From the NCBI GenBank assembly GCA_037388465.1, contig JARRKE010000024.1:1-34961 (forward strand): a stretch of DNA of 34,961 nt, read 5' to 3'. The notes below the pieces were generated by a model, which saw nothing but the letters and a program-made list of their open reading frames with translations, was not told the DNA's origin and did not search any database. Numbering within the stretch: the stretch's first letter is position 1; the number at the start of each line of letters is the position of its first letter. The DNA is from Gammaproteobacteria bacterium (GTDB taxonomy: Bacteria > Pseudomonadota > Gammaproteobacteria > SpSt-1174). The position numbers and the translations under genes were made by a program. Below are positions 1 through 34,961 of the stretch, in pieces.

Positions 1-300
1 GTCGGCAAGAGCGTGACGTTCAGCACCCTGATACCCAGTTCGGATCCCTGTTCGACAGGCGGCAGCTGTTGGCTGATGGCACAGGATCTCGCCTCGGGTG
101 GACGCATGAATTATCAGCCTTTCCACTTGGGCGTCCCCGGCATCGGCAGCGTCGGTGGCATACAGTTCAGTACAGCCGCCGCGGGCAGCCCCAGCTTCTT
201 TGGTGGCGCCCTGGCGGGCTCGACCAAAGGCGGCCAGTTCTATCAGCTGCCATTCATGACCGGCGAAGAAGGACGGAAATCCTGGCGTATCATCCGCTGA
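1..300 (+). CDS. pilY1: PilY1-type pilus assembly/adhesin protein, C-terminal end (partial)
   Basis: The reading frame is open from base 1 and ends in TGA at 298-300, so only the last 99 residues are in the window. The visible part includes TLIPSSDPCSTGGSCWLM, the kind of C-terminal motif seen in the beta-propeller region of PilY1 proteins, followed by a Gly/Ser-rich tail ending KSWRIIR. PilY1 is a large pilus-associated protein of type IV pili that takes part in priming assembly, surface sensing and adhesion; this role comes from the family. A pilY2-like gene and a pilE minor pilin follow on the same strand, the order known from Pseudomonas. The start, the von Willebrand domain and any calcium site lie outside the window and cannot be judged. 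Confidence 0.85.
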   Translation, partial: VGKSVTFSTLIPSSDPCSTGGSCWLMAQDLASGGRMNYQPFHLGVPGIGSVGGIQFSTAAAGSPSFFGGALAGSTKGGQFYQLPFMTGEEGRKSWRIIR

Positions 301-330
301 TCCTGACTTTGCTATAGGAGCAAACGCGTC

Positions 331-681
331 ATGCACAACAATCCACTCTCCAGAATTGCATTCACCTGCATTCTGTTAATGGTTTTTGCCAACGCCTCCG
401 CTATTGACACCATTGGTACGACCAGCGAAAAAATCGGCACCTTGCAGGCGCTGAATTTCTCGGATGCGGTTGTCACGTTGAATGACGGTAGCAGCTATCA
501 AATTGATCCAGGATACCTTGCCGAGCTTCAGACCACGCTCGTTAAGCAGCCGGATGCGTTGAAACCGGGGATGATGGTGCGACTGCATATTCTCACTCTG
601 CCCGCCTCAGGGGGAGGCATAACCATGAAAGTCGTCACCAAGATCCAACCCATTATTAGCCGAAGCACGCCGGGCGAGTAG
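331..681 (+). CDS. Small exported PilY2-like protein
   Basis: This 116-residue protein starts at ATG 331, 30 bases after pilY1, with TAGGAG just upstream as a ribosome binding site. Residues 1-24 form a typical signal peptide (MHNNP, a hydrophobic run, cleavage near NASA). The mature part is a small beta-rich domain (KIGTLQALNFSDAVVTLNDGS) that reads like an OB-like or DUF-type periplasmic fold. There are no cysteines in the mature part. It sits between pilY1 and pilE, exactly where pilY2 lies in Pseudomonas aeruginosa, so I call it PilY2-like from position, size and export signal; I cannot confirm sequence homology. A role in fimbrial biogenesis is inferred. AT content looks higher than in the flanking housekeeping genes. 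Confidence 0.6.
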   Translation: MHNNPLSRIAFTCILLMVFANASAIDTIGTTSEKIGTLQALNFSDAVVTLNDGSSYQIDPGYLAELQTTLVKQPDALKPGMMVRLHILTLPASGGGITMKVVTKIQPIISRSTPGE

Positions 682-746
682 AACAGAAATGACTATTGGT
701 CCCCACCCTGGATACGCATCAATATTGGATTAAAACAGGAGTGCTT

Positions 747-1220
747 ATGCTGTCCCATACGCCAAACCTGCGCCGCAACCATGGCTTCACCTTGATCGAG
801 TTGATGACGGTGGTGGCCATTCTGTCCCTTATCTCGATTGTCGCTGTGCCGGCCTACCTAAACTACGCTCGCAAGGCCAAGCGCACCGACGCCGTTACGC
901 TTTTGCAGGAAGCAGCGAGCAAACAGGAGCGTTATTACACCACCAATAATTCCTATGCCAAAAGCATGAGCCAGCTCGGCTACAGCAGCGATCCGGTCAG
1001 CACATCAAGCAAGGCATATACCGTTTCCGTAACTAATGTTACTCCCGCTGGTTGTACCGGGTTGGCTGGCGCCAACGCCTGTTTCACTTATACGCTTACC
1101 GCCGCCCCCGTTGGCAGCCAAGGCAATGACGACTGCGGCAGTTTTACCCTGAATTACCTCGGCACCAAGGGATTACAAGGCAATTCTCCTTCCGTAACCG
1201 TGCAGGATTGCTGGCGTTAA
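747..1220 (+). CDS. pilE: Type IV (minor) pilin PilE
   Basis: The ATG at 747 is chosen because AGGAG lies five bases upstream (737-741) and because it gives a normal short prepilin leader; an upstream GTG at 696 would add 17 unlikely residues. The leader ends NHG|FTLIELMTVVAILS: PilD would cleave after Gly13, leaving Phe1 methylated and Glu5 in the mature pilin. The hydrophobic alpha-1 helix follows, then a globular head with four cysteines, two near ANACF and DDCGS and a last one in the C-terminal QDCWR, suggesting a disulfide-bonded D-region. The mature length of about 144 residues fits PilE minor pilins. It is the last gene of the cluster and ends at a strong terminator. Confidence 0.92.
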   Translation: MLSHTPNLRRNHGFTLIELMTVVAILSLISIVAVPAYLNYARKAKRTDAVTLLQEAASKQERYYTTNNSYAKSMSQLGYSSDPVSTSSKAYTVSVTNVTPAGCTGLAGANACFTYTLTAAPVGSQGNDDCGSFTLNYLGTKGLQGNSPSVTVQDCWR

Positions 1221-1240
1221 TCTTGATTCCTACCGGATAC

Positions 1241-1268
1241 AAAAAAGGGGCCGCAGGCCCCTTTTTTG
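1241..1268. terminator. Bidirectional intrinsic terminator between pilE and ispH
   Basis: The stem GGGGCC-GCA-GGCCCC (1247-1261) is preceded by six A residues and followed by six T residues, so it can stop transcription of pilE on the plus strand and of ispH on the minus strand. Confidence 0.92.
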
Positions 1269-1286
1269 TTGATGCGTCAAAACCCT

Positions 1287-2162
1287 TTAGTCACCACGCA
1301 ACGCGTTTGGCAAACTGAAGGTAATGTGCTCTTCGCGACCTTTGGCCTCGGATACCTGATCCATCCCTCTGGCTCGCAACGCCTCCACCACCTGCTTCAC
1401 CAGTACCTCTGGCGCAGACGCACCGGCTGTTACGCCGATATGGTTCTTACCTGAAAGCCACGCGTCACGGATATCCGCAGGGCCATCGATCAGGTAAGCA
1501 TTCGTACCGCGTTTTTGTGCAATCTCCCGCAATCGGTTCGAATTCGAGCTGTTGGGCGAACCTACAACCAGAATCAGATCGCACTCGTCCGCCAGTGATT
1601 TCACGGCATCCTGGCGGTTTTGCGTGGCGTAGCAGATATCATCCTTGCGCGGCCCGTGAATGGCGGGAAAGGCCTCGCGCAATGCGTCGATCACATCGGC
1701 GGTATCGTCCATGGACAGCGTGGTCTGGGTCACGTAAATCTCCCCGCCCTGGCTCCGATCATACTGCCCCATGGTGCCTTCCACTTCGGGATGGCCGGCG
1801 TGGCCGATCAACACCGTTTCCCGACCTTCCTTGCAGTAGCGGGTGACCTCGAGATGCACCTTGGTAACCAGCGGGCAGGTTGCGTCGAACACGCTCAGGC
1901 CGCGCCGTTCCGCCTCGTGACGCACGGCCTGGGATACACCATGGGCACTGAATATCACCGTTGCGCCATCGGGCACCTCGTCGAGTTCCTCGACGAAGAC
2001 AGCACCCTTTTCCCGCAAGCCGTCGACCACAAACCGGTTGTGGACCACTTCGTGGCGTACGTAGATCGGTGCGCCGTAGATTTCCAGCGCGCGTTCGACA
2101 ATCTCGATCGCACGATCAACACCGGCGCAAAAACCGCGCGGATTGGCGAGAAGGACATCCAT
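1287..2162 (-). CDS. ispH: 4-hydroxy-3-methylbut-2-enyl diphosphate reductase IspH, with an internal 20-residue gap
   Basis: IspH makes IPP and DMAPP in the last step of the MEP isoprenoid pathway, using an iron-sulfur cluster. The start [14 protein letters not shown] at 2162 aligns with the family N-terminus; a GTG one codon upstream is possible. Cluster ligands Cys12, Cys96 and Cys177 and active-site residues His41, His124, Glu126 and Thr147 are present. The protein has 291 residues against about 315 in E. coli. The reading goes straight from [12 protein letters not shown] to VTQTTLS, whereas E. coli and Pseudomonas IspH, as I remember them, have about 20 more residues here (a strand plus a helix of domain 2). 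The frame is kept. It ends the ribF-ileS-lspA-slpA-ispH string. Function is clear from family; activity of this shortened form is uncertain. Confidence 0.9.
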
Positions 2163-2198
2163 CACTCAACACCCGTTACTGATGCATCCCGCCGCAAA

Positions 2199-2612
2199 CT
2201 AGTCTGCGCTCTGGACATCGAGAATTTCCACCCGGTAGGTCAGGGCATGCCCGGCCAGGGGGTGATTGAAATCGACGGTAACGACCTCATCATTCATTGA
2301 TACGACACGCCCCGCCACAGTCTCATCGCCGGGTGTGATGAACTCGATCAACATACCCGGTTCGATCTCGAAGTCTCCCTGCAGATCAGCGCGGGGCATC
2401 TCCTGCACTGCATCCGGGTCCGGGTAGCCGAACCCCTGGTCCGGGTCGATACCCACCGTCTGTTCCTGTCCGGGTTTGAGCCCGATCAGGGGGAGTTCAA
2501 GACTTTCATCCAGGGTGCCGTCTCCCATGACGAATTCCAGCGGTTCCCCACCGAAAGTCTCGTCAGCCAATGTGCCGTCTTCCAGCGTAATGGCATAGTG
2601 CATATACCTCAT
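2199..2612 (-). CDS. slpA: FKBP-type peptidyl-prolyl isomerase, SlpA/FkpB type
   Basis: This 137-residue protein begins MRYMHYAITLEDGTLADETF and contains the split FKBP fold of SlpA-like isomerases: FKBP strands at the ends (DGTL..., VDFNHPLAGHALTYRVEIL) with an IF insert between. It would catalyse cis-trans isomerisation of prolyl bonds in folding proteins in the cytoplasm. The start at 2612 is chosen because its ATG overlaps the lspA stop codon as ATGA, a usual sign of translational coupling; an ATG three codons later is an alternative. The gene lies between lspA and ispH, its regular place in gammaproteobacteria. It is a little shorter than E. coli SlpA (149 residues) because of a short N-terminus. 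Nothing else is odd. Confidence 0.9.
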   Translation of the reverse strand: MRYMHYAITLEDGTLADETFGGEPLEFVMGDGTLDESLELPLIGLKPGQEQTVGIDPDQGFGYPDPDAVQEMPRADLQGDFEIEPGMLIEFITPGDETVAGRVVSMNDEVVTVDFNHPLAGHALTYRVEILDVQSAD

Positions 2613-3079
2613 CGGGCAGTGCGCCGTGTGCCGAATACGGCGTGCAACACCAGAATGGTCGCACCGACGGTAATCGCCGAATCCGCCAGATTGAAAGTCG
2701 GCCAGTAATAACTGCGGAAATACCATTGAATGAAATCGACGACATGCCCGCGCAATACGCGGTCGATTACGTTACCAAGCGCACCACCCAGCACCAGCGC
2801 CAGCCCGAGCGCCATCCACCCTTCACCGGGTTTCAGTCTGCGCAGCCAGATGACGATGATCGCACTCACCACCAGAGCCAGCATGATGAAGAACCAGCGT
2901 TGCCAGCCACCCGCCGCACTCAGGAAGCTGAAGGCGGCACCGGTGTTGAACATCAGATTCCAGTTAAAAAACCCCGGGATCACCGATACCGGCAAACCGG
3001 GCTGCAGCCAGGCAAGCGCCGCCTGCTTGGTGAGCTGATCCAGCACGATCACCGCAAAAGAAAGCCAAAGCCATCTCAT
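2609..3079 (-). CDS. lspA: Lipoprotein signal peptidase (signal peptidase II)
   Basis: LspA is the inner-membrane aspartyl protease that removes the signal peptide of prolipoproteins after Lgt has acylated the lipobox cysteine. The 156-residue protein has four hydrophobic segments (about residues 3-23, 61-79, 89-106, 133-150). The conserved motifs are present: FNTGAAFSF, GNVIDR, GHVVDFI and FNLADSAI. The catalytic aspartates are expected to be Asp115 (VVDF) and Asp133 (LADS), matching the spacing of the Pseudomonas dyad. It starts at ATG 3079, 17 bases after the ileS stop, and its stop overlaps the slpA start by four bases. Length is normal. Confidence 0.96.
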   Translation of the reverse strand: MRWLWLSFAVIVLDQLTKQAALAWLQPGLPVSVIPGFFNWNLMFNTGAAFSFLSAAGGWQRWFFIMLALVVSAIIVIWLRRLKPGEGWMALGLALVLGGALGNVIDRVLRGHVVDFIQWYFRSYYWPTFNLADSAITVGATILVLHAVFGTRRTAR

Positions 3080-3096
3080 CAGATACAGTCTGCCGG

Positions 3097-5910
3097 TCAG
3101 GCGAAGCGCCGCTGCTCACCGGCACCGTCCACGTTGCTCACGCAGCGCCCGCAAAGCTCGGGGTGACTCTGGTCACTGCCGACGTCTTCACGATGATGCC
3201 AGCAGCGCACGCATTTTTGATATTGGCAACGGTACACACGCACGAACACTTCGCCATCCTCACCCAGATCAATTGCAGCGGCATCGGCCGGACGCTCGTC
3301 GGCGGGGCGCACATGCGCGTAGGACGTCAGCAGCACGAAGCGCAGTTCATCACCCAACGATTCCAGCTGGGTGCGCAACTCGCCATCGCAGAATAACTCG
3401 ACTTCCGCATCCAGACCGGAGCCGATTTCGCCGGCGGCCCGCAACCGCTCCAGCTCGCGGTTAACACCCTGACGAATGTGCAGCATCCTGTCCCACCATG
3501 CCGCGTTCATCGGCGCTTCCTCATCCAGGGCGAACAGCGCCTCATACCAGGTGCTGAACCATACCGTTTCCGCACGATGCCCCGGGATGTGCTGCCAGAT
3601 CTCCTCGGCCGTAAAGCTCAGGATCGGGGCAAGCCAACGGGTCAGCGCCTCGACGATGTGGTACATCGCCGACTGCGCGGACCGTCGCGCCACGCTGTCC
3701 TGACGTGTCGTGTACTGCCGGTCCTTGATGATATCGAGATAAAAACTGCCCATTTCCACGGCGCAGAAGTTATGCACCGCCTGATAAATCGCGTGGAACT
3801 GGTACCGGTCGTACGCCGCCGTCACCTGCCGCTGCAGATGAAAGGCCCGGTCCACGGCCCATCGATCCAGCGGCAGCATCTGTTCCGCCGGCAGCAGATT
3901 CTCGGCGGGATCGAAGCCGTTCAGGTTGGCGAGCAGAAAGCGTGCGGTGTTACGGATACGCCGATAGGCATCCGCCGTGCGCTTGAAGATTTCATCGGAG
4001 ACGGTCATCTCGCCGCGATAATCGGTCGCCGCAACCCACAGTCGCAGGATGTCCGCGCCGAGGCTGTCCGCCACCTTCTGCGGTTCCACGCCATTGCCCC
4101 TGGACTTGGACATTTTGTGTCCCTTGACGTCCACGGTAAAACCATGGGTCAGGGCGGCGCCGTATGGGGCCTCACCGTGCATCGCGACCGAGGTGAGCAG
4201 CGAAGACTGGAACCAGCCGCGGTGCTGGTCTGAACCTTCCAGATACAGTTCGGCGGGAAACCGCAGCTCTTCGCGTCTCTCCAGCACGCAGGCATGGGTC
4301 ACACCGGAGTCGAACCAGACGTCGAGCGTATCGGTCACCTTTTCGTAGTCGGCCGCATCCTCGCCCAACAGTTCGCCCGGGTCGAGTTCGAACCAGGCAT
4401 CGACACCGGCTTCCTCCACCCGCATGGCCACCGCCTCGAGCAGGCGCGTCGTTTCCGGATGCAATGCACCGGTCTCGCGATGCACGAACAGCGCGATGGG
4501 CACACCCCAGGTGCGCTGGCGCGAAATGCACCAGTCGGGGCGATTCTCGACCATGCCGTGGATGCGCGCCTTGCCCCATTCCGGCAGCCACTCCACGGCA
4601 TCGATGGCCTTCAGCGTAGCCTCTCGCAGGCCCGCCTGCTCCATGCTGATGAACCACTGCGGCGTGGCGCGGAAGATGGTCGGCGTCTTGTGCCGCCAGC
4701 AATGCGGATAGCTGTGGCGGATCTTCTCTTCGGTCACCAGGGTGCCGTGCTCCTGCAGCACCTCGATCACATGGCCGTTGGCCTTGTGTACCGACTCGCC
4801 GGCGAACAACGGCGTATCGGGTAGAAACCGGCCGTCCGAACCCACCGGATTATCGATCGGCAGCTTGTACTTCTGGGCGACCTGGAAGTCCTCCAGACCG
4901 TGGCCGGGCGCGGTATGCACGGCGCCCGTACCCGCGTCGGTCGTCACATGTTCGCCCAGGATGACCGGCACCTCGCGATCGTAGAAGGGATGGCGCAGCA
5001 TCTGGCCTTCCAGCGCTGCGCCTTTGCAACGCCCGACCACCTGCGCATCCTGCAATCCGTAACGCGTCAGCGCCGCTTCGCTCAGCGCCTCGGCCAACAG
5101 CAGCCGCTCGCTGCCATTCTGTACCAGCACGTATTCCAGCTCAGGATGCAGCGCCACCGCCTGGTTGGCCGGCAGCGTCCACGGTGTGGTGGTCCAGATC
5201 ACCACCGAGATCGGCCCTTCGCCCCCGGCGCCGCACTGCTTGGCGAAACCGGCCTGATCGACGGCCTCGAAGCGCACGTCGATGGCATGCGAGGTCTTGT
5301 CCTCGTATTCGACTTCCGCCTCGGCCAGGGCGGAGCCGCAGTCCACGCACCAGTGCACCGGTTTCTCGCCCTTGAGCAGGTGCCCCGCGGCGATGATGCG
5401 GGCCAGCGAACGCAGGATGTCCGCCTCGAACCGGTAGTCCATGGTGAGGTAGGGATTTTCCCAGTCACCCATCACGCCAAGGCGGCGGAAGTCCTTGCGC
5501 TGGGTATCGACCTGGGTGGCCGCGTAATCGCGGCAGGCCTGACGGAACGTGCGCGCATCGACCTCATGGCCTGCCTTGCCGACTTTTTTCTCGACCATGA
5601 GCTCGATCGGCAGCCCGTGGCAGTCCCAACCCGGCACGTAAGGCGCATCGAATCCGGCCAGCGTTTTGCTCTTGACGATGATGTCCTTGAGCACCTTGTT
5701 GACCGCATGACCGAGGTGAATCTCGCCGTTTGCGTAAGGGGGACCGTCGTGCAGGATGAATTTTTCACGCCCCTCGCAATGCTCGCGCAGGCGGGCATAC
5801 AGCCGCGTCTCTTCCCATGCCTGCAGCATCTCCGGCTCGCGTTTGGCCAGATTCCCGCGCATCGGAAAGTCCGTATGCGGAAGGTTGAGGGTATTCTTGT
5901 AATCGGTCAC
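3097..5910 (-). CDS. ileS: Isoleucyl-tRNA synthetase
   Basis: This class Ia synthetase charges tRNA-Ile in the cytoplasm and edits misactivated valine. The 937 residues match the usual bacterial length. The HIGH signature is HLGH at 65-68 within [13 protein letters not shown], and KMSKS is at 599-603. The CP1 editing domain lies between ([13 protein letters not shown] and [12 protein letters not shown]). The C-terminal zinc finger has two CxxC pairs, Cys900/Cys903 and Cys920/Cys923. The start codon is GTG at 5910. The gene follows ribF after a 59-base gap and precedes lspA, the conserved gammaproteobacterial order. It looks intact and is of the bacterial (non-eukaryote-like) type, expected to be mupirocin-sensitive, though that is inference from type alone. 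Confidence 0.98.
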
Positions 5911-5969
5911 AGGTTGTATCCGGTTGTTTCATTCATGTGGCGGAGCCCATTCGACCCGCCCGGGTTTTC

Positions 5970-6911
5970 TCAGGTCCGTATCTCATGCTCGCTGAAAAAC
6001 CCGTGCGCGTTCTCAATATCACGGGCTATCTGCCGCTTCAAATCATCCAGCGAGGGGAAACGCATCTCCTCACGCAAACGGGCCAGCAGCTCCACCTGCA
6101 GGCAACGACCGTACAGGTCGCCCTCGTAATCCAGCAAGTGCACTTCCAGCAGCTCCCGTTCGCCACCCACCGTCGGCCGGCGCCCGATGTTCGCCACCCC
6201 GAAGCGCGGCGCCGGTGCGGCACCGCGCACCCTGACCGCAAACACGCCATGCACCGGCGTGCAGCGCCGGCCCAGGGAGAGGTTCGCCGTGGGAAAGCCG
6301 ATGCTGCGTCCACGCTTGTCGCCGTGCATGACCCGGCCTGACAGCGCATAGGGCCGGCCGAGCAGCCGCGCGGCCTGGTCGAGCCGGCCCGAGACCAGCG
6401 CGTCGCGCACCCGCGTGCTGCTGATCCGCTCACCGTCCAGGGGGTAGGTCGGCATGCGCTCCACGGCAAAGCCGTGCTTCTCGCCTACCGACTGGAGCTT
6501 GGCGAAATCGCCTTCCCGGTTGTGGCCGAAGCGGAAGTCGTCCCCCACCACCAGGTGGCGGACCCGAAGCCGGTCCAGCAGGATGTCCCGAATAAAGTCA
6601 TCGGCATGCTGGTCCGCGAACGCCCCGTTGAACCGCTGGCAGTAGAGATAGTCCAGCCCCAGATCCGCCAGCGCCAACACCTTTTCGCGCAGCCGTGTCA
6701 GCCGGGCCGGTGTTTGCTGCGGCGCGAAATATTCACGCGGCAACGGCTCGAAGGTCATCAGCACCGCCGGCACCGCCAGACGCCTGGCCGCGCCGATCAA
6801 CTCGGCGATCACCGCCTGGTGACCGAGATGCACGCCGTCGAAATTCCCGATGGTAAGCGCACACCCGTCAGGCAGGAGGTCCTGATTGAGATCGCCTCGA
6901 ATGAGCCGCAT
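5970..6911 (-). CDS. ribF: Bifunctional riboflavin kinase / FAD synthetase
   Basis: RibF converts riboflavin to FMN and then FAD. The N-terminal half is a nucleotidyltransferase with GNFDGVHLGHQ (about residues 22-32, the HxGH-type motif), VVGDDFRFGHNREGD and the SSTRVRDAL segment. The C-terminal half is the flavokinase domain with GRVMHGDKRGRSIGFPTANL. The length of 313 is typical. It is the first gene of the ribF-ileS-lspA-slpA-ispH string. In Pseudomonas the upstream neighbour is murJ; here a sulfur-metabolism module of about 4.3 kb lies between them. A TATAAT box sits about 25 bases upstream. Confidence 0.97.
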   Translation of the reverse strand: MRLIRGDLNQDLLPDGCALTIGNFDGVHLGHQAVIAELIGAARRLAVPAVLMTFEPLPREYFAPQQTPARLTRLREKVLALADLGLDYLYCQRFNGAFADQHADDFIRDILLDRLRVRHLVVGDDFRFGHNREGDFAKLQSVGEKHGFAVERMPTYPLDGERISSTRVRDALVSGRLDQAARLLGRPYALSGRVMHGDKRGRSIGFPTANLSLGRRCTPVHGVFAVRVRGAAPAPRFGVANIGRRPTVGGERELLEVHLLDYEGDLYGRCLQVELLARLREEMRFPSLDDLKRQIARDIENAHGFFSEHEIRT

Positions 6912-6933
6912 CGCTGCCCTGGATAAAAGGGCG

Positions 6934-6939
6934 ATTATA
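6934..6939 (-). promoter_or_regulatory. ribF: Possible -10 box of the ribF operon promoter
   Basis: On the minus strand a perfect TATAAT lies 23-28 bases upstream of the ribF start. No good -35 hexamer is visible at 16-18 bases, so this is a weak call based on the -10 box and position. Confidence 0.35.
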
Positions 6940-7013
6940 TATGAGTGAGGGGTGGGGAGTGAGGGGGATACAGACGGGTTTTTACCGTTCTGTCCGGCCT
7001 TACGGCCTTTTGT

Positions 7014-8336
7014 TCAGCTCAGCCCGTACTCCTTCAGCTTACGGTACAGGGTGCGTTCGCTGATGCCCAGGTCTTCGGCGACCCGTCTGCGGTGCCCTCT
7101 GTGCTGGTCCAGCAATCCCGCGATATGGCGCGCCTCCATCTCCCGCAACGGTAAGGCCTGCTGTGCGCCGCGGGCTGCCGCCGCATTTTCCCTGGGCAGG
7201 TCGGGACACAGATTGAGGTCCTCACGCCCGATTGCGCCGTCGCGGCTCATCGTCACGGCACGTTGCAGCACGTTGCGCAGCTCCCGCACGTTGCCGGGGA
7301 AGTCGTAACGGCCCAGGCATTCCAGCGCATCCCGGCTCAGGTAACAGCGCCGGCCGTTGTCCAGACAGACCTGATTCAGCAGGGTATCCGCCAGGGCGGG
7401 GATATCCTCGCGGCGCTGCCGCAGCGGGGGAATACGCACCGTGATGCAGGCCAGGCGGTAAAACAGATCCTGGCGGAAATCGCCGCCTTGCACCCGCTCC
7501 AGCAGGCGCCGATTGGTCGCGGCGACCACACGGACATTCACCCGCAGCATCTCCCGCCCGCCGACCCGCCGGAACTCACCGCTTTCCAGCAGGCGCAGCA
7601 GCTTGGTCTGCAGGTTCAAAGGCAGTTCGCCGATCTCGTCCAGGAACAGGGTGCCGCCGTCCGCCCGCTCCACCAGTCCCGCCTTGCGGCCGATACAACC
7701 GGTGAAGGCGCCCGCCTCGTGGCCGAACAATTCCGCCTCGAACAGCGATTCGGTCAGGGTGGTGCAATCGACGCTGACGAATTCCGCCTCCCGACGCGGG
7801 CTACGCGCATGAACGAACTGCGCCGCAAGCTCCTTGCCCACACCGCTTTCACCCTCGATCAGGATACTGGCCTGGGAATCAGCGGCCCGGCTGAGCTGCT
7901 CCACCGCGCGCAGGAATACGGGGGAGTAGCCGATCATGCGGTTGCCGCAGGCCGCCTCGTCGCGCGGGGTCGCAAGGCGGTGGATGGACTCTCCCAGCAA
8001 CGGCTCGCCCTCGGGTCCGGGGATGCTGTGACCGAGGATGCGCACCTTTTCCGCCTGGCCGCCGTGATCGTAGTGGATGTGCAGCACCTCGTGGGTTTCA
8101 CCGGTGTTGAACACCTGCTGATGCGGACAGTCCTCGCCATGCAGATGGCAGGGGCTCTCCAGATGATGGGACACCTCATAACAGTGATGCCCCAGCAACT
8201 CGCGATCCTCCACGCCGTACGCCTCGTGATAGGCGCGATTCGCCGCCACGATGCGGTACTCGCGATCGATGAGAACGAACGGATTTTCCTGAACGTCGAT
8301 CAGGGACTGGATGGTCGCGGCCGGTTGTTTCGCCAT
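7014..8336 (-). CDS. fisR: FisR-like sigma-54-dependent activator, probable sulfane-sulfur sensor
   Basis: A 440-residue enhancer-binding protein. Residues 8-110 form a PAS-like sensor domain. It holds Cys52, Cys63 and Cys70, whose 11- and 7-residue spacing equals that of Cys53/Cys64/Cys71 reported for FisR of Cupriavidus, which senses polysulfide and activates sqr/pdo genes. The AAA+ domain has Walker A GESGVGKE (162-169), Walker B TLFLDE (229-234) and the sigma-54 contact loop GAFTGC (209-214), where the usual last residue is Ala. A Fis-type helix-turn-helix (RRRVAEDLGISERTLYRKL) ends the protein. The gene is divergent from the dsrE-tusA-sqr-DUF1641 operon, which has a -24/-12 promoter and two palindromic sites upstream; those sites also lie 19-54 bases upstream of its own start, so autoregulation is likely. 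Sensor function is inferred from the cysteine spacing and neighbours. Confidence 0.88.
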   Translation of the reverse strand: MAKQPAATIQSLIDVQENPFVLIDREYRIVAANRAYHEAYGVEDRELLGHHCYEVSHHLESPCHLHGEDCPHQQVFNTGETHEVLHIHYDHGGQAEKVRILGHSIPGPEGEPLLGESIHRLATPRDEAACGNRMIGYSPVFLRAVEQLSRAADSQASILIEGESGVGKELAAQFVHARSPRREAEFVSVDCTTLTESLFEAELFGHEAGAFTGCIGRKAGLVERADGGTLFLDEIGELPLNLQTKLLRLLESGEFRRVGGREMLRVNVRVVAATNRRLLERVQGGDFRQDLFYRLACITVRIPPLRQRREDIPALADTLLNQVCLDNGRRCYLSRDALECLGRYDFPGNVRELRNVLQRAVTMSRDGAIGREDLNLCPDLPRENAAAARGAQQALPLREMEARHIAGLLDQHRGHRRRVAEDLGISERTLYRKLKEYGLS

Positions 8337-8354
8337 AGGTATGCGCCTCGTTTA

Positions 8355-8371
8355 TGACATTATGTCATGAC
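8355..8371. promoter_or_regulatory. Upstream activator site 1 (probable FisR operator)
   Basis: TGACATTATGTCA is an inverted repeat (TGACA-TTA-TGTCA), and it runs into a second palindrome GTCATGAC at 8364-8371. It lies between the divergent fisR-like and dsrE-like genes, about 110-127 bases upstream of the expected start of the sigma-54 transcript, the usual place for an enhancer site. Binding by the FisR-like protein is inferred. Confidence 0.6.
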
Positions 8372-8376
8372 CTTTT

Positions 8377-8390
8377 TGACATGTCATGAC
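8377..8390. promoter_or_regulatory. Upstream activator site 2 (probable FisR operator)
   Basis: TGACATGTCA is a perfect 10-base palindrome that continues into GTCATGAC (8383-8390). The ten bases ATGTCATGAC occur in both sites, 19 bases apart, and the TGACA arms are 22 bases apart, so both sites would present nearly the same DNA face. Two adjacent copies fit cooperative binding of an activator of this class. Confidence 0.6.
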
Positions 8391-8455
8391 GCATCGCCCC
8401 GTCAGACTTCTCGATCCATCTCCGCATAATCCGCAAAAACAATCGCTTAGCGGTG

Positions 8456-8470
8456 TGGCATATCTGATGC
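8456..8470 (+). promoter_or_regulatory. Sigma-54 (-24/-12) promoter of the sulfur operon
   Basis: TGGCATATCTGATGC matches the sigma-54 consensus: TGGCA at -24 and TGC at -12, with GG and GC correctly ten bases apart. The expected transcript start near 8482 leaves a leader of about 80 bases before the dsrE-like gene. The neighbouring sigma-54 activator and paired upstream sites support the call. Confidence 0.72.
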
Positions 8471-8564
8471 ATCGCCTCAGGATGCAGACTCGATTTCATG
8501 CGCGGTCAGGATCGGCCGCGCCCGCTCAATCGACCTAGACGACAACCCCGAGGGTCTACACGTC

Positions 8565-8951
8565 ATGTCCAAAGTCAGCATCATCATCACCTCAGGCTCG
8601 CGCGAAAAACTCCAGTTCGCCGCCATGATGGCTTCCGTCGCCGCGGTCAGCGCGTACGAAGTCACCGTATTTCTGTCCATGAACGCCATGCCGTATTTCG
8701 CCAACACGCACGAGGGCGGCGCGCCAACCGAAGGCGAGCTGGGCAGGCTCATGGAGGAAAAGAACGTGCCCGACTTCATGGAACTGTTCGAACAGGCCGT
8801 CGAACTGGGTGACGCCAAGATCTATCCCTGCTCCATGGCCATGGACGTCATGGGCATTCACAAGGACGACGTCAAACCCTTTCTTGCCGAACCCCTGGGC
8901 CTGACCAAATTCATGAGCATGGCCGAAGGCGGCCAATGCTGGTCCTTTTGA
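8565..8951 (+). CDS. DsrE/DsrF-like (DsrE2-type) sulfur-trafficking protein
   Basis: This 128-residue protein starts [22 protein letters not shown], typical of the DsrE2/peroxiredoxin-like branch of the DsrE family. The segment [14 protein letters not shown] carries Cys89, the position of the sulfur-binding cysteine in DsrE2 relatives; a second cysteine, Cys125, lies in the last residues GGQCWSF. There is no clear membrane anchor, unlike many DsrE2 proteins, apart from a weak hydrophobic stretch at 18-40. Family members accept and pass on persulfide sulfur, often with TusA as partner, and tusA is the next gene 27 bases downstream. It is the first gene behind the sigma-54 promoter. I cannot tell whether it is a carrier or a regulator of the pathway. 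Confidence 0.85.
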
Positions 8952-8978
8952 TCCATCACACCATCGAGGAAGCCGTAT

Positions 8979-9209
8979 ATGTCCGAACGCAAGATCATCG
9001 ATGCCCGCGGCACTTATTGCCCGGGCCCGCTAATGGAGTTGATCGCCGGCATCAAGCAGATCGAAGTCGGCGACGAACTTGAAGTCCTCTCCACCGACGA
9101 AGGCTCCGCCAACGACATCCCCGAGTGGGTCAACAAGGTGGGCCACGAACTGGTCGGCACCACCCAGGAAGGCGACGTCTGGCACGTGGTGGTCAGAAAA
9201 GCGAAATAA
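8979..9209 (+). CDS. tusA: TusA-family sulfur carrier protein
   Basis: A 76-residue single-domain protein with the family signature DARGTYCPGPLMEL; Cys14 of the CPxP motif is the persulfide carrier. The beta-alpha-beta-alpha-beta-beta pattern continues with IEVGDELEVLSTDEGSANDIPEWV, also typical. TusA moves sulfane sulfur to thiolation enzymes in heterotrophs, and in sulfur oxidisers it delivers sulfur to Dsr or sHdr systems. Given the DsrE-like, SQR-like and FisR-like neighbours, this copy is more likely part of sulfide oxidation than of tRNA thiolation; that is inference. It lies between the dsrE-like gene and the SQR-like gene, 102 bases before the latter. Confidence 0.93.
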   Translation: MSERKIIDARGTYCPGPLMELIAGIKQIEVGDELEVLSTDEGSANDIPEWVNKVGHELVGTTQEGDVWHVVVRKAK

Positions 9210-9311
9210 CACATACCCAGATTTCGGCGCAGCCGCTCGCCGGGAAGACATGCCAACACAAACAGACAGCGGCACCCACTATCACCGATATACCCTAAAG
9301 GAGGAGCTCAG

Positions 9312-10445
9312 ATGAAAATACTGATCATCGGTGGCGGGATGGGCGGCACCATTCTCGCGAACAACCTGGCCCGCCGGCTGAAACACGAAATCAAGCATGG
9401 CAAGGCGCACATCACCATGCTGTCGGCTTCCGACCAGCACATGTACCAGCCCGGCCTGCTCTACGTCTGCGTCGGGCGCATGGCGCCGGACGAGCTGTAC
9501 CGCGAACAGGCCTCGCTGCTGGAACCCGAGATCGAGTTTCACGTCGATCCGGTCGAGGAGTTCCATCTCGACCAGAACAGCGTCAAGACCAAATCGGGCA
9601 AGACCTACGATTACGACGCCCTGGTTATTTCCACCGGTTCGCGCGCGGCGCCCGAGGCCGTTCCGGGCCTGGCCGAGCATTCGGTCAATTGCTACACCGA
9701 GCAAAACGCGCTGGAGATGTGGCGCCAGGTCAAGAACTTCAAGGGCGGCAAGGTCGGCATCGTCGTCGGCGTACCGCACAAGTGCCCGATGATCCCGCTG
9801 GAAGTCACTTTCGTGCTGCATGACTACTTCAAGGAAAAAGGCATCGCCGACCAGGTCGAGTTCCACTACACCTACCCTATTGGCCGCCTGCACTCCCTGG
9901 AACCGGTAGGCAAATGGGCCGAGGGCGAATTCGCCAACATGGGCATCAACACCACGACCCTGTTCAACATGAAGGAGGTGGACGGCAGCGGCAAGGTGGT
10001 GCACAGCGAAGAGGGCGAAACCGTCGAATACGACCTGCTCATCTCAGTACCGCCGCATCGCGGCATGGAGGTCATCGAAAAGAACGGCCTCGGCGCGAAC
10101 GGCTTCATCCCCACCGACCGCCACAGCCTGAAGATGGAGGGCCAGGACAACGTCTACGTCATCGGTGACACCACCAACCTGCCGATCTCCAAGGCGGGCT
10201 CCACGGCGCACTTCGAGGCCGAGGCCCTGGCCGAGAACCTGGCCGCCCTGGTCAAGCTGGGCGAACCGGTGCGCGATTACGACGGCAAGGTGTTCTGCTT
10301 CATCGAGGCCGGCAAGGATCGCGCCACCTACGCGATGTTCGACTACGGGCATCCGCCCGCGCCCAAGGCGCCGAACAAGGCGGTGCACTGGTTCAAGATG
10401 GCCTACAACCAGCTCTACTGGGCATCGGCACGCGGACTGCTTTAA
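9312..10445 (+). CDS. SQR-like FAD-dependent oxidoreductase
   Basis: A 377-residue flavoprotein of the sulfide:quinone oxidoreductase family. The FAD-binding GGGMGG is at residues 7-12 and the second FAD motif VIGDTTNLP at 283-291. Cysteines at 127, 158 (HKCPM) and 329 (VFCFIE) fall near the three redox cysteines known from SQR (about 128, 160 and 356 in Acidithiobacillus, from memory), and there is a further one at 53. This supports oxidation of sulfide, or of protein-bound persulfide, with electrons passed to quinone at the membrane. A strong Shine-Dalgarno AAAGGAGG precedes the ATG. The C-terminus FKMAYNQLYWASARGLL is amphipathic, as in monotopic SQRs. The DUF1641 gene follows after 12 bases. 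The true substrate is not proved by sequence. Confidence 0.83.
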   Translation: MKILIIGGGMGGTILANNLARRLKHEIKHGKAHITMLSASDQHMYQPGLLYVCVGRMAPDELYREQASLLEPEIEFHVDPVEEFHLDQNSVKTKSGKTYDYDALVISTGSRAAPEAVPGLAEHSVNCYTEQNALEMWRQVKNFKGGKVGIVVGVPHKCPMIPLEVTFVLHDYFKEKGIADQVEFHYTYPIGRLHSLEPVGKWAEGEFANMGINTTTLFNMKEVDGSGKVVHSEEGETVEYDLLISVPPHRGMEVIEKNGLGANGFIPTDRHSLKMEGQDNVYVIGDTTNLPISKAGSTAHFEAEALAENLAALVKLGEPVRDYDGKVFCFIEAGKDRATYAMFDYGHPPAPKAPNKAVHWFKMAYNQLYWASARGLL

Positions 10446-10457
10446 AGGAGGTCAATC

Positions 10458-11246
10458 ATGACCGAATCTGCAACCGTAGAAAGCACCTCCCGCGCCCGCG
10501 CCGAGGCCCTGGTCGAGGAACTCGTCGACAACGGCGATCTGGACAACCTGGTCCATCTGGCCCGGCTGGTCGGCTCCGCGCAGGACGCGCTGACCGACGA
10601 CATGGTCGGGCGCCTGGCCGGTACCCTGGGCGGCGGACTGGACATGCTCGACCGCGCCAACCGCAGCGGGATTGTTCACGCCCTGCCGGCCATCGCCGAG
10701 CTGGTCGAAAACGGCGACCTGGAACGCGTCGTCCATATGGCCCGTCTGCTCGGCTCGGCGCAGGATGCGCTGACCGACGACATGGTCGGACGTCTGGCCG
10801 GCACCGTCGGGGGCGGGCTGGACATGCTCGACCGCGCCAACCGCAGCGGGATTGTCCACGCCCTGCCGGCCATCGCCGAGCTGGTCGAAAACGGCGACCT
10901 GGAACGCATCGTTCACCTGGCCCGCCTGGTCGGCTCCGCGCAGGACGCGCTGACCGACGACATGATCGGGCGCCTCGCCCGGGTCGCCAGCGAAAGCCTC
11001 TGCCTGCTCGACCGGCTGACGCGCTCCGACGGCTTCATGCGCATGCTCGGCATCCTCGAGCGCGAGGACGTGCAGGAGGCCTTTACGGCATTCCTGGAAG
11101 CCGTCTGCGTGGCGCGCAGCGAGGCGAGGGAGGCGCCGCCCCCCAAGGGCGGTCTGGGCAACATGATCAAGCTGGCCAAGGACCCGGATACCCAGGCCGC
11201 CATGCAGCTCATGGCCGGCATGGGCAAGCACCTGGCCCAGAAGTAA
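10458..11246 (+). CDS. DUF1641-type protein with three 60-residue internal repeats
   Basis: A 262-residue protein with no signal peptide and no membrane segment. It is built from three consecutive 60-residue units (about residues 20-79, 80-139 and 140-199) containing LVENGDLERVVHLARL, GSAQDALTDDMVGRLA and LDMLDRANRSG. The first two are nearly identical; the third diverges after its first half. The C-terminal part (GGLGNMIKLAKDPDTQAAMQLM) resembles the DUF1641 domain often found beside SQR-like flavoproteins in bacteria and archaea. It has only two cysteines (about residues 184 and 216). A strong AAAGGAGG lies before the ATG. As the last gene of the FisR-type operon it is probably a partner of the SQR-like protein, but no biochemical role is known to me. 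Confidence 0.75.
   Translation: MTESATVESTSRARAEALVEELVDNGDLDNLVHLARLVGSAQDALTDDMVGRLAGTLGGGLDMLDRANRSGIVHALPAIAELVENGDLERVVHMARLLGSAQDALTDDMVGRLAGTVGGGLDMLDRANRSGIVHALPAIAELVENGDLERIVHLARLVGSAQDALTDDMIGRLARVASESLCLLDRLTRSDGFMRMLGILEREDVQEAFTAFLEAVCVARSEAREAPPPKGGLGNMIKLAKDPDTQAAMQLMAGMGKHLAQK
10516..11020 (+). repeat. Tandem repeat of 180-bp period inside the DUF1641 gene
   Basis: Three copies start at about 10516, 10696 and 10876. The same bases recur exactly 180 apart; for example TGACCGACGACATG occurs at 10591, 10771 and 10951, and GACATGCTCGACCGCGCCAA occurs in the first two copies. The third copy fades after about 10980. The period is 60 codons, so the frame is kept. Confidence 0.95.
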
Positions 11247-11257
11247 TCCGTGAAACG

Positions 11258-11284
11258 AGCCCGGGCGCGGAGCGCGCCCGGGCT
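11258..11284. terminator. Strong hairpin between the sulfur operon and murJ
   Basis: A perfect 12-base stem AGCCCGGGCGCG (11258-11269), with loop GAG and the complementary arm to 11284. There is no T-run after it, and it overlaps the last base of the murJ stop codon. It could still slow or stop convergent transcription; the lack of a U-tract lowers confidence in a classical intrinsic terminator. Confidence 0.55.
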
Positions 11285-12840
11285 TAATCGGTCACCCGCT
11301 CGAACTGGCCCGGGCGGATCCCCAGGGCCAGCCCCACGAGCAGATAAGTCAGTCCGCCGGCCAGAATCAGCCCACCCAGCCAAAGCACGCGATGCAGCGC
11401 CGGCCACTGGGTCCAGGCCGCCAGCGGCGGGCTGAGCCAGGCGAGCAGCCCCACCATGGCGGCACCCGCCACCATCACCCGCACCAGCAGGCCCGTCCAA
11501 CCCGGCGCGGCGCGATGCACCCCCGTATGGCGCAGACGCCGGTACAGCAGCCCTGCGTTCAGCCAGGCCGACAGGGCGGTGGCAAGCGCCAGACCGGCAT
11601 GCGGGCCCGGCGTGTGCGTCATCACCCAGGGCACCACGATGGCCACGTTCATGCCCATGTTGGCGACCATGGCGATGACGCCGATGCGCACCGGCGTCGC
11701 GGTGTCCTGGCGGGAATAAAACGCCGGCGCCAGCACCTTGATCAGAATGAACGCCGGCAGGCCGACCGCGAAGGCCATCAGGCTCATGGCCGCCATGCGG
11801 GTGTCCTCGGGACTGAAAGCGCGGTACTGGATCAAGGCGGAGAGAATCGGCCCGGCGAGCATGATCAGCCCCAGCATCGCGGGTACCGCGATGAACACCG
11901 ACAACCGCAGCGCCCAGTCCAGGGTGGCGCTGAACCCGGCGGGGTCCTGCTGCGCGTGGTGACGCGACAGCCCCGGCAGGATCACCGTCCCGATCGCGAT
12001 GCCGAACAGCGCCAGCGGCAGTTCGACGAATCGGTCGGAGTAATACAGCCAGGAAATGCTGCCCGCCGCCAGGAACGAGGCGATCAGCGTATCCACCAGC
12101 AGGTTGATCTGCACCACGGACGACCCGAACAGCGCGGGCAGCATCAGGCGCATGATGCGCTTCACTCCCGCATGGACGAAGTCGACGCGCAGCCGCGGCA
12201 TCAGCCCCGCCCGCATCAGAAACGGCAGCTGGAACAGGAGCTGCACCACGCCGGCGATGAGCACGCCCCAGGCCAGCGCCGTCACCGGCTGCGCCAGATG
12301 CGGCGCCAGCCACAGGGTGACGCCGATCAGTGACAGATTGAGGAATACCGGCGTGAACGCCGGCACCGCAAAGCGCCCCAGGCTGTTCAGGATGCCGCCG
12401 GCCAGCGCCGTCATGGAGATGAACAGCAGATAGGGGAAGGTGAGGCGCAGCATGGCGGAAGCCAGCTCGTGACGCGCCGCATCGTGCACGAAACCCGGCG
12501 CGAACACGGTGATCAGCAGCGGCGCGGCCAGGACGCCCAATGCAGTGATCAACGCCAGCACCAGCGACAGGGTACCGGCCACATGGTCGACCAGATCCTT
12601 CAGGTCGCGCTCGTCGCGGTGCTCGCGGTATTCGGCGAACACCGGCACGAAGGCCTGTGAAAAAGCGCCTTCGGCGAACAGGCGGCGCAGGAAATTCGGA
12701 ATCCGGAAGGCGACGAAAAAGGCGTCGGTCATGCCGCTGGCGCCGAAATGGACCGCGATGACCATATCCCGCAAATAGCCGAACAGGCGCGAAATAAGAG
12801 TCATGCCGCTGACCACGGCCGTGGATCGGAACAGTTTCAT
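11284..12840 (-). CDS. murJ: Lipid II flippase MurJ (MviN)
   Basis: MurJ moves lipid II across the inner membrane for peptidoglycan synthesis. The 518-residue protein starts MKLFRSTAVVSGMTLISRLFGYLRDM at 12840, which fits the family N-terminus; an upstream start at 12957 would add an unlikely 39 residues. About 14 hydrophobic segments can be traced, with family motifs FGASGMTDAFFVAFRIPNFLRRLFAEG (split by a short loop) and the charged residues of the central cavity in the first half. Length fits. In Pseudomonas murJ sits directly next to ribF and near rpsT; here a sulfur module separates it from ribF and a two-component pair separates it from rpsT. Confidence 0.96.
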   Translation of the reverse strand: MKLFRSTAVVSGMTLISRLFGYLRDMVIAVHFGASGMTDAFFVAFRIPNFLRRLFAEGAFSQAFVPVFAEYREHRDERDLKDLVDHVAGTLSLVLALITALGVLAAPLLITVFAPGFVHDAARHELASAMLRLTFPYLLFISMTALAGGILNSLGRFAVPAFTPVFLNLSLIGVTLWLAPHLAQPVTALAWGVLIAGVVQLLFQLPFLMRAGLMPRLRVDFVHAGVKRIMRLMLPALFGSSVVQINLLVDTLIASFLAAGSISWLYYSDRFVELPLALFGIAIGTVILPGLSRHHAQQDPAGFSATLDWALRLSVFIAVPAMLGLIMLAGPILSALIQYRAFSPEDTRMAAMSLMAFAVGLPAFILIKVLAPAFYSRQDTATPVRIGVIAMVANMGMNVAIVVPWVMTHTPGPHAGLALATALSAWLNAGLLYRRLRHTGVHRAAPGWTGLLVRVMVAGAAMVGLLAWLSPPLAAWTQWPALHRVLWLGGLILAGGLTYLLVGLALGIRPGQFERVTD

Positions 12841-12968
12841 GACAGCGCGTCTCGGTGGGGAGTTATTGTTCGTGTCATACGCATGCAACACCGGCGGCCT
12901 AATGTGTACCACCCCGAGTTCCCGGCAGCGTTCGGCTCGGTATAAGAACACAGCCAAAGGGAAAGATC

Positions 12969-14297
12969 ATGGCCGACAGCGACAAGATATCCTCCCTCGC
13001 CGTCTTCGTGCCGCCGGTGCTCGCGGATTATACGGTGACCGCCACCAGTGAGGCATTCCTCCTGGATGAATACGCCCAGAGCCTGTCCCTGCCCGTGGTC
13101 GACGAGCGCGGCCGTCCGCTCGGCACCATCAGCCGTTACCGCATGATGGATATCTTTTTCCGCCCCTTCGGACGCGAACTGCACGGCAAGCGCCCGGTTT
13201 CAGAGGTCATGGACCGCGCCCTGCTGCTGAATGCCGACACCCCGCTGGACAAGGCCGGCGCCCTGGTCACCAGCAGCATCTCGCATCCGGTAACGGAGGA
13301 CTTCTTCCTGATCCGCGACGGCGAGTATTACGGCGCGGTCAGCGTCATGGCGCTGGTAGAGGCGCTGCAGGACCGGCTGGCCGCCAGTTCCCACGAGCTG
13401 TCGCTGGCTTACGGGCGCCTCAAGGCCTCGCACGGCCAGCTGGTGCAGACCGAAAAAATGGCCAGCCTGGGTCAGATGGTTGCCGGCCTGGCGCATGAGA
13501 TCAACACCCCGCTCGGTTACGTACGCAACAATCTGGAGCTGGTGCGCGAGCAGCTCACGCCCATCACCGACACCGTCACGGCCGCCGAGCATCTGATGCA
13601 CGCCGTTCGCGGCAGCGCAAACGACGCCCCTCAGCCGGGGCTCGATCAGCACGCCAAACTGCTGGAATCGCACCTCGAGGTGCTCGCCCCGCAGGAACTG
13701 CTGCCCGAGCTCGGCCAGGTCTTCGACGACACCCTGCACGGGGTGGACCGCATCGCCGAACTGATCCTGAACCTCAAGAACTTCGCCCGCCTGGACCAGG
13801 CCGACACCACCGAGGCGAATATCAACGCTCTGCTCGACAGCGCCCTGACCATCGCGGGACATCTGCTCAAGAACCGCGTCCAGGTGCAGCGCGAATACGG
13901 TGAACTGCCGCCCCTGTCGTGCGCGCCGTCCCACCTCAATCAGGTGTTCCTGAACATGCTGAGCAACGCCGCACAGGCCATCGAGGGCGAAGGGCGCATC
14001 CTGATTCGCACCTGGGCGGACGATGCGGACATCAATATCGTTTTCCAGGATTCCGGCAAGGGGATCGAGGCCGAGAATCTGAAAAAAATATTCGATCCGT
14101 TTTTCACTACCAAACCCGTGGGCCAGGGAACCGGCATGGGCCTCTCCATCAGCTACCAGATCGTGCGCCAGCACGGCGGGCGCATCCGGGTGGGGTCCAA
14201 GCCGGGCGTGGGAACCAAATTTCATATTCAGCTTCCGGTACGCCAGCAGCAGAGGGAGGAACCACCCGACAACCTAGCGGAGGTCAACTATGCCTGA
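12969..14297 (+). CDS. Soluble sensor histidine kinase with CBS-like N-terminus
   Basis: A 442-residue kinase with no membrane segment. Residues about 12-135 look like a pair of CBS motifs ([19 protein letters not shown] and [20 protein letters not shown]... [15 protein letters not shown]), a domain that usually binds adenine nucleotides. A coiled linker leads to the H-box [16 protein letters not shown] with the phosphorylated His176. The catalytic domain has the N-box ([12 protein letters not shown]), [14 protein letters not shown] and [10 protein letters not shown]. It would autophosphorylate in the cytoplasm and pass phosphate to the receiver protein encoded next, with which it overlaps by eight bases. 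The signal may be nucleotide or energy state, but that is inference. It is divergent from murJ. Confidence 0.85.
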
Positions 14298-15237
14298 ATC
14301 GAAAGCCCGCATCCTGTTCGTGGACGACGAAGAGCGCATCCTGCGTTCCCTCAAGCTCATGTTCCGCGGCCAATACCAGATCGAAACCGCGAACAGCGGC
14401 GAGGAGGCGATCGAACTCCTGCAGCGCCAACCGGTGGACGTGATCGTCAGCGACCAGCGCATGCCCGGCATGCAGGGCACCGAGGTGCTGCGCAACGCCC
14501 GTGAAATCGCCCCCGATGCCGTGCGCATCCTGCTGACCGGTTATTCCGACATGGATGCCATCGTCGGCTCGGTCAACGATGGCGAGATCTTCCGCTACAT
14601 CCACAAACCCTGGCGTCCCGATGCGATCCGCGACACGCTGGCACAGGCGGTGGACATCGCGCGCAACACGCGCGACGCCGTCCAGCAGCCGGTCCCGGCT
14701 CCGGAACCGACGCAGGCTGACGCGGGCGACATGCCGATCGTGCTGGTCATCGACCAGGATCCCGCCCTGCAGCAGCTGGTGCGCGAACGCGTCGGCGACC
14801 GCTTCCAGGTCCTGGCCGTCACCAAGGTGGACGAGGCGCTGGGTAAGCTCGTCTCCGAGGACATCGCCATCATCGTCACCGAGCTCCACATCGACGGCAT
14901 CAACCTCAGCCCGGTCATCAAGTCCCTCAAGCACAACAACCCCGGGGTGCCGGCCCTGGTGGTGACCAACTTCCAGGACAACGGCGCGCTGATCGACCTC
15001 ATCAATCAGGGCCAGATCTTCCGTTTTCTGCGCAAGCCGGTCAGCGCCAAGCTGCTGGCCAGCGGCATCGAGCAGGCCTATCAGCACCAGCGCGCACTCA
15101 AGGCGGACCCCCGCCTCGCCGCCCGCTATGCCGTGGAGGAGCAGAACGAAACCTCCCTGCGCGCCCTGCCCGCGCAGATCATGGGCTTTATCCGCCGCCT
15201 GGGCGGCGCACGCGCCAATCCGGCCGGGGCCGAATGA
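14290..15237 (+). CDS. Response regulator with two receiver domains, the second degenerate
   Basis: A 315-residue protein. The first receiver (residues 7-128) is complete: DDE at 12-14, phospho-acceptor Asp55 (VSDQRMPG), Thr83 and Lys106 (HKPW), as in RpfG-type receivers. After a Pro/Ala linker a second receiver-like domain (149-270) follows: VLVIDQDP, then VTELHIDG, where Glu198 stands at the acceptor position, and FRFLRKPV with the conserved Lys. No HD-GYP, GGDEF or DNA-binding domain follows; the last 45 residues are charged and unrecognised. It overlaps the kinase gene by eight bases and is surely its partner. The output is probably through protein-protein contacts. Confidence 0.87.
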   Translation: MPESKARILFVDDEERILRSLKLMFRGQYQIETANSGEEAIELLQRQPVDVIVSDQRMPGMQGTEVLRNAREIAPDAVRILLTGYSDMDAIVGSVNDGEIFRYIHKPWRPDAIRDTLAQAVDIARNTRDAVQQPVPAPEPTQADAGDMPIVLVIDQDPALQQLVRERVGDRFQVLAVTKVDEALGKLVSEDIAIIVTELHIDGINLSPVIKSLKHNNPGVPALVVTNFQDNGALIDLINQGQIFRFLRKPVSAKLLASGIEQAYQHQRALKADPRLAARYAVEEQNETSLRALPAQIMGFIRRLGGARANPAGAE

Positions 15238-15273
15238 CCGCAGCGCGGGCGTAAGCGCGCGAGCTCGTAAATA

Positions 15274-15302
15274 TTGACTTCGGCCGCGAATCACGGCATG
15301 AT
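15274..15302 (+). promoter_or_regulatory. rpsT: Probable sigma-70 promoter of rpsT
   Basis: TTGACT (15274-15279) and CATGAT (15297-15302) are 17 bases apart. The transcript would start near 15309 and give a leader of about 37 bases. The -10 box lies in the loop and right arm of the preceding terminator hairpin, so the two signals share DNA. Confidence 0.5.
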
Positions 15303-15314
15303 TCGCGGCCTTTT
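15282..15314 (+). terminator. Intrinsic terminator after the two-component genes
   Basis: A perfect 12-base stem GGCCGCGAATCA (15282-15293), loop CGGCA, complementary arm to 15310, then TTTT. It ends the kinase/regulator transcript upstream of rpsT and overlaps the likely -10 region of the rpsT promoter. Confidence 0.8.
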
Positions 15315-15345
15315 CCAGACTTACTGCAGTTTTAAGGAGCAACCC

Positions 15346-15609
15346 TTGGCCAACATCGCCTCTGCCAAAAAGCGCGCCCGTCAGGCTGTCGCGCATCGCG
15401 CCCACAACGTGGCGCTGCGTTCGCGTTATCGCACCGCCGTGAAAAACGTGCTCAAGGCCGTCCAGGATGGCGACAAGGCCGCGGCTGCCGACGCCTATCG
15501 CTCGGCCGTGTCGATCATCGACAACACCGCGGACAAGGGCATGATCCACAAGAACAAGGCCGCGCGTCATAAGAGCCGCCTGAACGCCCAGATCAAGGCC
15601 ATGTCCTGA
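15346..15609 (+). CDS. rpsT: 30S ribosomal protein S20
   Basis: S20 binds 16S rRNA early in assembly of the small subunit. The 87-residue basic protein begins [20 protein letters not shown] and ends NAQIKAMS, full length for the family. The start is TTG at 15346 with AAGGAG six bases upstream; no ATG is in the right place. E. coli rpsT also begins with UUG, and S20 there represses its own translation, so the rare start may be part of the control. The family's usual neighbour murJ is 2.5 kb away on the opposite strand. A bidirectional terminator follows. Confidence 0.97.
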
Positions 15610-15630
15610 ACCTGGCGATTCTCTGACTGC

Positions 15631-15665
15631 AATAAAAAAGCCGACCCTGGGTCGGCTTTTTTATT
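15631..15665. terminator. Bidirectional terminator between rpsT and nhaD
   Basis: The stem AAAAAAGCCGACCC / GGGTCGGCTTTTTT ends with T-runs on both strands, so it serves the convergent rpsT and nhaD genes. Confidence 0.93.
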
Positions 15666-15681
15666 GCCCGGACCGCGCCGG

Positions 15682-17115
15682 TCAGCGCAGCATCAGGTGG
15701 TGGTTGACGATCAGGTGCAGCCAGATGCTCAGCCCGTAACCCAGGGCCACCGCCCAGCTCCAGCGCAGGTGCGCCATGAAGGTGTACACCCCCCGGGCCT
15801 GCCCCATCAGGCCGACGCCCGCCGCCGAGCCGATGGACATCAGCGAGCCGCCCACGCCGGCGGTCAGGGTCACCAGCATCCACTGCCCGTAGGCCATGTT
15901 GGGATCCATCGACAGCACGGCATACATGACCGGGATGTTGTCGACGATGGCCGAGATGATCCCGACCAGCACATTGGCCTGGGTGTGGCCCAGGCCCGTA
16001 TAGATAAGCTGCGACAACTCGCCGAGGTACCCCAGGGTGGCCAGGCCGCCGACCGACAGAATCACCCCGTAGAAGAACATCAGCGTGTCCCACTCTGCGC
16101 GCTGCAGCTGGGTAAAGATATCGAAGGCCTCGTCGCCTTCCGTCTCGATCAGGCCTGCATCCATCTCGATGGTGCCGTTGGCCAGGCTGCTGTGGGTGAT
16201 CTTCAGGTAATAACCGAACAGCTTGAGCACACCCAGCCCCGTCATCATGCCCAGCATCGGTGGCATCTCAAGCGCCGAATGGAACAGCACCGCCATCGCG
16301 ATGGTGCCGAAAAAGAGGAAGATGACGGTGATCCCGCCCCGCTTGATGTACACCGCTTCGTCGAGGGGCGCCGGCCGCCCTTTGGGCACCGCGAAGGACA
16401 TGATCAGCGCGGGCACGAACCAGTTCACCAGTGCCGGCAGGAACAGGTAGAAGAAGTCCAGGAAGGGGATCTTGCCGCGCTGCCACACCATCAGGGTCGT
16501 GATGTCCCCGAACGGGCTGAACGCCCCGCCGGCGTTGGCGGCCACCACGATGTTGATGCACGACAGAGCCACGAACTTGCGCTTGTCGGGCGCCACCGCG
16601 AGCACCACCGCCCCCATCAGCAGGGCCGTGGTGAGATTGTCGGCGATGGGCGAGATGAAGAACGCCAGCAGGCCGGTGATCCAGTAAACGGCCTTGAGGG
16701 TAAAGCCGCGCGAGACCAGCCAGGCCCGCAGGGCATCGAACACGCGGCGCTCCTCCAGGGTGGCGATGTAGGTCATCGCCGCCAGCAAGAACAGCATCAG
16801 CTCCCCATACTCGAGGATGTTTTCCTTCACCGCCTCTTCTGCAGCGGCCGATGCCCCGTGCTGGTGATAGGCCAGAGCCACCAAAAACCAGATGATGCCG
16901 GCAGCCACCATCACCGGCTTGGACTTGCGCATATGCAGCTGCTCTTCGGTGATCACCACCCCGTAGGCGGCGACGAAAACCAGCACCGAGACGATTCCGA
17001 ACCAGGAACTGATGAGTTCAGCATGCAGGGCGGGCTCGCCCTGCGCCCCCGCCATCACCGGCAGAGGCAGTAGAAGGCCCGCGCCCGCCATCAGGCGCGC
17101 AATGGTTTGTTTCAC
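15682..17115 (-). CDS. nhaD: Na+/H+ antiporter of the NhaD family
   Basis: NhaD exchanges sodium (or lithium) for protons across the inner membrane and is common in marine, saline and alkaliphilic bacteria. The protein of about 477 residues has a hydrophobic N-terminus ending near VMAGAQG and then 12 or so hydrophobic segments. Family motifs include FFISPIADNLTTALLMGAV, AANAGGAFSPFGDITTLMVW and, near the C-terminus, SAIVDNIPVMYAVL and GVGGSLMSIGSAAG, all typical of the ion transporter superfamily. A GTG at 17115 with GGAG seven bases upstream is chosen; another GTG at 17163 would add 16 polar residues. It is divergent from the SLC13 permease gene. Presence fits a sodium-rich habitat, but does not prove it. 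Confidence 0.9.
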   Translation of the reverse strand: MKQTIARLMAGAGLLLPLPVMAGAQGEPALHAELISSWFGIVSVLVFVAAYGVVITEEQLHMRKSKPVMVAAGIIWFLVALAYHQHGASAAAEEAVKENILEYGELMLFLLAAMTYIATLEERRVFDALRAWLVSRGFTLKAVYWITGLLAFFISPIADNLTTALLMGAVVLAVAPDKRKFVALSCINIVVAANAGGAFSPFGDITTLMVWQRGKIPFLDFFYLFLPALVNWFVPALIMSFAVPKGRPAPLDEAVYIKRGGITVIFLFFGTIAMAVLFHSALEMPPMLGMMTGLGVLKLFGYYLKITHSSLANGTIEMDAGLIETEGDEAFDIFTQLQRAEWDTLMFFYGVILSVGGLATLGYLGELSQLIYTGLGHTQANVLVGIISAIVDNIPVMYAVLSMDPNMAYGQWMLVTLTAGVGGSLMSIGSAAGVGLMGQARGVYTFMAHLRWSWAVALGYGLSIWLHLIVNHHLMLR

Positions 17116-17274
17116 GAGTTGGCTCCGGAACGGATTTGATTGCTTTTGCCGGATTGTACGCACCCGGCCTGGTCCACACCACTCGCCGGGCCGCGCTCCA
17201 GGGCTGCCTTGGAATCCCCCTGTGGCAATGGGATAATTGACTGTTTCGCCGAATCATCGGGCAGGTGGGGAATC

Positions 17275-19128
17275 ATGACCGAGACGCTGACCTTGAATAC
17301 GGAAATGATCGTGGTGCTGGGGCTGCTGGCCTTCACCGTATTCCTGTTCGTATCTGAAATCGTGCGCGTGGACGTCGCCGCCGTGCTGGTCATGGTCATT
17401 CTCGGCGTGATGACCAAAATTCCCGCCCTGGGCAATCTCGGCGACCACGACCTGATCTTCGCCGGCTTCGCCAGTAACGCGGTTATCTCCATTATCGCGG
17501 TGATGATCATCGGCGCCGGCCTGGACAAGACCGGCATCATGAGTCGGGTGGCCGCCTTCATCCTGCGCATCGGCGGAAACACCGAAAAACGCGTCATCCC
17601 GCTGGTCTCCAGCACCGTCGGCTTCATTTCCAGCTTCATGCAGAACGTCGGCGCCGCCGCCCTGTTCCTGCCGGTGGTTTCCCGCATCTCCATCCGCACC
17701 GGCCTGCCGATGTCGCGCCTGCTCATGCCCATGGGTTTTTGCGCCATTCTGGGCGGCACGGTGACCATGGTGGGGTCCAGCCCGCTGATCCTGCTCAACG
17801 ACCTGATCCTGAACTCCAACAAGGCGCTGCCCGAACACCAGCAGATGGAGACCTTCGGGCTGTTCTCGGTCACCCCCATCGGCATCGCCCTGGTGATCGC
17901 CGGCATTCTGTACTTCGTGCTGGCCGGCCGCTTCGTGCTCCCCTCACGCCGCGCCATGAGCAGCGGCGGCGAGAGCACCATGGATTACTTCCGCCGCGTC
18001 TACGGCCTCGACTACGACCTGCACGAACTGCACGTCCCGGCCGACAGCCCCCTGCTCGCCCAGACGGTGGGCGACCTGGAACGAACCCATCGCATCCGCA
18101 TCATCGCCCTGTTCCAGAGCGGCGAGATGCGCGTCGCGCCGGCCCGCGACATCGCCCTGCTGCCGGAAGCGCAGCTCGGCGTGCTCGCACCGGAGGCTGC
18201 CCTCCAGGCCTTCGCCAAGGCCGGCCGGCTCGTCCCCCGCGCCGAGATCGAGACCTTCACCGAGGTATTGGCGGCGACCCGGGCCGGCATCTCCGAGCTG
18301 GTGATCCCCCCCAGCTCGACCCTCATCGGGCGCAGCCTGCGCGACATCGCCATGCGCAAGACCTACGGGCTCTCGGTGCTGGCGATCCACCGCGGTGCGC
18401 ACACCACCACCAGCGGCGTACGCGACTTCATCCTGCAGGCCGGCGACACCCTGGTCTGCCACAACACCTGGGACAGCCTGGCGCGGCTGGAGCATGACCC
18501 CAACTTCGCGGTGGTCACCAGCGAGTACCCCCACGAGGAACTGCGTCCCGAAAAGCTCAAATTCGCCCTGGTGTTCTTCCTCATCGCGCTGGGACTGGTG
18601 CTGTTCTCCGACCTGCGGCTGTCCGTTTCCCTGATGGTGGGGGCCGTGGGCATGATCGCCACGCGCGTGCTCACCATGGACGAGGCCTATCGTGCCGTGG
18701 ACTGGAAGACGGTGTTCCTGCTTGCCAGCCTGATCCCGCTCGGCGCGGCGGTGGAGATATCCGGCACCGCGGCCTGGATCGCCCAGCAAACCCTGGCGCT
18801 GCTCGGCGGCGTGCCGGCCTGGGTGCTGCAGGCCGTGATCGCCGTGCTGGCCACCGTGTTCACCCTGGTCATGTCCAATATCGGCGCCACCGTACTGCTG
18901 GTCCCGCTGGCGGTGAACATCGCCATTGGCGCCGGCGCCAACCCCGCCGTATTCGCCCTGACTGTAGCCATTGCGACATCGAATTCGTTCATCATCCCCA
19001 CCCACCAGGTCAACGCCCTGATCATGGGGCCCGCGGGTTACCGCGTGAAGGATTTCATGAAGGCTGGCGGCGTAATGACCGTGCTGTTCCTGGTCGTCAG
19101 CCTGGCCATGCTGAATCTGATTTTCTGA
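17275..19128 (+). CDS. SLC13/DASS-family permease with two RCK-C domains
   Basis: The 617-residue protein has an N-terminal block of about five membrane segments, then two soluble RCK-C (TrkA-C) domains (roughly residues 235-320 and 325-405), then a C-terminal membrane block. Motifs such as SSFMQNVGAAALFLPVV, GGTVTMVGSSPLILLNDL and MSNIGATVLLVPLAVNIA are those of divalent-anion/sodium symporters. Substrates in this family include sulfate and dicarboxylates; in a sulfur oxidiser sulfate is plausible, but the sequence does not settle it. The ATG at 17275 is chosen over an upstream start at 17140 because GGTGGGG precedes it and hydrophobic sequence begins soon after. The prkB gene follows after 25 bases, suggesting one transcript. 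Confidence 0.87.
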   Translation: MTETLTLNTEMIVVLGLLAFTVFLFVSEIVRVDVAAVLVMVILGVMTKIPALGNLGDHDLIFAGFASNAVISIIAVMIIGAGLDKTGIMSRVAAFILRIGGNTEKRVIPLVSSTVGFISSFMQNVGAAALFLPVVSRISIRTGLPMSRLLMPMGFCAILGGTVTMVGSSPLILLNDLILNSNKALPEHQQMETFGLFSVTPIGIALVIAGILYFVLAGRFVLPSRRAMSSGGESTMDYFRRVYGLDYDLHELHVPADSPLLAQTVGDLERTHRIRIIALFQSGEMRVAPARDIALLPEAQLGVLAPEAALQAFAKAGRLVPRAEIETFTEVLAATRAGISELVIPPSSTLIGRSLRDIAMRKTYGLSVLAIHRGAHTTTSGVRDFILQAGDTLVCHNTWDSLARLEHDPNFAVVTSEYPHEELRPEKLKFALVFFLIALGLVLFSDLRLSVSLMVGAVGMIATRVLTMDEAYRAVDWKTVFLLASLIPLGAAVEISGTAAWIAQQTLALLGGVPAWVLQAVIAVLATVFTLVMSNIGATVLLVPLAVNIAIGAGANPAVFALTVAIATSNSFIIPTHQVNALIMGPAGYRVKDFMKAGGVMTVLFLVVSLAMLNLIF

Positions 19129-19153
19129 TATGCCATCCCTTAAGGAGTAAATC

Positions 19154-20044
19154 ATGTCCAAGAAGCATCCTATCGTCGTCGTGACCGGTTCTTCCGGTGC
19201 CGGCACCTCGACCGTCAAGCGCGCCTTCGAACACATCTTCCAGCGCGAGCAGATCAATCCCGTGATCATCGAGGGCGACAGCTTCCACCGCTACAACCGC
19301 GCCGACATGAAAGAGGCCATGGCCAAGGCCGAGGCTGCCGGCAACAACTCCTTCAGCCACTTCGGCCCCGAGGCCAATCTGTTCGACAAGCTGGAAGAGC
19401 TGTTCAAGAGCTACGGCGCCAACGGTGGCGGCCAGAAGCGCTACTACCTGCACAGCGACGAAGAAGCTGCCGGACACAATGCCCGCCTCGGCACCAGCCT
19501 CAAGCCCGGCGAGTTCACCCCCTGGGAAGACATCGCCGGCGGCACCGATCTGATGTTCTACGAAGGCCTGCACGGCATGGCTCAGGCCGAGGGCGCTGAT
19601 CCCGGTCAGCATGTCGACCTCGCCGTCGGCGTGGTGCCGATCGTCAACCTGGAGTGGATCCAGAAGATCTTCCGCGACAACAAGGAACGCGGTTACAGCG
19701 CCGAGGCCATCGTCGACACCATCCTGCGTCGCATGCCCGACTACGTGAAGTACATCACCCCGCAGTTCGGCCGCACGGACATCAACTTCCAGCGCGTGCC
19801 GACGGTGGACACCTCCAACCCTTTCATCGCGCGCGAGATCCCCACGCCCGACGAGAGCTTCGTGATCATCCGCTTCCGCGAACCGGAGAAATTCGCCATC
19901 GACTTCCCCTACCTGCTGTCGATGATCCCGGATTCCTTCATGTCCCGCCGCAACACCATCGTGGTGCCCGGCGGCAAGATGGGCATGGCGATGGAGATCA
20001 TCCTCAAGCCCATCATTCACGAGATGCTCGCCAGCCGCGGCTGA
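19154..20044 (+). CDS. prkB: Phosphoribulokinase (class I, bacterial)
   Basis: Phosphoribulokinase phosphorylates ribulose 5-phosphate to ribulose 1,5-bisphosphate, the RubisCO substrate, so it marks an operating Calvin cycle. The 296 residues match the octameric bacterial type. The P-loop GSSGAGTST is at 12-20, followed by IIEGDSFHRYNRADM (substrate site), YEGLHG with the Walker B-type Glu, and the family-specific RRMPDYVKYITPQF and FPYLLSMIPDSFMSRRNT. The ATG has TAAGGAG upstream. It lies 25 bases behind the SLC13 permease and is followed by a strong terminator. No RubisCO or other cbb gene is in the window. Some gammaproteobacteria keep prkB without RubisCO, so autotrophy is likely rather than certain. 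Confidence 0.96.
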   Translation: MSKKHPIVVVTGSSGAGTSTVKRAFEHIFQREQINPVIIEGDSFHRYNRADMKEAMAKAEAAGNNSFSHFGPEANLFDKLEELFKSYGANGGGQKRYYLHSDEEAAGHNARLGTSLKPGEFTPWEDIAGGTDLMFYEGLHGMAQAEGADPGQHVDLAVGVVPIVNLEWIQKIFRDNKERGYSAEAIVDTILRRMPDYVKYITPQFGRTDINFQRVPTVDTSNPFIAREIPTPDESFVIIRFREPEKFAIDFPYLLSMIPDSFMSRRNTIVVPGGKMGMAMEIILKPIIHEMLASRG

Positions 20045-20069
20045 TACCGCGACCTAGCGATACCGATCG

Positions 20070-20103
20070 AACCCGGGCCGGTAAAACCGGCCCGGGTTTT
20101 TTT
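20070..20103 (+). terminator. Intrinsic terminator after prkB
   Basis: A 13-base stem AACCCGGGCCGGT / ACCGGCCCGGGTT with loop AAA, followed by a run of seven T residues. It ends the SLC13-prkB transcript. Confidence 0.93.
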
Positions 20104-20242
20104 GTGCCGCTTTCCCGCCCCCGATTGTGGTTGACGCATCCTGTAGAATCAGGAGACTGGGTTTATTTACGTAACACACCGCCAAGGACGCGCTCCGGAT
20201 CAATCCGACTCTCCCGAATCCACGCCCACAACACCGTCATCC

Positions 20243-20689
20243 ATGCTGTTTCGCAAAGCCCCGTCACCCGCCGCGCTGGTCAATGGCTTCTTCGACCGCT
20301 ATCGCGGCCGCACCCTGATCGTGCACCGCGGGTTTTCGCCGGGCTGGCTGGAGGAACTCCTCAAGCAACCCGGAGGCGGCGGGCACTTCCGCGTCGACGT
20401 GCGTCCGCCGGCGGAACGCAGGCTCAGCCCGGTGGAATGGGTGGCACGCGAACAGGTGCTGCCGCTCGACCTGCCGCTGCCTCTGCTGATCGTGGTCCGC
20501 GATGACACCCTGTTGCTGCGTCACCTGACCCGGGCGGGCCTGCCCGTTCATCCCAGCGAGATCCTGTGGTTCCTGGACGAGATCGACACGCGTTACCACG
20601 CGCGCCTGCGGCGCGGTGCCGAGGGCTTCGAGTCGGAATACGGCATCGACATCAAGGACAACGAGCCCGAAGCCATGTTCGGGCTGTAA
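20243..20689 (+). CDS. Hypothetical protein, 148 residues
   Basis: I do not recognise a family. The protein starts MLFRKAPSPAALVNGFFDRYRGRTLIVHRGF and has no signal peptide, membrane segment or cysteine. It is rich in Leu, Arg and acidic residues, with an acidic C-terminus (YGIDIKDNEPEAMFGL). The middle DLPLPLLIVVRDDTLLLRHL looks like a buried strand followed by a helix. The FIST-protein gene follows after ten bases, so the two are probably co-transcribed and may work together. Codon use (strong third-position G/C) fits a real gene, and no better frame is open here. Upstream, 20104-20242, no clear promoter can be seen. Confidence 0.65.
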   Translation: MLFRKAPSPAALVNGFFDRYRGRTLIVHRGFSPGWLEELLKQPGGGGHFRVDVRPPAERRLSPVEWVAREQVLPLDLPLPLLIVVRDDTLLLRHLTRAGLPVHPSEILWFLDEIDTRYHARLRRGAEGFESEYGIDIKDNEPEAMFGL

Positions 20690-20699
20690 CGAGACCGGT

Positions 20700-21803
20700 A
20701 TGGACGCCTTTCCGCTCGCCTACACCACCGGCACCGATGCCCCCGAGCTCGCCCGGGCATTGCTGGCCGGCCTCGGCACGGTTCCGCCCGGGGCCAACCT
20801 CGGCTTTCTGTACGCCACCGACGCCCTGGCGCCGCAGCTCGGGCCGTTGACCCGCCTGCTGCGCGACGCCACCGGCATCGAACACTGGACCGGCACCGTC
20901 GGCCTGGCCATCAACGTGACCGGGGAGGAGTTTTACGACCAGCCCGCCGTCGCGGTCATGCTCGGTACCTTTCCCGACGGCGCCTTCGACATGCTGCCGC
21001 CACTCACGGGCCGTACCGGCGAAGACCTGATGCTGCGCCCCAACGCCAGCCTCGCCGTACTGCACGGCGATCCGGACAATCCGCTCACGCCGACACTGGT
21101 GCAGAGCATTTCACAGGCCGCCCCCGCCCTGTTCAGCGTCGGCGGCGTCACCTCCTCGCAACGCGAGAATCTGCAGATCTGCGATGACGTCACCCAGGGC
21201 GGCGTCTCCGGGGTGGTATTCGACGCCTCGGTCGAGGTGGTGACCAATCACACCCAGGGCTGTACGCCCATCGGGCCGCGCCACCGCATCACCCACAGCC
21301 AGAACAACATCATCGCGGGGCTGGACGGGCGGGATGCGCTGGACGTGTTCGAGGAGGACATCGGCGAGGTGCTGGCCAAGAATCTGGAGCGCGTGGGCGG
21401 GTTCATCTTCGCCGGCCTGCCGATTGCCGGCTCCGACACCGGCGACTACATGGTGCGCAATCTGATCGGCATCGACACCGGACAGAAGATGATCGCCATC
21501 GGCGACTACGCCGAGGAAGGCCGCGAGATCATGTTCTGCCGCCGCGACGGTAATTCCGCCACCCAGGACATGCGCCGCATGCTCGACGAACTGCGCAAGC
21601 AGCTAGCCGGCCGGCCCATCCGCGGCGGGCTGTACTTTTCCTGCCTAGGCCGCGGCCGTTACCAGTTCGGCGAGAACTCCGAGGAACTGCGCATGATCCG
21701 CGACGAACTCGGCGAGTTTCCGCTGGTCGGATTCTTCGCCAACGGGGAAATCTACAACGGGCGCCTGTACGGCTTTACCGGCGTACTCACACTCTTCATC
21801 TGA
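20700..21803 (+). CDS. FIST domain sensory protein
   Basis: A 367-residue cytoplasmic protein with FIST_N and FIST_C domains. Marks are VGLAINVTGEEFYDQPAVAVML in the first half and GGLYFSCLGRGRYQFGENSEELRMIRDELGEFPLVGFFANGEI (read in segments) with the GEI/YGFTGVLTLFI ending in the second. FIST proteins are proposed to bind small ligands such as amino acids and to feed signal-transduction proteins; that is a prediction for the family. The ATG at 20700 is ten bases after the previous stop; an upstream start at 20616 would overlap the previous gene by 74 bases. An aldo/keto reductase gene follows after 22 bases. No kinase or cyclase is adjacent, so its output partner is unknown. Confidence 0.82.
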   Translation: MDAFPLAYTTGTDAPELARALLAGLGTVPPGANLGFLYATDALAPQLGPLTRLLRDATGIEHWTGTVGLAINVTGEEFYDQPAVAVMLGTFPDGAFDMLPPLTGRTGEDLMLRPNASLAVLHGDPDNPLTPTLVQSISQAAPALFSVGGVTSSQRENLQICDDVTQGGVSGVVFDASVEVVTNHTQGCTPIGPRHRITHSQNNIIAGLDGRDALDVFEEDIGEVLAKNLERVGGFIFAGLPIAGSDTGDYMVRNLIGIDTGQKMIAIGDYAEEGREIMFCRRDGNSATQDMRRMLDELRKQLAGRPIRGGLYFSCLGRGRYQFGENSEELRMIRDELGEFPLVGFFANGEIYNGRLYGFTGVLTLFI

Positions 21804-21825
21804 CAAACCTAAAAAAACAGGTCCT

Positions 21826-22860
21826 ATGGAACATCGAAAACTCGGCAACACCGACCTCGAGGTCAGCCTCATCTGCCTCGGCACCATGACCTACGGCGAA
21901 CAGAACACCCAGTCCGAGGCGCATGCGCAGCTGGACTACGCCGTGGAACACGGCATCAACTTCATCGACACGGCGGAGATGTATCCGGTACCGCCCAAGG
22001 CCGAAACCCAGGGCCGCACCGAGGCCTACATCGGCAGCTGGCTCAAGCAGCGCGGCCGCCGCGACGACCTGATCATCGCCAGCAAGGTCGCCGGCCCGGG
22101 CAACAACATCGACTATCTGCGCGACGGGCCGCACCTCGATACCCGCAACATCGAACAGGCGGTGCACGACAGCCTCAAACGCCTCAACACCGACTACCTC
22201 GACCTGTACCAGGTGCACTGGCCGGAGCGGCCCACCAATTTCTTCGGCAAGCTCGGCTACCAGCACAGCGAGGAGAACGGCACGCCCATTGAGGAAACCC
22301 TCACCGCTCTGACCCGCATGAAGGATGCCGGCAAGATCCGCCATATCGGGATTTCCAACGAAACGCCTTGGGGGATGATGGAATATCTGCGCCTGGCCGA
22401 GACGCAGGATCTGTCGCGCATCGTCAGCATCCAGAATCCCTACAGCCTGCTGAACCGGACCTTCGAGATCGGGCTGGCCGAGATGGCCCATCGTGAACAG
22501 GTCGGCCTGCTGGCCTATTCCCCGCTGGCCTTCGGACGGTTAAGCGGCAAGTACCAGGGCGGCCAGCAGCCACCCAAGGGACGTATCACGCTGTTCTCGC
22601 GCTTCACTCGCTACAACACGCCGCAGGGCGTCGCCGCCACCGACCGCTACGTGGCGCTGGCCGGGAAACACGGCCTCACGCCTACACAACTGGCGCTGGC
22701 CTTCGTCAACTCGCGCAGCTTCCTGACCAGCAACATCATCGGGGCCACGTCGCTGGAACAGCTCAAGGAAGACATCGACTCCGCCCGGGTCACGCTGTCG
22801 CAGGAGATCCTGGACGAGATCGAGACGATTCATACTGAATTCCCCAACCCCTGCCCGTGA
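21826..22860 (+). CDS. tas: Aldo/keto reductase, Tas type
   Basis: A 344-residue NADPH-dependent oxidoreductase. It starts MEHRKLGNTDLEVSLICLGTMTYGEQNT, which is closely like E. coli Tas, with the catalytic tetrad visible as Asp48/Tyr53-like (FIDTAEMYPVPP), Lys (IIASKVAGPG) and His (YQVHWPERPT). The C-terminal NADPH-binding loop (NIIGATSLEQLKEDI) is present. Family members reduce various aldehydes and ketones; Tas can complement a tyrosine auxotrophy under starvation in E. coli, but its true substrate is not known. The gene follows the FIST gene closely and is followed by a GC-rich hairpin. Confidence 0.93.
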   Translation: MEHRKLGNTDLEVSLICLGTMTYGEQNTQSEAHAQLDYAVEHGINFIDTAEMYPVPPKAETQGRTEAYIGSWLKQRGRRDDLIIASKVAGPGNNIDYLRDGPHLDTRNIEQAVHDSLKRLNTDYLDLYQVHWPERPTNFFGKLGYQHSEENGTPIEETLTALTRMKDAGKIRHIGISNETPWGMMEYLRLAETQDLSRIVSIQNPYSLLNRTFEIGLAEMAHREQVGLLAYSPLAFGRLSGKYQGGQQPPKGRITLFSRFTRYNTPQGVAATDRYVALAGKHGLTPTQLALAFVNSRSFLTSNIIGATSLEQLKEDIDSARVTLSQEILDEIETIHTEFPNPCP

Positions 22861-22867
22861 GCGGTTG

Positions 22868-22891
22868 CCGGCCGGGCGAACGCCCGGCCGG
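22868..22891. terminator. GC-rich hairpin between tas and a convergent gene
   Basis: The stem CCGGCCGGGCG / CGCCCGGCCGG with loop AA lies between the convergent stop codons. A weak TTGATTT follows on the plus strand, so it may act as a terminator without a proper T-run. Confidence 0.55.
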
Positions 22892-22902
22892 TTGATTTCA
22901 AT

Positions 22903-23406
22903 TTATTTCGCGTCGCCGAGCAGGGCGTCCTTGCCGGGGCTTTCCAGCCACTCGGCAATGTCCTTGCCCATGACATACACATCGCGCTGCAGCATCCGGC
23001 AGGTGCCGAAGCCGCTCATGGTGTGGCGGTCACTGATGAAGCTGCCGATCAGCTTGCCGTTGGCACGCAGCTCACCCTTGGCACGTACCGCCTTCGGCCC
23101 CGACCAGCCACCGCCGCCCACGCCCAGCACGTGCACGATCTCGATGCTCAGCACCTTGCCCGACTTGGCCGGCTTGTCGGTCAGCTCCACAGTGTAGCCC
23201 CTGCCCTTGGATGCCGCCTTGATGGCCTGCGGCAGACGCGTTTCCAGCTGGCACTCGTTGCGCACGGCGGCGGTCACGCCGGTGGCGTTCTTGGCGTAGG
23301 GGGCACGGTTGTGCACCTGGATCGTATCCCCCGCAAAGGCCTGGCCGGCGAACCCCAGCGACATCATGATCCCCAGTCCGGTCAAAACCCTCAGAAAACG
23401 TTTCAT
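22903..23406 (-). CDS. Exported protein of unknown function
   Basis: A 167-residue protein beginning MKRFLRVLTGLGIMMSLGFA, a clear signal peptide with likely cleavage after GQAFA. The mature part has two cysteines (NECQLE and GTCRML), which could form a disulfide in the periplasm. The sequence reads as alternating strands and helices: a conserved-looking ELTDKPAKSGKVLSIEIVHVLG, then GGGGWSGPKAVRAKGELRANGKLIGSF, then GKDIAEWLESP. I do not recognise a named family, though it resembles small conserved periplasmic proteins of gammaproteobacteria. The frame continues open to 24687 upstream, but that extension lies opposite the tatD gene and is not credible; the ATG at 23406 precedes the signal peptide. 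It stands alone on the minus strand. Confidence 0.75.
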   Translation of the reverse strand: MKRFLRVLTGLGIMMSLGFAGQAFAGDTIQVHNRAPYAKNATGVTAAVRNECQLETRLPQAIKAASKGRGYTVELTDKPAKSGKVLSIEIVHVLGVGGGGWSGPKAVRAKGELRANGKLIGSFISDRHTMSGFGTCRMLQRDVYVMGKDIAEWLESPGKDALLGDAK

Positions 23407-23529
23407 ACGCTGACTCCCTCGGTATAAGCGGTTATTGAGTTTGTTCGAGACGCGTTGCGCGCCTGTCCTGAGCTTGGCCGCGGCCAGTCTGGCGGTATCA
23501 TGTAGTGAATGCAATTCCAGACCGTGCCC

Positions 23530-24294
23530 ATGTTCATCGACTCCCACTGCCACCTGGACGACGCCGCATTCGACGCCGACCGCGCGGCGATGCTGACGCG
23601 CGCGCACCAGGCGGGCGTCAGCGACTTCGTGGTACCGGCCGTGGACGCGGCCGGCTGGCAAAAGCTGCACGATCTGGCCGCAGCGGATGCGAGCCTGCAT
23701 CCGGCCTACGGCCTGCACCCCATGTTCCTCGAAGTCCATCGTCCCGAACATCTGCCCGCCCTGGCGGCCTGGCTGCGCGAGCACCGCTCGGTGGCGGTCG
23801 GCGAGTGCGGCCTCGACTACTACGTCGCAGACCTCGACCCCGCGGTTCAAGTCGAGTACTTTACCGGCCAGCTGCGCATCGCCCGCGACCTTGAGCTGCC
23901 GGTCATCATTCATGCCCGGCGCTCGGTGGACGACATCATCAAGTACGTGCGCCGGTTTGCCCCGCTCACCGGGGTGGTGCACAGCTTTGCGGGCAGCGAA
24001 CAGCAGGCGCGCAAGCTGATCGAGCTGGGTTTTTGCCTGAGCTTCGGCGGACCGCTGACCTATGACCGGGCCCGCCGCCTGCAAAAGCTGGTGGCGACCC
24101 TGCCGATCGAGTCCCTGCTGCTGGAAACGGACGCCCCGGACCAGCCCGACAGCGCGCATCGCGGGATGCGCAACGAACCGGCCTGGCTGCCCGGGATCGC
24201 CGCCCGCATGGCGGAACTGCGCGGCATGGAAATCGATGCACTGGCCCGGCAGACCGCCGAAAACACCCGGCGCCTGTTCCGCCTCCCGCACTGA
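23530..24294 (+). CDS. tatD: TatD family metal-dependent hydrolase
   Basis: A TIM-barrel hydrolase of the TatD family (3'-5' exonuclease or deoxyribonuclease activity is known for some members). Metal ligands are visible: SHCHLD at the N-terminus, GECGLDYY (Glu), IIHARRS (His), VVHSFAG (His) and LLETDAPD (Asp). The protein from ATG 23530 has 254 residues, normal for the family, and the N-terminus MFIDSHCHLDD then fits homologues; an in-frame ATG at 23509 would add seven residues. Neither start has a strong ribosome binding site. The 158-residue membrane-anchored protein and tcdA follow closely and are probably co-transcribed. Confidence 0.93.
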   Translation: MFIDSHCHLDDAAFDADRAAMLTRAHQAGVSDFVVPAVDAAGWQKLHDLAAADASLHPAYGLHPMFLEVHRPEHLPALAAWLREHRSVAVGECGLDYYVADLDPAVQVEYFTGQLRIARDLELPVIIHARRSVDDIIKYVRRFAPLTGVVHSFAGSEQQARKLIELGFCLSFGGPLTYDRARRLQKLVATLPIESLLLETDAPDQPDSAHRGMRNEPAWLPGIAARMAELRGMEIDALARQTAENTRRLFRLPH

Positions 24295-24315
24295 ACCTAT
24301 AAGAATCGTTGTGAC

Positions 24316-24792
24316 ATGAAAAAACTCGCCGTCGTCGGCTTCGCCCTGCTCATCCTCATCGGCGTCTTCTTTTACGCCAGCCCCTTCCTCGCCTCCTGGT
24401 ATCTGGGGCAGGGCCGGGCGGCCCAGGAAACCCAGGGCAAGCCCGTGATCGAGGCCCTGCAGCGCTGGTTCTACGCCCCCGGCGCGCCGATCAGCGACGC
24501 GCACGCCTACACCTTCACCCGGGGCCGTCCGCCGGTCGACTATTTCCTGTTCCGCTTCAACGCACCCGAGCAGCCGCTGGCGCGCTTCGTGCGCATGCAC
24601 GACCTGCACGAACAGCCGCTCACGCCCGAGTCCATGCAAACGGTCTTCAAGGCCTGGCCGGCCCCGGACTGGTGGACCCCCGAGCAATCGCCCAACAAGT
24701 ACTACTACACCGGCCAGAGCGAAGGTAAGCAGTACAACCTGATCTACACGCCCGCCTCCGGGGTAGGCTATCTGCTGATCGTGCGCGGCTGA
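24316..24792 (+). CDS. Hypothetical membrane-anchored protein
   Basis: A 158-residue protein with an uncleaved-looking N-terminal membrane segment (KKLAVVGFALLILIGVFFYASPFLASWYL, residues 2-30) and a soluble domain probably in the periplasm. The domain is rich in aromatic residues (WFYAPG, YFLFRF, WPAPDWWTPEQSPNKYYYTG). No cysteine is present. I do not recognise a family. It lies 21 bases after tatD and eight bases before tcdA, so it is part of that transcript, but neither neighbour suggests a role. The start at 24316 is preceded by AAGAATCG, a weak ribosome binding site. Confidence 0.7.
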   Translation: MKKLAVVGFALLILIGVFFYASPFLASWYLGQGRAAQETQGKPVIEALQRWFYAPGAPISDAHAYTFTRGRPPVDYFLFRFNAPEQPLARFVRMHDLHEQPLTPESMQTVFKAWPAPDWWTPEQSPNKYYYTGQSEGKQYNLIYTPASGVGYLLIVRG

Positions 24793-24800
24793 TCACAGGC

Positions 24801-25541
24801 ATGACGGAAACGCGCCACGAACGCACCCTGTTGCTGCTCGGCGAGGCGGGGCTGGAACGCCTGGCCGGGACCCACGTGGTCATCGCCGGCCTGGGCGGGG
24901 TGGGCGGTTTCGCGGCCGAGGCCGTCGCCCGCGCCGGCGTGGGGCGCATCACCCTGCTGGATCACGACGTGGTGGCGCCGTCCAACCTGAACCGCCAGCT
25001 GCTGGCGCTGGAATCGACCCTGGGCCGCCCCAAGGCAGAGGTCATGGCTGAGCGCATCCGTGACATCAACCCGCACATCCGGGCCGAGCCGGTGCAGACC
25101 TTTCTTTCGCCGGACAATGTCGGCGAACTCGTGGCGAACGCCCGGGCCGACTACCTGCTGGACTGCATCGATTCCATCAGCTGCAAGGCCGCCCTGGTGC
25201 ACGCCTGCCAGCGGCAGGGGCTTGCCGTGGCCTCCAGCATGGGCGCCGGCGGGCGCATCGATGTCACCCGCGCCCTGGTCTCGCGCCTGGACCGCACCCA
25301 CACCTGCCCGCTGGCCCGCGAGATGCGCCGCCATCTCAAACGCCTGGGTGCCTCGCTGCGCTACCCCGTCGTCTTTTCCACCGAGATTCCCCGCAAGGGT
25401 TCGTCACATCAGCCGGTCGGCAGTCCGGACAACCCCGGTCGGCCGCGTGCCGTGAACGGCACCATCTCTTACCTGCCGGCGCTGTTCGGCATCATGCTGG
25501 CCGGCGTGGCCATCCAGGCACTGCTGGACGCACCGCAGTAG
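24801..25541 (+). CDS. tcdA: tRNA threonylcarbamoyladenosine dehydratase TcdA
   Basis: TcdA is an E1-like (ThiF family) enzyme that uses ATP to cyclise t6A at tRNA position 37 to ct6A. The 246-residue protein has the nucleotide-binding GLGGVGGFAAEAVARAGVG (about residues 30-48), the LLDHDVVAPSNLNRQ motif, and DCIDSISCKAALV with the expected Asp. The TRALVSRLDRTHTCPLAREMRRHLKR region is that of the TcdA/CsdL branch rather than ThiF or MoeB. It is slightly shorter than E. coli TcdA (268). It starts nine bases after the previous stop. Downstream lies a structured repeat element that runs into the next, convergent gene. Confidence 0.92.
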   Translation: MTETRHERTLLLLGEAGLERLAGTHVVIAGLGGVGGFAAEAVARAGVGRITLLDHDVVAPSNLNRQLLALESTLGRPKAEVMAERIRDINPHIRAEPVQTFLSPDNVGELVANARADYLLDCIDSISCKAALVHACQRQGLAVASSMGAGGRIDVTRALVSRLDRTHTCPLAREMRRHLKRLGASLRYPVVFSTEIPRKGSSHQPVGSPDNPGRPRAVNGTISYLPALFGIMLAGVAIQALLDAPQ

Positions 25542-25573
25542 CAACGTCTGATTCAACAGGGCGAAACAGCCGT

Positions 25574-25716
25574 AGCAGTCTGTTGATGTCGCTCAGGCGA
25601 GTGCGAGAGAAGGAAAAATCGGGTGAGATAGCGCAGTTTACTTGAATGTAAATGAGCATTTTGAGCCCGATTTTGACGCCCTATTGTGCCGCGTGAGTAG
25701 ACAACAACAGCCTGCT
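25574..25716. repeat. 143-bp structured repeat with nested inverted repeats
   Basis: The ends are imperfect inverted repeats of 12 bases, AGCAGTCTGTTG (25574-25585) and CAACAGCCTGCT (25705-25716), matching in 11 positions. Inside lie AAAATCGGG (25615-25623) with CCCGATTTT (25666-25674), and TTTAC...GTAAA in the centre. No gene fits inside. The right end includes the first two bases of the stop codon of the minus-strand gene at 25715. It looks like a short non-autonomous or REP-like element and may also end transcription from both sides; similar cores seem familiar from other gammaproteobacteria, but I cannot check. Confidence 0.7.
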
Positions 25717-26338
25717 AGCTGGCTTCTAACGCCTGCTCGATAGCTTCCTTGATGGCTGCGTCCGCACCCGGACCGAAGCGGGTCACTCCCGGGACGAAGA
25801 CATCGGTAAAGGCGTAATCGAACTTGAGATCCTGCAGACCGAGGGCGCCGAACAGGCGGCTCTCGAAGGAGTGGTCGTCCTCGCTGAAGATCAGCGTGGG
25901 CCAGCCGTCCTCGCCCGGGGCGAGTATGGGGCCGAAAAAGATCAGCCCCGGCTTGTTGCGGCAGCGCAGGGCGCAGGCGCCCTCGGTCACCCCGGCCATG
26001 GGCAGGAAGTCGATGGTGCGGGTGAACTTGCGCTTGGTATCGAAGGCGATGTCGATGCTGCCCTCGATGGCTGGCGCCTCGGCCTGAAAGGCCAGGGTTT
26101 CGGCGCCGGAGGCCTCGCGCCAGCGATCCAGCTCATGCGCACCGTGCCGGCTGGGCAGATAAATGAACTTCAGCGGCGCGATCGCCTGCAGTTCGTCGAG
26201 CAGCGCCGCATCGAAAGCGGGGGTATTGATCAGCACGCCCTCGGCGTCCTGATCGACCAGGTAATAGACCGCCGGCTCGGTGCCCGTGACGTGATAAACG
26301 CTGCGGTCGCGCAGCTCAAGCAGCTTGTTCGTCGGCAT
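25715..26338 (-). CDS. Degenerate metallo-beta-lactamase-fold-like protein
   Basis: A 207-residue protein. The ATG at 26338 is preferred over 26359 because AAGGA lies at the right distance; it then overlaps the plsC stop by 23 bases. The N-terminal half resembles the MBL fold: YYLVDQDAEGVLINTPAFD, then FIYLPSRHGAHELDRWRE, where active enzymes have HxHxDH. Here Ser-Arg-His-Gly-Ala-His stands, so the zinc site is mostly lost. The later part (GLIFFGPILAPGEDGWPTLIFSEDDHSFESRLFGAL) resembles the second half of the fold. I infer a non-catalytic or redox-independent member, perhaps related to DUF4336-like proteins. It is the third gene of gmhB-plsC-this. Confidence 0.65.
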   Translation of the reverse strand: MPTNKLLELRDRSVYHVTGTEPAVYYLVDQDAEGVLINTPAFDAALLDELQAIAPLKFIYLPSRHGAHELDRWREASGAETLAFQAEAPAIEGSIDIAFDTKRKFTRTIDFLPMAGVTEGACALRCRNKPGLIFFGPILAPGEDGWPTLIFSEDDHSFESRLFGALGLQDLKFDYAFTDVFVPGVTRFGPGADAAIKEAIEQALEAS

Positions 26339-27113
26339 CGGATTTCCTTTTGTCGGCATAGGGCGTCAGGCTGATCTGCGGCATCTGGCTCTCGATCCAG
26401 TCCTCCACCTCGCGCAGCAGCTGCTCGGGCGTCTTGTCCCGGCTCTCGATGGCCGGGCCGATGCGCACCGTGACCGTGCCCGGCTTTTTGATGAACTGGC
26501 CCTTGGGCCAGAAATCCCCGGCATTGTGCGCGATCGGCACCACCGGTGCCCCGCTCTCCACGGCCAGTACGGCCCCACCCATCTTGTAGCGCTTGCGTTT
26601 GCCAGGCGGTACGCGGGTACCTTCCGGAAAGATCACGATCCAGAGCCCCTGGGAGAGACGATCCTTGCCCTGGGTCACCAGTTGTTCGACCGCGCCGCGC
26701 CCGGCGGAACGGTCGATGGCGATCATCTTGACGATGCTCAGGCCCCAGCCGAAAAACGGTATGCGCAGCAGTTCGCGCTTGAGCACCCAGACCTGGGGCG
26801 GCAGAAACCGCTGCAGGGCGACCGTTTCCCAGGTGGATTGGTGCTTGGCCATGACCACGGCGGCGCGGTCCGGCAGATTCTCCTGCCCTTCCACCCGGTA
26901 TCTCAGGCCGCAGGTCAGACCCAGCCACCACAGATTGAAATGGGTCCATTGCGAAATCCAAGCAAAGCGGACCCGGAAAGAAAACGGCAGCAGCAGAAAC
27001 GCCGTGGAGGCAATCACCATGGTGGATATCGCGAAGCCGATCCAGAACAGGAACGCACGCACATAAAGCACCGGGCGCGGCGGCAGGTGCTTTTGATCGG
27101 CCCCGCTGCTCAT
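26316..27113 (-). CDS. plsC: 1-acyl-sn-glycerol-3-phosphate acyltransferase
   Basis: PlsC-type acyltransferases add the second fatty acid to lysophosphatidate in phospholipid synthesis at the inner membrane. The 265-residue protein has a membrane segment at about 18-42, motif I as HQSTWE (residues 91-96), with Glu in place of the usual Asp of the HxxxxD dyad (a form I recall from related gammaproteobacterial proteins), motif II GWGLSIVKMIAIDR and motif III FPEGTR at 161-166. It overlaps gmhB by four bases (ATGA) and is followed by the MBL-like gene. The gmhB-plsC pair next to glyQS is a known arrangement. Confidence 0.93.
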   Translation of the reverse strand: MSSGADQKHLPPRPVLYVRAFLFWIGFAISTMVIASTAFLLLPFSFRVRFAWISQWTHFNLWWLGLTCGLRYRVEGQENLPDRAAVVMAKHQSTWETVALQRFLPPQVWVLKRELLRIPFFGWGLSIVKMIAIDRSAGRGAVEQLVTQGKDRLSQGLWIVIFPEGTRVPPGKRKRYKMGGAVLAVESGAPVVPIAHNAGDFWPKGQFIKKPGTVTVRIGPAIESRDKTPEQLLREVEDWIESQMPQISLTPYADKRKSDADEQAA

Positions 27114-27652
27114 GCTTCCTCGCTCAACAGTTCCTGGACATACGTCGCCAGGTCGTCATATACCGGCGTGCCGTCCGGCACCTGTCCGGAGGCCAGGGTG
27201 CGCTCGCCCTTGCCGGTACGCACCAGAATCGGCCGCGCACCCACCGCCTCGGCAGCCTGCAGGTCGCGCAGGCTGTCGCCCACTGCGGGCACGTCCGTGA
27301 GATCGGTGCGCAGGCGCTGCTCGATCTGATTCATCAGGCCGGGCTCGGGCTTGCGGCAGTCGCAGTCATCCTCAGGACCGTGCGGGCAGAAGAACACGCC
27401 CTCCACCCGGCCGCCCAGCTGATCGAGCAGGCGGGTCATCTTCTGATGCATGGCGTGCAGGGTCTCCAGGCCGAACAAACCCCGCGCAATACCGGATTGA
27501 TTGGTCGCCACCACCACGCACCAGCCTGCCTGACTGAGCTTCGCAATGGCTTCCAAACTGCCCGGAATCGGAATCCACTCCTCGGGTGACTTGACGTACT
27601 CGTCGGAGTCCTCGTTGATGACCCCGTCGCGGTCCAAGATGATTAACTGCAT
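27110..27652 (-). CDS. gmhB: D-glycero-beta-D-manno-heptose-1,7-bisphosphate 7-phosphatase
   Basis: GmhB removes the 7-phosphate in the ADP-heptose pathway for lipopolysaccharide core. The 180-residue HAD protein has the nucleophile and acid Asp7/Asp9 in ILDRDGVIN, motif II ATNQSG, and the GmhB zinc loop CPHGPEDDCDC (Cys89, His91, Cys97, Cys99), then KPEPGLM. It begins MQLIILDRDG at 27652 and overlaps plsC by four bases. In Pseudomonas gmhB directly follows glyS; here the two are split by a plus-strand sorting module at 27906-29824. Confidence 0.95.
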   Translation of the reverse strand: MQLIILDRDGVINEDSDEYVKSPEEWIPIPGSLEAIAKLSQAGWCVVVATNQSGIARGLFGLETLHAMHQKMTRLLDQLGGRVEGVFFCPHGPEDDCDCRKPEPGLMNQIEQRLRTDLTDVPAVGDSLRDLQAAEAVGARPILVRTGKGERTLASGQVPDGTPVYDDLATYVQELLSEEA

Positions 27653-27772
27653 ACCTGTGGAATCTCGCTATGCACCGAATCCACCATATTACCTGTAATG
27701 GGCACGTTGATTCACGTCTCATCCCAACCGCGCACCAGCCATGCCTGTTCCATTCGGTCGGCACCCCCCCAT

Positions 27773-27794
27773 AGCGGTAACCCAGCGGTAACCC
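27773..27794 (+). repeat. Two head-to-tail 11-base repeats upstream of the JDVT-CTERM gene
   Basis: AGCGGTAACCC occurs twice in immediate succession (27773-27783 and 27784-27794), about 110 bases before the start of the plus-strand surface-protein gene. The 11-base step is close to one turn of DNA, so a dimeric or tandem regulator could bind. The rest of 27653-27905 shows no gene and no clear -35/-10 pair. Confidence 0.5.
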
Positions 27795-27905
27795 CCGCCT
27801 AACTACAGTAATTACAAAGGCAAGAAAACCAGCCGCCGGCATAACAAGTCGATAGTCGTAACGCGATACAGGACGGCACCGCTGGGCAAAACAGGGGGAA
27901 TAACC

Positions 27906-29387
27906 ATGAAGCTCAAGACCAACTCCGGTCCATACACGATCGTTCGCACAGCCCTGCTGGCAGCAAGCCTCATAGGCTTGGGCGTGAATCCACCTGCTGC
28001 CAACGCGTTGGTAGGGATAAACAACATCCAGGTGACAACGACCAATGACACGGTCGATGTGGCCACCGATGGGGTTTGCGCGGATGCGGCGGGCCAGTGC
28101 AGCCTGCGTGCAGCGATCCAGACGGCCAACGAACTCGGGGGCAGCGTTTATATCACCCTGGGGGCAACCACTTACACGTTGACACTAACGGGGGCGGGCG
28201 AACTCTTTTCCGCCACCGGTGACCTGAACATCAACAACGCTAGCGTGACGATTACCAGTCCGTACGGTCAGGCGACCATCAAAGGCGGTACGGGATGGGA
28301 CGACCGCCTCATTCAGGTTGGAGGCTCGGCGCAACTCTCTATCAGCAATGTCGTATTGACCGGCGGTAACTCACCCGCCAACGGCGGCGCGATCTGGGGT
28401 GCAGACACATCCAGTCTGATCCTGCGTAACAGCCGGGTCACCGACAACCAGGCCGCCAGCTTTGGGGGCGGCATCTCAGGAGAAGGGCTTTCACTCTTCG
28501 TGGAGAACAGCCGCATCGACAACAATACGAGCGGTGCTCAGGGTGGTGGCATACTTGCACACGCAGCCAGCAATACCATCAGCACCTCAACCATTGACCA
28601 CAATACCGCGGACAGCAGTGGCGGAGTCTATGCCTATCCACCCCCAACGGGCAGCGTCGACATCGTTCAAAGCACGATCAGCAACAATACGGCGCGATAC
28701 AACGGCGGCGGTATTCAGGCGGTCCAGAACGTCAACTTCTACAGTACGACGATTACGGGCAATACAGCAGCTGCGAGTGGTACTTCGGGGTATGGTGGTG
28801 GCATCTATCTCGTCAATACCGCCAATATCCGCAACTCGATCGTCGCGGGCAATATGGCATCCTATTTTGTCACCACGACGATCAGCAGCCCGGATTGTTA
28901 CTCCCCTAATCCGGGTACCGTCTTCCTCGCCAGCCAGGGCTACAACCTGATCGGCGACATGACCGGCTGCACGATGGATGCCTCGGGCCTTGGGGAACAG
29001 CTTGGCGATGCCACCAACCCCATTGATCCGCTGTTCGGTCCCCTGCAGGACAATGGCGGTGTGACGCCCACGCACCTGTTGCTTACGGGCAGCCCGGGCA
29101 TCGATACCGGCAACCCCAATGGCTGCGTCGGGACGACGGGCACTGAACTCACCACCGACCAACGGGGTTACACACGACCCATAGACGGAGATGCCGACGG
29201 TGTCGCCGTCTGCGATCTCGGTGCAGTCGAAATCACGCCCACCGTCTCGGCCGCTGCATCTACCTCCGGTGGTGGCGGCGGGGGTGGCTGCACGATCAGC
29301 AACGGGACGGGCATCGACCCGACGCTGCCCGGTCTACTGCTTGCAGCGCTTGCCTATCTCGGTTGGCGCCGTAAACACCGGACATGA
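27906..29387 (+). CDS. Beta-helix surface protein with choice-of-anchor Q domain and JDVT-CTERM sorting tail
   Basis: A 493-residue secreted protein. A signal peptide spans residues 1-34 (cleavage near NALVG). Residues about 44-76 hold a CSLREA-type motif (GQCSLRAAIQTAN). About 12 short parallel beta-helix repeats follow (GGAIWG, GGGISGEG, GGGILAH, GGGIQAVQ), then a choice-of-anchor Q domain (DPLFGPLQDNGG... DTGNPNG... TDQRGYTRP... CDLGAVE). The tail is Gly455-461, Cys462, SNGTGIDPTLPG, a hydrophobic segment (474-487) and RR: the JDVT-CTERM form, with an invariant Cys ahead of DPxLP. The next gene, overlapping by four bases, is a matching glutamic protease. The tail is probably cut near Cys462 and the protein fixed to or released from the cell surface. 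The ligand is unknown; GC looks lower than around it. Confidence 0.85.
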   Translation: MKLKTNSGPYTIVRTALLAASLIGLGVNPPAANALVGINNIQVTTTNDTVDVATDGVCADAAGQCSLRAAIQTANELGGSVYITLGATTYTLTLTGAGELFSATGDLNINNASVTITSPYGQATIKGGTGWDDRLIQVGGSAQLSISNVVLTGGNSPANGGAIWGADTSSLILRNSRVTDNQAASFGGGISGEGLSLFVENSRIDNNTSGAQGGGILAHAASNTISTSTIDHNTADSSGGVYAYPPPTGSVDIVQSTISNNTARYNGGGIQAVQNVNFYSTTITGNTAAASGTSGYGGGIYLVNTANIRNSIVAGNMASYFVTTTISSPDCYSPNPGTVFLASQGYNLIGDMTGCTMDASGLGEQLGDATNPIDPLFGPLQDNGGVTPTHLLLTGSPGIDTGNPNGCVGTTGTELTTDQRGYTRPIDGDADGVAVCDLGAVEITPTVSAAASTSGGGGGGGCTISNGTGIDPTLPGLLLAALAYLGWRRKHRT

Positions 29388-29824
29388 AACGTTTCTCTGA
29401 CTGGCAGCTGTGGGCGGCCCTTGCGGTCGCCCTACCTGTCTGGGGTATTGCCTATCTCTGGTTCCGTCCACCCATCATCTTAGGCTGGCCACTGAACCAT
29501 CCCCTGCTGGCGCTCAAACTCGTTCTCTTTTTTCCCCTGGCCGAGGAAATCGTTTTCCGCGGATTGATTCAGGACTTCCTGCATACGCACTTGAAACACC
29601 AGTGGGGATACCTTTCCGCTGCCAACCTGCTTACCAGTCTGCTCTTTGCCGCGCTGCACTTGATAAATCATGCGCCTGCCTGGGCATTGCTGGTGATCTT
29701 TCCTTCTCTCGTCTTCGGTTACTTCCGTGAGCGACATGAAACCCTGCTCACCCCGGTAGGTCTTCATATCTTCTACAACGCCGGTTACTTCCTGCTCCTG
29801 GCCCCACCGTCTGCCTTGCTGTAA
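29384..29824 (+). CDS. mrtJ: Glutamic-type intramembrane protease (MrtJ-like, JDVT-CTERM system)
   Basis: A 146-residue membrane protein of the CPBP/CAAX protease (Abi) family with about four hydrophobic segments. The three family motifs are complete: EEIVFRG with Glu54, Glu55 and Arg59; FAALH with Phe88 and His92; and HIFYN with His128 and Asn132. Members of this group include dedicated sorting enzymes for proteins with C-terminal Cys/Gly plus membrane-helix tails. The start ATG overlaps the stop of the JDVT-CTERM substrate gene as ATGA, so the pair is translated together, and no other protein in this window carries such a tail. Cleavage at the substrate tail is inferred. It is shorter than most CPBP proteases, as expected for the sorting branch. 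Confidence 0.85.
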   Translation: MKRFSDWQLWAALAVALPVWGIAYLWFRPPIILGWPLNHPLLALKLVLFFPLAEEIVFRGLIQDFLHTHLKHQWGYLSAANLLTSLLFAALHLINHAPAWALLVIFPSLVFGYFRERHETLLTPVGLHIFYNAGYFLLLAPPSALL

Positions 29825-29931
29825 ACGCCCTCGATGCCGGTTATCACCACACATCGTCCAAGACATAGCCCTCGTGCCTTACGAGATATAACGATGCCGG
29901 AACTTTACTTAACGCACCCGCCTGTCTAACG

Positions 29932-29959
29932 AAAAAGCCCCGCACTGCGGGGCTTTTTT
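29932..29959. terminator. Bidirectional terminator between mrtJ and glyS
   Basis: The stem AAAAAGCCCCGC / GCGGGGCTTTTT with loop ACT, with T-runs on both strands, serves the convergent mrtJ and glyS genes. Confidence 0.92.
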
Positions 29960-29980
29960 GTGCCGGGCTTCTTAGAACGA

Positions 29981-32040
29981 TCAACCCTTCAAACGCGACA
30001 GATCGGCCGCTCTCAAGAACAAATCACCGAGGCCGTTCAGCAATGCGATGCGGTTGTTCTTCAGCGCTTCGTCCTCAACCATGACCATGACGTCGTCGAA
30101 AAACCGGTCCACGGCCTCGCGCAGACCGGCCAGCTGCGTCAGCGCGGCGCGGTAGTCGCCCTTGTCGAACAGCGGGTCGACCTCGGCATGCATCTGCGAT
30201 ACCTGTTCGGCCAGCGCCTGTTCGGCGGGCTCCTTGAGCAGTTTGCTGTCGATATGGCCTTCCACCCCACCTTCGACCTGCTTGAGGATGTTGCGGATGC
30301 GCTTGTTGGCCGCCGCCAGGCTTTCGGCCTCCGGCAGTTGGATGAAGGCTGCCACAGCCTGGATGCGGTGGTCGAAGTCCAGCGGCCGCGTGGGGTCTCC
30401 GCCGACACGCCACGGTCCTGGTAATAGGCCTTCAGGCGTTCCATCACATAATCGAAGGTCTCGCTGACGGCACCGAAGGCATCCACCTGACCCTCGAGGC
30501 CGCGGGCGGCATGCTGCAGCAGAATCTCGAGATCGAGGTCCAGCCGCTTTTCGATCAGGATGCGCAGCACGCCCAGCGCGGCGCGGCGCAGTCCGAAGGG
30601 ATCCTTGGTACCGGTCGGTTTCTGCCCGATGGCGAAAATGCCGAGCAGGGTGTCCAGGCGGTCGGCCAACGCCAGGGCCTGCCCCACGCCGCCAGCCGGC
30701 AGCTCGTCACCGGCATGGCGCGGCATGTACTGCTCGTCCAGCGCCTCGGCCACGGCCTTGGGCTCACCGTCGTGGCGCGCGTAATAGCGCCCCATGATGC
30801 CCTGCAGCTCGGGGAACTCGTACACCATCTGCGTCATCAGGTCGCACTTGCCCAGCTCGCCGGCGCGGCGCGCCTCATCGGGCTCGGTGCCGATTTCCAA
30901 TGCGATGAACTCGGCCAGCCTGGCGACCCGCTCACTCTTGTCGTACAGGGTGCCCAGCTTTTTCTGGAACACCACACTCTTGAGCGATTCGCGATGCTCG
31001 GCCAGGGGCTGCTTGCGATCCTGGTCCCAGAAGAACGCCGCATCCGCGAAGCGCGGGCGGATGACCCGTTCGTTACCTTCGCGGATCTTGTCGGGGTCGT
31101 CGCTCTCGATGTTGGCGACGGTGACGAAGTACGGCAGCAGCCGGCCCTTGTCATCGACCACCGGGAAGTACTTCTGGTTGTCCTGCATGGTGGAGATCAG
31201 AGCCTCGTGCGGCACCTCGAGGAAGCTCTCCTCGAACCGTCCCGTCACGGCCACCGGCCATTCCACCAGCGCGGCCACCTCGTCGAGCAGGTCCTCATCG
31301 ATGCGGGCCCTGCCCTTGACGCCATGTGCCGCCTCCTGGACCTGGGCCAGGATCGCCTCGCGGCGGGCATCGAAGGACGCCACCACCTTGCCTTCGGTTT
31401 CCAGCAGCGGCGCGTAGGCGGCCGGCTCGTCCAGATACAGGGCCTGCGGGTGATGGAAGCGGTGACCGCGGGTCTCGCGCCCGGCACGCACGCCCAGAAT
31501 CTCGGCGTCGATGATCGCGTCCCCGAACAGCAGCACCACCCAGTGCACCGGGCGCACGAATTCCGCCTCGCCGGCACCCCAGCGCATGCGCTTGGGGATG
31601 GGCAGGCCGGCCAGGGCCTGTTCCACGATGCCCGGAATCAGATCCACCGCCGGCTGGCCCTTTTCCAGGCTGCGGTGCACCAGCCAGGCGCCCTTGTCGG
31701 TTTCCTCGGTCTCCAACTGGTCCACGCTCACGCCGCAGGAACGGGCGAAACCCTCGGCGGCCTTGGTCGGCTTGCCGTCGCCGTCGAAGGCGGCCGTCAC
31801 GGCCGGACCACGCCGGGTCGCCTCGGCGTCCTTCTGGCGGCTTTGCACGGAGTGCACCAGCAATGCCAGGCGGCGTGGCGCCGCGAACGCCTCCTCGCCC
31901 TTGTGGCTCAGGCCGGCCTGCTTCAGGCTCTGCAGTACACCGTCGCGGAACGCGTCGCGCAGGGTCTTCAGCGCCTTGGGCGGCAACTCCTCGGTGCCGA
32001 TCTCGATGAGCAGGTCGTGATGCTCGATGCGGGCGCTCAT
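29981..32040 (-). pseudogene. glyS: Glycyl-tRNA synthetase beta subunit, frameshifted with a small deletion
   Basis: GlyS is the tRNA-binding subunit of the tetrameric (alpha2beta2) glycyl-tRNA synthetase. The frame from ATG 32040 reads true GlyS (LLIEIGTEELPPKALK, FDARREAIL, SDDPDKIREGNERVIRPRF, FQKKLGTLYDKSERV) down to about 30385 (YYQDRGVSAETP). After this the C-terminal anticodon-binding part continues in another frame: TRPLDFDHRIQAVAAF, AAANKRIRNIL and DDVMVMVEDEALKNNRIALL to the stop at 29981. One base, or 3n+1 bases, is missing; about ten residues normally found after GVSA are also gone. The gene is essential and otherwise unspoilt, so a sequencing or assembly error, or a very recent mutation, is likelier than a dead gene. 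It overlaps glyQ by four bases. Confidence 0.85.
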
Positions 32041-32945
32041 TGCGCACCTCCTTCGAGCATGGGGAAGCCCAGCGCTTCGCGCGCGGCGTAGTACGCCTCG
32101 GCCACGGCGCGCGCCAGCTGGCGCACGCGCAGGATGTAGCGCTGGCGCTCGGTGACCGAGATGGCATGCCGGGCGTCCAGCAGGTTGAAGGTGTGCGAGG
32201 CCTTGAGCATCTGCTCGTAGGCCGGCAGCGGCAACCCGGCCTCGATCATGCGCTGGCTTTCCGTCTCACAGGTATCGAACCAGCGGAACAGCACTGCCGT
32301 GTCCGCCTGCTCGAAGTTGTAAGTCGACTGTTCCACCTCGTTCTGGTGGTACACGTCGCCGTAGGTCACGCGCCCCTGCGGGCCGTCGGTCCAGGTCAGG
32401 TCGTAAATGCTCTCCTTGCCCTGCAGGTACATGGCGATGCGCTCCAGACCATAGGTGATCTCGCCGGTCACGGGCCGGCAGTCCAGGCCGCCGACCTGCT
32501 GGAAATAGGTGAACTGCGTCACCTCCATGCCATTCAGCCAGACCTCCCAGCCCAGCCCCCAGGCGCCCAGGGTGGGCGATTCCCAGTTGTCCTCCACGAA
32601 CCGGATGTCGTGCACCAGCGGGTCGATGCCCAGCGCCTCGAGCGAGCCCAGGTAGAGTTGCTGAATCTCCTGCGGCGAGGGCTTGAGCACCACCTGGAAT
32701 TGGTAGTAGTGCTGCAAACGGTTGGGGTTCTCGCCGTAACGGCCGTCGGTGGGACGGCGCGATGGCTGCACATAGGCCGCGCGCCACGGCTCGGGGCCCA
32801 CGGCACGCAAAAAAGTGGCCGGATGGAAGGTGCCCGCGCCCACTTCCATGTCATAGGGCTGGAGCAGGACACAGCCCTGCCCGGACCAGTAGTCCTGGAG
32901 CGCGAGGATCAGATTCTGAAAGGTCGATACGTCGTAGCGTGACAT
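32037..32945 (-). CDS. glyQ: Glycyl-tRNA synthetase alpha subunit
   Basis: GlyQ is the catalytic alpha subunit of bacterial glycyl-tRNA synthetase (class II-type core). The 302-residue protein starts [45 protein letters not shown] (read in pieces) at ATG 32945; an upstream start at 33014 would pass through the -10 box. Typical stretches include [29 protein letters not shown] and [19 protein letters not shown], and length is normal. Its stop overlaps the glyS start as ATGA, giving coupled translation of the two subunits. It is divergent from the hypothetical gene at 33111. Confidence 0.97.
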
Positions 32946-32976
32946 TGGCGCCGCTGCCGGGGCTAAAAGGTCCGCA

Positions 32977-33004
32977 AGTATACCGCCGCGGGCAGCCTGA
33001 CCAA
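32977..33004 (-). promoter_or_regulatory. glyQ: Probable glyQS promoter
   Basis: On the minus strand TTGGTC (33004-32999) and TATACT (32982-32977) are 16 bases apart. The transcript would begin near 32970, about 25 bases before the glyQ start. The -10 box is good and the -35 box weak. Confidence 0.45.
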
Positions 33005-33110
33005 AGGCACGCACTGGCGTTCGGCACGCAACCTGCTAATAAAAACTTTAAGGGGCACTCCGGCGTATTGCCGGAACGCCGACTGCGTCGAGTCCAGATC
33101 GGGAGGCATT

Positions 33111-33680
33111 ATGAGCGACATGATCCTCGAACCCACCGCCGTGGCCCAGTGGCAGCACGTCGTCCGCGAGGCCAGCAGCGAAGCCAACCGCAACTTGCCG
33201 GACGATATCGAGGCCTACCTGGTGCTGACCCTGCAGCGCCATATCCGGGACACCGAAGGGCTGCAGCGGCGCATGGCGCTGGACTACCTGTCCGCCCTGC
33301 AGAATACCGGCGCCCTGCGCGGCGATGCCCTGCAGACCGTGGGCGATCACTGCCTGCTGCTGGCCGGGCTGTTCCCCCAGCAGGCGACCCGCCGCCAGGT
33401 ACAGGTGGGCTATTTCGTCGATCTGGGCCGGGCCGCGTACCGCGATCTCGGCGAACAGCTGCGAGCCTCGGCGGCCCTGCTGTTTCAGCGTCTGGCTGAG
33501 GCCTTTCTGAGCCTGACAGAGGTGCTGCATGCCCTGCGCAATCTGGGCGGCGCGCCGGCCCTGACCGCCGCCGAGGCGCTCGACTTCTGGTCCGAGACCG
33601 GCAGCGCCTATGCGCTGCAGACCCTGCGCCGGCACACCGGCAGCCTGCCGGCACGCTCGGTGAGCCGCAAACGCCACTGA
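33111..33680 (+). CDS. Hypothetical protein, 189 residues
   Basis: I do not recognise a family name. The protein begins MSDMILEPTAVAQWQHVVREASSEAN and is predicted to be almost all helical, with several Leu-rich amphipathic helices (AYLVLTLQRHIRD, RRMALDYLSALQNTG, LRASAALLFQRLAEAFLSLTEVLHALRNL) and a basic C-terminus (HTGSLPARSVSRKRH). A single cysteine lies at DHCLLLAGLFPQQATRRQVQVGYFVDLGRAAYRDL. No signal peptide or membrane helix is evident. GAGG lies upstream of the ATG. It resembles conserved gammaproteobacterial proteins of unknown function. It is divergent from glyQ and upstream of the PP-loop gene, separated by 121 bases. Confidence 0.7.
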   Translation: MSDMILEPTAVAQWQHVVREASSEANRNLPDDIEAYLVLTLQRHIRDTEGLQRRMALDYLSALQNTGALRGDALQTVGDHCLLLAGLFPQQATRRQVQVGYFVDLGRAAYRDLGEQLRASAALLFQRLAEAFLSLTEVLHALRNLGGAPALTAAEALDFWSETGSAYALQTLRRHTGSLPARSVSRKRH

Positions 33681-33801
33681 GGCAACCATCCAGCGGACGT
33701 GCCCCTTTGGCGGCAGGCTGCTAAAATCCCCACCCCTTTGCTCGGTCATAACAGCACGGACCGGGCCTATTCACCGGCATACGCATACGAGCAGTAAACC
33801 T

Positions 33802-34848
33802 ATGGCAGTACAACGCAAAGCGGTCGCCCTGATCTCCGGCGGACTGGATTCCATGCTCGCCACCCGCACCGTCATGGAGCAGGGCATTCACGTCGAGGGC
33901 ATCAATTTCTTCACCGGCTTCTGCGTGGAGGGCCACACCCATGCCATCCGCAAGCAGGACCGCGACAAGCCCAAGCGCAACAACGCCCTGTGGGTGGCCG
34001 AGCAGCTGGGTATCAAGCTGCACATCGTCGACATCGTCGAGGAGTACAAGGACGTCGTCATCAATCCCAAGCATGGCTATGGCGCCAACCTGAACCCCTG
34101 CCTGGACTGCAAGGTGTTCATGGTCAACAAGGCCCGGGAATGGATGCAGGCCAACGGCTTCGATTTCATCATCACCGGCGAGGTCATCGGCCAGCGCCCC
34201 ATGTCGCAGCGCAAGGACACCATGCCCATCGTCGCCCGTGAATCCGGCGCCGACGACCGCCTGCTGCGCCCGCTGTGCGCCAAGAACCTGCGCCCCACCC
34301 TGCCCGAGCGCGAGGGCTGGGTCGATCGCGAAAAACTGCACGACTTCAGCGGCCGCTCCCGCAAGCCGCAGATGGCGCTGGCCGAACGCTTCGGCATCGA
34401 GGAATACGCCCAGCCGGCCGGCGGCTGCTGCTTTCTCACCAACGAGCAGTACGCGCAGAAACTGGCCGACCTCTGGCAGCACCGTGGCAGCAAGGACTAC
34501 GAGCTCGACGACATCATGCTGCTCAAGGTCGGGCGCCACCTGCGCCCGCGCGACAACTTCAAGCTCATCGTCTCCCGCGAGGAAGGCGAGAACAATTTCC
34601 TAGAAGGCTACCGCAAGCTCTTCACCCATATCCGCACCCTGAGCCACGGCGGACCCCTGGTGCTGATCGACGGACATGACCTCAGCGCCGAAGACCTGAT
34701 GCTGGCGGCGCGCATTACCGCAAGGTTTTCGCAGGGAAAGAACGCCGAGAACGTGGAAGTGGCCATCACCCCACAGGGTGAGGAAGCGCGCAAGCTGCAG
34801 GTCCGCCCGCTGCCGGCGAGTGAAGTAGCGGAGAGCTGGTATCTGTAG
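33802..34848 (+). CDS. PP-loop ATPase, tRNA-thiolation-like
   Basis: A 348-residue protein with the PP-loop SGGLDS at residues 12-17, which activates a substrate carbonyl or tRNA base with ATP. A CxxC pair is formed by Cys100 and Cys103 (NPCLDC), and a Cys-Cys pair lies at 209-210 (AGGCCFL), so a metal or iron-sulfur site, or a persulfide relay, is possible. The C-terminal part (DDIMLLKVGRHLRPRDNFKLIVSREEGEN) resembles the NFACT-R/DUF814-like domain that follows PP-loops in some such proteins. Databases often name relatives tRNA 2-thiouridylate methyltransferase or ThiI-like, but I do not consider the reaction settled. The ATG at 33802 lies behind AGCAGTAAACCT, a weak ribosome binding site. 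Confidence 0.78.
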   Translation: MAVQRKAVALISGGLDSMLATRTVMEQGIHVEGINFFTGFCVEGHTHAIRKQDRDKPKRNNALWVAEQLGIKLHIVDIVEEYKDVVINPKHGYGANLNPCLDCKVFMVNKAREWMQANGFDFIITGEVIGQRPMSQRKDTMPIVARESGADDRLLRPLCAKNLRPTLPEREGWVDREKLHDFSGRSRKPQMALAERFGIEEYAQPAGGCCFLTNEQYAQKLADLWQHRGSKDYELDDIMLLKVGRHLRPRDNFKLIVSREEGENNFLEGYRKLFTHIRTLSHGGPLVLIDGHDLSAEDLMLAARITARFSQGKNAENVEVAITPQGEEARKLQVRPLPASEVAESWYL

Positions 34849-34859
34849 GGACTGCCGAC

Positions 34860-34961
34860 TCAGCCGGTGTGGGTCGGCTTCGCGCTGTGCTGCATGGCGA
34901 CATTGATGGCCAGAACGGCCTTCAGGGTCGCGGATTGGCCGCGACGCAGTTTTTCGATTTC
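34860..34961 (-). CDS. C-terminal fragment of a minus-strand gene (partial)
   Basis: On the minus strand an open frame enters from the window edge and stops with TGA at 34860. It encodes IEKLRRGQSATLKAVLAIN followed by VAMQHSAKPTHTG. The segment ATLKAVLAINVAM resembles the start of the first membrane helix of cation diffusion facilitators, but here it ends soon after, so it could be a truncated remnant or the true end of another protein. Too little is visible to name it. Confidence 0.35.
   Translation of the reverse strand, partial: EIEKLRRGQSATLKAVLAINVAMQHSAKPTHTG

Follow-up and report, generated by a model that had tools for sequence, protein, structure and literature searches.

The window, by which we mean the whole stretch of 34,961 nucleotides analysed here, carries two overlapping genes on its plus strand, the first encoding a protein with a JDVT-CTERM tail and the second a glutamic (CPBP) intramembrane protease, MrtJ. 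The features of the locus are as follows:

27653..29980, no strand assigned: islet holding the pair between gmhB and glyS (neighbour comparison, GC3)
27906..29387, plus strand: JDVT-CTERM protein, 493 aa, with CSLREA and choice-of-anchor Q domains; probably a beta-helix surface protein
27906..28007, plus strand: predicted Sec signal peptide, aa 1-34, ending in PPAANA before L (sequence reading, hydropathy)
28026..28130, plus strand: CSLREA domain (TIGR04214), aa 41-75, 26.9 bits, cut-off 25
29025..29234, plus strand: choice-of-anchor Q domain (NF041518), aa 374-443, 71.6 bits, cut-off 25
29274..29375, plus strand: JDVT-CTERM sorting signal (NF033191), aa 457-490 of 493: Gly-Cys, DP, short hydrophobic helix, Arg-rich end
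29289..29291, plus strand: codon of the invariant Cys462, proposed lipidation and cleavage point (tail alignment; role by analogy with MYXO-CTERM)
29384..29824, plus strand: MrtJ, glutamic (CPBP) intramembrane protease, 146 aa
29543..29548, plus strand: codons of catalytic E54 and E55 (EExxxR, with R59; alignment of homologues)
29657..29659, plus strand: codon of H92 (FxxxH, with F88; alignment of homologues)
29765..29779, plus strand: codons of H128 to N132 (HxxxN; alignment of homologues)
29929..29961, no strand assigned: inverted repeat between mrtJ and glyS, 16-nt arms, 94% complementary, with A and T runs

Both reading frames are as originally predicted, and so is their ATGA overlap (29384-29387), in which the start of mrtJ overlaps the stop of the substrate gene. 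This overlap suggests that the two genes are co-transcribed; no sigma-70-like promoter was found for the pair. The inverted repeat that separates mrtJ from glyS probably acts as a bidirectional terminator.

The 146-residue protein matched the MrtJ equivalog model (NF033192) with 102.6 bits (E 1.4e-29, cut-off 75) and the Pfam Rce1-like model with 60.2 bits (cut-off 22.4), and stayed below the cut-offs of the MrtX, MrtC and MrtP models (36.5, 49.9 and 61.1 bits vs 180, 195 and 250). The CPBP motifs EExxxR, FxxxH and HxxxN are all intact, as had been claimed, and their residues E54, E55, R59, F88, H92, H128 and N132 are invariant in an alignment of 43 homologues. A confident AlphaFold2 model (pLDDT 91.5) consists of helices at residues 7-27, 40-69, 79-95, 98-118 and 122-138, in which the motifs lie. 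Structure searches with MrtJ gave weak matches only, the best being an APH-1B chain (Z 5.2, rmsd 3.7, 101 residues aligned). It should be noted that two negative results show little: the MrtJ profile had no match among sequences of solved structures at E up to 1, and there was no CPBP structure among the Foldseek matches listed for the model.

In the substrate, PMP-type repeats were detected by profile search as weak matches. Its structure model, computed without an alignment, is of low confidence (pLDDT 49.1), and the best Foldseek matches of this model were almost all right-handed beta-helices, including pectin-lyase-like ones. Together with the CSLREA and choice-of-anchor Q domains, these matches favour the suggested beta-helix fold but, given the low-confidence model, fall short of proof, and we regard the substrate as a probable beta-helix-type surface protein. 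Its C-terminus exceeded the cut-off of the JDVT-CTERM model (NF033191; 54.2 bits, E 9.5e-15, cut-off 27), in agreement with the assignment made from the letters alone. The tail, TSGGGGGGGC(462)TISNGTGIDPTLPGLLLAALAYLGWRRKHRT, runs from seven glycines (residues 455-461) through Cys462 and DPTLPG to a short helix and an RRKHR end, and its Gly-Cys, DP motif, hydrophobic segment and basic end were all recognisable when it was aligned with 32 others. While most of the tail is thus as described at the outset, the presumed membrane helix is a hydrophobic stretch of only about 14 residues (474-487), rather few for a helix that spans the whole membrane. Among the 33 genuine tails, nothing is more constant than the cysteine, which follows a Gly in every one (33/33). 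The role proposed for Cys462 as the cleavage or lipidation point fits this invariance and the analogy with MYXO-CTERM.

The pair lies on the strand opposite to glyQ, glyS, gmhB and plsC, all of which are on the minus strand. Five relatives (G001 and G002, both of the same family, and G016, G004 and G013) have only 11-59 bp between glyS and gmhB, whereas the gap in the window is 2328 bp and contains nothing but the pair. GC3 values of the two genes are 0.69 and 0.65, against 0.80-0.88 in the five surrounding genes checked. The empty site in relatives and the lower GC3 indicate an insertion in this lineage, and probably a recent one, of a two-gene unit into a housekeeping operon; no mobile-element terminal repeats were evident at the ends of the islet. 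Among these relatives, G002 has MrtJ at another site with no tag at E 1e-5, and G001 (assembly 75% complete) has two tags and no MrtJ. In the window, glyS (29981-32040, minus strand), a single frame in relatives, is split by a frameshift at about 30350-30400, which is probably an assembly or sequencing error.

The genome containing the window (2.79 Mb, 98.85% complete, 151 contigs) was found by whole-genome profile search to encode a single JDVT tag over the cut-off and a single MrtJ, so that the predicted one-substrate, one-protease arrangement is valid within the limits of the assembly, and no second protein carries the same tail over the cut-off. Five further JDVT matches were rejected at 9-14 bits (E 0.2-6), the level seen in control genomes, and a pattern scan of their loci revealed no convincing tag-like tail. 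In a survey of 369 genomes of the class, MrtJ over the cut-off occurred in 52 and JDVT tags in 38, with both in 36 (Fisher p 5.6e-35), and exactly one tag was present in 25 of the 38 JDVT-carrying genomes. MrtJ genes were located within 300 bp of 9 of the 66 tags, and directly adjoining genes recurred in unrelated genera with unrelated substrates. Tagged proteins comprised a thermolysin-type peptidase, a c-type cytochrome, other metalloproteases, choice-of-anchor proteins and Ig-repeat adhesins, and the co-occurrence together with this variety implies that tag and protease travel together while the cargo changes. In Marinobacter aromaticivorans (L056:2215-7810), two JDVT-tagged proteins, one per strand, flank the MrtJ gene.

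Two genomes had tags without MrtJ, and 16 had MrtJ without a detected tag (G002, G005, G049, G090, G101, G103, G124, G157, G185, G206, G238, G267, G309, G334 and G353, besides G028). The latter, and the many roles that CPBP proteins have, could be taken to mean that the tail does no more than anchor the protein in the membrane, with the CPBP protein serving another role, e.g. in regulation or immunity. We consider this highly improbable in view of the MrtJ match above the equivalog cut-off, the extreme co-occurrence and the direct adjacency recurring across unrelated genera with unrelated substrates. Moreover, G028, although counted as tagless, has a diverged tag (GGGGGCVMATDGSTDSG...) adjoining its MrtJ (L022:2-1351), and the other tagless genomes perhaps likewise encode substrates with diverged tags. 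The dedicated sorting pair proposed from the sequence is thus supported by the family cut-offs, the single copies and the strong class-wide co-occurrence.

We therefore read the pair, with considerable confidence, as a self-contained MrtJ/JDVT-CTERM surface-display unit in which export, lipidation of Cys462, cleavage by MrtJ and transport by the type II secretion system (T2SS) would follow one another. In the course of events that we infer as regards lipidation, the exact cleavage site, the T2SS route and surface display, Sec would export the substrate, which would stay anchored in the inner membrane through the hydrophobic segment at its C-terminus, whereupon a housekeeping acyltransferase would probably lipidate the invariant Cys462. 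MrtJ would then cut on the helix side of this residue, using its E54/E55-H92-H128/N132 site, and the T2SS would take the lipid-anchored substrate to the outer surface. Cleavage beside Cys462 after lipidation is expected by analogy with MrtX, which cleaves the MYXO-CTERM of TraA in M. xanthus and E. coli and for which the conserved cysteines are needed (PMC11980579); Lgt is the published candidate acyltransferase for the MYXO system.

No lipidating enzyme is encoded near the pair, and no dedicated acyltransferase recurred beside MrtJ in the clustered neighbourhoods, where the only recurring partners were the MrtJ and OmpA groups, a low-complexity cluster and clusters of 2-4 loci. The lack of a recurring acyltransferase would suit a one-step transpeptidase, as proposed for rhombosortase, in which cleavage of the tail is coupled to attachment of the freed C-terminus to a lipid or another amine, Cys462 being a recognition residue and not the lipid site; in related sorting systems the substrates stay anchored in the membrane, and for some of these systems transpeptidation has been suggested. 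Such a reaction is nevertheless unlikely, as CPBP enzymes such as Rce1 cut beside a prenylated Cys, MrtX needs the MYXO-CTERM cysteines, and no other feature of the JDVT tail is as constant as its Cys. For the last step of the preferred route, lipidation followed by cleavage and T2SS transport, the genome encodes a full-length GspD, the T2SS secretin. Full-length GspD was found in 49/52 MrtJ genomes vs 174/317 others (p 4e-9, uncorrected for relatedness), a correlation that may be due to shared ancestry or genome size; the three MrtJ genomes without it (G101, G180 and G313) are all assemblies in 210-300 contigs.

Altogether 15 genomes of other lineages have a beta-barrel/OmpA gene next to JDVT genes, MrtJ genes or both; this gene follows the tag within about 110 bp (13/66 tags) or precedes MrtJ (11 loci); at several loci the tag, barrel/OmpA and MrtJ genes overlap or nearly do so. 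A JDVT-CTERM adhesin, beta-barrel/OmpA and MrtJ, or two of the three, stand in series at L102:5613-12101, L104:1483-6034, L105:3262-13683, L106:2-2759, L107:1313-4577, L108:5152-8173, L109:5930-7707 and L110:5996-7620. This layout resembles that in Myxococcus, where the gene for TraA (MYXO-CTERM) stands beside that for TraB, a protein with barrel, TSP3 and OmpA parts (PMC6372800, PMC12045341). The likeness is one of layout, a tagged adhesin/receptor gene beside a beta-barrel/TSP3/OmpA gene, and TSP3 repeats gave a Pfam match in one barrel/OmpA partner. The window pair, unlike TraA/TraB, has no barrel/OmpA neighbour; a search of its own genome for a barrel-OmpA gene gave no match at E 1e-40. 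Since some genomes that lack MrtJ encode barrel-OmpA proteins too, these proteins are not exclusive to MrtJ/JDVT. In G180, a JDVT tag is in-frame with an outer-membrane barrel that runs to the contig end (L112:1-3185, minus strand), and a second contig (C131) opens with what is left of the barrel-OmpA and with MrtJ; a shared frame of this kind has been reported for MXAN_5598. We tentatively suggest that MrtJ/JDVT units are exchangeable surface-display modules, of which the branch with a TraB-like barrel/OmpA outside the window might be the gammaproteobacterial counterpart of TraA/TraB adhesion.

Several sorting systems are comparable. Rhombosortase/GlyGly-CTERM shares a Gly-rich tripartite C-terminal tag, an intramembrane protease and the T2SS route, and differs in its serine rhomboid protease and many-to-one pairing; the GlyGly-CTERM tag is not known to be defined by a Cys. 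MrtX/MYXO-CTERM of Myxococcus xanthus is similar in its CPBP protease, invariant Cys, short helix, Arg-rich end and T2SS link, but has another tag sequence, dozens of substrates per genome and a longer protease (model of 238 positions vs 146 aa for the MrtJ of the window). Haft has already published the MrtJ/JDVT-CTERM two-gene system itself (NF033192/NF033191), in an in silico study to which PMC11980579 refers. Reported from beta- and gammaproteobacteria, it has the equivalog and the tag found here and likewise pairs one protease with one substrate, and the window differs only in details, i.e. the CSLREA/choice-of-anchor Q substrate and the position between glyS and gmhB. The pair is thus a further, clean copy of the published pairing and its novelty is low; what the present analysis adds is the islet between glyS and gmhB, the class-wide co-occurrence counts and the beta-barrel/OmpA neighbours in other lineages.

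For MrtJ itself we found no experiments in the open literature searched. The original prediction overlooked that exactly this two-gene neighbourhood has been published and that MrtX, a close relative, has experimental support. CPBP-based sorting has been experimentally tested in one case found in the literature, MrtX, and this pair of one substrate and one protease, about 640 residues in all, is a handy minimal system for asking whether the Cys is lipidated, where the tail is cut and whether the T2SS is the route. The comparison with the empty site in relatives shows how a unit of this type can be acquired in one piece.
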